A DNA stretch of 64,000 nucleotides from Chryseobacterium sp. Marseille-Q5410. Lineage in GTDB: Bacteria; Bacteroidota; Bacteroidia; Flavobacteriales; Weeksellaceae. A program made the position numbers and the translations under genes. Where the stretch lies: NCBI GenBank assembly GCA_946892665.1, contig CAMPOT010000001.1, positions 1-64,000 on the forward strand, in the 5' to 3' direction. The notes beneath the pieces were generated by a model. It searched no databases and was not told the origin of the DNA. It worked only from the letters and a program-made list of their open reading frames with translations. Shown here piece by piece: positions 1 to 64,000 of the stretch (position 1 is the stretch's first letter; the number at the start of each line of letters is the position of its first letter).

Positions 1-37
1 TCGCTCCCCCTATAACAAATCTCTCTGTTTGGGTTTG

Positions 38-68
38 CAAAGATACCAACTTTTTCTCCCATTCCAAA
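38..68 (-). promoter_or_regulatory. Promoter reading leftward off the window
   Basis: On the minus strand a TTTG element (plus 65-68) is followed after exactly 19 bases by TATCTTTG (plus 38-45). This is the full Bacteroidota consensus TTTG-N19-TAnnTTTG. It points out of the window, so it should serve a gene to the left that is not visible here. Confidence 0.6.
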
Positions 69-164
69 TTTTTTCTAACCTATTTTTACAATTAATCCAC
101 AACTTGCTGTATATCTGTGAGAAAAAATTAAATACTTATTAAATATCCTTTTATTCAACATAAA

Positions 165-190
165 AAATCCCACTCATAAGAATGGGATTT
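165..190 (-). terminator. Rho-independent terminator of the TPR gene
   Basis: AAATCCCA and TGGGATTT form an 8-bp stem around a 10-base loop. Read on the minus strand, the stem runs directly into a T tract. It lies about 20 bases past the stop codon of the TPR gene. Confidence 0.7.
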
Positions 191-210
191 GGGGATATAT
201 AAAGAATTAA

Positions 211-1875
211 TTATTTATTTAATGCTTTATTAAGGTTTATAGCATCTTGATAAGTTGGGTTTAACTGAACAGATTTCGCTGCATATTCTTTAGCTTTTGC
301 GATATCGCTGTCTTTTACCAAATACGCCACCGCAAAATATGCATAAGATAATGTTTCTTTATTAGCTTCAACATCAGCTGGTTTTACAGTAGCAATAAAC
401 TTCTCATAGGCCATTTTTGCCAACTCGTTATTACCTGCTTGTTGGTATGCGTATCCTTGACTATAATATGCTGGTGCCCAATCCGGAAGCAAACCACTCA
501 ATTTTTGCCAAGAAAGTATTGCTCCATTCCAGTTTTTTGCTTCCTGATATGCATTGGCCAAGTTAAATAAAGCATCTGTATCTTGTGGATTTTCAACTAC
601 TTTCTTTTTTAACGCTTCTACTTGGGGAGTTGTTGGTCCCGCATCCACTGCAGATTGGCTAATTCCGCCACCGCCTTTGATCTTCAATAATTCAGCATCC
701 CAATTCATTGTCTCATCTTTAGCGGCTTTAGCTATTGCAATTTTCTGTTGTGCTTCGCTAGTTAAGGCAGACTTTTTAGCAGCATCGGTTTCTTTGTGAG
801 CTAATCCTGCAGCAATCAAACCTAATAAACCTTGATCAGCTGGTTGTATTCTAGATTTTTCAGCCTTAGCAATAAATTCATTCATACTTGTTTTAGCTAT
901 AGCATAATCGCCGTCCGCATATTGTAGATAAGCTCTCAATTTATATTTGATAGGATCATTAACCTTATCAAATACTTTATCTAAATAAATTTTAGAATTT
1001 GCATAATCTTCATTAGTAAAGAACAATTTAGAAATTTCTAATTGAGTATCTGGATCTTCATCAGCATATTTCGCATAGTTCATCAAATCTTGAGTTGCCA
1101 AAGCATTGTTCTGGTACTTGATATTATAAGCCGCTTTTGCTTTATAAGCAGGTGCATAAGTTGGATCTGAGGCTATTGCTCTATCAATACTCTCTTTAGC
1201 TTTCTGCCATTGCTGGGCTTGCATCCAAAGGGTTCCAATTCTTGTGTGAACTGACGCTTTATTTTTTGCAATAGGCAATGCTTTGTCATAAGCTGTCATC
1301 GCAGAACCTGCAACTTGCGGAGAATTCGTCAGTTTCAATCGGTAGGCATCTCCTAATGTATAATAATAATATGCTGGAGTACCGCCTTTCTGAGATTTTT
1401 CAACTGCTCTATTTAAATAATCAATCGCTAGGTCGGCATTGCTTGCTCCACCGAAAAGCGTAAGCGCTTCCGCAGCTCTGTAAAGAACTTCAGGATCTTT
1501 GTCTCTGGCATCACTTACAATGCTTTGAATTTCAGCGACAGCAGATTTATCACCTTTTCCAAGTTTTACAGAAGCGACACCTAATTTATTTAAGTTACTT
1601 TTTTTGTCTGCGGCTAAACCTTTATTAAAATTCTCAAGTGCCAATTCGAAATTAGGTTCAAATTGGGTGAGATATGAGTTTCCTAAGTAAAAATAATTTT
1701 CTGCTGTTGGAGATTTGGAAATCATTTGATTAAAAACCTGTTTCGCGTTTGCGTACTTATGACTATCAGCACTGGCAATTCCATCTTGTAAAGTCTGTGC
1801 AAAAGCGAAGTTGGAAAAGAATCCAACTGCAACTCCTAAAGCAATTTTTTTTGTTACGTTCATTATATCTTTCAT
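211..1875 (-). CDS. Periplasmic tetratricopeptide-repeat protein
   Basis: The 554-residue protein starts with a signal peptide ending near AFAQ. The rest is helical TPR-type repeats; recognisable units include AENYFYLGNSYL near residue 60, APAYKAKAAYN near 245 and DALFNLANAYQEAKNW near 435. TPR proteins are protein-binding scaffolds, and no catalytic motif is visible. An in-frame ATG at 1863 would give a more typical signal peptide (MNVTKKIALG) and may be the true start. The gene has its own terminator and is separated by 93 bases from the PstS-like gene upstream. The exact partner or process is unknown; a cell-envelope assembly or transport role is inference only. Confidence 0.85.
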   Translation of the reverse strand: MKDIMNVTKKIALGVAVGFFSNFAFAQTLQDGIASADSHKYANAKQVFNQMISKSPTAENYFYLGNSYLTQFEPNFELALENFNKGLAADKKSNLNKLGVASVKLGKGDKSAVAEIQSIVSDARDKDPEVLYRAAEALTLFGGASNADLAIDYLNRAVEKSQKGGTPAYYYYTLGDAYRLKLTNSPQVAGSAMTAYDKALPIAKNKASVHTRIGTLWMQAQQWQKAKESIDRAIASDPTYAPAYKAKAAYNIKYQNNALATQDLMNYAKYADEDPDTQLEISKLFFTNEDYANSKIYLDKVFDKVNDPIKYKLRAYLQYADGDYAIAKTSMNEFIAKAEKSRIQPADQGLLGLIAAGLAHKETDAAKKSALTSEAQQKIAIAKAAKDETMNWDAELLKIKGGGGISQSAVDAGPTTPQVEALKKKVVENPQDTDALFNLANAYQEAKNWNGAILSWQKLSGLLPDWAPAYYSQGYAYQQAGNNELAKMAYEKFIATVKPADVEANKETLSYAYFAVAYLVKDSDIAKAKEYAAKSVQLNPTYQDAINLNKALNK

Positions 1876-1968
1876 TTTAATTGTTTAAAAATAATATTAG
1901 GCAAAGTTTATCCCAATTTTTATACCAAAATTTTAATATTTTCTTCTGAGACTAAATTTTAATAAAAA

Positions 1969-2841
1969 TTAACGCATTTGAACCTCTCTCTGGAAAATGT
2001 TATAGGGCTGAAGCCCTTCTTTAGAAACCACGATCTGTCCAAGTTGTTGGCAAGAAAACCGAATCAGTCCATTTGCTAATCCATAATATGCTTCATTGGT
2101 AATGAAATACAAAACTCTTGCAAATGGATATTTCAATGTTCTGAGATTTTGGATTTCTGGAGTGTAGGACTTATTATCCGAAACTACTGGAAGTATTTTC
2201 ACAGAATTTCTAAGATTCTCAGACACTTTATCATATGGTCTACTAATCGTATTAAGACTAATTACTCCAATTTTATCAGGAAATTTGTTAATTTCTTCGA
2301 TTATATTTTTGTTCCCGTTAATGATCGAAAATTTTAATTCAGAGGGAGTTTTATTTAATTTCTGAGCTACAAAATTCAAGTTACTAGAATTGGTTCCATC
2401 GAAAATCAATTTTTTATCCTCAGATTGCAATTCCTTTTGGATTTCATCCATTGAAATTGATGATCTCGAAGAATTTTTAGAAACAACAAAAACCACCGCA
2501 TCCACTGCGAACTTCGCAGGGAGCAAATCCATGTCGATTTTATTCTTGTAAGCTACCTTCTCCTCTTTTGTTAAATCTCTTGACATAATAATAGCCCTAA
2601 CTTTATTATCCAATAAATCCAAAAACGCCAAATCCTCTTTTTTTATCTCAAGATCAATTTTAGTGTTAGGATTCAGGGCCATATATCTATCTGTCAATGC
2701 TTCAGCAACACTTTGAAAAGATTCATCAGCAGCGATGGTGATCGTTCCTTGCTGCGGATCATCTACCACTCTATTGCTTTTCTTACAAGATATAAATAAA
2801 GTAAAAAAAACTAAAGTGAAAATTTTAAAACTATTCTTCAT
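1969..2841 (-). CDS. PstS-like substrate-binding lipoprotein
   Basis: The 290-residue protein has a lipoprotein signal with lipobox LFISC (Cys near residue 19). It then shows the start of a periplasmic binding fold (TITIAADESFQSVAEALT) of the PstS phosphate-binding type, with a late Tyr-Pro-Phe-Ala-Arg segment (KYPFARVLYFIT) common in that family. The start overlaps the stop of the small membrane-protein gene upstream by 11 bases, indicating translational coupling. No pstC, pstA, pstB or phoU gene lies nearby, so a classical phosphate transporter is not supported by context. It could bind phosphate or another anion; the ligand is not shown by the sequence. Confidence 0.75.
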   Translation of the reverse strand: MKNSFKIFTLVFFTLFISCKKSNRVVDDPQQGTITIAADESFQSVAEALTDRYMALNPNTKIDLEIKKEDLAFLDLLDNKVRAIIMSRDLTKEEKVAYKNKIDMDLLPAKFAVDAVVFVVSKNSSRSSISMDEIQKELQSEDKKLIFDGTNSSNLNFVAQKLNKTPSELKFSIINGNKNIIEEINKFPDKIGVISLNTISRPYDKVSENLRNSVKILPVVSDNKSYTPEIQNLRTLKYPFARVLYFITNEAYYGLANGLIRFSCQQLGQIVVSKEGLQPYNIFQREVQMR

Positions 2842-3028
2842 TTTTCTTTTGTCGAATTCTATAAACTACTCGCCCAATTCTGAATATTCCGTAAAGGATC
2901 AGCAATGCTCCCATCGCATATGCAATGTTTGGTTCGAGGAAGATAATAAAAAATTTATAAATGATGACAACGACTCCTAAAACGATGTAAAAGAATCCTG
3001 TGATAAGTGACAACCAATTAAATATCAT
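2831..3028 (-). CDS. Small two-helix membrane protein
   Basis: The 65-residue protein has two hydrophobic helices, about residues 5-30 and 36-52, joined by a short loop (LEPNIAYAMG), and ends in a basic tail (RQKKNEE). Its stop codon overlaps the start of the PstS-like lipoprotein gene, so the two are almost certainly co-translated. It follows the tonB terminator, and a TATTTTTG -7-like box (plus 3033-3040) sits directly upstream, which would leave nearly no leader. I recognise no family function; acting with the PstS-like protein at the inner membrane is inference. Confidence 0.7.
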   Translation of the reverse strand: MIFNWLSLITGFFYIVLGVVVIIYKFFIIFLEPNIAYAMGALLILYGIFRIGRVVYRIRQKKNEE

Positions 3029-3053
3029 AAATCAAAAATACAAAAAATAAAAA

Positions 3054-3077
3054 AAAGAGAAGCAAAAGCTTCTCTTT
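3054..3077 (-). terminator. Terminator of the exbB-exbD-exbD-tonB operon
   Basis: AAAGAGAAGC and GCTTCTCTTT form a perfect 10-bp stem with loop AAAA. On the minus strand it is followed by a run of T. It begins 27 bases after the tonB stop codon. Confidence 0.85.
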
Positions 3078-3103
3078 CATCATATAAAAATTCTTTCTGA
3101 GAA

Positions 3104-3943
3104 TTATTCGAATTGCATCGTTAATGGCAATCTGTAACGATAACGTACGGCTTGACCATTAATTTTAGCAGGTGCCCATTTGTTTTTAACAGATTTAACT
3201 GTTCTGATCGCTTCAGCGTTAAAATCCTTGTTAGGACCTGACGCCTTAACGTCCGTAATACTACCATCACGCTCAACTACAAATGTAATTTCAGTTTTCA
3301 CTGTACCTTCATCACCATCCATTACTGAAGTATCGAAGCTGCTTCCCACTTTACTTCTGAATGAATTAATCCCTCCAGGGAATTCTGCAAGTTGCTCAAC
3401 CTCTGTATAAACCTGCGTTTCTGAAACTTGCGGTTTTACTTCCACCGTGGTCGATTTACTTGGACCTGGTGGCGGTGGTGGCGGTGTGTAAGAAGGCGTT
3501 TTTACCCCTTCTATGTTAACCAAACCAGTGGTTGTTTCCAACTGTTTAGTGATTGGCGGCGGTGGAGTTTCCACTTTAGGTGCCTTTACTGGCTCTGGTA
3601 CCACGTTCTGAATAACCTCCTGTTGTGGTGGTTCTTCTTTTGGTGGCGGTGGTGGAGGTGGTTCTTCTTCAACTGGTTCCTCGATAATTGTTTCTTCCGG
3701 TATAATGTCTATCAAGTTTGCATTAACTTCCTGAGTTTCTTTAGCATTCATTTGCTTAATTTTCATTATCACAAATGGTGTAAATGCTGCAACGCAAAAA
3801 AGAATGGTACCGAAAATAAACGCCTTGGTAAGAACAGATCTGTAGTTGGTTCTCAGATCATAAGCTCCATAAGCCTTATTTCTGTTTTCAAATACAATTT
3901 CATCCAAAGATAGATTACTATTGTATGTGGTATCTTCTGCCAT
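3104..3943 (-). CDS. tonB: TonB energy-transducer protein
   Basis: TonB carries proton-motive energy from ExbB/ExbD across the periplasm to outer-membrane TonB-dependent receptors such as the SusC proteins in this window. The 279-residue protein has a cytoplasmic N-terminus, one membrane helix at about 40-62, and a long Pro/Glu linker (EEEPPPPPPPKEEPP near residue 92 and a second Pro run near 155). A TonB C-terminal domain covers the last 90 residues, with EFPGGINSFRSKVG and ending YRYRLPLTMQFE. It is the last gene of a four-gene operon and is followed by a clear terminator. The glycine- and tryptophan-rich reading frame on the opposite strand is only the complement of the proline codons. Confidence 0.93.
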   Translation of the reverse strand: MAEDTTYNSNLSLDEIVFENRNKAYGAYDLRTNYRSVLTKAFIFGTILFCVAAFTPFVIMKIKQMNAKETQEVNANLIDIIPEETIIEEPVEEEPPPPPPPKEEPPQQEVIQNVVPEPVKAPKVETPPPPITKQLETTTGLVNIEGVKTPSYTPPPPPPGPSKSTTVEVKPQVSETQVYTEVEQLAEFPGGINSFRSKVGSSFDTSVMDGDEGTVKTEITFVVERDGSITDVKASGPNKDFNAEAIRTVKSVKNKWAPAKINGQAVRYRYRLPLTMQFE

Positions 3944-3977
3944 TTATTCTTTCTTTTAAATATTATTATAAGACATT

Positions 3978-4550
3978 CTAGTTAGCATCAACTGCTGGAG
4001 CTGAAGATGTAGCACCCACTTTTTTGTCATAAACAGCTTGTTCCCAACTTTTAACATCGGTAATACCGTAAATTTCATTCTTGGTAATCGCCATTTCATC
4101 TAGAATATCAACAAAGTTCTTATATACTGCATCGTCCGTAGGTTTAATGATCACTGTAAATTTACTTGGATCTTTTGCTCTGGCTTTTGCTTGCTCTATT
4201 ACTTTAGTAATCCCTTCTCTATCAAAAGATGTTTCCTGAAGCGTTTGCTCATTGAGTCCAGCTTGGTCTAACTGATGATAGAAAATCCTGTTGTCTTTTC
4301 CTATAATTAGAGAAATTGAATTGGATAAATCAATTTCAGTTGGAGGAGGTTTTGGTGCATCCGGTTTCGGTTTTGCCGGAAGACCTAGATCCATTACATT
4401 CGGTTTGTTGAAAGTAGTTACCAACATAAAGAATGTAATCAAAAGGAACGCCAAATCCACCATTGGGGTTAAATCTACGTGTGGGGCTTGCTTCTTCGAG
4501 CGAACCTTACCGCCTTTCCCGCTGTTGTCTTTTACTTGTACTTCTGCCAT
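3978..4550 (-). CDS. exbD: ExbD-family biopolymer transport protein, second copy
   Basis: The 190-residue protein has a basic cytoplasmic start (GKVRSKKQAPHVD) and a single membrane helix, LTPMVDLAFLLITFFMLVTTF. The conserved Asp of that helix carries protons in ExbD/TolR. A periplasmic domain follows from about residue 60. It is 7 bases from the upstream exbD and 34 bases from the downstream tonB. Two non-identical exbD genes in one Ton operon are common in Bacteroidota and suggest a heteromeric ExbD pair inside the ExbB pentamer; that pairing is inference. Confidence 0.9.
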   Translation of the reverse strand: MAEVQVKDNSGKGGKVRSKKQAPHVDLTPMVDLAFLLITFFMLVTTFNKPNVMDLGLPAKPKPDAPKPPPTEIDLSNSISLIIGKDNRIFYHQLDQAGLNEQTLQETSFDREGITKVIEQAKARAKDPSKFTVIIKPTDDAVYKNFVDILDEMAITKNEIYGITDVKSWEQAVYDKKVGATSSAPAVDAN

Positions 4551-4557
4551 TTCTATT

Positions 4558-5160
4558 TTATTGTGCCACTTCCTGACTTGTTATTAACCAGAATTTTAAG
4601 AAATCGATATCTCTTAATCCTTCAAATAAAGCTTTTACTTTTGGATATTTTGTTTGTACATCTCCTTTGATTGCCAATTTGTAATCAGGATTTACGGCTA
4701 AACTTTGTTCTACCCAATCGATTAATTGCTTATTAGTACTATCCAATGGAACTCCGGTTTGGCTTTTGAAAGCTTTACGGTCGTCATCGGAAAGATTTAA
4801 ATATCCTTTCAACTGATTCATTGGAACACCTACTGACTGCACTTTAGTGAAAGCAACTTTCTCCGCATCAGTGAAATTCATTCCATATTTGGCCCCCATT
4901 TTTTCTAGCAATGCGATTCTTTCGGTACCGTTTTCAACGGGAGTAAAATAGAATTTGCCGTCAGTTGTACTAAGCACAGTCATTAAACTCGCATCCGGAA
5001 GGAGCTTTTCAGAGATAGAAGATGGCGTTGTTACCGTCTCAATATCAGGTTTTGCAAACTGAGCCGTAAGGATAAAGAACGTAAGGAGTAGGAAGGATAC
5101 ATCGGTCATTGCCGTCATATCTACCCTAATGTTATGTCTTTTTGGTTTGACTCTCGCCAT
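4558..5160 (-). CDS. exbD: ExbD-family biopolymer transport protein, first copy
   Basis: The 200-residue protein shows the ExbD layout: basic start (MARVKPKRHNIRVD), one membrane helix (MTAMTDVSFLLLTFFILT) with the proton-carrying Asp, and a periplasmic domain of about 160 residues. It differs markedly from the second ExbD outside the helix and lacks the Lys/Pro-rich stretch seen there after the membrane segment. The gene lies between exbB (80-base gap) and the second exbD (7-base gap). It is expected to form the Ton motor with ExbB and TonB at the inner membrane. Confidence 0.9.
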   Translation of the reverse strand: MARVKPKRHNIRVDMTAMTDVSFLLLTFFILTAQFAKPDIETVTTPSSISEKLLPDASLMTVLSTTDGKFYFTPVENGTERIALLEKMGAKYGMNFTDAEKVAFTKVQSVGVPMNQLKGYLNLSDDDRKAFKSQTGVPLDSTNKQLIDWVEQSLAVNPDYKLAIKGDVQTKYPKVKALFEGLRDIDFLKFWLITSQEVAQ

Positions 5161-5240
5161 TATTTTATATTTTATTATTAAACTTCATGTTTTAGATTGG
5201 CTTCAAAAACCCGAATCTATGAACATCGATATGGAATTTC

Positions 5241-6107
5241 TTAGTGAAATTCTGCGAAAGACTGCTGAATTGACATTGCAATTTCGTCAATTTTGAAAGT
5301 AAGTCCGTCGATCTTAGAAGTAAAATAGTTATAAAGAATAATCGCAACAGCAGAAGTACCAATACCTAACGCAGTATTTACAAGCGCTTCAGAGATACCG
5401 ATTGATAATGCTGCAGAATCCGGAGTACCACCACCTGCACCTAACGCACTAAATGCCTTGATCATCCCGATTACCGTACCCAATAGTGCTACTAGCGTTG
5501 CTACAGTACCAAGCGTAGAAAGAATCATCATGTTTTTCTCTAACATTGGCATTTCTAGAGTGGTAGCTTCTTCAATAGATTTGTTAAGCGCTACCATTTT
5601 TTGTTCTTTGTTCATTGAATTATCATGAGCCAAAGCTTTGTAGGTAGTTAAACCTTCTTTTACTACGTTACCTACAGAACCTTCTTGTCTGTCGCACTCT
5701 TCTAAAGCTTCATCTACCTTGTTTTGGTTAAGCAATCTTCTTACATTTAAAACAAAGTTGTCAACATTTCCTTTACCAGCTGCTTTTCTAAGAACTAATG
5801 CACGCTCGATAGAGAACACGATTACGATAATCATGAAAGAAATTAGAATAGGAACGATAACTCCACCCATATATATAATCCCCATAAATCCGCTTGGATG
5901 TAATTCTTTAGATTCTAAATCAGAGAAAGCAACCGAAGAAAGCCCATTTAACCTTGGATCAGCCTTAAAGTTTCCTGGATTACCTAAAACAAATAAATAA
6001 ATACAAATTCCTATAGCGATAAGAATAGGAATAATTAACGCAGGATTTAATCCCCCTAACTTTTTAGCAACTACTTGCTCCTCGTTGTTTGAAACATTCA
6101 TTTCCAT
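5241..6107 (-). CDS. exbB: MotA/TolQ/ExbB proton-channel protein
   Basis: The 288-residue inner-membrane protein is the channel subunit of the Ton motor. It has an N-terminal membrane helix at about 20-42 (LIIPILIAIGICIYLFVLG) and a second near residue 78-100. A cytoplasmic region with helical segments follows. The conserved ExbB/TolQ core is at about 195-265, with LSTLGTVATLVALLGTVIGM and the following GISEALVNTALG. It is the first gene of the exbB-exbD-exbD-tonB operon. ATG at 6101 is an alternative start two codons in. The 259 bases upstream contain two TTAACAT half-sites but no clean promoter consensus. Confidence 0.92.
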   Translation of the reverse strand: MEMNVSNNEEQVVAKKLGGLNPALIIPILIAIGICIYLFVLGNPGNFKADPRLNGLSSVAFSDLESKELHPSGFMGIIYMGGVIVPILISFMIIVIVFSIERALVLRKAAGKGNVDNFVLNVRRLLNQNKVDEALEECDRQEGSVGNVVKEGLTTYKALAHDNSMNKEQKMVALNKSIEEATTLEMPMLEKNMMILSTLGTVATLVALLGTVIGMIKAFSALGAGGGTPDSAALSIGISEALVNTALGIGTSAVAIILYNYFTSKIDGLTFKIDEIAMSIQQSFAEFH

Positions 6108-6219
6108 ACTAAACTAAATTATAATTGTTATTTTTTTTAAAATTTTTCGAGTGTAAAATAAAGTCAAAATATTTAATAATGCAAGAATTTATAGTCTTTA
6201 AAATTATTTTTTTTGTAGG

Positions 6220-6236
6220 TTAACATTCATTAACAT
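6220..6236. promoter_or_regulatory. Two direct TTAACAT half-sites upstream of exbB
   Basis: TTAACAT occurs at 6220-6226 and again at 6230-6236, start-to-start 10 bases, about one DNA turn. The same heptamer is the arm of the inverted repeat in both susC promoters of this window. It lies 113-129 bases upstream of the exbB start. A role as a binding site is inference; the heptamer is AT-rich and could recur by chance. Confidence 0.3.
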
Positions 6237-6366
6237 TGCATTATTTGTAATTTTCATACCATTTTTTGTTGATAATTTTCTATTTTGAAAGTACCATTAA
6301 AAATTAACAAGATTTCATCCTTTTTTTTTACGATTGTTCCATGTGTTTTTTTTTACAACTTTCCAA

Positions 6367-9180
6367 TTACGGAACAATATTAATGATTTTATTTGGTACG
6401 ATAATGATCTTTTTTGGATTATTTCCTGCTAATTGTTGCAAAACGCGCTCATCTTTCAAAGCCAATTCTTCGATTTGTGATGCTGATAAATCTGCAGGTA
6501 AAGTTAGTTTGAACCTCATCTTCCCGTTAAAGCTTACCGGATATTCGATCTCATCTTCTACCAAGTATTTTTCTTCAAATTCAGGGAATTTTTCGAACTC
6601 AATAGAATTTTGATGCCCCAACTGCTGCCAAAGTTCTTCCGAAATGTGCGGCGCATAAGGCGAAACAACAATCGCAAGTGCTTCCAGAATTTTTCTTTTA
6701 TTGGTTTTTAGTTTTTGAAACTCATTTACCGCAATCATAAAGGATGAAACTGATGTATTGAACGAGAACTGATCAATATCGGAAATTACTTTCTTTATTA
6801 AGGTATGAAGTATTTTATATTCTTCTTTCGTCGGCTCTTCATCCGAAACCTCGAAAACATCTCCATTATAATATAAGTTATAGAATTTCTTCAAAAATCC
6901 ATAAACTCCACTTAATCCCTGAGTATTCCAAGGTTTTGATTGTTCTAAAGGACCAAGGAACATTTCGTACAAACGCAGGCAATCCGCTCCGTATTCTTCA
7001 CAAATATCATCTGGATTTACGACGTTGTATTTCGATTTCGACATTTTTTCAACCTCTCTTTCGGTGATATACTTTCCGTCTTCTAAAATAAATTCAGCCT
7101 CTTTAAATTCTGCTCTCCAATTTTTAAAAGCTTCAGTATCTAATTCGTCTGTTGCTCCTTTTAATAAAGAAACATCAACGTGGATTTTTTGAGTTTGGTA
7201 ATCTTTTGCTAAATTTTTTGAAACAAACTGATTCGTGCCGTCAATTCTGAAAACAAACGCACTCATCCCTAAAATCATTCCTTGATTGATTAATTTTTGG
7301 AAAGGCTCATCTTGGTTAATGTAACCTCTGTCTTTCAAAAACATATTCCAAAAACGAGAATACAATAAGTGACCAGTGGCATGTTCACTTCCACCAATAT
7401 ATAAATCAACTTGCCCCCAATAATCTGATAAATCTTTTGCACAAAATTCTTTATCATTTTTCGGATCCATATATCTCAAGAAATACCAAGAACTTCCTGC
7501 CCAACCCGGCATCGTAGAAAGTTCAATCGGAAAAACGGTTTTGTCATCAATTAAATCTACAGCAACTACCTTTTGATTCGCTTCGTCCCACGCGAAATTT
7601 TTCGCATTTCCCAATGGCGGATCACCGTCTTCTGTTGGTAAATATTTTTCTACTTCCGGTAATTCTAAAGGCAATGCAGAAACGGGCAAAGTATAAGGCA
7701 TCCCTTCTTTATAATACACAGGAACGGGTTCTCCCCAATATCTTTGACGAGAGAAAATCGCATCACGTTGTCTGTAATTGGTAGTTCCGTGACCGATTCC
7801 CGTTTTTTCGATTTCTGAAATAATTTTTGCTTTTGCATCATTATAATTCAGTCCATTCAAAAATTCAGAATTTACACACACCGAATCTTTAGAATCATAA
7901 GATTCTTCTTGAACATCATTATCGTTTTCGATGACATTAATGATTTCTAAACCGAATTTCTTAGCAAATCGATGGTCGCGTTCATCATGAGCAGGAACCG
8001 CCATTACAGCTCCGGTTCCGTAACCCATCAACACGTAATCTGAAATATAAATCGGAATATTTTTCCCTGTGAAAGGATTGATAGCATAACTTCCTGTGAA
8101 CGCTCCGGAAACGTTTTTCACGTCTGCCATTCTATCACGTTCCGTTTTTTTAGAAGTTTCTTCGATATAATTTTCAACTTCCGTTTTTTGTTCTGAAGTC
8201 GTTAATTTCTCTACTAAAGGATTTTCTGGTGCTAAAACCATAAAAGTTGCTCCGAAAATAGTATCAGGACGAGTGGTGAAAACTTCAATCTGTTCTTCCA
8301 TTCCAGAAACATTGAATTTCACCGCCGCTCCTTGAGATTTTCCAATCCAATATTCCTGAGAATCCTTCAACGGTTGTGGCCAATCTAAAGTTTTTAAACC
8401 ATTTAACAATCTTTCAGAATAAGCAGTAATTCTCATGCTCCACTGCATCATTTTTTTCTGAAAAACAGGATAACCGCCCCGTTCAGATTTTCCGTCTTTT
8501 ACTTCATCATTCGCAAGAACAGTGCCCAAAGCAGGACACCAATTTACTGTAGTTTCGGCTCTATACGCCAATCTGTAATTGAGTAAAATATCTTGTTGAT
8601 CGAGTTCTGAAGCGTTTTTCCAATCTTCTGCGGTAAAATTTAATTCATCACTTTGAATGGCATTTAAATTTTCTGTTCCTTGCGTTTCGAAATGTTTGAC
8701 CAAAGTTTCAATCGATTCCGCTCTATCCGCAGATTTATTGTACCAAGAATGAAATAATTCTATAAAAATCCATTGTGTCCATTTATAATAAGATGCATCT
8801 GAAGTTCTCACCTCGCGGCTCCAATCGAAAGAAAATCCTATTTTTTTTAATTGTTCTTCGTAGCGGTTAATGTTTTGCTCGGTAGTAATCGCCGGATGTT
8901 GCCCTGTTTGAATAGCATATTGTTCCGCTGGCAAACCAAAAGAATCATAACCGATAGGGTGCAAAACGTTAAAACCTTGATGTCTCTTGAACCTTGCATA
9001 AATATCTGAGGCGATATAACCCAGCGGATGACCTACGTGTAAACCCGCTCCAGAAGGATACGGAAACATATCGAGGACATAGAATTTAGGTTTATCCGTT
9101 TTGTTATAGGTTTGGTAGGTTTGATTTTCTTCCCAGAATTTCTGCCACTTTTTTTCTATGGATTGATGGTCGTAAAACAT
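6367..9180 (-). CDS. leuS: Leucyl-tRNA synthetase
   Basis: The 937-residue class Ia synthetase charges tRNA-Leu. The HIGH-type motif is [10 protein letters not shown] near residue 48, preceded by FPYPSGAGL. The CP1 editing domain lies at about 240-440 ([12 protein letters not shown], and [12 protein letters not shown]). The KMSKS motif is MSKSKYN near residue 715, and the anticodon-binding region fills the C-terminus. The length is slightly above the usual 860-880, partly through an insertion near residues 160-195 as seen in other Bacteroidota. It is transcribed alone and faces a divergent glycosyltransferase gene across a 97-base gap. Confidence 0.97.
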
Positions 9181-9246
9181 GTTCTAATTTTAAATAAGTC
9201 ACAAATTTAAGATTTTACAATGGATTTTAAATCAAACTAATAATTG

Positions 9247-9254
9247 TAAATTTG
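9247..9254 (+). promoter_or_regulatory. -7 promoter element for the glycosyltransferase pair
   Basis: TAAATTTG matches the TAnnTTTG -7 consensus and lies 24 bases before the ATG at 9278. No good TTTG is present at the -33 position. The box overlaps an in-frame GTG at 9254, which argues that translation starts at the later ATG. Confidence 0.35.
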
Positions 9255-9277
9255 TGAAAACTTTAGATAAAAATTCG

Positions 9278-10030
9278 ATGCCCGAAGTTTCCATCATCAC
9301 GCCCGTCTATAATTCTTCAAAATTTTTAGCCCAAACTATCGAATCGGTATTTGCACAAACTTTCACCGATTGGGAATGGCTGATTACCGATGATTATTCT
9401 GCCGATGATTCCGTGAAGATGATTCAGGAACTCAATGATGGTCGGGTAAAACTCACGATCTCCGGAACAAATTGCGGCGCTGGACATGCCCGAAATATAT
9501 CTTTAAAAAAAGCCACCGGAAGATTCATCACTTTTTTAGATGCTGATGATTATTGGGAACCTAATTTCCTTGAAGAAATGGTCGCTTTTATAAAAAAAGA
9601 AAATGCTGAACTCGCCTACTCCAATTATGCGAGATGCGATGAAAATCTTCGCCCAAAAATCGAAGATTTTAAAGCTGATAAAGAAGTAAATTTCGGCAAT
9701 TTATTGAAAACCTGCAGGCTTTCTTTATTAAGTTCCATGTACGATTCGAAAAGAGTTGGAATCGAATTTTTCCCGGAAGGAAGCAAGCGCGAAGACCATG
9801 TCATGTGGCTCAATTTGCTAAAGAAAATCCCAGTAGGGAAACCGCTTCCTAAAACGATGGCGAAATACCGAATGCACGCAACCAGCATTTCGCGAAAAAA
9901 AACCAACATCGTGAAAGATCAATATTTGGTTTACAAAGACTTCATGAAATTTTCAACCGCGAAATCCTTGTATTACACTGCAAATTGGGCGTTGAACGGA
10001 TTAATGAAATACTCAAAACTTTTTAATTAA
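9278..10030 (+). CDS. Family 2 glycosyltransferase
   Basis: The 250-residue protein has the GT-A nucleotide-sugar fold of family GT2. It starts with PEVSIITPVYNSSKFL, has the first Asp motif TDDYSADDS near residue 45 and the metal-binding motif FLDADDYW near residue 90. The donor and acceptor sugars cannot be read from the sequence. I chose the ATG at 9278 because the in-frame GTG at 9254 overlaps a -7 promoter box. Its stop overlaps the next start (TAATG), so the two genes are coupled. It lies near waaA, so a role in lipopolysaccharide core assembly is possible but not shown. Confidence 0.85.
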   Translation: MPEVSIITPVYNSSKFLAQTIESVFAQTFTDWEWLITDDYSADDSVKMIQELNDGRVKLTISGTNCGAGHARNISLKKATGRFITFLDADDYWEPNFLEEMVAFIKKENAELAYSNYARCDENLRPKIEDFKADKEVNFGNLLKTCRLSLLSSMYDSKRVGIEFFPEGSKREDHVMWLNLLKKIPVGKPLPKTMAKYRMHATSISRKKTNIVKDQYLVYKDFMKFSTAKSLYYTANWALNGLMKYSKLFN

Positions 10031-10656
10031 TGGAATATTCAAAAGAATTCAAACAAGCTTTAAGCGAATTTCCGTCGATAGAAAAAGATCGCTTGATTTT
10101 CCGTTTGTTGAAAAAGGATAAATTACTCTCGAAGAAACTCTATTTTGAACTGATTGATCCTGAAACGACCGATCAGAAAAGAACTCAGATGGAAGAAAAT
10201 ATAGAAGAGAAAGTTCTTTTAGCTTCCAGATACCTAGCAAATCCAAAATATTATTTGGTAATAATCCGGAAAATAAGTGCCGAAATAACCGAACATATTA
10301 AAATCACAACTGATAAATTTGGTGAAATTTCGCTGCATTTACTTTTGGTGAATAAGATTTTAGAAAGCAACGAAAAACTGAATCGGCAAAGGTTTGATAA
10401 TGTCTATAAACTCTACATCTACCTCATCAATAAAATTGTCCGCGCTTTAATTCTCATCAAAAAAACAGACGAAGATTACTGGATGGAGTTTGATGAGTTA
10501 TTACAAGCCATCGATTTCCAGATCCACGAAAATATCTATCTTGAAAAACTCTGCATTAATAACAATTTTGATTTCAACTGGCTGAAGTGCGAATACATCC
10601 CGGATCATTTAGATCTGATCATTAAAGACATCAAAAGCCAGGGATTTTTAAGATAA
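10030..10656 (+). CDS. Conserved-looking hypothetical protein coupled to a glycosyltransferase
   Basis: The 208-residue protein has no signal peptide and no membrane helix. It is rich in Lys, Glu, Ile and Leu and looks mainly alpha-helical. I recognise no family or motif. Its start codon overlaps the stop of the upstream glycosyltransferase, which implies translational coupling. Its last 9 bases overlap the end of the convergent waaA gene. A cytoplasmic partner of the glycosyltransferase is one possibility, from context only. Confidence 0.7.
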   Translation: MEYSKEFKQALSEFPSIEKDRLIFRLLKKDKLLSKKLYFELIDPETTDQKRTQMEENIEEKVLLASRYLANPKYYLVIIRKISAEITEHIKITTDKFGEISLHLLLVNKILESNEKLNRQRFDNVYKLYIYLINKIVRALILIKKTDEDYWMEFDELLQAIDFQIHENIYLEKLCINNNFDFNWLKCEYIPDHLDLIIKDIKSQGFLR

Positions 10657-11883
10657 CATCTTGTTCAGAATTATTTCTGAAGCGTTCGGCTGGGAATCAA
10701 TAAAATTTCTGGCATTTATGCTCATTTTTTTCATGGATTCCTCATCATTCAAAAGGTTTAAAATATAAGGCGCGGCAAAAAATTCATCCTCAAAAGATTT
10801 GCCTCCGTGGTGCGCAATAAGCTCATCCGCCTCCGGATTTTTCTGGTAGTGATCACCAAAAAGAACTGGAATTCCAAATGTTGCTGCCTCTAAAATATTA
10901 TGAAGTCCTTTGGAATGAAATCCACCGCCAACAACCGCCAGATCACCATAAGAATATAATTTGGAAAGTAAGCCAATGCAATCGATAATAAGAACTTGGG
11001 AATTGGACGAATTAAAAACCTGCGAATTCGTCAATTGCGAATAGAGCATCGCATTGGGGAAAATCTCCTTCAAATTGGCAACTCTTTTCAAATCATGTGG
11101 CGCAATAATCATTTTCAAATCCCGATTTTTGGAGGCAACAATTTCCGCTAATCGTTCTTCGGATTCCCACGAACTTCCGAAAACAATCGTCTTTTTATTT
11201 TGTTTAAATTCGTCGATATATTGCACAAAATTATCGCTTTCTCTCAACTTTTTCACGCGGTCAAATCTCGTATCTCCGGCGGTAGAAGAGTTCGAAAGGC
11301 CAATGCTTTTCGCCAAAGCAGTTGAATGATTGGTTTGATGAAAAAACCAATTTACATTCTTCGAAAGTTTCTCCACAAACCAATTCCCGTAAGTTTTGAA
11401 AAAAACCTGGGTTTCATAAAAAAGTGCGGAAACGACATAAATTTTAGCGCCTTTCTGTTTTAAATCGGCCAAAAGATTGTACCAATAATCATATTTTACA
11501 GTGAAAAAAATATCGGTTTGGAAATGAGATGTAAATTCGTTTATCCAGATTTTTTTATCGAAAGGCAAATAGCAAATCGCATCTGCAATATTTTTTTTAT
11601 GAATCACATTTTCGTATCCTGAAGGAGAAAAAAAAGTAATAAGAATTTTGTGGCTAGGAAGTTTGTCTTTCAATTTTTCCAAAACAGGAAGCCCCTGCTC
11701 GTATTCGCCTAGACTCGCTGCATGCATCCAAATCACCTGATCATCCGTAGAAAATTTCGATTTCACGATATCACAAGATTGCCTTCTTCCAGCTAATCCT
11801 TTTTTCAATTTATAATTAAAAATCGCACCGATTTTCATTGCGAAAATAAGTAATGAAACAAATATGTTGTAGAAAAATTTCAT
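10648..11883 (-). CDS. waaA: 3-deoxy-D-manno-octulosonate (Kdo) transferase
   Basis: WaaA/KdtA adds Kdo from CMP-Kdo to lipid IVA at the inner membrane, the first step of the lipopolysaccharide core. The 411-residue protein has an N-terminal membrane anchor (FFYNIFVSLLIFAMKIG), then the WaaA acceptor domain with HAASLGEYEQGLPVL, where the Glu is the likely catalytic base. A GT-B C-terminal domain follows, with VGGGFHSKGLHNILEAA and FGDHYQKNPEADELI. I chose ATG 11883 because the longer in-frame start at 11916 would overlap the upstream gene and add a non-conserved lead. It forms an operon with the DUF1648-like and NlpC/P60 genes. Confidence 0.93.
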   Translation of the reverse strand: MKFFYNIFVSLLIFAMKIGAIFNYKLKKGLAGRRQSCDIVKSKFSTDDQVIWMHAASLGEYEQGLPVLEKLKDKLPSHKILITFFSPSGYENVIHKKNIADAICYLPFDKKIWINEFTSHFQTDIFFTVKYDYWYNLLADLKQKGAKIYVVSALFYETQVFFKTYGNWFVEKLSKNVNWFFHQTNHSTALAKSIGLSNSSTAGDTRFDRVKKLRESDNFVQYIDEFKQNKKTIVFGSSWESEERLAEIVASKNRDLKMIIAPHDLKRVANLKEIFPNAMLYSQLTNSQVFNSSNSQVLIIDCIGLLSKLYSYGDLAVVGGGFHSKGLHNILEAATFGIPVLFGDHYQKNPEADELIAHHGGKSFEDEFFAAPYILNLLNDEESMKKMSINARNFIDSQPNASEIILNKMLS

Positions 11884-11896
11884 TAATACAATTTTG

Positions 11897-12376
11897 TTAT
11901 TGGGAAGCTGTTTCACTTCTGGAAATGAACCATGAATAAATCAAACTTCCGACAAGAGTGCCTAAAAGGACAAACAATAAAATGTACATGAGTAAAATAT
12001 TCAAACCGCCGGCTTCATTCATAGCTGTAAGAATGCTTCCATAATTTATTGTTGCAACCATAGAAATTATCGTCAGAGAAAGAATTTGCACAATCAATCT
12101 GCTTACGATGGGATTTGTTTTCACATTTTTGGGAAGATTAAGAAGTTGTGAATCTGGATTTCTAGAAAGATAATAGAATAACAAAAATATCATCGTCGCA
12201 AGAATTGGCAACATCCAGATTGAATTCTTTGAACCGAACCCATCTGCTTTTCCATCACCTCCAAAATGAACAGGAATAATTTCTGGTAAATTTTTATAAT
12301 TTAAAATCGTGAAAATCCAAATGAAAATCAAGATGAAAAAGGAAATCAACTTTAGAAAAAAGGAAATATTTTTCAT
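11897..12376 (-). CDS. DUF1648-like membrane protein
   Basis: The 159-residue protein has four predicted membrane helices: about 5-25, 50-70, 92-112 and 125-148. After the first helix comes the motif LPEIIPVHFGGDGKADGFG, typical of the DUF1648/SdpI-like family. The function of that family is mostly unknown; SdpI members confer immunity to a peptide toxin, but nothing here shows that role. ATG 12376 is preferred over the in-frame TTG two codons earlier. It lies 13 bases from waaA and 9 bases from the NlpC/P60 gene, so one transcript is likely. Confidence 0.75.
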   Translation of the reverse strand: MKNISFFLKLISFFILIFIWIFTILNYKNLPEIIPVHFGGDGKADGFGSKNSIWMLPILATMIFLLFYYLSRNPDSQLLNLPKNVKTNPIVSRLIVQILSLTIISMVATINYGSILTAMNEAGGLNILLMYILLFVLLGTLVGSLIYSWFISRSETASQ

Positions 12377-12385
12377 GGCCAATAT

Positions 12386-13099
12386 TTATAAAATTCTTTT
12401 CACAAAACGCAATTTGTGGGTGTGCTTTGCTAAATCGGTATTGAAAATTCCTGTGGAATCCAGCAAATCGATTCTTACTTTTCCGTAGGCGTGAATAATT
12501 TTTTGATCTTCCAACATGATTCCCACATGCGAAATTTTGCCTTCCTGATTTTCAAAAAAAGCCAAATCTCCGGGCTCACTTTCTTCCACAAAGTCTAAAA
12601 CATGTCCCACTTCCGCCTGCTGGTAAGCATCTCTAGGCAACTGGATTCCGTGAACTTTGAAAACCAACTGGGTAAATCCGCTGCAATCAATCCCGAAAAA
12701 ACTTCGTCCGCTCCACAAATACGGAACATTTACAAAGCGTTTCGCGGTTTCAGAAAGCGATTTCCCTGTTGCTTCCGACAAAGTTTCTTGTTCATCAAAA
12801 AGTATTTCACTTCCTATAGAAAGCAAGATTTTACCTTCATTACAATTAAAAAATTTAAAATCTTCAGTAAGAATTTGTGAAGTTTTTTGAGCAAAATCTT
12901 CCTCGGAAATCTTGGAAATTTGGTTTGCATCAACCCAACCTTCGTAGCCATCAAAAACCATTTTAATTTTTGAAAAACTTCCGTTTTCTTCGATAATCTC
13001 CACCTTTTCGCCATAGAGAAGTTGGGAAACCATCTCCGACTGATGTGAGTTTTCTGCCCGAAGTGGCGCTACCGAAACATTGCAAATTCCTTTTTCCAT
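12386..13099 (-). CDS. SH3-NlpC/P60 (C40) peptidoglycan hydrolase
   Basis: The 237-residue protein begins with a bacterial SH3-like domain (about 5-65, with YEGWVDANQI). A C40 cysteine peptidase domain follows at about 115-225. The catalytic Cys is in GIDCSGFTQLVF, the catalytic His in SHVGIML, and a third polar residue follows in HAYGKVRID. Enzymes of this type cleave D-gamma-Glu-diamino acid bonds in cell-wall peptides. No signal peptide is seen, which suggests either a cytoplasmic role in recycling muropeptides or an unusual export route. It is the first gene of the operon with the DUF1648-like gene and waaA. Confidence 0.88.
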   Translation of the reverse strand: MEKGICNVSVAPLRAENSHQSEMVSQLLYGEKVEIIEENGSFSKIKMVFDGYEGWVDANQISKISEEDFAQKTSQILTEDFKFFNCNEGKILLSIGSEILFDEQETLSEATGKSLSETAKRFVNVPYLWSGRSFFGIDCSGFTQLVFKVHGIQLPRDAYQQAEVGHVLDFVEESEPGDLAFFENQEGKISHVGIMLEDQKIIHAYGKVRIDLLDSTGIFNTDLAKHTHKLRFVKRIL

Positions 13100-13206
13100 A
13101 AATTATATATCGCTGATTTTATCGATTTCGCTGATCATCATCCTCAAATTTATAAACAACTCTTTTAAAAATAATCAGCCCTATCAGTTAGATCCGCGAG
13201 AAAATG

Positions 13207-13854
13207 TTAAATTTTTCTGATTAAATTTACCCCGTCCCGCAAAGGTAAAATAAGATTTTCAAAATCTTCGTCCTGAGCAACCAAATCATTCAGCTCTTTG
13301 ATATTTTGCGTTGATTTCGTTTTCGGATTATCCTCCAAAATTTTCCCGTACCAAAGTACATTATCAAACATTACCACCGAACCCGATTTCAACCGAGGTT
13401 TGATGAGTTTGAAATATTCCACATAATTTTCTTTATCTGCATCGATGAAAACGAGATCGAAAATTTCGTTGGTTTCTTTCAAAAATACTTTTGCATCTTG
13501 AATTCTAAAGTTTATTTGCGCTGAATATTCACTTTCATTAAAATATTTCTGAGGCAAATACGCCAAATCTTCATTCACATCCAAAGTGGTGATTTTTCCT
13601 TCTTTTGCTAAACCTTCTGCCAAGCACAAAGTCGCATAACCGGTGAAAGTTCCGATTTCCAGAATGTTTTTTGGCTGCATCATTTTTGAAAGAATAGCAA
13701 GCAGTCTTCCTTGCTGATAACCGGAAATCATGTGCGGTTGCGTGGTTTTTTGGTAAGTCTCTTTTCTCAACTTTTTCAAAATTGCAGGCTCCGCTGAAGC
13801 GTGATTTTCTAAATATCGGTCCATTTCCGGACAGTTTTCTTCAAAAAAACTCAT
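13207..13854 (-). CDS. Class I SAM-dependent O-methyltransferase
   Basis: The 215-residue protein belongs to the catechol-O-methyltransferase-like family (methyltransferase 3). The SAM-binding motif is LEIGTFTGYATLCLAEG near residue 65. The acidic motif VFIDADKENY and the metal-site region VMFDNVLWYGK near residue 165 complete the family pattern. Substrates of such enzymes are usually small catechols or phenols; none can be assigned. A -7-like box TAAATTTG (plus 13868-13875) lies just upstream, after the ompA terminator. Confidence 0.88.
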   Translation of the reverse strand: MSFFEENCPEMDRYLENHASAEPAILKKLRKETYQKTTQPHMISGYQQGRLLAILSKMMQPKNILEIGTFTGYATLCLAEGLAKEGKITTLDVNEDLAYLPQKYFNESEYSAQINFRIQDAKVFLKETNEIFDLVFIDADKENYVEYFKLIKPRLKSGSVVMFDNVLWYGKILEDNPKTKSTQNIKELNDLVAQDEDFENLILPLRDGVNLIRKI

Positions 13855-13886
13855 GGTATTTTTTTTTCAAATTTAAGGAAATAAAA

Positions 13887-13910
13887 AAATCCCGAAAATA
13901 CTCGGGATTT
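13887..13910 (-). terminator. Terminator of the OmpA-family gene
   Basis: AAATCCCGA and TCGGGATTT form a 9-bp stem with a 6-base loop. On the minus strand it is followed by a T run. It separates the ompA-like gene from the O-methyltransferase gene. Confidence 0.85.
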
Positions 13911-13929
13911 CTAATCTTTTAGGTTGATT

Positions 13930-14766
13930 TTAATTTTTCACAGGTGCAATATCCATCAATTTCATGAATTCATCTAATTTCGGCATAATGATGATTTCCG
14001 TTCTGCGGTTTTCCGCTCTTCCGGAAACTGATGCGTTGGTAGTTTTCGGGTTGTATTCGCTACGTCCGCCCGCTGTAATTCTTGCAGGATTTACACCGAA
14101 TTTAGTCTGAAGGATTTTTGCCATTGAAGTTGCCCGTAAAGCGGATAAATCCCAGTTATCTTTCGGTAGATTGGCTGAATTTAACGGAACATTATCGGTA
14201 TTTCCTTCAATTAACACGGAATAAGTGTCGTAATCATTAATCACTTGCGCCACTTTACCCAAAACATCTTGCGCAGCTGGCAAAACATTGTAATCGCCTG
14301 TTTTGTACAACATTTGATCTGATAAAGAAATCATTACCACGCCTTTTAAAACTTTCACTTGAACGTCTTTGTCTGCAACATTATCCAAAGATCTTTTCAA
14401 TTTATTGGAAAGTGCAAGATTCAAACTATCGTTTTTCGAATTGGTAGAAATTAATTGCTTGATATATTTGTTGGAAGAATTGATCTCACTGATGAGTTCA
14501 GTAATGTTTTTAGAACCTTGACCTGTATTCGCCAAACATGCATCCAATGATGTTTTCAATGCATTATTTTGGTCTCTCAACAAATTATTTTCACTCGACA
14601 AACCTGCGTTGGTCGCTTTCAAATCCTGAATTTCTCTTTGTCGTTCGCCGATATTGGTGATGCATTGATTATAATTTAAATTTAAAGCATCAAATTGCTT
14701 TTTGCTTACACACGAAGTGAGCGTAAGTGCCATCATTGCAATGGCGAAAAGGGTTCCTGTTCTCAT
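13930..14766 (-). CDS. OmpA-family peptidoglycan-binding lipoprotein
   Basis: The 278-residue lipoprotein has lipobox LTSC (Cys near residue 19). A coiled-coil region follows at about 25-115 (ERQREIQDLKATNAGLSSEN), then an OmpA C-terminal domain at about 140-265. The peptidoglycan-binding signature is visible: IEGNTDNVPL, DLSALRATSMAKIL and GRAENRRTEIIIMP. It should sit in the outer membrane and bind diaminopimelate in the cell wall, spacing the two layers. It is a single-gene transcript with its own terminator and a TATCTTTG box 20 bases upstream of the start. Confidence 0.9.
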   Translation of the reverse strand: MRTGTLFAIAMMALTLTSCVSKKQFDALNLNYNQCITNIGERQREIQDLKATNAGLSSENNLLRDQNNALKTSLDACLANTGQGSKNITELISEINSSNKYIKQLISTNSKNDSLNLALSNKLKRSLDNVADKDVQVKVLKGVVMISLSDQMLYKTGDYNVLPAAQDVLGKVAQVINDYDTYSVLIEGNTDNVPLNSANLPKDNWDLSALRATSMAKILQTKFGVNPARITAGGRSEYNPKTTNASVSGRAENRRTEIIIMPKLDEFMKLMDIAPVKN

Positions 14767-14786
14767 AAAAATAGATTTATTTAAGC

Positions 14787-14794
14787 CAAAGATA
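14787..14794 (-). promoter_or_regulatory. -7 element of the OmpA-family gene
   Basis: On the minus strand TATCTTTG matches TAnnTTTG and lies 20 bases before the start codon at 14766. The -33 position is poor. It is back to back with the tilS -7 box, 25 bases away. Confidence 0.45.
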
Positions 14795-14819
14795 GAGAAT
14801 TCGATTGAAACAGAAGAAT

Positions 14820-14827
14820 TATCTTTG
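14820..14827 (+). promoter_or_regulatory. -7 element of tilS
   Basis: TATCTTTG matches TAnnTTTG and lies 17 bases before the TTG start of tilS at 14845. The transcript leader would be only about ten bases. No TTTG is present at the -33 spacing. Confidence 0.5.
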
Positions 14828-14844
14828 CCAAATAATTCTTAAAA

Positions 14845-16149
14845 TTGCTCACCAAAGAAACATTTCATCACGCGCTCCGAAATCTGCTTCAAAACCCAGA
14901 AAGCAGCCATTTTTTGCTTGCGGTAAGCGGTGGCGCAGATTCGATGGCGCTTTTGCAACTGTTCTATTCTTTAGAATTGAAATTGCAAGTAGCGCATGTA
15001 AATTATCATTTAAGGGGAAAAGATTCTGATGCAGATCAGGAATTGGTGCAGGATTTTTGCTCGGAAAACAACATTCCGTTTCATCTTTATGAAGTAAGCG
15101 ACAAAGATCAAAAGCCCGAAAATTCCATCCAAAATTGGGCAAGAAATCTTCGATATGATTTTTTTAGAAAAATTCAAAAAACAGAAAATCTCGATTATTT
15201 GGTCACTGCGCATCACCTCAACGATCAGTTGGAAACTTTTCTCATTAATCTATCAAAAGCATCTGGAATTCATGGTTTAAGTGGGATTCCTGCTAATGAA
15301 AACCAAATTTTACGACCACTTTTGAATTTTACTAAAGAGGAAATTTACGCTTTTGCCGAAGCAAATAATTTGGAATTTCGGGAAGATGTTTCCAATCAAA
15401 AGAATGAATATTTAAGGAATTTTATCCGAAATGAAATTGCACCGAAACTCTTCGAAACCAACGAAAATTTCCTGCAGAATTTTGCTAAAAGCATTAATTA
15501 CCTCAACCAAACCAAAAGATTTGTAGAAGAAAAAATTCGGCAAACCGAACTCGAACTGATCTATGAAAAAAATCAGGTTTTTTACCTGAACAAAGCCCAA
15601 TTTACGGAACAAGACGATCTGACGAAATTTGAAATCCTGAAGAAATTTGGATTTCAGGATGAAAAAGAAATTGCAAAAATCTTCAATGCAGACAAAGGAA
15701 AAACCTTCAATTCCGCAGAATTTCAATTGCTGGTCGATCGCGAGAATTTCGTTTTTATTGAAAATACTTCTAACCAAAATTCAACTGAAAATTCAGAAGA
15801 AATCATCATCGCAGAAAGTCTTTCAAGCATTAAAAATCGTACTGTTTCTCTTTCAAAATGGATCATTAATGAAAACGAAACGCATTGGGTTTATGATGAA
15901 GAAAAGCTGATTTTTCCTTTAAAATTAAGAAAGAAAAAACGTGGCGATTTGATTCTCCCAATCGGGATGATAGGCAAAAAGACCGTTTCGAAGTTTTTTA
16001 AGGATGAAAAAATCCCTATTTTAGCCCGGCAGAAAATCTGGCTTTTGTGCAATGGAAATGATGAAGTAATGGGAATTCTCCCGCATCGTCAAGACCGAAG
16101 ATTTTCCGCTAATCAACACACTAAAAGTACAATAAAAATCAAATTTTAA
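14845..16149 (+). CDS. tilS: tRNA(Ile)-lysidine synthetase
   Basis: TilS attaches lysine to C34 of the tRNA-Ile that reads AUA codons. The 434-residue protein has the N-type ATP pyrophosphatase loop AVSGGADSMALLQLF at about 28-42 and the TilS motif VTAHHLNDQLETFL near 127. A C-terminal TilS substrate-binding domain ends GILPHRQDRRFSANQH. The start is TTG: no in-frame ATG exists before the P-loop, and the next ATG is inside it. A -7 box lies 17 bases upstream. It is divergent from the ompA-like gene, and dsbD follows after 33 bases. Confidence 0.95.
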   Translation: MLTKETFHHALRNLLQNPESSHFLLAVSGGADSMALLQLFYSLELKLQVAHVNYHLRGKDSDADQELVQDFCSENNIPFHLYEVSDKDQKPENSIQNWARNLRYDFFRKIQKTENLDYLVTAHHLNDQLETFLINLSKASGIHGLSGIPANENQILRPLLNFTKEEIYAFAEANNLEFREDVSNQKNEYLRNFIRNEIAPKLFETNENFLQNFAKSINYLNQTKRFVEEKIRQTELELIYEKNQVFYLNKAQFTEQDDLTKFEILKKFGFQDEKEIAKIFNADKGKTFNSAEFQLLVDRENFVFIENTSNQNSTENSEEIIIAESLSSIKNRTVSLSKWIINENETHWVYDEEKLIFPLKLRKKKRGDLILPIGMIGKKTVSKFFKDEKIPILARQKIWLLCNGNDEVMGILPHRQDRRFSANQHTKSTIKIKF

Positions 16150-16182
16150 CCTTATTTATCGAGGTTTAAAACAAATGTAAAA

Positions 16183-18264
16183 ATGAAATTCAAAAATTGG
16201 CTCGTCCTCATCATTCTTTTCTTTTTTCAGGGAATTTCTGCTCAGATTAAAGATCCTGTAAAATTCAAATACAACATCAATCCGCTTCCCAACGGAGTTT
16301 ACGAAGCAGTTCTTACCGCAACCATCGAAAAAAACTGGCATATATATTCGAAAGATTTACCGCCGGATTCCGGGATTCCTACGGAAATGAAACTTTCTTC
16401 AAAGGAAGGTATTCAATTGATTGGAGGGGTTGTAGAAGTGGGAAAAAAACACGACGAATTTTCGGAAGCGTTCGGCGCGCAAATCGTTTATTTCTCGGAT
16501 TTGGTGCTTTTTAAGCAAAAATTTAAACTTAAAGATCCTGCGAAACCAGCAACAGTTGCTGCAGAAATTACTTACCAAACCTGCAACGACCGAGTTTGCC
16601 TGGCTCCAAATACTTTAGAATTTGAACAGAAAATTTCGGCAACAACAACGCAGAACGCAGTTGCCGAACCTATAACCGAAACCGAAAAAATCATTGAAAA
16701 CCCTGTCGCAAAAGATTCAATCATAGAAATTACTGCGCCGGAAACTGCTGTAGCAGCTCGTACATCAACGATTGCTTCGGACCAAAAAGGACTTAAAGTT
16801 TCTTCCATAGATTTCCAAAATCCTTTGACCGATTGCGGAATGGAAAAACAAGAGAACAACGAAAATTTCTGGACCTATTTGCTTCTTGGATTTTTCGGTG
16901 GGCTCATCGCATTGCTTACTCCATGTGTATTTCCGATGATTCCTCTTACAGTTTCCTTCTTTACGAAAGGTTCAAAAAATCAAGCGAAAGGCAAACGCGA
17001 TGCTTTCATTTACGGATTTTTCATCCTGCTGATCTTTGTTTTATTAAGTGTTCCTTTCCATATTATTGACGGAATTGCCGGGAATATTTTTAACCAAATT
17101 TCGACCAGCGTTTGGCTGAATATCACTTTTTTCATCATTTTTATTTTCTTTGCCGGGAGCTTCTTCGGATATTACGATATCACTTTACCGAGTTCCATTG
17201 CCAATAAATCTTCGAAAGCGGAAGATGCTGGTGGAATAATCGGGATTTTCTTTATGGCACTCACTTTAGTAATTGTTTCTTTCTCTTGCACAGGACCTAT
17301 TTTGGGAAGTTTACTGGGAAGCGCAGTGACTGGTTCAGCAAATGTTCCGATGTTGCTTACTTTTGCTCTGGCAGGCTTCGGTTTAAGCTGGGCAATTGTA
17401 TTCGGTTTGTTGGCATTGTTTCCACAAGCGCTGCAAAGTTTACCGAAATCCGGAGGTTGGATGAACACGGTGAAAGTGGTTTTAGGATTTATCGAACTAG
17501 GATTGGCATTGAAATTTTTGTCGAAAGCAGATTTGGTTTCAAAGACCTTCTTCCTAAAAAGAGAATTGTTCATCGTACTTTGGATTCTTATTACCATCGG
17601 ATTGGTATTGTACTTATTTGGTAAAATCAAATTCCCACATGATGACAAAAAGCAAAAAATCTCATTAACCAGAAAAATATTCGGGTTACTAGGAATTGGT
17701 TTTATCGTGTATTTAATTCAAGGTTTAATTCCTGCCGAAAGACCAAAGCTGCAAATGCTTTCCGGGATTTTGCCTCCGATAAATGTAAGTTATCTTCATA
17801 AAGAAGAAGACGGAATTTTGGGAATGCATCCGGAACATGATTATTTCAAAGCTATTGAATTAGCCAAAAAAGAAAATAAACCTGTCCTCATCGATTTCAC
17901 AGGTTATGGGTGCGAAAATTGCCGAAAAATGGAAGAATTTGTGTGGAGCGAACCCGATATTTTACCGATTCTTCAGAACGATGTGGTTTTAACTTCGCTG
18001 TATGTTGATGACAAAGAAGAATTGCCGGAAAACGAGCAAACCAAAATCGATATGGGAAATGGACAAATGAAAAAAATCAAAACCATAGGCGACAAATGGT
18101 CGATGTTTCAACAGGTGAATTTCAACAATAATTCCCAACCGCATTATGTATTGGTTTCGCCGGATGGAAAGGTAATCAACACCCCGGTTTCCGGTTACAT
18201 GCCGAAAGAAGATTTTAAAAATTTCCTGAATTGCGGAATTGAATTTTTTAAGAAAAACAAGTAA
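16183..18264 (+). CDS. dsbD: Thiol:disulfide interchange protein DsbD
   Basis: DsbD moves electrons from cytoplasmic thioredoxin to periplasmic proteins. The 693-residue protein has a signal peptide ending ISAQ and an N-terminal DsbD-alpha immunoglobulin-like domain to about residue 150. After a low-complexity linker comes an eight-helix membrane core with the paired Cys motifs LLTPCVFPMIPL (near 245) and FSCTGPILGSLLG (near 370). The C-terminal thioredoxin-like domain has the active site GYGCENCRKMEEF near residue 573, a CxxC. Its length and order fit full-length DsbD. A strong terminator follows. Confidence 0.95.
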   Translation: MKFKNWLVLIILFFFQGISAQIKDPVKFKYNINPLPNGVYEAVLTATIEKNWHIYSKDLPPDSGIPTEMKLSSKEGIQLIGGVVEVGKKHDEFSEAFGAQIVYFSDLVLFKQKFKLKDPAKPATVAAEITYQTCNDRVCLAPNTLEFEQKISATTTQNAVAEPITETEKIIENPVAKDSIIEITAPETAVAARTSTIASDQKGLKVSSIDFQNPLTDCGMEKQENNENFWTYLLLGFFGGLIALLTPCVFPMIPLTVSFFTKGSKNQAKGKRDAFIYGFFILLIFVLLSVPFHIIDGIAGNIFNQISTSVWLNITFFIIFIFFAGSFFGYYDITLPSSIANKSSKAEDAGGIIGIFFMALTLVIVSFSCTGPILGSLLGSAVTGSANVPMLLTFALAGFGLSWAIVFGLLALFPQALQSLPKSGGWMNTVKVVLGFIELGLALKFLSKADLVSKTFFLKRELFIVLWILITIGLVLYLFGKIKFPHDDKKQKISLTRKIFGLLGIGFIVYLIQGLIPAERPKLQMLSGILPPINVSYLHKEEDGILGMHPEHDYFKAIELAKKENKPVLIDFTGYGCENCRKMEEFVWSEPDILPILQNDVVLTSLYVDDKEELPENEQTKIDMGNGQMKKIKTIGDKWSMFQQVNFNNNSQPHYVLVSPDGKVINTPVSGYMPKEDFKNFLNCGIEFFKKNK

Positions 18265-18281
18265 AATTCCACTTAAAATAG

Positions 18282-18314
18282 AAAATGTCCGTACCAAAAA
18301 GTGCGGACATTTTT
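18282..18314. terminator. Bidirectional terminator between dsbD and a lipoprotein gene
   Basis: AAAATGTCCGTAC pairs with GTGCGGACATTTT (13 bp with one G-U pair) around loop CAAAAA. T runs follow on both strands, so it can end both dsbD and the convergent gene at 18342. Confidence 0.85.
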
Positions 18315-18341
18315 ATAATCAAAATATTGTATTTAAAACGA

Positions 18342-18851
18342 TTACGGGTTGGTTACCGGAACGCTACTGAATCCAATTGAAGTTTTCAAAGAAATATCGG
18401 AAGTTGGAGATTGTTTCAAAACATAAACGATTCTTGCTTGAACAGAGCCGGATTTCATTAAATTATCCAAAGTTTTTGTTGTATTTGCATCTAAAGAAAG
18501 TGTAGATCCTACATTGTCTGCAATAGCATCTCTGGAGGCAACCAAAACTTCATTCGCGCCATTGTTTGAAAGATAAACCTGTACCGATTTGAACACGCCC
18601 ATACTCGTATCATTTCCTACTGACATCGTAACGTTCGATATCCGGATGTCTTTCACATTCGCTCCGGCGCCGGTCAATTGGTTGATACTTTGCGCAGCGG
18701 AAACACTCGACAGAGTAGTATTGGCGGGAGATCCTGAAGTAACAACCACTGTTGCGTTGTACGGAAACGTATTTTGTAAGATTGAAGAAACGGTGGAGCA
18801 ACTTGCTAATGTTGCAGTGGCAACCACGGCTGATAAAAATAGATTTTTCAT
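18342..18851 (-). CDS. Hypothetical lipoprotein
   Basis: The 169-residue protein has a lipoprotein signal with lipobox LASC (Cys near residue 18). The mature part is rich in Ser, Thr, Val and Asn with alternating hydrophobic residues, which suggests a beta-sandwich. I recognise no family motif. It is probably surface- or periplasm-exposed and anchored to a membrane. It is transcribed alone toward the shared terminator with dsbD. Confidence 0.75.
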   Translation of the reverse strand: MKNLFLSAVVATATLASCSTVSSILQNTFPYNATVVVTSGSPANTTLSSVSAAQSINQLTGAGANVKDIRISNVTMSVGNDTSMGVFKSVQVYLSNNGANEVLVASRDAIADNVGSTLSLDANTTKTLDNLMKSGSVQARIVYVLKQSPTSDISLKTSIGFSSVPVTNP

Positions 18852-18943
18852 AGTAGTATATTTTATATGAAGCGTTTCATTCAGAAATTATACCAATGCA
18901 TGATTTTAACATAAGATTAACTTGACCCTTAGCATTTAAAGAA

Positions 18944-19420
18944 TTACCGGACAAAAACTGAAAACTTCCCAGAAGCAATTCCCGAAGCCATATTGCTCTT
19001 CCCGATGATAAGCCGGATTTCCCCATTTTCACGAGCTTTAAACATCATTTCTCTTCCGAAAGGGCCATGAAAATCGCCATTTGGGAGTCGAATTTGGTTG
19101 AAACGAATATTCATTTCAGGGTTTTCGGGAACAATTTCGCCGGAAATATTTTGCCGGTCGAAATCTTTAATTTTAATGATGAGTTCTGAGACGTCAGAGG
19201 TAAATTCATCGTGCAAGCCAAAAGGAATTTGTCTTGAATCAACAATTTGTACAATGGTGTCGTTCTTGATTTCACGAGCGATTTTTAGTGCCGATTTGCT
19301 TAAAGAAATGGTATCTTCTCTCGCTGTAGCTGAATCCTTGATTGATACCGAGTCTGCATCTGAATTTTTGGGTTGACAAGAAAATAGGAAAACAGAAAAT
19401 AGGAAAACAAGTTTTTTCAT
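18944..19420 (-). CDS. Hypothetical lipoprotein
   Basis: The 158-residue protein begins with a short signal and lipobox LFSC (Cys near residue 14). A Ser/Asp-rich linker follows, then a compact domain with IRLPNGDFHGPFGREM near residue 110. No known family is recognised. Membrane anchoring is the only supported statement. It lies between another lipoprotein gene (92-base gap) and the divergent PspC-like gene. Confidence 0.72.
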   Translation of the reverse strand: MKKLVFLFSVFLFSCQPKNSDADSVSIKDSATAREDTISLSKSALKIAREIKNDTIVQIVDSRQIPFGLHDEFTSDVSELIIKIKDFDRQNISGEIVPENPEMNIRFNQIRLPNGDFHGPFGREMMFKARENGEIRLIIGKSNMASGIASGKFSVFVR

Positions 19421-19554
19421 AAGGCATTCTTAAAGATGAAAACAAATGAGATTAAATAGTTTTGCCATAAATTTCTAAAATCATGCCATAGGAAAATTTC
19501 ATAATTAAAATTCCAACGCTAAAGTTTTCTACACTCTTTCCTAAGTAAAATCCT

Positions 19555-19562
19555 TATCTTTG
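19555..19562 (+). promoter_or_regulatory. -7 element of the PspC-like gene
   Basis: TATCTTTG matches TAnnTTTG and lies 19 bases before the ATG at 19582. No TTTG is present at the -33 position. Confidence 0.45.
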
Positions 19563-19581
19563 GGAGAGAAAACAAAAATAA

Positions 19582-19803
19582 ATGTTCAGCAATCTTCGAC
19601 ACAAAATGGAGCGTCAGTGGTTCGGTGTTCTCACCCGCATGGGCGCAAAATTGGGAATTCCGGTTTCTAAACTTCGGGTATTTTTTATCTATTCAACTTT
19701 TGCTACTGCCGGAGTTTTTTTTCTGATTTATCTGGGTTTGGCTTTTACTTTGTGGATCAAAGATATGTTTATCACCCGCCGACCAAGCGTTTTCGATTTA
19801 TAA
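19582..19803 (+). CDS. Small PspC-like membrane protein
   Basis: The 73-residue protein resembles the PspC domain: an amphipathic N-terminal part (GVLTRMGAKLGIPVSKLRV) followed by one membrane helix (IYSTFATAGVFFLIYLGLAF). PspC-family proteins take part in membrane-stress responses in other bacteria. Here it stands without pspA or a PadR regulator, so its job is open. The GNAT gene follows after 20 bases and is probably on the same transcript. Confidence 0.75.
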   Translation: MFSNLRHKMERQWFGVLTRMGAKLGIPVSKLRVFFIYSTFATAGVFFLIYLGLAFTLWIKDMFITRRPSVFDL

Positions 19804-19823
19804 CTTGAAAATTTAATGATTTT

Positions 19824-20348
19824 ATGGTATTGGAATATTTACAGGTGCATGCCTTTGATGATTTTCGAGCAACACAGATTTTCAAATCCTATTGCGAAAC
19901 TTTTCCCGAAGATGAAAGACGCAGCCAAGAACAGTTTCAGTCCTTATTTTCTTACCCGAATGTAAAAGTAATTTCGGTATTGAAAGACCTTAAAAGCATT
20001 GGTTACCTCATCGTTTGGGAGCTTAGCAATTCGGTATTTGTGGAGCATTTCGAGATTTTTTCGGAATACCGCAGTTTAAAATTTGGTTCAGAAATAATTT
20101 CCGATTTATTCAGAGATTATTCCCACATCATCCTGGAAGCAGAACCGGAAACACTGAACATCGATGCACAACGCAGAATCGATTTCTATAAAAGAAACGG
20201 ATTCACCATCATCGATAAACAATACCTGCAACCGAGTTATGGTGAAGGAAAATCGCCATTAAAGCTTTGGTTATTGGCGAACTGGCAACCCGAAAAACTA
20301 GATTGGATCAAAGAGGAAATCTACGATATCGTTTATCGAAAACTTTAG
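19824..20348 (+). CDS. GNAT-family N-acetyltransferase
   Basis: The 174-residue protein has the GNAT layout: an N-terminal strand-helix (FPEDERRSQEQFQSLF), a central sheet (SIGYLIVWELSNSVFVEHFEI) and the late RIDFYKRNGFTIIDKQYLQP segment typical of the family. The acetyl-CoA loop (EYRSLKFGSEII) is a diverged R/Q-x-x-G-x-G/A. GNAT enzymes transfer acetyl groups from acetyl-CoA to amines; the substrate is unknown. It ends 3 bases from the convergent SIMPL gene with no clear terminator between them. Confidence 0.8.
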   Translation: MVLEYLQVHAFDDFRATQIFKSYCETFPEDERRSQEQFQSLFSYPNVKVISVLKDLKSIGYLIVWELSNSVFVEHFEIFSEYRSLKFGSEIISDLFRDYSHIILEAEPETLNIDAQRRIDFYKRNGFTIIDKQYLQPSYGEGKSPLKLWLLANWQPEKLDWIKEEIYDIVYRKL

Positions 20349-20351
20349 CAA

Positions 20352-21083
20352 TTAATTCACCTGGTACTCGAGTTTAATCGTAATACTCGCTTCTTTATCT
20401 TTGGAAGCCGTGTTGAAAGTACCTCCGTACGAATATTCTTCAGTGGAATTAGGTGCTGTAATCTGCGTAACTCCCATCGTAGCTTTTTTCAAATTTCCTA
20501 AAGAACTTCCTGCATTTTCAGCTATTTTCTCGGCGCGTTGTTTTGCATCTTTGGTGGCATCAGCAATCATTTGTTGCTTCACATCTGCCAATTTGGTGTA
20601 AAAATAATTCGGTGGCGAAGAAGTAAACTCTATGCCTAAATTGATGATTTCAGTAATATTTCTAGACAAATTCTCGATTTTAGCAACATTTTTGCTCTCA
20701 AGAGAAACTGTTTGAGATAGCTGATATCCCGCAAAACTTTGCTGACTTCTACCGTTGATATCAGTGGAATAATTAAATTGTTTCTGAATATCGACTGCCG
20801 AAAAAACGATTTCATTCTTCGGAATTCCTTTTGAAATCAAATAATTTTCAATAATCTTTTTATCGTTCGCCAATTCATCATAAGCTGATTTCAGTTCGAA
20901 ACTATTTCTTGAGAAATTACCGCTCCATGCGATAAGATCTGAAGTAAATTTCTTGGTCCCCAATCCCGTTACGGAAATGGTATTTTCTGATTTATTTCTA
21001 TTTTTGATGGCGTTTCCCAACAAGGCTAACCCGATAACGAAACCTAAAGAAGCAATGGCGATGGCAATGATATTTCTGTTCAT
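20352..21083 (-). CDS. SIMPL (DUF541) domain membrane-anchored protein
   Basis: The protein is about 243 residues from ATG 21083. It has an N-terminal membrane helix (IIAIAIASLGFVIGLALLG) and a SIMPL/DUF541 domain, with ISVTGLGTKKFTSDLIAW near residue 35 and DATKDAKQRAEKIAENAG near 175. These proteins face the periplasm; their function is not well defined, although some are linked to oxidative stress or outer-membrane homeostasis. In-frame ATGs exist upstream (21122 and 21107). I chose 21083 because it places the membrane helix directly at the N-terminus. Confidence 0.85.
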   Translation of the reverse strand: MNRNIIAIAIASLGFVIGLALLGNAIKNRNKSENTISVTGLGTKKFTSDLIAWSGNFSRNSFELKSAYDELANDKKIIENYLISKGIPKNEIVFSAVDIQKQFNYSTDINGRSQQSFAGYQLSQTVSLESKNVAKIENLSRNITEIINLGIEFTSSPPNYFYTKLADVKQQMIADATKDAKQRAEKIAENAGSSLGNLKKATMGVTQITAPNSTEEYSYGGTFNTASKDKEASITIKLEYQVN

Positions 21084-21137
21084 ATTGATGATTTTTCTAA
21101 TTGGCATTAAAAGACATTCCAATACATCTCCTTTTGC

Positions 21138-21968
21138 CTAACTTTCATTTTTAAAAATTTCGGATGTGGGAGACGAACTCACTTTTTTAGTTTTTATGTA
21201 TTCTTTGTAAGCCATTTTCATCTCCGAACTAATTTTAGCCACATCAAAGGATTTCCGGTATTTTTTTGCTAACTCGTACGAAGCATCTGCATAGATCAGG
21301 AAACGGTCGATTTCCTCCTCATCCCAACCTTGACTGATATAAAAACTCAAATCCATCGTGGTTTTTATTCGTCGATAAAATTCCTGCGTTTCTGCATAAT
21401 TGGCTTTTGTAAGTGGTTGCTGAGTGGCTTTGTTGAACAAACTCGACACTGCCGAAGCCAGACCTAAAAGACTCACTTGGCCTGCATTATAATTCGGTTG
21501 CGCAAATGCGGAAGGCGTTGATAATTTCGGCCTAACTTCATTTAGGGGCGACTTCATGTAAGCATCCATCGAAGAATTTAATGCAACTACCCTTTTCGGG
21601 GGATCTAGCGATTTTACATCTTTTTCCAGATTTCCTGTGGCTTGAAATGCCAATTCGATTTCTTCAATCAGGTAAGGCGCTTTAGACAGTGAAACATTCA
21701 ATGGTTTTAAGAAATTTTCTTTGGAAATTCTTAGTACAAATCGATCATACGAATTTTTTAATACACGAATTTCATCGCCATTTTTGGCTGCAATCATAAA
21801 GTTTCCGTCTCGGTCGGAAACGATTTTCTCATCGGTTCTCATATTGATCACCACAGCATCTGGAAGTTTGTCCCCCAACTCAGTAGAAACTTTCCCAAAA
21901 AGATATTCTTGAGAATACAAAACAGACGAGCAAACTAGTAGAAATAGAAGGAGTATTTTTGGTTTCAT
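21138..21968 (-). CDS. Exported carboxypeptidase-regulatory-like protein
   Basis: The 276-residue protein (from ATG 21968) has a signal peptide ending VLYSQ. A carboxypeptidase-D regulatory-like beta-sandwich follows at about 22-95 (FGKVSTELGDKLPDAVVIN), then a helical C-terminal part with no known motif. Such domains occur at the N-terminus of many Bacteroidota outer-membrane proteins, but no barrel is present here. A longer start at 22010 would add a second hydrophobic lead and is less likely. The substrate or partner is unknown. Confidence 0.78.
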   Translation of the reverse strand: MKPKILLLFLLVCSSVLYSQEYLFGKVSTELGDKLPDAVVINMRTDEKIVSDRDGNFMIAAKNGDEIRVLKNSYDRFVLRISKENFLKPLNVSLSKAPYLIEEIELAFQATGNLEKDVKSLDPPKRVVALNSSMDAYMKSPLNEVRPKLSTPSAFAQPNYNAGQVSLLGLASAVSSLFNKATQQPLTKANYAETQEFYRRIKTTMDLSFYISQGWDEEEIDRFLIYADASYELAKKYRKSFDVAKISSEMKMAYKEYIKTKKVSSSPTSEIFKNES

Positions 21969-22120
21969 TGGCAAATTTTTTAATAAAAGTAATACACTTT
22001 TCTTAAGCAAAATTAGGTTTAACCAGTATTAACTAGTTTTATGATAATTTTAAGGATTTAGCGGTACTGACTTGTTAATGTTTTTGTGAGTAATCCTTTC
22101 AATAAACTAGTGAACGTAAA

Positions 22121-22151
22121 TTGCATTCTGAAAAATAATTGCTTATCTTTG
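22121..22151 (+). promoter_or_regulatory. tmRNA promoter
   Basis: TTG at 22121-22123 is followed after 20 bases by TATCTTTG at 22144-22151, a good match to the Bacteroidota promoter consensus. Transcription should start a few bases before the mature tmRNA 5' end at 22169, leaving a short leader for RNase P to remove. Confidence 0.6.
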
Positions 22152-22168
22152 CACTCTTACAAAAAATT

Positions 22169-22565
22169 GGGGTTGACTGGTTTCGACAGCAAGATCAATG
22201 GGTAAGTAAGCATGCAGAGAACCGTAGCGCGATCTCTTTAATCCCTTGCTACACAATTTTAACTGGCGACCAAGAGTTTGCTCTTGCAGCTTAATCTGAA
22301 TTATAGTAGGATTCAGCGTTTTCCCGAAGCACAGTAAGGAAGCAAGATATCCCGCAGAAGTTCTGTTTCGCGACGTCTGATTCCGGGGTATAGCAATGCG
22401 GAAATAAGGTTTTGGAAACTTCGGCCAAAGCACGAAAACTAAAGAAGATAAGTCGTAAATTGGGTGTCTGTGCTCTGTTTACGATCGAAAACCAAACACA
22501 GAATAAGCATGTAGAAAGCTTGCGTGTTGCTTGTTTGGACGAGGGTTCGAATCCCTCCAACTCCA
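22169..22565 (+). ncRNA. ssrA: Transfer-messenger RNA
   Basis: tmRNA rescues stalled ribosomes together with SmpB and adds a degradation tag. The 5' end GGGGTTGACTGGTTTCGAC is the typical tmRNA start. Its first seven bases pair with CAACTCC at 22558-22564, with one G-U pair, to form the acceptor stem. The T arm is GAGGGTTCGAATCCCTC. The tag frame is at 22265-22294 and reads GDQEFALAA then TAA, ending in the usual ALAA. The CCA end is not encoded. A strong promoter precedes it and a strong terminator follows. Reading frames inside it on either strand are not genes. Confidence 0.96.
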
Positions 22566-22570
22566 CATTA

Positions 22571-22609
22571 AACAAAATAACCTACTGTAATTCAGTGGGT
22601 TATTTTGTT
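22571..22609 (+). terminator. tmRNA terminator
   Basis: The 16-base arms at 22571-22586 and 22594-22609 pair throughout, with one G-U pair, around a 7-base loop. The 3' arm ends in a T-rich stretch. It starts 6 bases after the tmRNA 3' end. Confidence 0.88.
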
Positions 22610-22777
22610 TTAGTAATCCTATATCAAGCTTTTTTTAATGATAACATTTTTCTGCCTTTCACTGGTTTCATAAAATTTCAAGAAAACTATGGGAATGGCT
22701 ACCAGTTTTTTAAGCTACAAAATTATCACCAAACTTTTCTGGACTCTATTGCTTTCATTTTTCTTTAAATTTTAGAT

Positions 22778-22842
22778 CCAGTTTCATAGGCATGAAACAC
22801 GAGTTTCTTCAGACTGATACTCCAGTTTCATAGGCATGAAAC
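22778..22842. repeat. Two copies of a 21-base repeat holding an inverted repeat
   Basis: CCAGTTTCATAGGCATGAAAC occurs at 22778-22798 and, identically, at 22822-22842, with a 44-base period. Each copy contains GTTTCAT-N4-ATGAAAC, a perfect 7-bp dyad. The region from 22612 to 22926, between the tmRNA terminator and the pckA terminator, holds no convincing gene. A weaker GTTTCAT half-site occurs near 22665. Two copies are too few and too short for a CRISPR array; a pair of protein-binding sites or a remnant insertion scar are possibilities. Confidence 0.6.
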
Positions 22843-22926
22843 TCTTTAAAAATAGGCACGTTTTTTTGCAGCTTTACTATGTTTATTTTTACTGCTCTTT
22901 TAGTTAAATAAAAATCATCAAAAAAA

Positions 22927-22955
22927 ATTCCCCTAGCTAAAATCACTAGGGGAAT
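22927..22955 (-). terminator. pckA terminator
   Basis: ATTCCCCTAG and CTAGGGGAAT form a perfect 10-bp stem around a 9-base loop, followed on the minus strand by a T run. It begins about 20 bases after the pckA stop codon. Confidence 0.88.
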
Positions 22956-22976
22956 CTTTGTACAAAACAATTAAAA

Positions 22977-24581
22977 TTAAAGTTGTGGACCTGCAGGTAC
23001 TAGACGTTTTCCTTCTTCAGTATTGCAATATTGTTCGAAGTTTTTAATATAACGTCCGGCCAGATCTTTTGCTTTTGTTTCCCAATCTGAAACATTATCG
23101 TAAGTATCTCTTGGGTCTAGAATTCCTTCCGACACATTCGCTAAAGATTTCGGAATTTCGAGGTTCATTACCGGAATTCTGGTTTTTTCAGCTTGATCAA
23201 TAGACCCATCAATAATTGCGTCGATGATCGCACGAGTATCTTTCAGAGAAATTCTTTTTCCGGTACCGTTCCAGCCTGTATTAACCAAATATGCTTTCGC
23301 ACCATGTTCCTTCATCTTACCAATTAATGTTTTAGAATACATGGTTGGATGCAGTGTTAGGAATGCTTCACCAAATGCAGGAGAGAATGATGGTTCTGGC
23401 TCGGTGATTCCTCTTTCGGTTCCTGCTAACTTAGAGGTATAACCGCAAAGGAAGTGGTACTGCGCCTGATCTTCATCAAGGATAGAAACAGGAGGCAGAA
23501 CTCCAAATGCATCTGCTGATAAATAAACGATTTTTTTGGCGTGACCTGCTTTCGAAGGTAACACGATTTTATTAATATGATAAATCGGATAAGAAACTCG
23601 GGTATTTTCGGTAATGGAATTATCGGTATAATCGATTTCTCCATATTCGTTCACTACTACGTTTTCTAAAAGTGAATCACGACGGATTGCTCTAAAAATG
23701 TCAGGTTCTTTCTCTTCAGTCAGGTCGATTACTTTAGCATAACATCCGCCTTCGAAGTTGAAAACACCATTATTATCCCAACCGTGCTCATCATCACCAA
23801 TTAAATATCTTTTTGGATCAGCAGAGAGCGTAGTTTTACCGGTTCCGGAAAGCCCGAAAAATAAAGCAACATCACCATCTTCACCTACGTTCGCAGAGCA
23901 GTGCATTGATGCCATTCCTTTCAACGGAAGATAATAATTCATCATCGCGAACATTCCTTTTTTCATTTCGCCACCATACCAAGTTCCTCCAATGATTTGG
24001 ATTTTTTGGGTAAGGTTAAACATCACGAAGTTCTCCGAGTTTAGACCTTGCTCTCTCCAGTTTGGATTGGTCGTTTTTGATCCGTTCATAACGATGAAAT
24101 CTGGTTCACCAAAGTTTTCTAATTCATAATTTGAAGGACGAATAAACATATTGGTAACGAAATGCGCTTGCCAAGCCACTTCCATCACGAAACGAACTTT
24201 CAGCCTAGTATCCGGATTGGTTCCGCAGAAAGCATCTACCACATAAATTTTCTTGGAAGTAGATAGCTGCTTCAAAACCAATTCCTTGCAGCTTTCGAAG
24301 ATTTCAGGAGTCGTAGGTAAATTTACTTTACCGTCCCAATAAATGGTATCTTTGGTCACCTCGTCCTTTACGATATACCGATCTTTTGGAGATCTACCGG
24401 TGAAAATACCTGTTTTTACCGCTACTGCTCCCGATTCTGTCAAAGCTCCTTTTTCGAAACCTTTATTTTTGGTGGACATTTCGGCTTTGAAAAGCTGCTC
24501 GTATGTAGGATTGTACACTACTTCCTGGTAACCTGTAATTCCTAAACCATCTAATTGTTGAATAATTTTAATATTCTTCAT
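22977..24581 (-). CDS. pckA: ATP-dependent phosphoenolpyruvate carboxykinase
   Basis: PckA converts oxaloacetate and ATP to phosphoenolpyruvate, the entry step of gluconeogenesis, in the cytoplasm. The 534-residue length is typical of the ATP-dependent form. The kinase-1a P-loop is [15 protein letters not shown] near residue 240. The nearby [22 protein letters not shown] carries the metal- and substrate-binding residues, and [10 protein letters not shown] near 60 binds oxaloacetate. It is a single-gene transcript with its own terminator. A -7 box and palindromic AT-rich sequences lie upstream and may link it to carbon-source control. Confidence 0.97.
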
Positions 24582-24624
24582 AACGACTTTTTATTTCTGA
24601 TTTTCTTATTATTTCATTGAAAAA

Positions 24625-24654
24625 CAAATTTAATCATTAATGATTATTAATGAT
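24625..24654 (-). promoter_or_regulatory. pckA promoter box with overlapping palindromes
   Basis: On the minus strand TAAATTTG (plus 24625-24632) fits the -7 consensus, 44 bases before the pckA start. Right beside it, in the spacer and -33 region, lie the perfect palindrome ATCATTAATGAT (24633-24644) and the near copy ATTATTAATGAT (24643-24654). Their position fits an operator; the binding protein is unknown. Confidence 0.45.
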
Positions 24655-24719
24655 GTTTTAAAAATAATGATATTCATCAGAATTCGCAAGAAAAATAAAA
24701 AGTTGTAAAATATTGATTA

Positions 24720-25625
24720 TCACGAAATTAAATCCGACCAAGAAAAAATGCGCCGAAAACTTTTTCCCGAAAAATAGTCCTCAAAACCAGAAAATTTAGC
24801 ACTCATCACGAAATCGCCACCCCAAGCGCCTAAACTTTTAACAAAAACAGGGCAGTTTACGAAATATTTTTCCTTAACGGTTTGAATTCCGAGAAAATGT
24901 GAAAGTTTTTCCTCATGAAAGGTCATCAATTGTGAAAAATTTTCTAAATCCTGTACTTTGATAACCGCCTTGGTCAGCTTAGAAAATTCATCGATAAGCT
25001 GTTGAGATTTTTGCTTCGAACGATAGAGTTGAATACCTTGCCGGCTATCCTGTTTCTTATTGAGATGAATAAATATAAGATCATCTCTAAATGAAGGTGC
25101 AAAGCGAATAGCTTCTACAAGACGCTGTTGGCCATTAATTTGATAAAGAAGTGGAGATTTTTCTTTGGCAACAGCGATATCGTAACCACTTCCCCCCAAA
25201 CTCAATGTGTTGAGTGTATAAGCATCAATTTCCGCCCAATCTGCAAGATTATTCATCAAAGTTGAGCTGCTTCCTAAACCATAATCTGCAGGAAACTGAA
25301 GATTGGTTTTCAAAAAATACGATTCATTTCCTTGAAAAACCTTCGCAGAAAGGCGCTGAACGTTCTGAAGAACTTTTGCGACGAAAGACGCCGCTTGTTC
25401 CAAATTGCTATCGAGAATTTCCCAGGTTTGATAATTGATCTTGGCATAAAGCCACAATTGATCTTGGTGATAAGCTTCCCAAACCACTTCAAATTTTGCA
25501 TCATCATTGGATTCAAAAAAAAACTCTTGCCCCAATTTAGTAGGTACGGCAAGAGCTAAAGCTCCGTCTAAAACGGTATATTCGGAAGTGAGCAATAATT
25601 TTCCTGGTGAAAATAGTTGACCCAT
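24720..25625 (-). CDS. GYDIA-family GHMP kinase
   Basis: The 301-residue protein has the GHMP-kinase fold. It opens with FSPGKLLLTSEYTVLDGALA, has the ATP-binding glycine loop YGLGSSSTLMNNLA near residue 115, and the GSGYDIAVAKEKSP signature near 145 that names a Bacteroidota subfamily. Family members phosphorylate small alcohols such as mevalonate or homoserine. The substrate here is not known; mevalonate-pathway roles have been suggested for relatives but the sequence does not decide it. It lies 10 bases after fabD and is probably co-transcribed. Confidence 0.85.
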   Translation of the reverse strand: MGQLFSPGKLLLTSEYTVLDGALALAVPTKLGQEFFFESNDDAKFEVVWEAYHQDQLWLYAKINYQTWEILDSNLEQAASFVAKVLQNVQRLSAKVFQGNESYFLKTNLQFPADYGLGSSSTLMNNLADWAEIDAYTLNTLSLGGSGYDIAVAKEKSPLLYQINGQQRLVEAIRFAPSFRDDLIFIHLNKKQDSRQGIQLYRSKQKSQQLIDEFSKLTKAVIKVQDLENFSQLMTFHEEKLSHFLGIQTVKEKYFVNCPVFVKSLGAWGGDFVMSAKFSGFEDYFSGKSFRRIFSWSDLIS

Positions 25626-25635
25626 TCTTTTTTAA

Positions 25636-26511
25636 TTAAATTGCAGTTGTAGCTTCTACTTCGTTGCTGATTTTTTTAATCAAACCTTGGAGCGTTTTTC
25701 CAGGACCAACTTCGATGAAAGTGGTTGCACCGTCTTTGATCATATTCTGAATAGACTGAGTCCATTTTACAGGTCCTGTAAGTTGTTTAATCAAGTTTTG
25801 TTTAATTTCCTCCGGATTGGAAACAGCAGTGGTGGTAATATTCTGGTAAACCGGAATGGTGGGATTTCGGAATTTAGTATTTTCAATCGCTGCAGCCAGC
25901 TTTTCTTGAGCAGGCTGCATCAATGGGGAGTGGAACGCTCCGTTTACCGGAAGCATCAATGCACGTTTGGCACCTGCTTCTTTCAACTTTATGCAAGCTT
26001 CTTCTACTGCTGCAGTTTCTCCGGAAATTACCAATTGTCCCGGACAGTTATAATTTGCAGGAACTACAATTCCGTTGATAGATTGACAAATTTCTTCTAC
26101 TTTTTCGTCGGACAGCCCCAAAATAGCAGCCATAGAACTGGGATGTGCATCACACGCTTCCTGCATTGCATTTGCCCGAGCGGCCACCAATTTCAAACCA
26201 TCTTCAAAAGACAAAACTCCGTTGGCTACCAAAGCGGAAAATTCACCAAGTGAATGTCCTGCAACCATTTGTGCGCCCTGTCCGTTGACAATTTTTAATA
26301 CAGCTACCGAATGGATAAAAATTGATGGTTGGGTAACTTCGGTTTTTTTCAGATCTTCATCCGTTCCTTTAAACATTGTGGAAACGATATCGAAACCTAA
26401 AATATCATTGGCAGATTCCATCAGGTCTTTGATGTCCTTACGGGAATCGTATAATTCTTTCCCCATCCCGACAAACTGTGAACCCTGCCCAGGAAATACA
26501 AGTGCTTTCAT
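25636..26511 (-). CDS. fabD: Malonyl-CoA:ACP transacylase
   Basis: FabD moves malonyl from CoA to acyl carrier protein for fatty-acid synthesis. The 291-residue protein has the N-terminal FPGQGSQFVGMGKEL and the active-site elbow GHSLGEFSAL near residue 88 with the catalytic Ser. The catalytic His is in NGAFHSPLMQPAQ near residue 198, and the GPGKTLQGL segment is near the C-terminus. The length is normal. The GHMP kinase gene follows after 10 bases. A perfect-armed dyad lies about 30 bases upstream. Confidence 0.96.
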   Translation of the reverse strand: MKALVFPGQGSQFVGMGKELYDSRKDIKDLMESANDILGFDIVSTMFKGTDEDLKKTEVTQPSIFIHSVAVLKIVNGQGAQMVAGHSLGEFSALVANGVLSFEDGLKLVAARANAMQEACDAHPSSMAAILGLSDEKVEEICQSINGIVVPANYNCPGQLVISGETAAVEEACIKLKEAGAKRALMLPVNGAFHSPLMQPAQEKLAAAIENTKFRNPTIPVYQNITTTAVSNPEEIKQNLIKQLTGPVKWTQSIQNMIKDGATTFIEVGPGKTLQGLIKKISNEVEATTAI

Positions 26512-26541
26512 ATAGATTTATTAGCAAAAAAAATTGTTGCG

Positions 26542-26563
26542 GTTAATCATTCGAAAGATTAAC
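26542..26563. promoter_or_regulatory. 22-base dyad upstream of fabD
   Basis: GTTAATC-A-TTCGAA-A-GATTAAC is a 22-base inverted repeat broken only by one A-A pair on each side. It sits between the LysM gene end (26606) and the fabD start (26511). On the minus strand it is followed after eight bases by a T run, so it may be a terminator for the LysM gene. Its symmetry also fits an operator for fabD. Confidence 0.5.
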
Positions 26564-26605
26564 TCCTTATTATTAATTTTATTTATTCTCCTTTCGGGAT
26601 TTATC

Positions 26606-28525
26606 TTAGTTAGAAACCAAACGAACAACTCGGTACCCTTTGTTGACATACGCACCGGATTTGGTTTTCTCAAACTCGAATTTCGTAGCAAGTTGGGTCT
26701 GTACTTTATTCATTTGTTTGAAAATTTCTCCTTTTTTATTCTCGCGGCTCAACATATCATTTACAACATCAAATCCGATTACCGAATATTTAGAAGGAGT
26801 TTTGCAATATTTTTCTTTATACGCAGCCAAAATTTCTTTCTCGTAATCTCCTTCGGTATTGATTTTTCGATCCATTAGATATACTAAATTTACTTGGCTT
26901 AGCGCATCTTGTTTTTTCTCAAAAATCGGAGAATAGAACATACTGAAAGCTTTGATTCCGTGGGTTTCTTCCCCCAAAGCGATCATTCTATTAGCAAAAG
27001 CGTCGGCTACAGCATCCTTGTCATTCGCTAAAATAGCAATGATGGGAGCAGATTGCCCAGTCATCATATTCTTATCTACCTGAATATCAGCAGCTGAATT
27101 AACGATAATGACATTTGGGTTTCTCAATTCTTTTTCAAGATTTGTTTTCAGATATTTTGCTTTGGTTTGATCTTCATCCGCAAGAATATAGATTTTCTGG
27201 TCAGAATATACATCCTTCGTTTCCTTCACGATGCGATCTGCATACACCATCTCATTGGTTTCGATGAGGATCAGATTGCTATAGTTATATAAATCTTCAG
27301 AATTGGCGAAAGGAGCAACCACCGGAATTTTCGTTGCTTTCACATAATCCAAAACCTGCAAAACACTGGATTTGAAAAACGGCCCAATAATTAGATCGGT
27401 GTTATCAGCGTTGATTTGTGTTAAGGAATTTTTGAAACTCTGTTCGTTTCCTGCATCAATAACCTTAACGTCCAGTTGTTGACCTTTTTGTACGTTTCTT
27501 TCAATAGCGAGTTTTGCTCCCGAAAGGAAATCGAGTGCGAGGGTTCTGTACTTAGAGTCACCAGTATCAAAACCGAAAGGCAACATCAATACGACATTCA
27601 AAGCGTCACCTGATTTCTTTACATATCCTTCGTCTAATTTTTTAATTTTTAAAACCATTCCGGTTTTAAGACCTTGGGATAAACTGGGATTTAAGTTAAG
27701 CAGCTGATCCAAAGAGATTCCAAATTTATTTAAAATCCCGAAAACGGTATCACCTGACTGAACGGTGTACGTTACATAATCATCTGCTGTAGATACGCTG
27801 GTATAAGAATTTGCAAGTTTACTTTCCTGCACTTTCTCCTCAACTGCTGTTTCAGTAACTGTTGACGAAATTGCGTTTCCTTTAATTTTAATAACTTCTC
27901 CCGGACGCAAACCTTTGTCTTCTAATCCCGGATTGAGGGCGAACAATTCCTTTTGTGTTAGGTTAAACTTTCGGGTCAGTTTATAATAATTGTCTTTTTC
28001 TTCAATAGTGTAAAGATCTTCGCTGGTAGCTTTTTCCTCTTTTTTCACCTCTTCTGGTGCAGGGAGTGTCTTTACATCTTCCGGTTTTACAGCAACAGCT
28101 TGCCCCGCTCCAAATTTCTTGATATTCTCCAATGGCAACACTACTTCATCCCCTATTTTCATATGACTGTCCAATTCAGGATTCAATCTTCTAAGTTCTG
28201 ACTCGCTGATTTGATATTGCTTGGTGATGCCATAAATAGTTTGCTTCGGTTGCAACACTATTTTTCCCAATTGGGCAGGAGTCGCAGTAGAATTCGCCGG
28301 TACTGTTTTGGTTTGTGCGCCGGTTTTACCCACTACCAAAACCTCCCCTAATGCTAGTTTGCCATCTTTCACCTTTGGATTTTTTTGGTACAATTCGTCC
28401 AAACTCAATCCATATTTTTTGGAAATATTGTAAGGAGTATCACCTTTTACGACTGTATGTGTCTGGGCAGATAAACCAGAAAAAGCGATTAAACTTGAAA
28501 TTATGAATGATTTTTTGAACATCAT
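26606..28525 (-). CDS. LysM protein with a C-terminal periplasmic-binding-like domain
   Basis: The 639-residue exported protein has a signal peptide ending SAQ and four LysM-type modules, which bind peptidoglycan. They start near residues 22 (HTVVKGDTPYNISKKYG), 88 (LQPKQTIYGITKQYQ), 172 (YTIEEKDNYYKLTRKFN) and 250 (YTVQSGDTVFGILNKFG). From about 310 a periplasmic-binding-protein-like domain follows (LNVVLMLPFGFDTG, then DLIIGPFFKSSVLQVLDYV). A PBP-like domain joined to wall-binding modules recalls the layout of LpoA-type regulators of penicillin-binding proteins, but that role is inference. ATG 28522 is an alternative start. A TATTTTTG -7 box lies upstream at 28543-28550. Confidence 0.85.
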   Translation of the reverse strand: MMFKKSFIISSLIAFSGLSAQTHTVVKGDTPYNISKKYGLSLDELYQKNPKVKDGKLALGEVLVVGKTGAQTKTVPANSTATPAQLGKIVLQPKQTIYGITKQYQISESELRRLNPELDSHMKIGDEVVLPLENIKKFGAGQAVAVKPEDVKTLPAPEEVKKEEKATSEDLYTIEEKDNYYKLTRKFNLTQKELFALNPGLEDKGLRPGEVIKIKGNAISSTVTETAVEEKVQESKLANSYTSVSTADDYVTYTVQSGDTVFGILNKFGISLDQLLNLNPSLSQGLKTGMVLKIKKLDEGYVKKSGDALNVVLMLPFGFDTGDSKYRTLALDFLSGAKLAIERNVQKGQQLDVKVIDAGNEQSFKNSLTQINADNTDLIIGPFFKSSVLQVLDYVKATKIPVVAPFANSEDLYNYSNLILIETNEMVYADRIVKETKDVYSDQKIYILADEDQTKAKYLKTNLEKELRNPNVIIVNSAADIQVDKNMMTGQSAPIIAILANDKDAVADAFANRMIALGEETHGIKAFSMFYSPIFEKKQDALSQVNLVYLMDRKINTEGDYEKEILAAYKEKYCKTPSKYSVIGFDVVNDMLSRENKKGEIFKQMNKVQTQLATKFEFEKTKSGAYVNKGYRVVRLVSN

Positions 28526-28561
28526 ATTAAGATAAATATTTACAAAAATACTGCTTTAAAA

Positions 28562-30178
28562 TTAAATGGAAATAATAATTAATTCCGACTTTTCCACGTT
28601 CATTTCTTGGTAACAATTTTGAAGCCATTCTCTACCGTGATCAGCATAGAAGACAGAGAAGTTAAAAACTCTTTCCTGCCATGTTTTCCCGGGATGTATC
28701 TTCAAAAATAGATTTTCCAGTCTTTCGAGTTTTTCCTGTTGTTTTATTTTTTCTGCCCGAAGCAATCTTTTTCTCATTCTTTCAAAAGATTTCAACTGAC
28801 GCGTTCTTTCGGCTTCTACTAAAGAACCAAAACTTTTATCTGTTGTTTTCGCTTGATCGAAAATGGCCTGAAATTGCAGATTTAATGCTGTTTCACTTTG
28901 ATTGAGAAGTGAAAGAATTTGGTTATCTTCCAAAAGAATGTGTTTGGTAACCGCTGCGAAATCTTTAAAAAAATCATCTAACGAAAGTCCTAATTTCTCT
29001 GCTTTTTTCAAGGTTTTTTCAGCTGTGAAAAGCAAAGAATTTCTAGGAATCAAAACCGGAAAAGGCAAATGAAGGAATGCGAAATATGCTTTCAGCTCGA
29101 GCCAATACATGATTTCGGCATTTCCACCCACATAAACCAAATTCGGCAAGATCGTTTCCTGATAAACAGGACGCAACAATGCATTGGGACTGAATTTCTC
29201 AGGATAATCCTCCAATTCAGCAATGATTTCTTTTTTAGTAAACGAAATTTCAGTATCTACAACATGGTATTTTTCATCACGGAATTCAATTCTGTTGCGG
29301 GTTTCCGAGAGATAAAATAAATTAATTTCCCGCGGATTCACCTGTACTTTTCCATACTTTTCGCTAAGAAAGGAAACGGTATTTTGAGTTGTTTGAAAAA
29401 GATTTTGATCCAAAAGTTCGTTTCGGAAGACGTCGGTCATTTCTTTTTTTAATTCCGGATGATCTCCGTCAATGATGAGCAAACCATACTCTGCAAAAAG
29501 CTCCTGAACCAAAATTCTCGTTGCTTGAGAAAGGGTATTTCCTTTTCGGTAAGCCTTTTTCATCAATAAAATAAGTTCAGTACCAAAGACCGAATCCTTA
29601 AATTCTTCTTCGAATTGCGAAATGAAAAAATCGTCTTCAACTAAAATCCTGCCTACTGCGCCACCAGCTTTTGCCTTTATTTCATAATAATGCTTCTCGG
29701 TTTTGAAATGATTGATTTCCTCAAAATCATGATCTTCTGTTGCCATCCAAAATACTGGAACAGTGTTGTAATCTGGGAATTTTTTGCTAAGAAACTCGGC
29801 CAGTTTGATGGTTTGCAATATTTTATAGACAAAAAAAACAGGTCCGGAAAATAAGTTCAGCTGATGCCCCGTTGTCACGGTAAACGAATTCTCGTACTTT
29901 AAGTACGACAAATGAAGTTTTTGTTTTTCAGAAAGATTAGAAGCAGCGTGTTGCTCTTCCAAAACTTTTGAAAGTACGGCTCTTGTCCCTTGCGTAAAAT
30001 TGCCTTTTTTGAGCAGAAACTGCTCTTCAATATTTTTAAGATTGAAAGTATCTTCCTCGAAACCCTCGATTTTCTGCGTGAGAAAATCCTTGATCAGCTG
30101 TGGGATACTTTCAAATTCTATAAACGGGATATTTTTAATTTTTTCCAAAATAGTCTTAACTGAATAAATACCAAACAA
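28562..30178 (-). CDS. bshC: Bacillithiol biosynthesis cysteine-adding enzyme
   Basis: BshC adds cysteine to glucosaminyl-malate in the last step of bacillithiol synthesis, a low-molecular-weight thiol of Firmicutes and many Bacteroidota. The 538-residue length is typical. The family's Rossmann-like core appears in TVTTGHQLNLFSGPVFFVYK near residue 97 and PVFWMATEDHDFEEI near residue 140. NLVYVGGNAEIMYWLELK lies near 350, and a coiled coil occurs at about 445-495. The start overlaps the end of the porin gene upstream by 23 bases, so both are likely on one transcript. Neither bshA nor bshB is in the window. Confidence 0.93.
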   Translation of the reverse strand: MFGIYSVKTILEKIKNIPFIEFESIPQLIKDFLTQKIEGFEEDTFNLKNIEEQFLLKKGNFTQGTRAVLSKVLEEQHAASNLSEKQKLHLSYLKYENSFTVTTGHQLNLFSGPVFFVYKILQTIKLAEFLSKKFPDYNTVPVFWMATEDHDFEEINHFKTEKHYYEIKAKAGGAVGRILVEDDFFISQFEEEFKDSVFGTELILLMKKAYRKGNTLSQATRILVQELFAEYGLLIIDGDHPELKKEMTDVFRNELLDQNLFQTTQNTVSFLSEKYGKVQVNPREINLFYLSETRNRIEFRDEKYHVVDTEISFTKKEIIAELEDYPEKFSPNALLRPVYQETILPNLVYVGGNAEIMYWLELKAYFAFLHLPFPVLIPRNSLLFTAEKTLKKAEKLGLSLDDFFKDFAAVTKHILLEDNQILSLLNQSETALNLQFQAIFDQAKTTDKSFGSLVEAERTRQLKSFERMRKRLLRAEKIKQQEKLERLENLFLKIHPGKTWQERVFNFSVFYADHGREWLQNCYQEMNVEKSELIIISI

Positions 30179-32084
30179 TTCCCAGATTCAGTCGGAAATC
30201 ATAAATCGGATAATTTGGCGCGGTAAAAGATTTGTTCTGCATGAAAGTAGTATTCAAATGCTGCGCTTCGATAAAGAAGAACATCCGCTTCACTTTCAAA
30301 TTGAAATACACATCAGCAATCGGCTGTCCACCGATGGAGTAAGAATTGGCATTGGGTAAAATAAATTCGTTGAGCACCGGGAAATATTCCCGTGAGGCGA
30401 ACTTAGTGAAATAATACACTTTTATTCCTGCTTGAATTTCTGCCGCTTTTTTAAATGCTTTGGATTGCCAAAAAAGATTCGCCCGACCAATAAAATTAGG
30501 CATTGGCAACAAATCTTTATTCCCAATTGCACTTTGGAAAAGCACTTTCGGATTCAAATAGAAATTGCCATAAGAAAAAGTTGCTTCTCCACCAATTTGG
30601 GAAATATTTAAAGAAGAACTGCTCTGCTGTGATTGTGCATCTGCATCTAGATAAGTGAAATTATCAATTCTGAAATAATTAGCAAAAACACTGCTTTTAA
30701 ACCATTTTAGGTTTACATCACCTCCAATTTCGGTAATCGATTCGTTGTTCGGATTTTCTAAATAATAATTGAATTTGCGGTAAATCGAAGGATTCATTAA
30801 CAAATTAAAGCTCGGGGATGCCGTTTGAAAATTCACCTTGACATTCACGAAATAACCTTCGATCGGTTCGAATTTCAGTAGGTTTTGCGAACGCAGAAAA
30901 CTCCCGAATTCGTTTCCATTGGAAAACTCCAAATTGGAATTAAGAGCGACTTTGTTCCAAAGCTTAATTTGTAAATTACCTACTGCGCCAATTCGGTTTT
31001 CCGATCTTTCCTGTGGAATATTAAAAGATGCCGGCAAAGCGGTTCCTATTCCCAATTTGATTATTTGATGGCGAACTCCAGCATCTAATTTAAAATGTTC
31101 CCTGTCGAAAAGAACGCTAACGGTATTGCTTAAGTTCTTGGAATATTTCTTCGAAGAAAGCGGATAATCGATTAAATCCGCTTCGTCGGCATAGTAAAAA
31201 CTTTCGGGTGCAGACTGATTGTAAAAATATTTATTGGCTTGATGAAAGATGGTATGTCTAATTTTGAAAGGAAATTTCTCCGATGCAAAAGGCCGGAACT
31301 GTTGGCTGAAATAATACCTTCTGTAAGAAAATCTGGAATCCGACCCAGAAAGATTGACCGGCAAATTCAATCGGTTATCGAAATTACTGTTTCCATCGAG
31401 AAAAAGACTAATATCGGAAACCCCGCCATTCTCTTCATTATTCACATTTTGGTGCAGATAGTGCGCGAAAGCTTCGTACTTATTGTTCTTGGAAGTATAG
31501 TGCCCGGAAAAAATGATATTGTTGTTGGAAGCCAAATTATTCTGATATACTCCCAAGGACCTCAAACCCATATATTCGACCGCAAAGTTGAAGTGTTTAC
31601 CAATGTTTTGAGTGTAAGTGGATTGCAGCGCTGCTCCACTGCTCACCGAATTATGATACACGAAAGCCGTGGTGGGGGTTTTTACATCGTAATATTTAAC
31701 GTCATTAACACCAAGAATCATAAATGATTTATTGGTGGGAAGCAAGGATAGGTTTTGCTCGGGATTTACCTCATAAACCAGTGGTTGATAACCTGAACCA
31801 ATATTGGCAAACTGTATTTTCCCAAAATTATCGCGGTTGTTGTATTGTGAAAAGATAAAAGTTTTGTTGTGGCTCAAAACCGTATCAAATATCTTTTTCT
31901 CGGAAAACTGAGTTTGATATTGATAATCGTAAATCGTGGGCTTAAAAATCACCAGTGAATCTTTCCGTCCGGAATCAATAACCAGGGTGTCCTGAGGTTT
32001 CACTCTGTTGGAATCGGTTTTGTTGACGAACTGCGCAACAAGCAGGGTGTTGCAAAATAATAGACAGAGAAAGAAGTATTTCAT
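30156..32084 (-). CDS. Putative outer-membrane porin
   Basis: The 642-residue protein has a signal peptide ending LVAQ. The rest is dominated by alternating polar and aromatic strands with many Tyr, Phe and Asn (for example YFYNQSAPESFYYAD and NLEFSNGNEFGSFLR) and ends in an aromatic C-terminal strand (FRLNLGIVWYLFS), as in outer-membrane barrels. It matches the type annotated as putative porin in Flavobacteriia. The channel substrate is unknown. bshC overlaps its 3' end. A -7 box TACATTTG lies at 32102-32109. Confidence 0.85.
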   Translation of the reverse strand: MKYFFLCLLFCNTLLVAQFVNKTDSNRVKPQDTLVIDSGRKDSLVIFKPTIYDYQYQTQFSEKKIFDTVLSHNKTFIFSQYNNRDNFGKIQFANIGSGYQPLVYEVNPEQNLSLLPTNKSFMILGVNDVKYYDVKTPTTAFVYHNSVSSGAALQSTYTQNIGKHFNFAVEYMGLRSLGVYQNNLASNNNIIFSGHYTSKNNKYEAFAHYLHQNVNNEENGGVSDISLFLDGNSNFDNRLNLPVNLSGSDSRFSYRRYYFSQQFRPFASEKFPFKIRHTIFHQANKYFYNQSAPESFYYADEADLIDYPLSSKKYSKNLSNTVSVLFDREHFKLDAGVRHQIIKLGIGTALPASFNIPQERSENRIGAVGNLQIKLWNKVALNSNLEFSNGNEFGSFLRSQNLLKFEPIEGYFVNVKVNFQTASPSFNLLMNPSIYRKFNYYLENPNNESITEIGGDVNLKWFKSSVFANYFRIDNFTYLDADAQSQQSSSSLNISQIGGEATFSYGNFYLNPKVLFQSAIGNKDLLPMPNFIGRANLFWQSKAFKKAAEIQAGIKVYYFTKFASREYFPVLNEFILPNANSYSIGGQPIADVYFNLKVKRMFFFIEAQHLNTTFMQNKSFTAPNYPIYDFRLNLGIVWYLFS

Positions 32085-32127
32085 TGTTAAACTTTGGACT
32101 ACAAATGTAAGAAATATAGGGAAATAA

Positions 32128-32154
32128 AAAACCCCGCATATCTAGCGGGGTTTT
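32128..32154 (-). terminator. Terminator of the first susC-susD pair
   Basis: AAAACCCCGC and GCGGGGTTTT form a perfect 10-bp stem with a 7-base loop. On the minus strand a T run follows. It begins 17 bases after the susD stop codon. Confidence 0.9.
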
Positions 32155-32170
32155 GAATACTTACTTTGGA

Positions 32171-33598
32171 TTAGTTATAGCCGGGATTTTGGACTACATT
32201 AGGATTTGTTTGCATTTCCGAAATAGGAATTGGCCAAACAAATTTATAATTGTCTGCTTCAGCGACAAAAGTATTGTTGTTTTGTCCTGTTTTATCAACC
32301 GGTTTATGATTTCTCTTAAGGTCAGTCAATCGGTGACCTTCCAAGAAAAATTCAAATCCTTTTTGTCTTAAGATTTCGTCGAGCAATGCTTGCCCTGAAG
32401 TTGCAGGAATTAAGTAACCGGTATCTCTATAGGTTTTAACCCAAGCTTGAAGACCGGAAGCAGCAGCAGCAGGATTCTGGTAATAGTTTGCTTCCGCCAA
32501 AATAAATACCGCTTCTGTTTTCCTGAAAAGCACCACGTCTTTTGCCGCAGAAGTATATTTTCTAACGTCAATTGGTTTCGGATTATCCCCTAAATTGTTC
32601 ACATAAGCATTAGAAGTGTACCATGTAGTTCTTCTAATATCAGTGGATGGAAACGTTTCCCAGAAACTTCTTCTCATCCAGTTTTGTTTATAAGTTCCAG
32701 CTGACGACCATGTTCCTGATAAAGCATCATTTGAACCAAGGTTAACAGTTGAAGATTCATAAATTTGAAACAACGTTTCGTTGACATCACTATCACCTAA
32801 AAAATAGGAGCCCACTTTATATCTTTCTAGCAGAGGGGTGGAACCTTCTAACGTTTTATTCGCAAATTCGACTGCTTTTGGATAGTTCTTCATATAAAGA
32901 TATGTCCGTGCTGTCAATAGATTTGCGGCTTCAATATTAAATTTGTTTTTACTGGTACTATAATCTGGACTAAGATTCGCGTTCGCGTAATTCAAATCAG
33001 CAAGTATCCCGTTATAAACCTCACTTACAGTAGATCTAGGCAACCTTTGTTCAATATCAAAGGTAGTAGGATACGGAACCCCAAGCGATTGATCTCCTTC
33101 GCCATAGTTTGGTGCAAAATATTGCATCAAAGTCAAGTAGGAATATGCTCTTACGGCATGCGCATGAGCAAACAAATCAGTTGTTGGTGCACCACCAGCA
33201 TCACCTTCAGGAATTTTCCCTTCATATTCTAAGATGAAATTGGCATTTGCTATGATATTATAAAGACTGTTCCACAGACCATCACTTACGCCATCACTTG
33301 GGCTAATGTGTCCCCATCCATTTGTTTGGGTAAATCTTCCGGAATTCACCATTCCCACAAAGGCGAGGTCACCGGTAAGTTCTTGATACGTTTGATGATT
33401 GGCACCAAAAGCCGACGCGGAATTCATTGTGGCATAAAGACCATTAACCGCAACTTCTAAATCCGCTTTAGTTTTTAGTGATCCGCTTGGAGAAATGACG
33501 GTAGAGCTTGGTGGTAGATCGGTAAGGAAACTATCAGTACAAGAAGCGACTCCTAGTGTTGTGAAAACGGTTGCTATAAGTATATTTTTAAATTTCAT
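32171..33598 (-). CDS. SusD/RagB-family nutrient-binding lipoprotein, first pair
   Basis: SusD proteins are surface lipoproteins that cap a SusC channel and bind glycans or peptides. The 475-residue protein has lipobox VASC (Cys near residue 20). It shows the SusD TPR core near residue 115 (NIIANANFILEYEGK, then AHAVRAYSYLTLMQYF). The C-terminal signature is RQKGFEFFLEGHRLTDLKRN and then WPIPISEMQTNPNVVQNPGYN. The ligand cannot be read. It follows the paired susC after 16 bases and ends at a strong terminator. No glycosidase or sulfatase gene sits beside the pair, so this is not a typical polysaccharide-utilisation locus. Confidence 0.94.
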   Translation of the reverse strand: MKFKNILIATVFTTLGVASCTDSFLTDLPPSSTVISPSGSLKTKADLEVAVNGLYATMNSASAFGANHQTYQELTGDLAFVGMVNSGRFTQTNGWGHISPSDGVSDGLWNSLYNIIANANFILEYEGKIPEGDAGGAPTTDLFAHAHAVRAYSYLTLMQYFAPNYGEGDQSLGVPYPTTFDIEQRLPRSTVSEVYNGILADLNYANANLSPDYSTSKNKFNIEAANLLTARTYLYMKNYPKAVEFANKTLEGSTPLLERYKVGSYFLGDSDVNETLFQIYESSTVNLGSNDALSGTWSSAGTYKQNWMRRSFWETFPSTDIRRTTWYTSNAYVNNLGDNPKPIDVRKYTSAAKDVVLFRKTEAVFILAEANYYQNPAAAASGLQAWVKTYRDTGYLIPATSGQALLDEILRQKGFEFFLEGHRLTDLKRNHKPVDKTGQNNNTFVAEADNYKFVWPIPISEMQTNPNVVQNPGYN

Positions 33599-33614
33599 TG
33601 TTTAATTTTTTTTA

Positions 33615-36461
33615 TTAAAAATCAATTGTAACTCCAAATAGATATTGTTTCATATTTGGCTGTGTTTGATCGTACACACCCATTCCACCGATTGTACCCA
33701 TAGTGTTGGAGTTGGCTTCCGGATCGAATGGCAAGTTTTTATCAAACGCATAAGTCCAGAGATTTACTCCTCTTAGATATAGATAAATGCCTTTAGGACC
33801 AAATTCTCCCAAAATGTTTTTAGGAATTCTGTACCCTAATTCTAAACTTTTCAACCTCACATGATCACCTTTGAACAGGTATCTGGTTGAATGCAGACGA
33901 GTTGCGGTATTACCAGGCAAAAATTTCGGACGGTCTGAGTTCGGATTATCTACAGTCCAGCTATTTAAAGCATCTGCGAACTGAACACCTTGGATATCTT
34001 GACCATCATTGTTGAAATAACGTTGCCATAAATCATATACGTAGTAATCGCCCATATAGGTGAATAGGAACGAAAGCGAAAGATTTTTATAATTGAAATT
34101 ATTTGTTAAACCTGCTGTATGCGTAGGCAAAGCATTTTTACCGGTCATCATTCTTAGCGCTTTTGAAGTATCATTCGTTGTTTCAGTGAGTGCTTCGTTG
34201 GTATACCACAGCGCATCACCATTGGATTTATCCACTCCCGCGTAAGCATATAAATACCATTCGGTTGGGTTATGATCTACAAGAAAACGCTTAGCAAAAG
34301 TTCGGTCGACAAATGGGCTCAATAATTTTGTAACCTTAGAATCATTATAAGAATAATTTCCAGTTACTGTCCATTTGAATTCTTCTCTACTAACGATATC
34401 TGCACTAAAGCTTGTTTCAACTCCTGATGATACAGATGAAACTGCATTTCCTAATAAGTAAGGGAATCCAGTAGATCCAGGGTTTGGAACATCGCTGGTT
34501 AACTGATCCACAACATCGTTTTTGTACCAATCTACAGAAACTCGATATCTATTTTTATAAAAACCTAAATCGATACCGATGTTTAATTTTTTCGAAGTTT
34601 CCCATCCTAAATCAGGGTTACCCGGCGCAATCGAATTCCCAGAAGCTTCTAAGTAAGAATTTGGAGTAAGTAGGTTGTATTTTCTATAGAGAAAATCATC
34701 TCCCCCTGTATTTCCCACTTCACCATAACTAGCACGAACCTGGAAGTTCTGGAAAGTATCTGCAATATTACCAAGGTTATGTACATTCACATTTGCTCCT
34801 GCGGCCCAGAAATTACCATATTTTACATTATCCCCGAAGTGCGAAAATCCATCTCGTCTGAAAGATCCGGTAATATTAAAGTAATTTTTGAAGCCGTAAG
34901 AAGCTCTAGCGATATACCCTATTAAGTTCCATTCGGTATTATCAGAAGAACCATCAGCAATATTTGCTGCATTAGCCAAAGTTACAAGATCCCAGTGACC
35001 GGATAAATAACCCTGACGGAGTACAAAGGTGTTTTTCGAAACTTTGTTTGTTGCTTCGGCACCTACCGATAAATTAAGGTCATGATCTTCATTCTCACCT
35101 AACTTCACATTATAATGCACCAAATTTGACCAGTTCCAAGTAGAGTAGCTGTAATCTGTTTTGATACCATTTCCATTTCCTAATTCATCTCCAGCATTTA
35201 CCCCATCAGCAAAATCTGGATTCTGCCACTCGAATTCATCATAGTAATTATAATCAATCCCAATATTGGAAGAGAATCTAAAGTTTTTTGCAAAGTTGTA
35301 ATCAACCCCTAATGAAGACAAAATTTTGGTGAATGTCGATTTTCTCTTATTAACATCCTGAATTCCCACCAAGTTGAAATCAGTACCTATTCCTGAAATT
35401 AAATTTAGGTTATAGGAACCGTCTTCATTATAAATCGGTTGAGTTCCGTTAATAAATCTTGACCCTAAGATTGGGTTTTGAAAATATCCATAATCCAAAG
35501 GTCCTTTTTGATTTGCTCTGGATAACATGTTGGACATTTGCACGATCAATTTGTCGGAAACTTTCCAAGTACCCTTTAATGAGGCATTTAGTCTGTTATA
35601 AGAAGCGTCTCTACTGATCCCTTCTTGATCGGTATAACCTAATGAGGCATAAATATTAGCAAATTCGGTACCTCCGGAATAGTTGATGGTGTTTCTACTA
35701 AAAATTGGAGATGCATTTCTGGTCGCTTCCTGCCAATTATCGTTGGTTTTACCATCCCAGTTATAATATGAAATTGCATTAGCGGTAGCATCTGCCTCGC
35801 TTTGCCCTTGGTTCATATACCCCATGGTAAGTAATTTCACCATTCCCGGCCCATCAAGCAAATCATATTTTTCATACGCTTCTGTACCGGCACCGATTTC
35901 TGAGTTTAAACTAAATTTGCCCCCTTTTTTTCCTGATTTTGTTTTAATCACGATAACACCTGCAGCCCCTCTGGAACCGTAAAGTGAAGTAGTAACCCCA
36001 TCTTTCAGAACCTCAATCGATTCAATATCTGCAGGGTTAATCATCGCTAAAGCATTTGAGGTAGTTGCAACACCTGCAGCATCACCCGTTAGAACCGGCA
36101 CCCCATCTACGATGTAAAGCGGCTGGGTATTTCCTGACAAACTGCTGATACCTCTGATCAAAACCCTAGCGTTGGAACCTGGCTGACCACTGTTAGAGTT
36201 AATTACAACCCCAGAAGCTTGACCTGCAATCGCTAAATCTAAGGACACTGCGTTTGGCTTTTCTAAAACTTTTGATGAAATTAAAGAATACGAACCAACT
36301 TTTTGTTCTTGGGATTCTTTAATACCGTAAGACCCTAAAACTACCACCTCTTCAATATCCTGTGTTTTGGTAGCCGTGTCCTTTTTTGCCTTCTGAGCCA
36401 TGAGCGTATGCCCGGCAAAGAACAATACACCAACACTTAAAACTCGTAATTTTACATTCAT
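33615..36461 (-). CDS. SusC/RagA-family TonB-linked outer-membrane protein, first pair
   Basis: The 948-residue transporter imports nutrients across the outer membrane using TonB energy. A signal peptide (GVLFFAGHTLMAQ) is followed almost at once by a Ton-box-like stretch (DIEEVVVLGSYG) and the plug domain (RVLIRGISSLSGNTQPLYIV near 105). The barrel of about 700 residues ends with the aromatic strand KQYLFGVTIDF. The N-terminal carboxypeptidase-regulatory domain found in many SusC proteins is absent. Its promoter carries the inverted repeat shared with the other susC gene. Confidence 0.95.
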   Translation of the reverse strand: MNVKLRVLSVGVLFFAGHTLMAQKAKKDTATKTQDIEEVVVLGSYGIKESQEQKVGSYSLISSKVLEKPNAVSLDLAIAGQASGVVINSNSGQPGSNARVLIRGISSLSGNTQPLYIVDGVPVLTGDAAGVATTSNALAMINPADIESIEVLKDGVTTSLYGSRGAAGVIVIKTKSGKKGGKFSLNSEIGAGTEAYEKYDLLDGPGMVKLLTMGYMNQGQSEADATANAISYYNWDGKTNDNWQEATRNASPIFSRNTINYSGGTEFANIYASLGYTDQEGISRDASYNRLNASLKGTWKVSDKLIVQMSNMLSRANQKGPLDYGYFQNPILGSRFINGTQPIYNEDGSYNLNLISGIGTDFNLVGIQDVNKRKSTFTKILSSLGVDYNFAKNFRFSSNIGIDYNYYDEFEWQNPDFADGVNAGDELGNGNGIKTDYSYSTWNWSNLVHYNVKLGENEDHDLNLSVGAEATNKVSKNTFVLRQGYLSGHWDLVTLANAANIADGSSDNTEWNLIGYIARASYGFKNYFNITGSFRRDGFSHFGDNVKYGNFWAAGANVNVHNLGNIADTFQNFQVRASYGEVGNTGGDDFLYRKYNLLTPNSYLEASGNSIAPGNPDLGWETSKKLNIGIDLGFYKNRYRVSVDWYKNDVVDQLTSDVPNPGSTGFPYLLGNAVSSVSSGVETSFSADIVSREEFKWTVTGNYSYNDSKVTKLLSPFVDRTFAKRFLVDHNPTEWYLYAYAGVDKSNGDALWYTNEALTETTNDTSKALRMMTGKNALPTHTAGLTNNFNYKNLSLSFLFTYMGDYYVYDLWQRYFNNDGQDIQGVQFADALNSWTVDNPNSDRPKFLPGNTATRLHSTRYLFKGDHVRLKSLELGYRIPKNILGEFGPKGIYLYLRGVNLWTYAFDKNLPFDPEANSNTMGTIGGMGVYDQTQPNMKQYLFGVTIDF

Positions 36462-36488
36462 ATTAACACATTTTAATATTTAATGGAA

Positions 36489-36520
36489 CAAATATGTTAA
36501 TTTATTTTAACATATACAAA
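36489..36520 (-). promoter_or_regulatory. Promoter and inverted repeat of the first susC
   Basis: On the minus strand TTTG (plus 36517-36520) is followed after 20 bases by CATATTTG (plus 36489-36496), close to the -33/-7 consensus. Within it lies ATGTTAA-N6-TTAACAT at 36494-36513. The same arrangement, with identical spacings including the 32 bases to the start codon, occurs at the second susC. Confidence 0.65.
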
Positions 36521-36656
36521 TTAAAATTTCCATATTCTTAAGTTATTTTTATTTTTGTTAACATAATAGCGAAAAATAGGTGTTTTATTTTCAGAAGTAG
36601 TAGGCATACAGGGAAGGTTGGTGAAAATTACCTAATGTGCCCACCTGTAATAAAAT

Positions 36657-36686
36657 GATAAAGCCACCCTTACGGATGGCTTTATC
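36657..36686 (-). terminator. Terminator below the decayed susD
   Basis: GATAAAGCCACCC and GGATGGCTTTATC pair over 13 bases with one wobble on the minus strand, around a 4-base loop. A T-rich stretch follows. It probably once ended the operon of the decayed susD. Confidence 0.8.
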
Positions 36687-36716
36687 GGATGAAAAATCAT
36701 TTAATATTTATTTTTA

Positions 36717-36978
36717 TTAATATCCAGAAAAATCTGCAATATGTTTATAAGGTTTTGCAAAGAAGTTCACTAATTCATAGGAACTGAAAGTTCTGAGGAA
36801 CAAAGCCTGCCTGATGTAATCATTACCTTCAGCCTGCGAAATCACTCCACTCGCAATTGTTTTGGTAACCCCTTCAATAATCAGATTTGCACGGATTACC
36901 AGTCTTTAGGTGTCTACCCAGCAATATTCGGTGTTCAGTGCACCTGCAGGATCACATGTCGTATAGGTAATGGCATAA
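36717..36978 (-). pseudogene. Remnant of a third susD gene
   Basis: One minus-strand frame reads from about 36978 to a TAA at 36717-36719. It contains RLVIRANLIIEGV, then ISQAEGNDYIRQALFLRTF and YELVNFFAKPYKH, which is the SusD N-terminal TPR core. Just before it, EYCWVDT is followed by TAA at 36906-36908, where SusD proteins usually have Tyr (WVDTYR), so a Tyr codon has become a stop. Both ends of the gene are missing. It is not a fragment of either intact SusD here, whose matching segments differ. It is flanked by two terminators. Confidence 0.75.
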
Positions 36979-37007
36979 CAAAAAAAAGGAGCAGAATAAA
37001 TCTGCTC
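36979..37007 (-). terminator. Terminator of the second susC-susD pair
   Basis: GAGCAGA and TCTGCTC form a perfect 7-bp stem with loop ATAAA (36989-37007). On the minus strand it is followed by C and a run of eight T. It begins 26 bases after the susD stop codon. Confidence 0.82.
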
Positions 37008-37032
37008 GTCATTAGTAAAACCTGTATTCTGA

Positions 37033-38529
37033 TTATTTCAGCTTAGGGTTATTGTTGATTTCCGCCTGTGGAATATCCATGGACAGTCTGTCGTCATCAT
37101 AACTGAAAGTCTGGCCTGCAAAGAACAGGTGGTTAGGCCCTCTCTTGATAGTAGCCTTGTTTCTCTTCATTGCCAGGTAACTCTTACCTTCGCCCCAAAG
37201 TTCAATCTTGGTTTGCAGATAGATTTCATTAAGTAATGCAGCACCTGACAAACCATCGATATAGCTTACATTATTCAGTCTATCAGTTAAGAAGTTCTTA
37301 AGAATGTCTTTCGCCTGAGCTTCATTTCCTGATTTTGCTAAAGTTTCAGCAGCTAACAGATGGAATTCGTCTGCGCGCATAAATAAGTAATCTGTAGTTA
37401 TAATTCTTTGCCCTCCGATTGTTCTTCCCGGAGCATAGAACTTATTCGCAGGAACAGAAGGATAATCAAATGCTCCAGGTGCGTTTGCAGGTGCCATTGT
37501 GAAACCGTCTGCAGTCTCGTTAATAGATACAAACTGATTCTTTCTGATATCATCAGTTCTGATCGCGTTATACAAATCAAGGTCAATTGATTTCGCGTCT
37601 CCTACCCAAGAGTAAGAATAAGTAAAGATATCTGCCTGCCCCCACCAGCTGATGAGATCAAGATCATTTGCCTCTGTAAGGTCGAAGCCCCACATCCAGC
37701 TGTTAGTCTTAAGGTCGTTGAAACCACCTCCGGATCCGGTAACTTCATCAAAAACGGTTTCTTCTTTGGTCGTTTTAGGGAACTTTGCTATAATCTCCTG
37801 AGACAATGTAGCTGCGTTTGCATTCTCACCCATTGCTGCATAAGTGTAAGCCAGTAATCCTTTAGCAACATCCTGGTTGATTACCCCTTTATTTGCACGG
37901 GAGAACCCTTGTAATAAGCTAACTGCATCAGTAAGATCTTTTACAATCTGAGCATAAATTTCAGACTGTTTTGCTTTTGGCTGAGCCTGTACTCCTGCAT
38001 CAATATACAAAGGAATAGCCGGTGCAGCTGGATCATATTTCGTAGTGAAATATTGGGTAAGATAAAAATAGGCATAAGCACGCATAGCTTTCGCCTGCCC
38101 CATTGCAGCTTTATCCGCCGCAGATGCAGGAACTGCATCATTACCGCCTAACCCGGCAATTACGTCATTTGCAGCATATGCAATCCGGTAATAATACCTC
38201 CATGGCTGGTAATTCGCGTTGTTGGTAAAGTCAGTAGTCGCGGTAAGGTTAGCGATATTTCTGTACCATCCGTAAGTTACACCGCTCAGTACCATATCTG
38301 CAGAAAGCATATCGGATACCAAATCGTAACCTTTTTGTCCATAGTCATCGTGACCTGTAGTACCACCAGTACCGGTGTTTACCATCATCAGGTAAAGACC
38401 GTTCAGTTTAGCCTGAGCTGGCGGGTTTGCCAGAGTTTCTGTAGGCTCGCTCTGCAAAAACTCCTCTCTACAGGAAGTTGTGGTTAAAAGCATTCCCATT
38501 AGGGAACTTAATATAAGTATTTTTTTCAT
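37033..38529 (-). CDS. SusD/RagB-family nutrient-binding lipoprotein, second pair
   Basis: The 498-residue lipoprotein has lipobox TTSC (Cys near residue 19). It shows the SusD core near residue 110-160 (YYRIAYAANDVIAGLGG, then GQAKAMRAYAYFYLTQYF) and the C-terminal pattern TKIELWGEGKSYLAMKRN with IPQAEINNNPKLK. It should sit on the outer-membrane surface over the SusC encoded 12 bases upstream. The ligand is unknown. Its base composition is clearly richer in G+C than the first pair: 32 of 60 in 38101-38160 against 22 of 60 in 33001-33060. Confidence 0.94.
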   Translation of the reverse strand: MKKILILSSLMGMLLTTTSCREEFLQSEPTETLANPPAQAKLNGLYLMMVNTGTGGTTGHDDYGQKGYDLVSDMLSADMVLSGVTYGWYRNIANLTATTDFTNNANYQPWRYYYRIAYAANDVIAGLGGNDAVPASAADKAAMGQAKAMRAYAYFYLTQYFTTKYDPAAPAIPLYIDAGVQAQPKAKQSEIYAQIVKDLTDAVSLLQGFSRANKGVINQDVAKGLLAYTYAAMGENANAATLSQEIIAKFPKTTKEETVFDEVTGSGGGFNDLKTNSWMWGFDLTEANDLDLISWWGQADIFTYSYSWVGDAKSIDLDLYNAIRTDDIRKNQFVSINETADGFTMAPANAPGAFDYPSVPANKFYAPGRTIGGQRIITTDYLFMRADEFHLLAAETLAKSGNEAQAKDILKNFLTDRLNNVSYIDGLSGAALLNEIYLQTKIELWGEGKSYLAMKRNKATIKRGPNHLFFAGQTFSYDDDRLSMDIPQAEINNNPKLK

Positions 38530-38541
38530 TTTCAGTAAAAT

Positions 38542-41500
38542 TTAGAAGTTTGTTTTTACACCAAACGTGATGGTAGAAAGTGGTGAATATCTGTAAGTAT
38601 TACTGTTTCCTGTTTCAGAAGTAGTAGGGTTGAAGCCTTTTCTCTTAGTCTGAATCCACAGGTTATCACCTGTTAACGAAACAGTAAGTCCGTTTAATCC
38701 AAGTCCCGCAAAATATTTGTTCGGCATGGTATAAGCCAACCTAACATTATTAAGTACCAGATAGTCAGATTTAGTAAGGAATCTGGTTGACATACTGTTG
38801 TAGTTGGTATCGCCGGCTCTGTTACTTGTTAATCTTGGAACATTGGTAATATCTCCTGGATTCTGCCATCTCTGCATGATATCCTGATGCCAGTTGTTGT
38901 TACCAACTACACTGTTGTGCATTAATGCGCCATAAGCACCATCATATGAATAACCACCGATTCCGTAAAGGAACTGTGCAGATAAAGATATTGCTTTATA
39001 GCCAGCATTCAGTGAAAAAGCACCTCTGAGATCTGGAATTGCAGATTTACCTACATATTTCTGAGTTGCCTGAGTGTAAACCTCGGTAGTTCCTTCTAAA
39101 ATAGTAGCTCCCGGATTCTGTGCCAGGAATTCTGTTAAAGATCCAATCTGCTCACCTCCATCGAACTTACCGTTACCGTTCTTATCGGTATAGCTTACGT
39201 TCCACATTGCAGCACCGGTCTGAGGATTAACCCCTGCCCACTCTCTCATATAGAAATCATAAAGTGAGTGACCTTCTGATCTACCGAATCCTGATTCTGC
39301 AAGATCAATAATTTTTGGAAGACCTGTAGTGGCATCAATCGGCATTCTGGTTAATTTATTTTCTAACCACTCTCCGTTTAGGGAAAGATCTAAATAGAAA
39401 TCTTCTTTATTGATCACGTGACCGGTTAAAGTAAATTCAACACCCTGGTTAACCAAAAGACCGTCGTTTACTTTCATAATTGCGTTACCTGTAGAAGGTG
39501 CAAGTCTGTTATCAAAGATCAGATTATCAGTTGTTTTGTGGTAATAATCTACAGCACCTTCGATGATTCTGTTCTTGAACAGTGTGAATTCCATACCTGC
39601 ATCGAAAGTTTTGGACTTTTCCCAAGTAAGATCTGGATATCCGATTCTGTCAAAAGCTGCGGCTGGAAGACCCATGAAGTTCCCAGGATTATACACGTTG
39701 TATCCTGGGTAATATCCCATATTTTGGTCTGTAGCAGATCTGGAAACAATCGACTGGTCACCTACAGTACCATAGCTAGCTTTTAACTTAAGTTTATTAA
39801 ATACGCTGCTGTTCTGCATGAAGTTTTCTTTATTTACGACCCAACCTGCGCCTACAGAGTAGAACGTATCCCATTTGTCATTTAAGAATCTGGAAGTACC
39901 GTCTCTTCTAACGCTTGCGGAAAGTAAATATTTTCCTGCGTAATCATACATTGCCTGACCGAAATAACTTTCAAGTGCGTAGTTATACATGTAAGAGTAA
40001 GCCGGGTTCTGGTTAATAGCGTTGTTGAATTCGCCACCATCCGGAATTACAAGACCGTATTTAGATGCAGAAAGGTAGTTGTACTTCCAGTCTGTACTTT
40101 CGTGTGCCACAAATGCCTGAACACCATGGTCCCCGAAACGGTTCATATAACGCAACAATTGCAAGAAGTTATGAGAGAATAACTCTGTACGAACTTTATA
40201 CAATGATCCAAACTGCGAAGCTGAACTTCCGTAATATGGGTTACTATAATCGTTTCTGGAGTTATTATAATACTGTCCACCGATTCTCGTTTCGAAACTT
40301 AATTTTTTAGTAATATCGGCCTTCAGGAAGAAGTTTGCATTGATTTCGTGCTTCTTTCTGTTATCCAGGTTATAAGTCGCATCGGCGATAGAGTTGGTTA
40401 AAGCACCAAAACCTCTACCGTTACCGTAATCGTACTGGTTTCCGCCGAAATACTGGTCAGGTACATAACCTCCCTGTGCATTTCTTAAGAATAAAGGATA
40501 GATGGATGGGATATTATCAACAAACCAGAAGATACTTCCACTGTCTTCAGTCTGTCCGTTTCTGTCGGTATCAGAGTAAGCATAACCCATGTTGAATTCT
40601 CCTTTCAACCAGGATTTCGCCTGATGCGTTAGGTTTAATCTACCACTGTAACGCTCGTACTTGGAGTTAATGGTATAACCTTCATCTTTTAGATAACCTA
40701 TACCAGTATAGTAAGTAGTCTTTCCTTCACCACCGCTGATACTGAAGTTCGTCTCAGATCTCATTGAGGTCTGGAAACCGTAATCTCTCCAGTCTTCCGG
40801 GCTGTATTTTCTGGTAACGCCGTCTCTCACCATTTTCGTCGCAGGATCTATCAGCTGTGCAGCATTAGCGTTCCACATATTGTACTGTGGTCTGATCCCT
40901 TGCGTAGAGAACAAACGTGCGTTCGCATAAGCTACAGGATCTGCACTGCCGTTAAATTTACCTTGGTTATAAAGTGCCTCCCAGGAAAGACCGATATACT
41001 GCTCAGGGCTGCGGATTACGTCATAACGTGGAATAAGCGGTGCATTGAAACCAATTCTGGTATCAATGGTTACCACATCTCTTCCAGATTTACCTTTCTT
41101 GGTCTGAATCAATACTACACCATTCGCACCTCTGGAACCGTAAATTGCAGTTGCAGTCGCATCTTTCAGTACAGTCATATTCTCGATGTCATCCGGGTTG
41201 ATTGCCGATACGTTGCCGTTGAAAGGAATTCCGTCAAGTACGTACAAAGGCTCTCTGTTACCACTTACTGAACCGAATCCTCTGATTCTGATAGATGGTT
41301 CGGAACCTGGCTGTCCGGAGGTTGTGATTACTCTTACCCCAGCTGCTTCTCCGGTAAGAGCTTGCGCCACGTTCGATACATTTTTCTTGGAAATGTTTTC
41401 GCTCCCTACTTTAGAAACCGATCCTGTATAATCTTCTTTTTTTACAGCGGTATACCCTACAATTACAACTTCATCAACTTCAGCTACCCTTGTTGAATCC

Positions 41501-41574
41501 GTTTGGGCTAAAGCAATTCCTCCACCTAAAAAGAAGAGAACTCCTGCTCCTAGAACTTTAGTTTTTAAATTCAT
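38542..41574 (-). CDS. SusC/RagA-family TonB-linked outer-membrane protein, second pair
   Basis: The 1010-residue transporter has a signal peptide ending GIALAQ, a Ton-box-like EVDEVVIVGYTA, and a plug domain with IRIRGFGSVSGNREPLYVL near residue 90 and YGSRGANGVVLIQTKKG near 145. A long barrel ends ITFGVKTNF. Like its neighbour it lacks the carboxypeptidase-regulatory domain, and its first 24 residues resemble those of the first SusC. The partner SusD follows after 12 bases. A shared dyad lies in its promoter. Confidence 0.95.
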   Translation of the reverse strand: MNLKTKVLGAGVLFFLGGGIALAQTDSTRVAEVDEVVIVGYTAVKKEDYTGSVSKVGSENISKKNVSNVAQALTGEAAGVRVITTSGQPGSEPSIRIRGFGSVSGNREPLYVLDGIPFNGNVSAINPDDIENMTVLKDATATAIYGSRGANGVVLIQTKKGKSGRDVVTIDTRIGFNAPLIPRYDVIRSPEQYIGLSWEALYNQGKFNGSADPVAYANARLFSTQGIRPQYNMWNANAAQLIDPATKMVRDGVTRKYSPEDWRDYGFQTSMRSETNFSISGGEGKTTYYTGIGYLKDEGYTINSKYERYSGRLNLTHQAKSWLKGEFNMGYAYSDTDRNGQTEDSGSIFWFVDNIPSIYPLFLRNAQGGYVPDQYFGGNQYDYGNGRGFGALTNSIADATYNLDNRKKHEINANFFLKADITKKLSFETRIGGQYYNNSRNDYSNPYYGSSASQFGSLYKVRTELFSHNFLQLLRYMNRFGDHGVQAFVAHESTDWKYNYLSASKYGLVIPDGGEFNNAINQNPAYSYMYNYALESYFGQAMYDYAGKYLLSASVRRDGTSRFLNDKWDTFYSVGAGWVVNKENFMQNSSVFNKLKLKASYGTVGDQSIVSRSATDQNMGYYPGYNVYNPGNFMGLPAAAFDRIGYPDLTWEKSKTFDAGMEFTLFKNRIIEGAVDYYHKTTDNLIFDNRLAPSTGNAIMKVNDGLLVNQGVEFTLTGHVINKEDFYLDLSLNGEWLENKLTRMPIDATTGLPKIIDLAESGFGRSEGHSLYDFYMREWAGVNPQTGAAMWNVSYTDKNGNGKFDGGEQIGSLTEFLAQNPGATILEGTTEVYTQATQKYVGKSAIPDLRGAFSLNAGYKAISLSAQFLYGIGGYSYDGAYGALMHNSVVGNNNWHQDIMQRWQNPGDITNVPRLTSNRAGDTNYNSMSTRFLTKSDYLVLNNVRLAYTMPNKYFAGLGLNGLTVSLTGDNLWIQTKRKGFNPTTSETGNSNTYRYSPLSTITFGVKTNF

Positions 41575-41601
41575 ATTAACACTTTTTTAATATTATCCTC
41601 G

Positions 41602-41633
41602 CAAATATGTTAATTTTAATTAACATTGCCAAA
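41602..41633 (-). promoter_or_regulatory. Promoter and inverted repeat of the second susC
   Basis: On the minus strand TTTG (plus 41630-41633) is followed after 20 bases by CATATTTG (plus 41602-41609). ATGTTAA-N6-TTAACAT lies at 41607-41626, 32 bases before the start codon. The bases between the arms differ from the first copy while the arms are identical. Confidence 0.65.
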
Positions 41634-41811
41634 TAGGTCAGTGCATTCCGAAAAATCATAATATTTCACATTATCAGCCTTTATGTCAAATACTTAACTA
41701 ACATTTAATAAATCTGTCAATTAAGTAAAGTAATGACAATAATACTCCCGAAACTATACAAAATGGATAAATCAACTTTTTTTTAAATTTTAACAGATAT
41801 TGATTTCTTTA

Positions 41812-41840
41812 ACAAAAAAAACCTGCTTTTAAGCAGGCTT
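41812..41840 (-). terminator. Terminator of the rimP-nusA-infB operon
   Basis: CCTGCTT and AAGCAGG (41822-41837) form a short stem with a very small loop. On the minus strand a run of seven to eight T follows. It starts about 20 bases after the infB stop. From 41634 to 41811 I see no gene or clear signal. Confidence 0.7.
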
Positions 41841-41858
41841 TGGTTATTATGTGATGGG

Positions 41859-44714
41859 TTATTTAAGTTTCTTCTTCACTGCTACTTCCTCGTAAACTTC
41901 CAGGATGTCGCCAACTTCGATGTCATTGTATCCTTTGATGTTCAATCCACACTCATAACCTTTAGTTACTTCTTTCACATCGTCTTTGAAACGCTTCAAA
42001 CTTTCAAGTTCGCCATCGAATTTCACGATACCGTCACGCAGCAATCGGATTTTCGAGTTTCGGGTCACTTTTCCGCTAAGAACCATACATCCTGCAATTG
42101 TTCCGACTTTAGAAATTTTAAACACTTCACGGATTTCCACGATTCCGATCACCTGTTCCTGAATCTCTGGAGAAAGCATTCCCTCCATCGCTTCTTTTAC
42201 TTCATCGATCGCTTTATAGATGACAGAATAAGTTCTGATTTCGATTTCTTCTTTATCGGCCAATTCTTTTGCATTGGCACCCGCTCTCACATTGAAACCA
42301 ATCATAATCGCATCAGAAGCCGCTGCTAGAAGTACGTCGGATTCGGTAATCTGACCAACTCCTTTGTGAATAATATTGATACTGATCTCTTCTGTTGAAA
42401 GTCTTTGCAACTGATCCGAAAGCGCTTCTACCGAACCATCAACATCCCCTTTCAGGATAATATTAAGTTCTTTGAAATCCCCAAGTGCGATACGTCTTCC
42501 CAATTCATCCAATGTAAGGTGCTTTTTGGTTCTGATCGATTGCTCTCTTTGGAGTTGCTCACGTTTTGTTGCGATGGTTTTCGCTTCTCTTTCATCTGCA
42601 AATACTCTGAATTTGTCACCTGCAGTAGGTGCGCCGTCTAACCCTAAGATTGTAACCGGGATTGAAGGTCCTGCAGATTCCATAGGTTTCCCTCTTTCGT
42701 CCAGCATTGCTTTTACTTTACCGTGATTTTTTCCTGCAAGCACATAATCTCCTACTTTTAAAGTACCGGTTTGGACCAAAAGTGTAGAGACGTAGCCTCT
42801 TCCCTTGTCTAATGAAGCTTCTATAACAACACCTTGTGCGTTTTTATTTGGATTTGCTTTTAGCTCAAGCATTTCTGCCTGCAACAATACTTTTTCGAGT
42901 AACGCATCCATATTGTTACCAAACTTAGCAGAAACCTCCTGCGATTGAACATTTCCTCCCCATTCTTCTACCAAAATATTCATTGCTGATAGTTGCTGAC
43001 GGATGTTGTCCGGGTTAGAGTTGGGTTTATCCACTTTGTTTAAAGCGATAATCATCGGAACTCCAGCAGCCTGTGCGTGAGAAATTGCTTCTTTGGTTTG
43101 CGGCATCACATCATCATCGGCAGCAATTACAATAATTGCGATATCGGTGATTTGTGCTCCACGCGCTCTCATTGCAGTAAACGCTTCGTGACCTGGTGTA
43201 TCAAGGAAGGTAATTCGTTGACCATTTTCCAATTTCACGTTGTAAGCACCAATATGCTGAGTAATACCACCGGATTCACCGGCAATTACGTTGGTTTTTC
43301 TGATATAATCGAGTAAAGATGTTTTACCATGATCTACGTGTCCCATAACGGTAACAATTGGAGCTCTTGGCAACAAATCTTCTTCTTTATCAATATCTTC
43401 TTCAACCGCAGATTCTTCAAGATCCGCATCAGAGAATTCAATTTTGTACCCGAATTCATCCGCTACTAGCAATAATGTATCTGCTTCTAATCGCTGATTC
43501 ATGGTCACCATTACTCCAAGCGAGAAACATGCAGAAATTACTTCTGTAGGGCTCACATTCATTAAACTTGCTAATTCCCCAACAGTAATAAATTCGGTTA
43601 CCTTAAGCGTCCTGTCTGCTGCATCAATCTCTTGCTGAAGCTCATCCTGTTCTCTTCGATAAACTCTTTTTTCTTTTCTATATTTCGCTCCTTTATTTTT
43701 CCCTCCTTTATTGGTGAGTTTTTCTAAAGTTTCTTTAATTTGATTCTTAACCTGCTCATCAGTAAGCTCTACAGGCATGGTAGGCGCTCCTCTTCGACTT
43801 CCACCTTTTCCAGCATTTGCGCCACCTTGGTAACCTCCTCTGTTTCCACCTTGGCCTTGCGGGCGGTTGTTATTACCTCCCTGGCCTTGTGGGCGATTCC
43901 CTTGGTTATTTCCTTGTCCTTGGGTGCTGCTTCCCGGAGTATTCGGTTTTTCGATTCTTTTTCTTTTCTTTTTCGCTGCTGCACTATTGGCTCCGCCTTG
44001 TGGCTTTGGCTTATTAAATTGAGAAAGATCTACCGTTTGTTTTAGAATTTTAACTCCTTCCAGTTTCTGATAAACAGTTTCTATTTTATCGTTTTGTACT
44101 GGCTCTTCGTCAGTTACATTGGTTATTTCTGCAGATTTTTCAACAGCAGGTGCTGGATTTTCAGCTTTTGGGGCAGGAGCTTCCTCCACTTTTGGAGCGG
44201 GCTTTTCTGCTTCTTTTTTTGGCTGTTCTTTTTTAGCAGATTTCGGTCGCTGACCTTCGATCTGTGATAAATCGATTTTATCTAATACCTTAATTTCTTG
44301 TTTTTCAAAAGGTGCAGGAGTTAGGGGAACTTGTGCTTTCGGAGCCGGCTCTTCTTTTGGAGTTGCCTCTGGCTTCACTTCTTCCTGAACCTCAGCTTTT
44401 TTGGGTTCAAGGTCTATTTTACCCAAAACTTTTGTTTCAGGTCTCAGGCTTGCTTTGGCTCTTATTACCTCAGGTTTTGAAGGTTCAATTTCCAGTTTCT
44501 CTTCCGGAACTTTAATCATCACTACCTCATGGGAAGCTTTTCTTTGTTCACCATCTTTGGCGAACTCAGCTTCCAATGCAGAATATGCCGATTCTTCCAA
44601 TTGAGCGTTGGGGTTATTTTCTACCTCAATACCTTTGGATTGTAGAAATTCCACCAATCGTGACATCGAGATATTAAATTCCTTAACCGCTTTGTTTAAT
44701 CTAATTTTGGGCAT
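41859..44714 (-). CDS. infB: Translation initiation factor IF-2
   Basis: IF-2 is the GTPase that places initiator tRNA on the ribosome. The 951-residue protein has an N-terminal helical IF2N motif ([17 protein letters not shown]) and a long acidic/Lys/Pro linker. A Gly-Gln-Asn-rich segment follows near 265-305 ([19 protein letters not shown]), then the G domain: [14 protein letters not shown] near 457, DTPGHEAF near 502 and NKVDKP near 558. Domains II to IV with the fMet-tRNA-binding C-terminus complete it. It is the last gene of the operon with nusA (71-base gap) and rimP. Confidence 0.97.
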
Positions 44715-44785
44715 GTATAATTTATACTTTTATTTAATTTTCGGTAAAGTTAATGCTTTTCCTTTAATATGTATATTTTTAAGTC

Positions 44786-46033
44786 TTAGTCTTCAAACTC
44801 TTCCTTCAAAATTTGTTTTACCTCTTCAATGGTTTCTTCTTCCAAATCTACCATTTTCAATAGTGCATCGGTTTCTTTGTCCAAGATGCTTTTCGCTGTA
44901 GTAAGTCCTACTTTCTCGAATTCGTCGATGATCCATTGTTCAATATCGCCTTCGTCGGCACCTGCGAATTCTTTCAATTCTACATCGTCGTCTTCACTGG
45001 CTTCTCTATAAACATCGATTTCGTAGCCGCTTAACCAAGAAGCTAATCGGATGTTTTGTCCCTGCTTTCCAATCACTCTTGAAATCTCCTCAACCGGCGT
45101 GTAAACTAAGGCATACTGAGTTTCCGTATTGATCTCAATTTTGTTAATCGTGATGTTTCCTAATGCTCTTTTCACCAAGATTTCAGGGTTTTTAGACCAT
45201 TGAATTACATCAATATTTTCGTTTCTCAGTTCTCGTACTACTCCGTGAATTCTAGAACCTTTCACCCCCACACAAGCTCCTACAGGATCAATTCTGTCAT
45301 CGTATGCATCTACCGCGATTTTCGCTTTTTCACCCGGGATTCTCACTACTTTTTTCAAGATAATGGTACCATCCTGGATTTCAGGAATTTCAAGCTCCAA
45401 AAGTTTTTCCAAGAATTTCGGTGCAGTTCGGGAAACAATAATTTGTGGTTTTGCTCCTTTGAAATCTACACTTTCTACCACTGCTCTTACGTTTTCTCCT
45501 TTTTTGAAGAAATCCGAAGGAATTTGATTTTCTTTTGGCAAAATAAATTCATTATCTTCATCATCCAACAAAATCACGTGTTTGTGGCGAATATGGTGAA
45601 CCTCTCCCACAACAATTTCCCCGATCCTATCACGGAACTGATCATATAAAACCCCGTTGTTATGCTCCTGAAGCTTTGTAGCAAGGATTTGCTTTAAAGT
45701 AAGAATACTTCTTCTTCCCAATTTCTCGATTGGAATTTCTTCAGTAAAATCTTCACCCACTTCGAAAGTTGGATCTATCTTTTTAGCTTCGGAAATTTCA
45801 ATTTCCAAATCATCGTCTTCCGACATTTCGTCTTCAACGATTGTTTTGTTTAAAAAGATTTGAAAATCTCCTTTATCAGGATTCACGATTACATCAAAGT
45901 GATCATCAGAATCATACCTTTTTCTAAGTAAAGTTTTCAGTGAATCTTCAATTATCGCCATCAGATCAATCTTGCTGATATTTTTATCTTCTTTGAAATC
46001 GCCAAATGCTTCAATCAATGCTAAACCGTCCAT
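44786..46033 (-). CDS. nusA: Transcription termination/antitermination factor NusA
   Basis: NusA binds RNA polymerase and affects pausing, termination and antitermination. The 415-residue protein has the N-terminal polymerase-binding domain to about residue 130, an S1 domain near 135-200 (GEIVVGEVHHIRHKHVILL), and two KH domains (GACVGVKGSRIHGVVREL near 235 and ISRVIGKQGQNIRLAS near 310). An acidic C-terminal tail ends EEFED. The length is normal for Bacteroidota, which lack the extra C-terminal repeats. It is the middle gene of the rimP-nusA-infB operon. Confidence 0.97.
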   Translation of the reverse strand: MDGLALIEAFGDFKEDKNISKIDLMAIIEDSLKTLLRKRYDSDDHFDVIVNPDKGDFQIFLNKTIVEDEMSEDDDLEIEISEAKKIDPTFEVGEDFTEEIPIEKLGRRSILTLKQILATKLQEHNNGVLYDQFRDRIGEIVVGEVHHIRHKHVILLDDEDNEFILPKENQIPSDFFKKGENVRAVVESVDFKGAKPQIIVSRTAPKFLEKLLELEIPEIQDGTIILKKVVRIPGEKAKIAVDAYDDRIDPVGACVGVKGSRIHGVVRELRNENIDVIQWSKNPEILVKRALGNITINKIEINTETQYALVYTPVEEISRVIGKQGQNIRLASWLSGYEIDVYREASEDDDVELKEFAGADEGDIEQWIIDEFEKVGLTTAKSILDKETDALLKMVDLEEETIEEVKQILKEEFED

Positions 46034-46162
46034 TATTTTTTATTTTATTATTAAATTCCCGAAAAATGCCGGGAGAAGTTAAAAGCGCCGAAACCCTTTT
46101 AACTACAATGAAATTACTATTATATTTTTTCGGATATTCCTTCGAATAACCTTTTTCTTTAT

Positions 46163-46630
46163 TTAAAACTTTATTGCCACCAATGCTTTTTTGATCTCGG
46201 AGTAAGGAATTTCTTTCTCTTCTTCTACATCTACTTTCCCTTTACCTATTTCTTTAGGCTTTCTGTATCTCAATACCAAAGTGATGTGATCGTCTTCTAC
46301 TTTTGCAAGTTCTCCCTCGATTTTTGTGGAATCGGCAAGGAGAATATCAAGTTCACGACCCAAGTTTTTTCTAAATTGTCTTGGCGTCACCAACGGCTCA
46401 CTCAATCCTGCACTCATTACCTGTAGAGAAAAATCATGTTCTTCACGATCCATATTGAATTCAATCGCGCGACTTGCATCCAAACAATCCTGCAAAGTAA
46501 CTCCACTGTCGCCATCCAGAATTACCGTGATATCGTCGCTTGCTGAAAACTTAAGATCTATGAGGAACAAATCCATTCTTTCCGCTAAAAACTGATGAAG
46601 CAGTTCTTCTATTTTTTTTCTAAATTCCAT
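46163..46630 (-). CDS. rimP: Ribosome maturation factor RimP
   Basis: RimP helps assemble the 30S ribosomal subunit. The 155-residue protein starts MEFRKKIEELLHQFLAE and has the family core FLIDLKFSASDDITVILDGD. It contains LDASRAIEFNMDREEHDFSLQV, with SAGLSEPL (the usual SPGL with Ala for Pro), and a C-terminal SH3-like domain. An open frame continues 46 codons upstream, but it runs through the operon promoter (46700-46730), so ATG 46630 is the true start. It is the first gene of the operon with nusA and infB. Confidence 0.95.
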   Translation of the reverse strand: MEFRKKIEELLHQFLAERMDLFLIDLKFSASDDITVILDGDSGVTLQDCLDASRAIEFNMDREEHDFSLQVMSAGLSEPLVTPRQFRKNLGRELDILLADSTKIEGELAKVEDDHITLVLRYRKPKEIGKGKVDVEEEKEIPYSEIKKALVAIKF

Positions 46631-46696
46631 ATCCTTAATTTGAGTTACGAAAAAAGGCATTCTTGCGAAGGCCTTTTCATTGTTTCCGTAAATCCG

Positions 46697-47815
46697 ATGC
46701 AAATATACAAATTTTTGATAAAACTGCAAAATACCGACAAGAATCGAATATTGAAAATCAGACAACAAATTGTAAATTCTTTATATTTGCGAGGATCTAC
46801 TGAAGACAGAATTTCTCTACTAAAAAAAACACCTGATTTGAAACTAAAATTATTTTCCAAAATTGTTTTCGCGGCATTATTGGCTTTCGTGGTCAATAGT
46901 TTTGTGTATTTTTCATTTGGAAATATTTATTCATCCAAGATCCTCAACTCCGCAGATTTTCAGGCGCAATTTAAATCTGGAATTTATCAGTATAGAAAAC
47001 TCAGCGGTTATTTTTTAATGGGAATTTATGATTTTTTATCTTCATTAAACATTGATTATCAAATATTTAAATTGAAATTCTTCAATCCAGCATCTGACTC
47101 AAAATTGTATTTGTCCTTTTACATTTTGAATACATTTTTCCTGATGCTCTCCGCTGTTGTGATGGTTATGATCACCGATACGAAAAATTTCGTCGCAACT
47201 TCCTCCGAAAAAATTCTGCTGATAGCGATTTGCATCTTCACCATTGGTATTTCTCAGTTTGTGCTTGTTCCTTATGATGTTTCGAGTTATTTTTTATTAT
47301 TGATTTTCTTTTGGTTTTTATTGAAATATTTGGAACAAACATCGGTGAAATACCTGATCATACTGATCGCGATTTTGGCAATTTCTACCTTTAACAGAGA
47401 ATCTTCGGCATTGTCAATTTCGCTTGCTGCAACATTGCTCTATGCCAAATTCGGAATCAAAAAAGAAAGTATTGTTCCAGTGCTAATCTTGGCCATATTT
47501 TTTTCCGCAATCTATCTAGGGATACGGTATTCACAAGGCGCTTTCACCACCAATGACGGTAATCTTTACCTGAAGAACTTCACCGATTTCAAAAATTGGT
47601 TAGGAATTTTGTTTTGCGTGGTATTTTTGTTTTTAACACTAGTATTAGCAAAAAACACACAAAATAAAAATCTTATTTTCCTATTTCATTTTCTTTCTAT
47701 CCCATATATTGCCATGTGCTTTTATGCGGGAATTATCTACGAGATAAGGCTTTATGTTCCGCTATTTCTAGGATCTTTGTTTATTGGACAACTTCAACTT
47801 TCAAAATTTGAATAA
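46697..47815 (+). CDS. Polytopic membrane protein at the edge of the glycan locus
   Basis: From ATG 46697 the protein has 372 residues with about eight membrane helices, beginning near residue 52 (SKIVFAALLAFVVNSFVYF). The motif TFNRESSALS lies between two helices; charged residues in such loops are seen in some membrane glycosyltransferases, but I do not recognise the family. The start is uncertain: a -7 box lies at 46782, and TTG 46838 would give MKLKLFSKIVF and 325 residues. The frame is open further upstream to 46595, but that overlaps rimP. It precedes the ABC exporter genes and may belong to the glycan locus. Confidence 0.75.
   Translation: MQIYKFLIKLQNTDKNRILKIRQQIVNSLYLRGSTEDRISLLKKTPDLKLKLFSKIVFAALLAFVVNSFVYFSFGNIYSSKILNSADFQAQFKSGIYQYRKLSGYFLMGIYDFLSSLNIDYQIFKLKFFNPASDSKLYLSFYILNTFFLMLSAVVMVMITDTKNFVATSSEKILLIAICIFTIGISQFVLVPYDVSSYFLLLIFFWFLLKYLEQTSVKYLIILIAILAISTFNRESSALSISLAATLLYAKFGIKKESIVPVLILAIFFSAIYLGIRYSQGAFTTNDGNLYLKNFTDFKNWLGILFCVVFLFLTLVLAKNTQNKNLIFLFHFLSIPYIAMCFYAGIIYEIRLYVPLFLGSLFIGQLQLSKFE
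46700..46730 (-). promoter_or_regulatory. Promoter of the rimP-nusA-infB operon
   Basis: On the minus strand TTTG (plus 46727-46730), 19 bases, then TATATTTG (plus 46700-46707): an exact match to the Bacteroidota consensus. The predicted leader to the rimP start is about 60 bases. Confidence 0.7.
46782..46789 (+). promoter_or_regulatory. -7 element for the membrane-protein gene
   Basis: TATATTTG fits TAnnTTTG exactly. No TTTG is seen at the -33 spacing. It lies inside the open frame of the membrane-protein gene if that gene starts at ATG 46697, and 48 bases before a possible TTG start at 46838. Confidence 0.4.
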
Positions 47816-47822
47816 TTTACCT

Positions 47823-47830
47823 TATTTTTG
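47823..47830 (+). promoter_or_regulatory. -7 element of the ABC exporter genes
   Basis: TATTTTTG matches TAnnTTTG, 23 bases before the permease start. A TTTG at 47807 is too close to be the -33 element. Confidence 0.35.
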
Positions 47831-47853
47831 ACAAAAATTTATTCTTTTCACAA

Positions 47854-48702
47854 ATGACCGAACCGCAACAACAATGGACTGAAACCATTGAATCCGAGCA
47901 CTCTCTTTTCGACTTGAAGTTAGGCGAGGTTTGGCGTTACAAAGATCTCGTGTACATGTTTGTAAAGAGGGACTTTGTTTCTTCTTTTAAGCAGACGATC
48001 TTGGGGCCGCTTTGGTTTTTCATCAACCCTGTGTTTACCACCATTGTTTACCTTGTTGTTTTTGGCGGAATTGCAAAATTACCGACCGACGGTATTCCGC
48101 AGGTACTTTTTTACCTTGCCGGGATTACCCTTTGGAATTATTTTTCATCCTGTTTGCTGGGCACGTCCAATGTTTTCACGGGAAACGCAGCCATATTTGG
48201 CAAAGTGTATTTTCCCAGGTTGGTCATGCCGCTTACGATTGTGATATCCAACCTTATGAAATTCGGGGTTCAGTTTGCGCTCTTTTTGGTAGCTTGGGTA
48301 TATTACTTCCTTCAGGCAAAAATAGAGCCCAATATCTGGATTTTGGCCACTCCGTTGCTCGTACTGCTGATGGCAGCTTTTGCACTGGGCATGGGAATGA
48401 TTTTTTCTTCCCTCACCACCAAGTACCGCGACCTGCAGATGCTTTTGAGTTTCGGGGTAAGCCTTTTGATGTACGCCACCCCAGTGATTTATCCCATTTC
48501 TGCACTTTCCGGAATATGGAAAAAACTGGCCATGTATAATCCTCTTACCGGTATTTTTGAATGTTTCAAGTATGGCTGGCTCGGTGCCGGCGACTTTTCA
48601 CCAGCGATGCTTACCATCAGCTCGGTGATTATTTTTGTGCTACTTGCCGTTGGCACCGTAATTTTCAATAAGGTGGAAAAAAGTTTTATGGACACCGTGT
48701 AA
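47854..48702 (+). CDS. wzm: Polysaccharide ABC exporter permease (Wzm/TagG type)
   Basis: The 282-residue inner-membrane protein is the channel subunit of an ABC-2 exporter for surface polysaccharide. Before the first helix it has the typical amphipathic lead YKDLVYMFVKRDFVSSFKQT and then ILGPLWFFINPVFTTIVY. Six helices follow, with GLTSKYRDLQ-like SSLTTKYRDLQMLLSFG near residue 185 and LMYATPVIYPISAL near 208. The ATPase gene follows 23 bases downstream. Two hand-counted stretches (48181-48240: 28 of 60; 48361-48420: 30 of 60) are richer in G+C than the glycosyltransferase genes after it. Confidence 0.93.
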   Translation: MTEPQQQWTETIESEHSLFDLKLGEVWRYKDLVYMFVKRDFVSSFKQTILGPLWFFINPVFTTIVYLVVFGGIAKLPTDGIPQVLFYLAGITLWNYFSSCLLGTSNVFTGNAAIFGKVYFPRLVMPLTIVISNLMKFGVQFALFLVAWVYYFLQAKIEPNIWILATPLLVLLMAAFALGMGMIFSSLTTKYRDLQMLLSFGVSLLMYATPVIYPISALSGIWKKLAMYNPLTGIFECFKYGWLGAGDFSPAMLTISSVIIFVLLAVGTVIFNKVEKSFMDTV

Positions 48703-48725
48703 ACCCTTAACCTTAACCTTAAAAA

Positions 48726-49997
48726 ATGCTCGCATTAAAAGCAGAAAATATTTCAAAACAATACAGGCTTGGCCAAGTTGGTACTGGAACACTTTCGCAT
48801 GACCTGAATCGTTTTTGGCATCAGATCCGTGGAAAAGAAGACCCCTATCTGAAAATTGGTGAAGCTAACGACAGAGCTACCAAAGGCGACAGTGACTATG
48901 TTTGGTCGCTCCGTGATATCAATTTTGAAATAGAACAAGGAGATGCTGTAGGAATTATTGGGAGAAATGGTGCCGGGAAATCTACACTCCTAAAACTTTT
49001 GAGTAAAGTCACCAAACCAACTACCGGTAAAATCTACACCAACGGTCGTATTGCCTCTCTTCTGGAAGTGGGAACAGGTTTCCACCCGGAAATGACAGGA
49101 CGTGAAAACGTTTTCCTCAATGGCGCCATCCTTGGGATGACCAGAAAAGAAATCACCCGTAAATTTGATGAAATCGTAGATTTTTCTGGTGTAGAAAGAT
49201 ACATCGACACTCCTGTAAAAAGATACTCCTCGGGAATGTACGTTCGCCTTGCTTTTGCTGTAGCTGCGCATCTGGAGTCCGAGATTTTAATTGTGGATGA
49301 AGTTTTGGCAGTTGGCGATGCAGAATTTCAGAAAAAATGCCTTGGCAAAATGGGCGATGTGAGCAAAGGTGAAGGAAGGACGGTTTTGTTTGTGAGCCAT
49401 AATATGAGTGCAGTGCAAAAGCTGTGCACTTCGGGAATTTACCTAGAGAATGGCATGGTAAAAGATGTGGGAGACATCAACACTTTAGCTCTTTCGTATA
49501 TTGACAGTGCAAAAAATGACAACATTTGGACAGGACTTGTATGCAGCGACAATGTAAATCTGTACCGCACATATGTAGTATCTAATGCGCAAAATAATTC
49601 GGTTTTTAAAGTTAATGACGAAATTGAGGTAGGATTTGACATTGAAATACTAAAACCGATTGAGGGAATCGTTTGTGGGTTTAATATTTTGTCGGGTTTT
49701 GGACATCCTTTATTAAGGGCATCATACAATGACAAAAATGGTTTGGAAACTTTACCGGTTGGAAAACACTCCCTAAAGTTTAAAATACCACCCTATACTT
49801 TCGCTGTTGGCAATTATAACATTGACTTTGATATAGCCATCCCTTATGTAAAGAAAATCTCAACTCCTGAAGTGAATTTAAGTTTTGAAGTTGCTGCTAA
49901 GAGTGAAAGTGAAAACAAATATGCTTTGGAAAAAAGCATTGACTACAATTCCATTATTCGTCCTCATATTTTTTTAGAACAAAGCATAAAATCTTAG
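48726..49997 (+). CDS. wzt: Polysaccharide ABC exporter ATPase with C-terminal domain (Wzt type)
   Basis: The 423-residue protein drives glycan export with the permease. The ATPase half has Walker A GIIGRNGAGKSTLL near residue 78, signature YSSGMYVRLAFAVAA near 160 and Walker B EILIVDEVLAVGD near 178, then the switch His in LFVSHNMS. Beyond about residue 260 an extra beta-rich domain of about 160 residues resembles the Wzt C-terminal carbohydrate-binding domain. In E. coli O9a that domain recognises the capped end of the finished glycan. A methyltransferase gene starts 1 base after its stop, which would fit a cap-making partner. Confidence 0.93.
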   Translation: MLALKAENISKQYRLGQVGTGTLSHDLNRFWHQIRGKEDPYLKIGEANDRATKGDSDYVWSLRDINFEIEQGDAVGIIGRNGAGKSTLLKLLSKVTKPTTGKIYTNGRIASLLEVGTGFHPEMTGRENVFLNGAILGMTRKEITRKFDEIVDFSGVERYIDTPVKRYSSGMYVRLAFAVAAHLESEILIVDEVLAVGDAEFQKKCLGKMGDVSKGEGRTVLFVSHNMSAVQKLCTSGIYLENGMVKDVGDINTLALSYIDSAKNDNIWTGLVCSDNVNLYRTYVVSNAQNNSVFKVNDEIEVGFDIEILKPIEGIVCGFNILSGFGHPLLRASYNDKNGLETLPVGKHSLKFKIPPYTFAVGNYNIDFDIAIPYVKKISTPEVNLSFEVAAKSESENKYALEKSIDYNSIIRPHIFLEQSIKS

Positions 49998-49998
49998 C

Positions 49999-50742
49999 AT
50001 GAAAAATTTAGAAAATATACCAACAAAAAGCGACAAAATCTCCCACCATGGCTACCATCGATTCTACGAACGTTTTCTTGCTCCGTTTGTTGGCAAAAAT
50101 ATTTTGATGTTGGAACTTGGTTATGAAAATGGCTATTCCATAGAACTTTGGAAAAAATATTTTGAAGAGGTAAGAATACATTCCATCGACATCAGTGAAA
50201 ATCCCAATGATGCTAGAATCGAAAAATACTATCAAATCGACCAAAGTTGTAATGAGCAATTGGAGAATTTTACCAAAAATAATTTAGAAAAATACGATTT
50301 CATTATCGATGATGCGTCTCATGTACCCTTGCACCAGTGGGAAACTTTCGTTCGCTTTTTTGAAATCTTGAAAGACGGTGGAATTTATATTATCGAAGAT
50401 GTTGAAACTTCATTCTGGAAACAAAGTGAAATATTCGGTTATCAATTCAATTCTGATGAATTTTCTTTATTCCAAAAAATCCCTAAAATTTGGGAAGCAA
50501 TTAATCAAGAATTTATCGAAAACGCTGAAAAACAGGTAGAAGGTTTTTCACAAGAGCAAAAAACGATTGATCAAATTGAATCTGTATTTATTGGCACAAA
50601 CTGCATCATTTTTGAAAAAAAATCAGACAAAAACAAACACTATTACAGAGCTAATGTTGACTACAGACATAAAGGTTTTATAAATTTTAAAAAATCTGAA
50701 CAATTTAAAAAGAAAAGCTTTTTTTCTAAAATTTTTAAATAG
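49999..50742 (+). CDS. Class I SAM-dependent methyltransferase
   Basis: The 247-residue protein has the SAM-binding motif MLELGYENGYSIELWKKYF near residue 35. The acidic motif RIHSIDISE follows, then FIIDDASHVPLHQWETF near 98 and GGIYIIEDVETSFW near 125, as in sugar O-methyltransferases related to macrocin/cephalosporin-cluster enzymes. The substrate is probably a sugar on the glycan made by this locus. Its start lies 1 base after the wzt stop, so the two are tightly coupled. The last 40 residues are Lys/Phe-rich and may contact membrane or partner. Confidence 0.83.
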   Translation: MKNLENIPTKSDKISHHGYHRFYERFLAPFVGKNILMLELGYENGYSIELWKKYFEEVRIHSIDISENPNDARIEKYYQIDQSCNEQLENFTKNNLEKYDFIIDDASHVPLHQWETFVRFFEILKDGGIYIIEDVETSFWKQSEIFGYQFNSDEFSLFQKIPKIWEAINQEFIENAEKQVEGFSQEQKTIDQIESVFIGTNCIIFEKKSDKNKHYYRANVDYRHKGFINFKKSEQFKKKSFFSKIFK

Positions 50743-50744
50743 AC

Positions 50745-51569
50745 ATGCTTTCCATAATTATTTCATCCTATCAAGCTGATTACTTCTCAGCACTCGAAAA
50801 AAATATTGCTGAAACTATTGGAATTCCTTATGAAATCATTAAGATTGAAAATCCCGGAATCATGGGTATCTGCGAGGCTTATAATAAGGGAGCTGAAAAG
50901 TCAAAATTCGATCATTTACTCTTTCTGCACGAAGATGTACGGTTTGACAATTTAAATTGGGGAAATATTTTGATGGATAAATATTTCCAACTGCCGAACG
51001 TGGGAATTTTAGGATTGGCTGGTGATAAAGTAAAATTTCACTTGCCATACGGATTTAGTTCGGGCCTAATTAATTCAGGATATATGTTTGTGAAACACAA
51101 AGAAGGCGATGCTAAACATTTTCTAATTCCACAAAATCCTTTGAAAGTAAAGCCTATGGATGGTGTTTTCCTTGCCATGAAAAAAAATGTTTGGAACCGG
51201 TTAAAATTTGATGAAAGTATAAAAGGTTACCACTTCTATGATTTGGATATTACCCTACGATCAAGTGAGTATTACCAAAATTATTTGGTGCACGATATTG
51301 ATTTTTTACATTTTTCAACAGGGAATTTCGGAACAGCATGGGTGAATGCCTGTATTCAATTTAACAAAAGAATTTATAGCAGTTATGATCATGTAGCACC
51401 AAAACAAAAAAGAGATATCCGAAAATTTTGGTACAAGCACCTTAATAAGCAACAAATTAATTTTAGAACAAGACTTCTTTACGTTTTGACCATGGGTTTT
51501 AATAAAGACACCATAAAAGAAGCAACCACTTTCTTACTACCATTCACAATTAGATATCTGCAAAAATGA
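50745..51569 (+). CDS. Glycosyltransferase, type A copy 1
   Basis: The 274-residue protein begins MLSIIISSYQADYFSALEKN and then has IIKIENPGIMGICEAYNKGA and LLFLHEDVRF, the pattern of the GT2-like family Glyco_tranf_2_5. The HED motif near residue 65 is the metal-binding site. DGVFLAMKK near residue 140 and FYDLDITLR near 165 resemble the acceptor-site segments of GT2. The sugar is unknown. It is very similar to the gene at 55180. Its stop overlaps the next start (ATGA), so translation is coupled. Confidence 0.87.
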   Translation: MLSIIISSYQADYFSALEKNIAETIGIPYEIIKIENPGIMGICEAYNKGAEKSKFDHLLFLHEDVRFDNLNWGNILMDKYFQLPNVGILGLAGDKVKFHLPYGFSSGLINSGYMFVKHKEGDAKHFLIPQNPLKVKPMDGVFLAMKKNVWNRLKFDESIKGYHFYDLDITLRSSEYYQNYLVHDIDFLHFSTGNFGTAWVNACIQFNKRIYSSYDHVAPKQKRDIRKFWYKHLNKQQINFRTRLLYVLTMGFNKDTIKEATTFLLPFTIRYLQK

Positions 51570-52498
51570 TTTTATCGGTCGCCATGTGCACATTTAACGG
51601 GGAAAAATATATTGCGGAACAGCTCGAAAGTATTTTGAGCCAGCAATTTCCTGTGGACGAAATCATCATTTGTGACGATGGTTCTACCGATAAAACCTTA
51701 GAAATTATAAAAGATTTTCAAAAATCCAATCCTTTTATAAAATTATACAGAAATCCGGAAAATTTAGGTGTTATAAAAAATTTTGAAAAAGCGATTAATC
51801 TTTGTCAAGACGGAATTGTATTGCTTTGTGACCAAGATGATATTTGGTTCAAAAACAAAACTGAAAAAATTATCAATTACTTCGAACTCAATGGCAACAT
51901 TAAAGCTGTTTTCCACAATCTAGAACTCTTTGATAAAAAACCTTTAAGCGCAACAATTTGGGATTATGTTGCTTTCAATGCCCAAAATCACAGCAAAAAC
52001 TTGCTCAATCATCTTCTGACGATAGAAAATCTTGCAACCGGAGCATCATTTGCCTTTAAAAAAAATAAAAGCATCGACCTCGATGAAATTCCAGAAATTG
52101 CGTTGCATGATTATCAACTTGCATTAATTTTTGCAATGACAAATGAGCTTGGATTAATTGATGAAAATTTGGGTTATTACCGTATTCATGATGCTCAACA
52201 AATTGGCGCAGAAGCCACTGCCAATGGCTTTATTAAAAAATTAACCAATCTTTTCTACAGTTCTGGACATCATTTGGAAAAAGTGGATTATCTCATTAAA
52301 AAGCAAAAAATGTGGGCCGAATATGAGTTTCAATTTGTAAAAAAAGAGAAAATTCGTGCGGTTTTTGAAAAATTACGCAGCGAATTCCTTAAGCAACATC
52401 TTCAACAATTTAATTTCTTTCACAAGAAAGCAATCCTCCTCTATTGGCTTTTTAAAAAGAAATACAATGTAAATTTGAATAATGTTTTATGGGTATGA
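51566..52498 (+). CDS. Family 2 glycosyltransferase, type B copy 1
   Basis: The 310-residue protein has the GT2 start SVAMCTFNGEKYIAEQLES, the nucleotide-binding ICDDGSTDKTLEI near 35 and the metal motif LLCDQDDIW near residue 88. A later signature HDYQLALIFAM and GYYRIHDAQQ is shared with rhamnosyltransferase-like GT2 proteins. The gene at 54258 is a close paralogue with the same motifs. The donor sugar cannot be assigned. It overlaps both neighbours by ATGA or nearly so. Confidence 0.88.
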   Translation: MILSVAMCTFNGEKYIAEQLESILSQQFPVDEIIICDDGSTDKTLEIIKDFQKSNPFIKLYRNPENLGVIKNFEKAINLCQDGIVLLCDQDDIWFKNKTEKIINYFELNGNIKAVFHNLELFDKKPLSATIWDYVAFNAQNHSKNLLNHLLTIENLATGASFAFKKNKSIDLDEIPEIALHDYQLALIFAMTNELGLIDENLGYYRIHDAQQIGAEATANGFIKKLTNLFYSSGHHLEKVDYLIKKQKMWAEYEFQFVKKEKIRAVFEKLRSEFLKQHLQQFNFFHKKAILLYWLFKKKYNVNLNNVLWV

Positions 52499-53391
52499 AT
52501 AAACTGGCGATTGTAATTCCATATTATAAGATAGTGTTTTTTGAAGAAACGCTAAGATCCGTTGCGTCCCAAACTGATAAAAGGTTCACTTTGTATATAG
52601 GAAATGATGCTAGTCCCGATGATCCATTTCCGCTGATTGAAAAATATTTTCCCGATGGAAATTACCATTATTTTGATTATAAAGAGAATCTTGGCGGCAA
52701 AAATCTCGCAATGCAGTGGGAAAGAATCCTCGAAAATGTTAAGGAAGAATGGTTCCAGATTTTAGGCGATGATGATGTGATTTCGGAGAATTTTGTGGAG
52801 GAGTTTTATAACAACCTGCCGGAAATTACTCAGAAAGAATGTAATGTGGTGAAATTTTCGCAATGTTGGATTGATGAAAAAAATAATAAAATAAGAGATT
52901 TTACAGAATACAATAAAATAATACCGCCCATTGAAAACTGGAAGAAAAAATACATTCTCGGTCATCAATCGAGTCTTTCCGAGCATATTTTCCGAAAAAA
53001 TTCTTACTTGAAATATGGTTTTCGCCATTTTCCGCTGGCTTGGGGAACTGATGATGTTGCGGTGCTGCAAATAAGTGACGGCAAAGACATTTTATTTATC
53101 AATGAGGCTAAAGTATATGTAAAAATAAGCAAAGAAAATATTTCTGGAAAAACCGACAATACGAAAGAAAAAGCAGTTGCAGCCCATTATCTTGAAGAAT
53201 TTTTCATTAGAAATTACTATAAAAAACTTCCTCCGGATTATATTACAGAGAAAATTCAGCAACATCTCCATTATGCTTTCAATAACAAGCCTAATGACAT
53301 GAATATAAATCTATTAAAGCTCTATTGGTATTTCAAGAATTACAGAAAAATTCTAACTTTACCGAAAACATATTTTCATCTTTACTACTAA
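52495..53391 (+). CDS. Family 2 glycosyltransferase
   Basis: The 298-residue protein has the GT2 start KLAIVIPYYKIVFFEETL, the motif YIGNDASPDDPFPLIEKYF near residue 35 and the metal motif FQILGDDDVIS near residue 87. WGTDDVAVLQIS near 180 is the likely acceptor-site segment. I chose ATG 52495, which gives an ATGA overlap with the preceding stop like other joints in this locus; ATG 52489 is two codons earlier. The sugar is unknown. The next gene begins 6 bases after its stop. Confidence 0.86.
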   Translation: MNKLAIVIPYYKIVFFEETLRSVASQTDKRFTLYIGNDASPDDPFPLIEKYFPDGNYHYFDYKENLGGKNLAMQWERILENVKEEWFQILGDDDVISENFVEEFYNNLPEITQKECNVVKFSQCWIDEKNNKIRDFTEYNKIIPPIENWKKKYILGHQSSLSEHIFRKNSYLKYGFRHFPLAWGTDDVAVLQISDGKDILFINEAKVYVKISKENISGKTDNTKEKAVAAHYLEEFFIRNYYKKLPPDYITEKIQQHLHYAFNNKPNDMNINLLKLYWYFKNYRKILTLPKTYFHLYY

Positions 53392-53397
53392 TAATAA

Positions 53398-54261
53398 ATG
53401 CCAAAAGTTTCCATTATCATCCCTTGTTTCAATCAAGAAACCTTTCTAGCATCCTGTCTTAATTCTATTTTAAACCAGACTTTTACCGACTGGGAATGTC
53501 TTTTAATTGATGACGGAAGCACTGATAAGACAGAAGAAACCGCAAAAAAATGGACCGCAAAAGACTCGAGATTTTTTTATTTTAAAAAACAGAATGAAGG
53601 CGTTAACCAAACTCGTAACTTCGGGCTTGATATCGCAAAAGGAGAATGGATTCAGTTTCTCGATGCGGATGATGTGCTGGATAAAAACAAGTTAAAGAAA
53701 TCTCTCGAAAATGATAATGGAGAAAATATTGTAATCACAAATTTTGCAATGATTTCCGGCGAAGAAATAAGCGAACCATTTTGCGATCTTTCTAAATATG
53801 AAATAACTTTTGAAAATCTAGTTGCGCGGTGGGATATTGATTTTAATTTACCGATTCATTGTGTAATAATGAAAAGAGAACTTGTCGGCAATACAAGATT
53901 CGATACAAAACTGAAAGCAAAAGAGGACTGGATTTTCTGGCTTGAAATTTTCAATAAGAGAGATGTGCAATCAAAATTTATCGACGAAAGACTAGCTTAC
54001 TACCGACAGAATGCGCATGGAGCATCCAAACAGTTCTTGTCGGTATATATGGATAATTTCACCGCGAATAAATTTGTTTTCGAAAAATATGATGATTACG
54101 CAAAATCCCTATTATTCAATCGATTAAATCTGCAAAATTTAGATTTAAACAATAATAATTTTCATCAAAAAAATTACATCCGAAAATTGCAAAGAACCAA
54201 AATTTTGAAAGTATATCTAAACTTTCGAGAAAAACTATCCAAATTTTTCAATCGATCATGA
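53398..54261 (+). CDS. Family 2 glycosyltransferase
   Basis: The 287-residue protein starts PKVSIIIPCFNQETFLASCL and has LLIDDGSTDKTEE near residue 38. It then has GVNQTRNFGLDIAKGEWIQF and the metal motif FLDADDVLDK near 88, a clean GT2 pattern. AKEDWIFWLEIFNK near residue 180 is the usual ED acceptor motif. It is distinct from the type A and B enzymes around it. The stop overlaps the next start (ATGA). The sugar transferred is not known. Confidence 0.88.
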   Translation: MPKVSIIIPCFNQETFLASCLNSILNQTFTDWECLLIDDGSTDKTEETAKKWTAKDSRFFYFKKQNEGVNQTRNFGLDIAKGEWIQFLDADDVLDKNKLKKSLENDNGENIVITNFAMISGEEISEPFCDLSKYEITFENLVARWDIDFNLPIHCVIMKRELVGNTRFDTKLKAKEDWIFWLEIFNKRDVQSKFIDERLAYYRQNAHGASKQFLSVYMDNFTANKFVFEKYDDYAKSLLFNRLNLQNLDLNNNNFHQKNYIRKLQRTKILKVYLNFREKLSKFFNRS

Positions 54262-55178
54262 AAACTTCTGTTGCAATATGCACATATAATGGTGATTTTT
54301 TTTTAAAAGAACAGCTCGACAGTATCCTTGAGCAAACCGTTCAGGTGGATGAAATTATCGTTTGTGATGACCAATCAACCGATCAGACTTGGGATGTGCT
54401 TGTTGATTACCAGCACAAACATCCGCATATTTTTAAGATTTTCTGTAATGATAATTCTTTAGGTGTGATAAAAAATTTTGAAAAAGCCGTAAATTTATGC
54501 CAAAACGAAATTATCTTTTTGTGCGATCAGGACGATCTGTGGAAACCCAATAAAGTAGAAACTATTCTCTGCTATTTTGAAGATAATCCGGGGAAAGATG
54601 CAGTTTTTCATGATCTGGAACTTTTACAAAACGGAAGCATCCTAAAATCATCCAATTGGGACAGCATTTATTTCCAGCCAGAAAACACTGACGGGATAAG
54701 CATTCAACATTATTTGGTTTTAATTGGTAATATCGTTACGGGAGCTTCGTTTGCTTTAAGAAATTCGAAAAAGGAATGGAATTTTAATCCTTCCTCAAAC
54801 CTTTTATTGCATGATTATCAACTTGCGCTTCATTACGCGGTCGCAAACAAACTGGGGTCAATAAATGAAAAACTGGGTATTTACCGTCTTCATGAAAATC
54901 AGCAAGTCGGAACAGATCAGCATAACAGGCAGAAAAGAAAAGAAATTTATGACATTTTTGTAAAAAGTAGCAATTTAGAAAAACTGGAATATTACAAGGC
55001 AAAATCAAAATATTGGAAAGATAAACTAAACGGGGATGACATAAAGAAAGTTCTACATTTTATCAAAAGAGAAACAGATATTCTGAAAAAAGAATATTTA
55101 CAAACTTTGACTTTAATGCAGCGAAATTATACTAATTTCTATTGGTCGTTGACCAATAAATTTGAGATCAAAACTTAA
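54258..55178 (+). CDS. Family 2 glycosyltransferase, type B copy 2
   Basis: The 306-residue protein mirrors the gene at 51566: SVAICTYNGDFFLKEQLDS, then IVCDDQSTDQTWDV, SLGVIKNFEKAVNLCQ and the metal motif FLCDQDDLWK. LLHDYQLALHYAVANKLG and GIYRLHENQQVG also match. The two are paralogues within one locus and may add the same or related sugars at different positions. It overlaps the gene before it by ATGA and is 1 base from the gene after it. Confidence 0.88.
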   Translation: MKTSVAICTYNGDFFLKEQLDSILEQTVQVDEIIVCDDQSTDQTWDVLVDYQHKHPHIFKIFCNDNSLGVIKNFEKAVNLCQNEIIFLCDQDDLWKPNKVETILCYFEDNPGKDAVFHDLELLQNGSILKSSNWDSIYFQPENTDGISIQHYLVLIGNIVTGASFALRNSKKEWNFNPSSNLLLHDYQLALHYAVANKLGSINEKLGIYRLHENQQVGTDQHNRQKRKEIYDIFVKSSNLEKLEYYKAKSKYWKDKLNGDDIKKVLHFIKRETDILKKEYLQTLTLMQRNYTNFYWSLTNKFEIKT

Positions 55179-55179
55179 A

Positions 55180-55983
55180 ATGCTTTCCATTATTATATCA
55201 ACATTTAACCAGCGCAATTATACTGCTCTGGAACAGAATATCATAGAAACGGCAGGAATTCCTTTTGAAATAATAAAAGTTGAAAATCCTGGCACAATGG
55301 GGATTTGCGATGCGTACAATTTCGGAGCAGGAAAGGCAAAGTTTGAAAATCTGCTTTTTTTGCACGACGATATCTCTTTTCAGACAATAAATTGGGGCCC
55401 AAAATTAATTAAATACTTAAAAGATCCCGAAGCCGGAGTTTTTGGTGTCGCAGGTTCTAATTATGTTCCTGCAGCACCATCAGGATGGTTTATCGAAAAA
55501 TGCCAGAAAGATTCAACCACAAATAAAACTGCTGCAATCGCTCTGGACGGTGTTTTTCTGAGCTGCACAAAAACCAAATTCAATCAGGTAAAATTTAACG
55601 ACTCTCAGATCAAGGGATTTCATGGTTACGACTGCGATTTCAGTTTAAGAATGGCTAAATTATATCAAAATTATATTGTGCATGATATTAACATTGAACA
55701 TTTTTCTAGCGGAAATCCGGACAAGCTGTTTTTAGATAACAATATTAAAATCCGCCTGAACCTTGGAAGCAATTTCAATCATCCTTCAAATTCAGCAACT
55801 GAAAAAGCTGCTTTTAATAGTTTCCTACGGTTTTACTTTAAATATTATCCGGTCACAATCAGGAATCTTTGCTTTACAATGAAATTTTTCCCGTTTTCAA
55901 AAACTAGGCGCAAGGATCAATTACAGATTATAAAAACCTATTTAAAGGTAATCAAGCACAGAAAACATCAGCGCATTATATGA
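55180..55983 (+). CDS. Glycosyltransferase, type A copy 2
   Basis: The 267-residue protein starts MLSIIISTFNQRNYTALEQN and continues EIIKVENPGTMGICDAYNFGA and LLFLHDDISF, the same pattern as the gene at 50745. GYDCDFSLRMAKLYQNYIVHDI also matches its copy. I chose ATG 55180 over an in-frame ATG 55162 because it aligns with the copy 1 N-terminus and lies just after the upstream stop. The metal motif is HDD rather than HED. The stop overlaps the next start by ATGA. Confidence 0.87.
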   Translation: MLSIIISTFNQRNYTALEQNIIETAGIPFEIIKVENPGTMGICDAYNFGAGKAKFENLLFLHDDISFQTINWGPKLIKYLKDPEAGVFGVAGSNYVPAAPSGWFIEKCQKDSTTNKTAAIALDGVFLSCTKTKFNQVKFNDSQIKGFHGYDCDFSLRMAKLYQNYIVHDINIEHFSSGNPDKLFLDNNIKIRLNLGSNFNHPSNSATEKAAFNSFLRFYFKYYPVTIRNLCFTMKFFPFSKTRRKDQLQIIKTYLKVIKHRKHQRII

Positions 55984-56807
55984 TGGAAAATTTTAAGCAC
56001 ATCATATCAACCCGTTTTAATGTTCCTACAGAAATATGGACAACGACTCGTGAAGGAAAAAAACCGCTGAGCGACGAATGGCTGGAAGACCGTTTCGAGA
56101 TTTTCCGCAAATACTGTCTGCCCTCCTTTAAAAATCAGAGTCAGAAAAATTTTGTGTGGTTGGTTTTTTTTGATATACTTACGCCACAAAAATATCTCGG
56201 ACTTATTGATGATATACAGAAGGATTGTAATCAATTTCACCCTGTCTTTGTTCAAGATTTTCAGGAAATGAGTGCAAAACTTTTAGAAATAATTCCGCAA
56301 TTTCTTGATGATAATTCTGAATATTTAGTCACTACCGATATTGATAATGATGACATGATTCACCGGTCATTTGTAGCCGAGGTTCAAAAAAGCTTCAAGC
56401 CAATCCATAATCTGGTCATTGATCTGCGCTTGGGACTGCAGTTAACGAAAACCGGCGCGAATAAAGGGGTTGCCAACTACTACTATCAAGTTGCAAATCC
56501 ATTCATCAGTTTGGTGGAAAAAACTACAGATTTCAGAACGGTGACGAAAGAAAACCATCTGAATTACAGGAATTATCCCAATATCGTGAAGGCTGACAAA
56601 ACACCGCTTTTCATACAGTTCATCCACAAAAACAATCTGATGAATGATACATTTCAAAATTCCAAAAGAATCTCCAAAATCAATTATTCTGATTTTGGAA
56701 TAAGCAAAGAGAACGAACTGGTATTGTCAGATATTACTACTTTTGTATTTAATGCGAAACGCTTTCTAATAAATGCGGTGAAAATACTTTCAAAAAAACA
56801 CCAATGA
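55980..56807 (+). CDS. Putative rhamnosyltransferase-like glycosyltransferase
   Basis: The 275-residue protein fits the family called putative rhamnosyl transferase (PF11316 type). It begins FKHIISTRFNVPTEIW, has WLEDRFEIFRKYCLPSF and FVWLVFFD near residue 58, and the metal-like motif LVTTDIDNDDMIHRSF near 118. The family is related to GT2 enzymes; rhamnose as donor is suggested by the family name only. The start has two adjacent ATG codons. It overlaps both neighbours by ATGA. Confidence 0.83.
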   Translation: MMENFKHIISTRFNVPTEIWTTTREGKKPLSDEWLEDRFEIFRKYCLPSFKNQSQKNFVWLVFFDILTPQKYLGLIDDIQKDCNQFHPVFVQDFQEMSAKLLEIIPQFLDDNSEYLVTTDIDNDDMIHRSFVAEVQKSFKPIHNLVIDLRLGLQLTKTGANKGVANYYYQVANPFISLVEKTTDFRTVTKENHLNYRNYPNIVKADKTPLFIQFIHKNNLMNDTFQNSKRISKINYSDFGISKENELVLSDITTFVFNAKRFLINAVKILSKKHQ

Positions 56808-57643
56808 AAAATTTAGTTTGGGATTTACTTTTTACAAATTACCGTCTTCTGAAAAAAAGATTTAATAGCAATCTTGAAAACGGCAAAACCGGCATTTCCG
56901 ATACCGAAAGGGAGAGAATTTTTAAACCTCAGTATATTGAAAACCATACCGCTCAAATTTTCGGTAAACCTTTTTCGTATTCCAGTGCCACGGCAATGCT
57001 GCATTCCCTGGACGAACTTTTTATGGAAGATCTATATTTATTCAAATCCGACACCGAAATTCCCCACATCATTGATTGCGGCGCGAATATGGGCTTAAGC
57101 GTCCTTTATTTCAAAAGACAGTATCCAAAAGCGAAAATTACTGCATTCGAACCGGATCCTGGGATTTGCAAACTGCTCAAAAAAAATGTAGAAACCTATT
57201 TCCATTCGGAGGACATCACAGTTTATGACAAAGCGGTGTGGACAGAAGAAACAACGCTCGAATTTTATTCCGACGGAGGTCTTTCCGGATCTACCGTTCT
57301 CGATTTTTCAAATACCAACACCACCACAAAAGTCGAAACGGTAGATCTGAAAAAATTCCTTATCCAGAAAGTCGATTTCCTGAAAATTGATATTGAAGGA
57401 GCAGAAAATACACTTATTTTTAACATTGAACCTCAGCTTGTTAACGTAAAAAATCTTTTTCTGGAATATCACGGCATTAAAGGTGAACCTCAAAATTTAG
57501 GTGAAATCCTTAATTTAATCAAAAGATCGGGATTTAAGTATCATATTAGAGTTGCCGGGGAAACAATAAGGTTTCCGTTCTGCCGTGAAGAACCTAAAAA
57601 TTTCAACCAGCAACTGAATATTTTCTGTTACCGCCAACAATAG
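56804..57643 (+). CDS. FkbM-family methyltransferase
   Basis: The 279-residue protein has an N-terminal helical lead and then the FkbM SAM-binding motif HIIDCGANMGLSVLYFKR near residue 87. AKITAFEPDPGICKLL and the conserved VDFLKIDIEGAENTL near residue 190 complete the family pattern. FkbM enzymes O-methylate sugars or polyketides; in glycan loci they usually methylate a sugar hydroxyl. The target position is not known. It overlaps the upstream gene by ATGA and the next gene begins 3 bases after it. Confidence 0.9.
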   Translation: MKNLVWDLLFTNYRLLKKRFNSNLENGKTGISDTERERIFKPQYIENHTAQIFGKPFSYSSATAMLHSLDELFMEDLYLFKSDTEIPHIIDCGANMGLSVLYFKRQYPKAKITAFEPDPGICKLLKKNVETYFHSEDITVYDKAVWTEETTLEFYSDGGLSGSTVLDFSNTNTTTKVETVDLKKFLIQKVDFLKIDIEGAENTLIFNIEPQLVNVKNLFLEYHGIKGEPQNLGEILNLIKRSGFKYHIRVAGETIRFPFCREEPKNFNQQLNIFCYRQQ

Positions 57644-57646
57644 CTT

Positions 57647-58564
57647 ATGCCAAACATTTATTTCATTATCGTCACCTATAACGCCATGGAATGGGCAGAA
57701 AGATGTTTTTCAAGCTTAAGAGAATCATCAGTGCCTGTACAAATTATTACGGTGGACAATGGTTCGACGGACGGCACACAAGATTATGTGAAAACGCATT
57801 TTCCTGAAGTAGAATTTATACAATCTGCAGAAAATTTAGGTTTTGGAAAAGCCAATAATATCGGCATAGCAAGGGCCTACAAAAATGGTGCAGATTTTTT
57901 TTATTTGATGAATCAGGATGCATGGGTTTTTGAGAATTCGGTTGCCGAACTTTTAAAAGTTTACAACAGCTATCCCAACAAAAGCGATATTGGGATTTTA
58001 AGTCCGGTGCATTTGGATGGAACCGAAAAAAAACTGGATATTTTCATTGACAAATACATTGCTATCAATTTCAAAACCCGGATGATTTCCGATTTTTACC
58101 TAAATTGTCATAAACCATATTACGAAATAAGTTTTGTAAACGCAGCACATTGGATGCTTCCGAAAGAAACCATTGAAAAAGTGGGCGGTTTTAATCCTTA
58201 TTTTTTCCATTATGGTGAAGATAACGAATATGTGAACCGAGTTCATTTTCATAAGAAAAAAATATTGTTAGTGCCAGCAAGCAAAGCAGTTCACGACGGC
58301 AAACAGGATCTTGCAAAAGTTGATTACGGGCGTTTTAAAGACTTAAGTCTCGATACCCGCATTTTAAACCCTAATCTCACTGACGAATATCAAAAAATAA
58401 GAAATTCATTAATAATAACCATATTTAAAGATTTAATCCTTACCGACTTTAATGCAGCAAAAAAAACGCAGCAAATTTACCGTCGACTGACTTCCCAGAA
58501 AAAAATTCTGAAAGAGAATAAAAAAATCTTAACTTCAAATCCTCACCCTTTTTTGAAAATTTAA
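57647..58564 (+). CDS. Family 2 glycosyltransferase (WbbL/rhamnosyltransferase-like)
   Basis: The 305-residue protein starts NIYFIIVTYNAMEWAERC and has ITVDNGSTDGTQDYV near 33. It then has SAENLGFGKANNIGI and the metal motif YLMNQDAWV near 87, the pattern of WbbL-like GT2 enzymes. AAHWMLPKETIEKVGGFNP and FFHYGEDNEYVNRV near 180 are the conserved acceptor-site segments. WbbL itself adds rhamnose, but the sugar here is not proven. The asnB gene follows after 21 bases. Confidence 0.88.
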   Translation: MPNIYFIIVTYNAMEWAERCFSSLRESSVPVQIITVDNGSTDGTQDYVKTHFPEVEFIQSAENLGFGKANNIGIARAYKNGADFFYLMNQDAWVFENSVAELLKVYNSYPNKSDIGILSPVHLDGTEKKLDIFIDKYIAINFKTRMISDFYLNCHKPYYEISFVNAAHWMLPKETIEKVGGFNPYFFHYGEDNEYVNRVHFHKKKILLVPASKAVHDGKQDLAKVDYGRFKDLSLDTRILNPNLTDEYQKIRNSLIITIFKDLILTDFNAAKKTQQIYRRLTSQKKILKENKKILTSNPHPFLKI

Positions 58565-58585
58565 TCTTAAAATTAAACCACCAAT

Positions 58586-60385
58586 ATGTGCGGAATCGCC
58601 GGAATCATTATACCCAACGCCAAAAACTATACTGAAGAAATTCAGAAAATGACCCGTGCAATTGCACACCGCGGTCCTGATGCCGAACATCACGAGTTTT
58701 TTGAAAATGCTGCACTCGGGCACCGCAGACTCTCGATTGTGGATCTTTCCGAAACTGGAAAGCAGCCTATGTTTTCTAACACCGCAAACGAATGTATTGT
58801 CTTCAATGGTGAAATTTATGGTTATCAGGAAATCAAAAAAGATTTCGCAGCTTATCCATACCGTGGCAGCTCGGACACAGAATTAATTCTCGCCATGTAT
58901 CAGAGAAAAGGCAAAGACCTTTTGGAAAAACTTCCCGGAATGTTTGCTTTTGCGATTTGGGACGAAGAAAAACAACAGCTCTTTTGCGCGCGCGACCGCT
59001 TCGGCGAAAAACCTTTTTACTACGCCAGCGGAAAAAACGGTGAATTTATTTTCGCCTCAGAAATCAAAGCGATTTTAGCGAGTGGACTGATAGCGCCTAA
59101 AATCAATAACGAAGCGCTTCACCATTTTTTACAATATGGTTATGTGAGTACTTATCAAAGTATTTATTCTAATATTTTCACACTTCCTCCTGCACATTTT
59201 CTTACTTATTCAAATGGAAATATTTCAGTTGAAAGATATTACGAAATCCCAAAAAATGAATTGGGGATTTCGCTTTCCGATGCAAAGGAAGAATTTACAT
59301 CTTTGCTGAAAAACGCAGTCCAGAAACAACTTGTAGCCGATGTTGAGGTCGGAAGCTTCTTAAGCGGCGGCTTAGATTCTTCCACAATTGTCGCGATGGT
59401 GAATGAATTTAATGACAAACAAACCACCATCAGTTTTGGCTATTCCGGTGAAGACAGTGAGCTGAAATTTGCCGATGAAATTGCCATGAAGTACAAAACC
59501 AATCATATTGAAATTTATGAAAACCGTGGAAATATCGTGACAGAACTATTGAAAGTTTCTCCTTTTTTTGATGAACCGTTTGCAGATATGAGCTACGTTC
59601 CGCAATTTAAAATTTGCGAAGCAGCTGCAAGACACTTGAAAGTGGTTTTGGCAGGAGATGTGGGAGATGAACTTTTCGGTGGTTACAGTTTCTACCGTGT
59701 TGAAAATCAACTGAAAAATCATTTCAGTTACAACAATATTTTTTATAAATTTGGATTAAAACAGTTCGGAAAATTTCGGGAAATTTCCTATTTAACAAGA
59801 GAAAATATTACTCATAAAAATATTTTGGATTTCCATCAAAATAGCGTAAGAAATTTTTTCAGTTCTAAAGAAATCGCAGAATTGGGAATAAACGCAAAAT
59901 ACCATCAACAGTATAGTTTCAAGGCAAATCCACATTCGTTGAACGATATCATGAGAACTGATTTGGAAAAGTATGTGCCCGGAAATATGCTCGTGAAATC
60001 CGACCGAATGGCGATGGCAAATTCACTGGAAGTTCGGACTCCTTTTTTAGATAAAGATTTCGCAGAGTTCTGTATCCAACTTCCAGAAAATCTGAAACTC
60101 GATTCCGAAAACGACAAAATCATCCTTCGAGAAGCAATGGGAAATTATTGGACAGAAACCATACGAAACCGCCACAAACAGGGATTTGGTTCTTCTGTAG
60201 AAAAATGGTTCGAGGAAAAAAGTTTGATGAACCTGTCGGATGATTTATTGAAAAACAAATCGTCGAAAGTGTTCGATTTCATTCAATTTTCTACCGCACA
60301 AAAATATTTGAACAAAGATAAAAAACATTGGAACCTACTGCAATTGGCATTGTGGGCAGATCACACGAAACAACTAATCCACTAA
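58586..60385 (+). CDS. asnB: Glutamine-hydrolysing asparagine synthase-type amidotransferase
   Basis: The 599-residue protein has an N-terminal class II glutaminase domain with the catalytic Cys2 in MCGIAGII and RGPDAEHHEFF, FNGEIYGYQ and SSDTELIL. The C-terminal ATP pyrophosphatase domain has VGSFLSGGLDSSTIVAMV near 255 and GDVGDELFGGYSFYRV near residue 360. It either makes asparagine or, as in several polysaccharide loci, transfers ammonia to a sugar or uronic-acid carboxylate. Its place among glycosyltransferases favours the second role, by inference. The length is within the family range. Confidence 0.92.
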   Translation: MCGIAGIIIPNAKNYTEEIQKMTRAIAHRGPDAEHHEFFENAALGHRRLSIVDLSETGKQPMFSNTANECIVFNGEIYGYQEIKKDFAAYPYRGSSDTELILAMYQRKGKDLLEKLPGMFAFAIWDEEKQQLFCARDRFGEKPFYYASGKNGEFIFASEIKAILASGLIAPKINNEALHHFLQYGYVSTYQSIYSNIFTLPPAHFLTYSNGNISVERYYEIPKNELGISLSDAKEEFTSLLKNAVQKQLVADVEVGSFLSGGLDSSTIVAMVNEFNDKQTTISFGYSGEDSELKFADEIAMKYKTNHIEIYENRGNIVTELLKVSPFFDEPFADMSYVPQFKICEAAARHLKVVLAGDVGDELFGGYSFYRVENQLKNHFSYNNIFYKFGLKQFGKFREISYLTRENITHKNILDFHQNSVRNFFSSKEIAELGINAKYHQQYSFKANPHSLNDIMRTDLEKYVPGNMLVKSDRMAMANSLEVRTPFLDKDFAEFCIQLPENLKLDSENDKIILREAMGNYWTETIRNRHKQGFGSSVEKWFEEKSLMNLSDDLLKNKSSKVFDFIQFSTAQKYLNKDKKHWNLLQLALWADHTKQLIH

Positions 60386-60399
60386 ACCCGTATTCTATC

Positions 60400-61332
60400 T
60401 TGAAAATTTCCGTCATTATCCCAGTTTACAACGCCGCCACTTTCTTGCGCAAAGCGCTGGAATCTGCTGCGAGTTTAGATGAGGTGAAAGAAATTCTTTT
60501 GGTTGAGGATGCTTCAACAGACAATTCCTTAGAGTTGTGCAGAACTTTGCAAACCGAATATTCCAAAGTAAAACTATTTCAACATCCCGATCATGGAAAT
60601 CATGGAGCGGGAGCAACCCGAAATTTAGGATTAGTAAAAGCAACCCAAGAGTTTATTGCATTCTTGGATGCCGATGATTATTATCTTCCGAACCGTTTCG
60701 AAGCGGAAAAAGAAATTTTTAGCAACGAAAAAATCGATGGAGTTTTCAATGCTATTGGAACTGAATTTCTGACTGAAAAAGGAAAAGCGGAATTTGTGGA
60801 AAAATTTAGAGATACTTTGCTCACCACCGTGAAAAAACATGCGGAAGGAAAAGATGTTTTTTTTGGATTATTGGGATTGAAAAACGATTTTGGAACTTTT
60901 TTTCACCTCAACGGATTTACGGTCCGGAATAAAAGCATCAGAAAAAATAATTTAAAGTTCAACGAAAAACTTCGTGTTCATCAGGACAGCGATTTCATCA
61001 TTAAATTAGCGTATCACAGTCATTTAAAATCTGGAAATATCACAAAAGCAGTTGCAGTTCGCGGAGTTCATGATGACAACCGAATTACCAAAATCCAACA
61101 GTATTCCTACTTATACAACCAAAGACAGTTCCTGCTGTGGGATTCAGTTTTTCAATGGTCCAAGGATAAAGACTTACCAGGCAAATTTAGAAATCATATT
61201 TTGCTGAAAAGAAAATCTTTTGAATTATCTTTGAAAAAAGGCTGGAAAAAATATGTACTGTTTTTTTTAACCGCTTTTTTTAAACCGGAAATCCTGAAGA
61301 CCAGATACCGTTTCACCATTCTGAATAGGTAA
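60400..61332 (+). CDS. Family 2 glycosyltransferase, tandem copy 1
   Basis: The 310-residue protein starts KISVIIPVYNAATFLRKAL, then LLVEDASTDNSLELC, the LFQHPDHGNHGAGATRNLG segment and the metal motif AFLDADDYYLPNRF. I chose TTG 60400: the frame's upstream ATG (60328) lies inside asnB and would add a non-conserved lead, while TTG gives an N-terminus identical in its first 10 residues to that of the neighbour at 61368. RVHQDSDFIIKLAYHSHLK near 205 is the acceptor-site segment. The sugar is unknown. Confidence 0.86.
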   Translation: MKISVIIPVYNAATFLRKALESAASLDEVKEILLVEDASTDNSLELCRTLQTEYSKVKLFQHPDHGNHGAGATRNLGLVKATQEFIAFLDADDYYLPNRFEAEKEIFSNEKIDGVFNAIGTEFLTEKGKAEFVEKFRDTLLTTVKKHAEGKDVFFGLLGLKNDFGTFFHLNGFTVRNKSIRKNNLKFNEKLRVHQDSDFIIKLAYHSHLKSGNITKAVAVRGVHDDNRITKIQQYSYLYNQRQFLLWDSVFQWSKDKDLPGKFRNHILLKRKSFELSLKKGWKKYVLFFLTAFFKPEILKTRYRFTILNR

Positions 61333-61367
61333 AATTACCTCACTTAACTAAATCCGCATTCATTTTC

Positions 61368-62306
61368 ATGAAAATCTCCGTCATCATTCCTGTTTATAAC
61401 GCTGAAAAATATGTAACAAACGCAGTAGAATCTGCGCTTCAGTTTGATGAGGTTTTTGAAGTAATTTTGGTGGAAGACAAATCTCCCGACAACGCTTTGG
61501 AAGTTTGTAAAACTTTGGCCGAAAAGCACGAAAAGGTAAAACTTTTTCAGCATCCAGATAAAGGAAACCACGGAGCGGGCGCAAGTAGAAACGTGGGGAT
61601 AAGAAATGCAACGGGAGATTTCATCGCTTTTTTGGATGCGGATGATTTTTTTCTTCCGAACCGTTTTGATGCAGAAAGAGAACTTTTCAAAAACCCTGAG
61701 GTAGAAGGTGTGTATGGTGCAATCGGAGTTCATTATTGGTCCGAGAAGGCGAAAGAACAATATTTCAATATTTACCAAGATAGATTGACGACGGTTTACA
61801 AAAACCATCCGGCCAAAGACGTTTTTCCCGGGCTCATCGGTATGCGTGGAAGTTTCGGATTGTTCAGTATCGATGCTTTAACGATCAGAAAATCTGCATT
61901 AGACAAAATGGACGCGTTGATGAAAACCGATTTGAAACTTCACCAGGACACAGATTTTCTGATGCGGCTTGCCTTTTATACCAAACTTTATCCCGGAATT
62001 TTGGACGAACCTGTCGCCGTTCGGGGCGTGCACGAAAGCAACCGGATTTCCCAAGTTGATTCCGGAAAAGTGAAACGGGCATCAACAAGAGTTTTGCTTT
62101 GGAATCACCTGAAAAACTGGGCTCAGAATGAACCGGAAATACCTAAGGAACAATTGTTGCACATCAAAAGAATTCACAGAAGTTTCGAAATTGCAAATGC
62201 ACCATTGCCTAAAAAATGGATGATGATTATAAAATTTCTTTTTAAAGATTTCAGGAGTATCCGAAGTGGTTTGTATAATATCAATTTCAGGAAAGAACTG
62301 TTCTGA
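61368..62306 (+). CDS. Family 2 glycosyltransferase, tandem copy 2
   Basis: The 312-residue protein repeats the pattern of the gene before it: KISVIIPVYNAEKYVTNAV, LVEDKSPDNALEVC, LFQHPDKGNHGAGASRNVG, FLDADDFFLPNRF and KLHQDTDFLMRLAFYTKL. The pair clearly arose by tandem duplication. The first Asp motif changed from EDAST to EDKSP, so the nucleotide-sugar may differ. Its end is 3 bases from the end of the convergent methyltransferase gene; no clear terminator lies between. Confidence 0.89.
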   Translation: MKISVIIPVYNAEKYVTNAVESALQFDEVFEVILVEDKSPDNALEVCKTLAEKHEKVKLFQHPDKGNHGAGASRNVGIRNATGDFIAFLDADDFFLPNRFDAERELFKNPEVEGVYGAIGVHYWSEKAKEQYFNIYQDRLTTVYKNHPAKDVFPGLIGMRGSFGLFSIDALTIRKSALDKMDALMKTDLKLHQDTDFLMRLAFYTKLYPGILDEPVAVRGVHESNRISQVDSGKVKRASTRVLLWNHLKNWAQNEPEIPKEQLLHIKRIHRSFEIANAPLPKKWMMIIKFLFKDFRSIRSGLYNINFRKELF

Positions 62307-62309
62307 GTT

Positions 62310-63083
62310 CTAGTTTTTCACAAACACTCCAACATATTTCCCTTCAAAATCCACCACCGTCGGCTCAATCCCATTCTTCTCACAGAAATCCTGAAAGGCA
62401 GAGTTGTCATTGATGTCGTCGCTGATGAATACACCGCCTTTCCTTAATCGCGGATAAAGCTGACTGTAAGCCCACATCATGCCGTCATAGGCTTTATCGG
62501 AATCATAATGCACCACATCAATTTCCTGTATCTCACCCATGATCCTCGGTAAAGACTCTCGATCGGCATGACGGAAGAGTTTCCAGCTTTTCTTCAATTT
62601 TTCCGGAACAACATAACCAACATACTCATCTCCATTTTGTCCTAAATACGGCATATCTGAACTGTAAAGAGTTCCTCCTCTTTTTTCCAAAGACAGCAGA
62701 GCAGCCATTGAAGACCAACCGTAAGCTACACCGGTTTCCACTACAGATTTCGCTTCAGTAAATTCGCAGGCTTCGTAAATCAGTTCAAGCGCACCGGCGC
62801 CACCCATTTTTATGGGGCAAGATTTTTCTTTTTGCTGTGCGGTTTTTAATTCTTGCGGAAACAGTTTTGAGAATGGTTTCATCTCTACCCCGAACAGTTT
62901 CAAAATTGCTTCCTGCTGTGGAATTGCGCGTGAAGAAGCCCATGCTAAGGTTTTTTCCTTTCCTTTGAAAGCAACATTTCTGTTGAAAATATTTTTGATA
63001 ATCTTTCTTCCTAATTCAGGATAAAGGTCCGGTCTTTTTAAATACGCGATAAATGTTCGGGAAACTCTAGCTAATTCGCTCAC
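62310..63083 (-). CDS. Class I SAM-dependent methyltransferase (TylF-like)
   Basis: From GTG 63083 the protein has 257 residues. The SAM-binding region is AKSVVETGVAYGWSSMAALL near residue 110, followed by TLYSSDMPY and EIDVVHYDSDKAYDG near 190, and GGVFISDDINDNSAFQDF. This matches methyltransferase-24/TylF-like enzymes, many of which act on sugars. The frame is open to an ATG at 63173, but that stretch overlaps promoter boxes on both strands (63102-63109 minus, 63136-63143 plus) and is unlikely to be translated. It is the only minus-strand gene within the glycan locus. Confidence 0.85.
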   Translation of the reverse strand: MSELARVSRTFIAYLKRPDLYPELGRKIIKNIFNRNVAFKGKEKTLAWASSRAIPQQEAILKLFGVEMKPFSKLFPQELKTAQQKEKSCPIKMGGAGALELIYEACEFTEAKSVVETGVAYGWSSMAALLSLEKRGGTLYSSDMPYLGQNGDEYVGYVVPEKLKKSWKLFRHADRESLPRIMGEIQEIDVVHYDSDKAYDGMMWAYSQLYPRLRKGGVFISDDINDNSAFQDFCEKNGIEPTVVDFEGKYVGVFVKN

Positions 63084-63101
63084 TATGGTGTTTTTATACG
63101 A

Positions 63102-63109
63102 CAAAAATA
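63102..63109 (-). promoter_or_regulatory. -7 element of the TylF-like methyltransferase
   Basis: On the minus strand TATTTTTG matches TAnnTTTG and lies 18 bases before the GTG at 63083. No -33 element is seen. It supports the GTG start. Confidence 0.35.
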
Positions 63110-63135
63110 GCAATTTTAATCCGTTATTTTTAAAG

Positions 63136-63143
63136 TATATTTG
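63136..63143 (+). promoter_or_regulatory. -7 element upstream of the last glycosyltransferase
   Basis: TATATTTG matches TAnnTTTG exactly. The next gene starts at 63275, giving a leader of about 125 bases. A second weaker box (TATTTTTG) lies at 63223-63230. A 20-codon open frame from ATG 63188 lies in the leader; nothing shows that it is translated. Confidence 0.4.
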
Positions 63144-63274
63144 CAAAAAAGATACAGGTTCCATTTCTATCAAATTTTGTAAAGATTATGATAGGTTTTG
63201 GTTCTTTGGAATCGCGTGATAATATTTTTGCCCGTTTTGTCCGTTGCTGACATCTAATTATCAGATATTATAAA

Positions 63275-64000
63275 ATGAAAGTCTCCATCCTCATTGCTAA
63301 TTATAACAACGGAAAATTTTTCCGAGATTGCTATGAATCTGTCATTGCGCAAACATACACCAATTGGGAGGCTGTAATTCTGGACGATGGTTCCACAGAT
63401 GATTCAGTAGAAATAATAAAAGCTGTTATCTCAGGCGATCAACGCTTCCGCATTTACCAACACCCGCAAAATGAAGGCGTAGGCGTGATAAAGGCAAAAC
63501 TTATCGAACTTGCCGAAGGCGAGATTTGCTGTTTCGTGGATCCAGATGATGCGATTACACCTACCGCCATACAGAAACATGTGGATAAGTTGATGGCTGA
63601 TAAGAATGTAGTACTCACCCATTCTCGGTTAATGAAATGCGACCATAACCTAAAACCACTCTCTGCATTTAAATCCGCCATGCAGGTTCCAAACGGCGAT
63701 CTTACATTTTTTAACTGTCCGGTGCAGATTGCGCCACTAGTTTGTTTTAGGAAACAGGTTTACCTTACAACGGACAAAATAAATCCAAGATTCAGGATTG
63801 CCGAGGACCAGGATCTTTACTTTAAAATGTACGAAAAAGGCCGAGTAAAATTTGTAGATTCAACAGATTATCTTTACCGTGGCCATGCTGGTGGAATTTC
63901 CCAAAACGACAATAAACAAAAGTCCTACGCATATTTTGCCGAGTGTATTTATGAGGCTATGAAACGACGCAAACGGAAAAGCATTAACGGTAAACCGATC
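63275..64000 (+). CDS. Family 2 glycosyltransferase, cut by the window end
   Basis: At least 242 codons are open from ATG 63275 to the last base; the C-terminus is outside the window. The protein starts KVSILIANYNNGKFFRDCY and has VILDDGSTDDSVEII near residue 40. It then has GVGVIKAKLIELAEGEICCF, the metal motif FVDPDDAITP near 95 and RIAEDQDLYFKMYEKG near 190, all GT2 features. The aspartate motif reads DPDD rather than the more common DADD. The glycan locus therefore continues to the right. Confidence 0.88.
   Translation, partial: MKVSILIANYNNGKFFRDCYESVIAQTYTNWEAVILDDGSTDDSVEIIKAVISGDQRFRIYQHPQNEGVGVIKAKLIELAEGEICCFVDPDDAITPTAIQKHVDKLMADKNVVLTHSRLMKCDHNLKPLSAFKSAMQVPNGDLTFFNCPVQIAPLVCFRKQVYLTTDKINPRFRIAEDQDLYFKMYEKGRVKFVDSTDYLYRGHAGGISQNDNKQKSYAYFAECIYEAMKRRKRKSINGKPI

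Follow-up and report, generated by a model that had tools for sequence, protein, structure and literature searches.

We found that the two susC genes of the window (the whole 64,000-nucleotide stretch of DNA analyzed here) begin with the same leader, and that in most of the Weeksellaceae genera sampled, a susC-susD array lies downstream of infB with this leader at the front of its units. What follows the leader, mature SusC and its SusD, is of many distant types and can vary even between close relatives. We think it probable that an operator lies in the leader's promoter, that the leader is kept constant while SusC-SusD is exchanged behind it, and that a putative regulator is shared with other genes. 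Among the literature titles listed, none described the dyad, the leader, or the array next to infB.

A dyad and promoter at the front of a conserved leader

Both units lie on the minus strand. Unit 1 contains susC (38542-41574, body type T5, Plug and TonB barrel) and susD (37033-38529), and unit 2 contains susC (33615-36461, body type T7) and susD (32171-33598), all identified by domain search. Each SusC has Plug and TonB-dependent barrel domains and exceeds the TIGR04056 cut-off, and the next gene encodes SusD domains. The array's upstream neighbor is infB (IF-2; 41859-44714, minus strand), assigned by domain search and locus comparison.

A sequence-only reading had described a common dyad and promoter at these two genes, and direct reading of the minus strand bears this out. 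Both are preceded by TTTG-N20-CATATTTG, at 41602-41633 in unit 1 (-33 TTTG, 20-nt spacer, -7 CATATTTG) and at 36489-36520 in unit 2. The dyad ATGTTAA-N6-TTAACAT is present at both promoters (41607-41626 in unit 1, where it is our proposed operator, and 36494-36513 in unit 2), 32 bases from the ATG in each case. The -7 box is 27 nt from the ATG at both genes. The dyad occupies the front of a leader of ~75 bp comprising promoter, 5'UTR, start codon, and signal peptide. Our leader model, R1, matched 41563-41634 in unit 1 (promoter, 5'UTR, and start codon; E 3.5e-14) and 36447-36521 in unit 2 (E 7e-15), both on the minus strand. The continuation of conservation through the 5'UTR, start codon, and signal peptide was absent from the sequence-only reading. 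A second dyad in the 5'UTR (ATATTAA-N6/7-TTAATAT, over the start codon) was considered as a hairpin or thermosensor and rejected; it is broken in several leaders, and column counts gave no compensating changes.

The Bacteroidetes primary-sigma promoter consensus, as given in the available text of PMC6847099, is -33 TTTG and -7 TAnnTTTG, with a near-invariant T at -12. Both window promoters share with it the TTTG boxes and their spacing of about 20 nt. They differ from it in having C in place of the near-invariant T at -12, a position that coincides with a dyad arm. This C is found in unit 1 and in 144 of 145 distinct leaders, although the underlying model was built from C-bearing sequences. 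Among 29 loci found by protein only, 20 had the leader, and C was at -12 in all 20. The available text of PMC9723704 describes TAnnTTTG motifs and no palindrome.

Occurrence of the dyad and leader

The sequence-only reading had proposed a genome-wide search for the motif near susC starts. The exact 20-bp dyad has only two matches in the 2.69-Mb genome, both before the window susC genes. With up to two mismatches there were 41 sites in the genome versus 38 for a reversed control. With up to three mismatches, the window contained 17 sites versus a shuffle mean of 10.4 (2/100 shuffles reached 17). Looser matching within one genome is not informative by itself.

Comparison between genomes (one genome per species) shows more than chance. 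GTTAA-N6-TTAACATATTTG was present with at most one mismatch in 36/36 genomes of the genus, which is probably Kaistella; the reversed control gave one site each in 7 genomes. Exact matches were found in 70/148 genomes of the family and none with the control. The leader itself was present in 36/36 genus genomes. Across the Weeksellaceae, R1 had a match in 123/148 genomes at E<=0.1 and in 103/148, from 22/33 genera, at E<1e-6. Most of the leader copies fetched head susC-susD units behind infB. In 100 stretches that had been selected by the leader, 146/149 SusC ORFs carried it; of the three exceptions, two were fragments of split genes and one was an artefact of start choice.

Among the leaders, the arms of the dyad are kept and the center varies. 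Both TTAA arms were present in 128 of the 145 distinct leaders and the left-arm TTAA in 132, with TTG at -33 in 120 and TTTG at -7 in 144. The G-C step of the dyad is asymmetric (left G in 110/145, right C in 144/145).

Further dyads, at exbB and a DUF47 gene

A motif search located a further copy of the dyad, with one mismatch, at 6217-6236 on the minus strand, 110 bp upstream of exbB (5241-6107, minus strand; MotA/TolQ/ExbB proton channel family, PF01618, E 1.7e-27). This copy had not been mentioned in the sequence-only reading.

In 30 genomes, a dyad with at least 11/12 arm letters was found upstream of exbB in 24, always 106-111 bp from the ATG, and upstream of a DUF47 gene in 27, at 61-67 bp. 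The shuffle control reached at least 11/12 arm letters in 21/3000 cases. Six of the 30 exbB upstream regions scored only 8-10. Upstream of exbB, the arms (0.86) were hardly above the remainder of the region (0.78), and 48/171 outside windows were equally high. The fixed position of the dyad before several orthologous genes, as in a regulon, supports a putative shared DNA-binding regulator. Exact sites outside the array numbered at least 28, and the reversed control gave about 20 in these genomes, so an overall excess is not clear. exbB or the DUF47 gene was noted downstream of 12 of the 28. All 14 of the non-array exact sites that were inspected fell outside ORFs of at least 90 codons (30 loci from ~91 sites).

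Our best reading is that the dyad is a conserved protein-binding site, as had been proposed from the identical arms and differing centers of the two window copies. Conservation of the arms across leaders with a variable center, and the fixed position of the same dyad before exbB and DUF47 genes across the genus, are consistent with this. The sequence-only reading had also suggested a common regulator of several SusC/SusD systems. Conservation argues for a common regulator, but its control of SusC/SusD systems generally did not hold up. Five SusC genes in the window's genome exceed the family cut-off; the leader is at only the two behind infB, and the other three are without it. We therefore rejected a genome-wide susC regulon.

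It is unlikely, in our judgment, that the leader is conserved solely for the strength of its core promoter and for translation initiation, with the dyad bound by no regulator. Its TTTG boxes are the usual ones, and A is found at -3, -12, and -13 of the start codon in 107, 107, and 104 of 107 leaders, matching the F. johnsoniae translation determinants in the available text of PMC6847099. No regulator was found among six CRP/FNR-like candidates, and the non-array exact dyads are not clearly above control. However, the left arm is outside both boxes and yet keeps TTAA in 132 of 145 leaders, and a near-invariant T is replaced by C. At -6 of the start codon, where the same text reports that A favors translation, 104/107 leaders have G. 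The dyad also recurs at exbB and DUF47 genes, at other distances from the start.

Cur (BT4338), the Bacteroides carbon-limitation regulator, is CRP-like. We doubt that the protein reading the dyad is its Weeksellaceae counterpart, despite the similarity of the sites. In the available text of PMC6989115, the Cur consensus is wwwTATGTTnTAnAACATAwww, a palindrome whose half-site letters in Bacteroides thetaiotaomicron, ATGTT and AACAT, are identical to those of the dyad. Furthermore, the window's genome encodes six proteins with cNMP-binding (CRP/FNR-like) domains. In contrast, 4 bp separate the half-sites of the Cur consensus (TATGTT-N4-AACATA) and 10 bp those of the dyad (ATGTT-N10-AACAT), so the register differs. 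None of the six CRP/FNR-like genes had an autoregulatory dyad (best match 9/12).

SusC-SusD cargo behind the leader

The leader-bearing SusC bodies fell into 22 types, excluding two broken susC genes (L303 and L325). An approximately unbiased (AU) test, performed after the first tree was known, rejected a single clade for leader-bearing SusCs (p 7.7e-66); the second tree and AU test used 38 of 82 rows, with 14 leaderless rows dropped and one row per leader type. The T10 body shares 44.8% identity with a leaderless SusC from another family versus 35% with the nearest leader type, and the T20 body is 34.7% identical to a leaderless SusC of the window's genome (L020) versus 25% to the nearest leader type.

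Close relatives can have infB and the leader in common and differ in mature SusC and SusD. Genomes G019 and G018 are 96% identical up to ATGAAT, then have different susC-susD genes, and the 96% identity resumes past susD. Between the window's genome and G165, homology begins at the -33 box, the edge of the unit 2 leader. Some pairs have a junction at the leader. Overall, only 9/41 alignment boundaries were within 120 bp of a leader, and 17 ends were upstream of it. In the genus g25, similar body types, among them one with 63.7% identity to T1, lie behind a different constant leader. Over 2701 pairs, the distances of infB, leader, and body were weakly correlated (0.22, 0.14, and 0.23; infB-leader 0.22, infB-body 0.14), and these values were left out as support.

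These patterns could also arise without exchange, from old tandem paralogs and differential loss, if species retained different members of an ancestral array. The presence of 1-3 units per stretch, the types common to several genera, and the location of most alignment boundaries away from the leader are consistent with this notion. We consider it improbable given the sister loci of one unit each, in which flanks that are 96% identical enclose different cargo, the leader-bearing bodies that are nearer to leaderless SusCs than to one another, and the other constant leader in g25.

Recent copying of one window unit from the other is a most unlikely reason for their common promoter. The leaders are alike and the units adjacent, but the two SusCs are only ~30% identical, and units of one genome are on average far apart in sequence. 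The central six bases track position rather than genome, with TTAAAA in unit 1 of G012, G020, G170, G138, and the window. The sequence-only reading had taken the dyad as not a recent copy. The leader is old and constrained; the statement was too simple in that some alignment junctions fall inside it. In our reading, the expression site at this locus is constant and its cargo has been exchanged.

Discussion

We propose that the dyad is an operator inside a primary-sigma promoter, at the front of a constant leader extending through the 5'UTR and start codon to the signal peptide. SusC and SusD were most likely exchanged by homologous recombination, partly between leaders and downstream flanks, as the junctions suggest. 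A putative dimeric DNA-binding protein may read the dyad at susC, exbB, and the DUF47 gene. Such a regulator would couple expression of the resident transporter to that of its energizing protein, ExbB, and the signal read would be general rather than substrate-specific. At susC, blocking of RNA polymerase or MerR-like remodeling seems likeliest because there the dyad takes up the spacer and extends into the -7 box. At exbB and DUF47 the dyad is further upstream, and activation is possible.

The proposed exchange is of a known kind. As described in the available texts of PMC11817032 and PMC5266723, ragAB of Porphyromonas gingivalis is one SusC/SusD locus with four strongly different alleles, the N-terminal part of RagA including the signal peptide is conserved, and surface-protein variants form a mosaic unrelated to strain phylogeny. 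The infB locus likewise has divergent SusC/SusD, between conserved flanks, behind a conserved N-terminal or signal peptide part. The ragAB alleles vary within one species, whereas the 22 types at the infB locus were compared across genera and the distant alleles there are between species. The conserved part of ragAB includes the CarbopepD_reg domain; the infB locus has tandem units and a dyad in common with exbB. In Bacteroides, invertible SusC/SusD shufflons can join a fixed promoter to different cargo by site-specific inversion, whereas the differences at the infB locus fit homologous exchange. The proposed operator is to our reading undescribed. The available text of PMC13063519 mentions the SusC/SusD module and has nothing on infB, promoters, or module exchange, and that of PMC12596196 has nothing on the dyad site.

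More tentatively, the infB-linked locus may be a family-wide expression site whose leader has two jobs, as an operator for a regulator of TonB-dependent uptake and as a homology anchor for swaps of mature SusC-SusD cassettes. If so, surface transporters would be replaced and the signals for their expression and secretion would not. The swapped transporters would likely also be phage receptors and antigens, and other Weeksellaceae lineages would do likewise with leaders of their own.

At the infB locus, one can study concretely how the surface nutrient receptors of the Bacteroidota change without regulatory rebuilding, with a fixed promoter and signal peptide and replaceable cargo, in a family that includes opportunistic and veterinary pathogens. 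It also provides a defined candidate operator common to SusC arrays, ExbB, and a PhoU-like gene (DUF47), so that a global Weeksellaceae regulator of TonB-dependent uptake can be searched for directly.

Both susC genes of the window share a promoter and a dyad

The window's array of susC-susD pairs consists of unit 1, with susC at 38542-41574, and unit 2, with susC at 33615-36461, both on the minus strand. Direct reading of both sites confirmed the twin promoters described in the sequence-only reading: each gene is preceded by TTTG-N20-CATATTTG, and the dyad ATGTTAA-N6-TTAACAT (41607-41626 and 36494-36513, respectively) lies 32 bases from the ATG in both. The SusC/SusD pairing of both units was confirmed by domains, with infB upstream. 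Near the array, 26606-28525 encodes a protein that matches Peripla_BP_6 and contains three LysM stretches.

The expectation that the dyad would mark susC starts in the genome and its relatives held in part. The only exact dyads in the whole 2.69-Mb genome are these two, and relatives conserve the core, but at up to two mismatches the genome contained 41 sites versus 38 for the reversed control, no excess. What supports the dyad is therefore the comparison across genomes.

The dyad belongs to a constant leader

We found the same block upstream in 20 of 29 susC loci (L027-L055) identified by protein similarity alone, continuing through the 5'UTR, start codon and signal peptide. This leader reads TTG, TGTTAA-N6-TTAACATATTTG, approximately 27 nt ending in TGTTAAT, and then ATGAATGTNAAATTA (MNVKL...). 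With at most one mismatch, GTTAA-N6-TTAACATATTTG was present in all 36 genus genomes; where there were several sites they were in tandem, mostly ~4.8 kb apart, except for a single stray one-mismatch site in each of two genomes (G014 and G173). The exact pattern occurred in 70 of 148 family genomes (reversed control, 0). A longer leader pattern recovered 75 stretches from a species-level genome collection, in genomes titled Chryseobacterium, Kaistella, Elizabethkingia, Bergeyella, Cruoricaptor, Soonwooa, Amniculibacterium, Planobacterium, and MAGs labelled just Bacteroidetes, Flavobacteriales or Flavobacteriia. In fetched loci with enough flank, most of them picked by motif, all 126 distinct TTAACATATTTG sites were 18-34 nt before the ATG of a gene with a leader-type signal peptide. 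A leader model built on sequence only, run with strict filters in the family search, matched 123 of 148 genomes at E<=0.1 and 103 (22 of 33 genera) below 1e-6; the 20 weaker matches may be partly chance.

One to three leader-susC-susD units were found per stretch in 100 stretches (99 fetched plus the window) that were picked by leader and whose ends possibly hide further units. The leader was on 146 of 149 SusC ORFs, a fraction that is no estimate for SusCs overall; of the other three, two were fragments of split genes and the third was a start-choice artefact. In two relatives (L303 and L325) susC is broken into two frames, and some units seem to be decaying. A typed leader-bearing SusC started at most 900 nt from the end of infB in 74 cases, and in some genomes 1-2 kb lay between infB and the unit. 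Some leaders lay in fetched stretches without infB, for example those of the leader-bearing susC genes of L271-L277; L272 and L275 have near-identical leaders before unlike bodies (types T8 and T4).

Both TTAA arms were present in 128 of 145 distinct leaders, GTTAA-N6-TTAAC in 108, and an A/T-only dyad centre in 133. The -7 box is CAnnTTTG, with C at -12 in 144 of the 145. F. johnsoniae promoters almost always have T at this position (PMC6847099). The leader model was trained on sequences with C at -12; this C was also in 20/20 leaders found by protein alone. It is part of the dyad's right arm, and the pattern is consistent with a predicted operator retained at the expense of the promoter consensus. 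For an A/T-only second dyad around the start codon, compensating changes were not found, and it was dropped as a claim.

The dyad also precedes exbB and a DUF47 gene

In the 36 genus genomes, TGTTAA-N6-TTAACA occurred at 91 sites (reversed control, 22), most of them in the array. Among the sites listed, 28 were outside the array; the control gave about 20 for those genomes, so there was no clear overall excess. By position, 12 of these 28 lie before exbB or DUF47. Of 30 dyad loci fetched, 14 were outside the array, none inside an ORF of at least 90 codons. These precede genes for DUF47 (4), ExbB (3), a FadL-type protein (2) and, once each, a lytic-transglycolase domain protein, an NlpC/P60 lipoprotein, YceI, MATE and an acyl-CoA pair; for MATE and the acyl-CoA ligase, the name comes from inspecting the sequence. 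At contig C1:88015 (L004), a near-dyad, ATGTTAAATTTAATTATCAT, lies within a TTTG...ATTTTTG promoter layout; judged from its sequence alone, the gene downstream resembles another outer-membrane receptor gene.

In the window, a third dyad with one mismatch in 14 arm bases (6217-6236) is 110 bp upstream of exbB (5241-6107) and is kept in most of the genus. Upstream regions were taken by protein, using 30 loci of the 35 (exbB) and 36 (DUF47) found. At least 11 of 12 arm letters were present in 24/30 exbB regions, each time 106-111 bp from the ATG, and in 27/30 DUF47 regions, 61-67 bp from it; 21 of 3000 composition shuffles reached 11. After thinning, arm conservation at DUF47 was 0.97 versus 0.66 outside (29 rows; 7 of 169 outside windows equally high). 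At exbB, whose upstream region is conserved over much of its length, it was 0.86 versus 0.78 (25 rows; 48 of 171 equally high). The dyad is at fixed positions before both genes. DUF47 matches Pfam PhoU_div, a family usually linked to phosphate transport.

Variable cargo behind the leader

The leader is constant, its cargo (mature SusC and SusD) is variable, and some junctions fall at the leader. The 143 SusC bodies formed 22 clusters (50% identity, single linkage). One clade of all leader-bearing SusCs was rejected (38 rows, quick tree; log-likelihood 451 lower, p 7.7e-66). Type T10 shares 44.8% identity over 968 aa with a leaderless SusC from another family of the order, versus 35% with the closest leader type. 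For T20, which sits behind infB, identity is 34.7% over 998 aa with a leaderless SusC of the window genome (L020), versus 25% with the leader type closest to it. Among 30 pairs of infB-adjacent units with infB fragments at least 98% identical, bodies were <45% identical in 11.

Two relatives (G019 and G018) are 96% identical across infB and the leader up to ATGAAT, followed by unlike susC and susD; 96% identity resumes ~30 and 85 bp past the susD stop. Unit 2 aligns with G165 from the -33 box onwards, at 96.1% over 6858 bp, and the DNA immediately upstream is not alignable; with G003, homology begins 172 bp further upstream. Other alignments stop 17 to 39 codons into susC (e.g., L348/L350 and L330/L341, the latter clearly identical only to about codon 6). 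We surveyed 41 long alignments (>=88% identity), with 12 starts and 29 ends inside stretches. Two starts and 7 ends were no more than 120 bp from a leader edge, a distance to be read knowing that the leader's own conservation can lengthen an alignment by up to ~75 bp. Five ends were 531-580 nt further in, 17 were upstream of the leader, and the remaining starts were mostly downstream of susD or further up. The leader is thus one among several places of homology change.

We checked behind infB in 20 genomes where the leader match was weak, absent or located away from infB. Seven had a SusC among the first genes, with an N-terminus different from the leader type; in 12 no SusC was recognised within ~5 kb, and one contig was too short. 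Three species of one genus, g25 (L373, L384 and L389), have a common promoter and signal peptide, another lineage-constant leader behind infB. Their bodies are nearest to T12 (36%), T1 (63.7% over 955 aa) and T4 (44.9%), and both g25 proteins scanned had a CarboxypepD_reg-type domain near the Pfam cut-off. These findings suggest that the infB site predates the MNVKL-type leader.

A possible common regulator

At ragAB, which the leader locus resembles, SusCD alleles are known to vary while the N-terminus of SusC is conserved (PMC11817032 and PMC5266723). Literature searches listed no title pointing to this leader, array or operator, although such absence is not proof. Cargo may be replaced by homologous exchange; natural transformation, described in related Riemerella (PMC8459023), is a plausible route.

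The dyad would be bound by a dimeric regulator. At susC its centre precedes the -7 TTTG by ~11 nt, which would place a bound protein within the promoter; in the DUF47 consensus it precedes a TTTG by ~43 nt. Given these differing positions, a single protein could act as repressor of one gene and activator of the other. The half-sites of the Cur consensus (PMC6989115) are the same, but their spacing differs. The window genome encodes six cNMP-binding (CRP/FNR-like) proteins (L481-L486), five of which share a C-terminal LGI/V-x-x-E-x-LSR-like motif. Because cargo changes while the operator stays, the regulatory signal would not be tied to one substrate.
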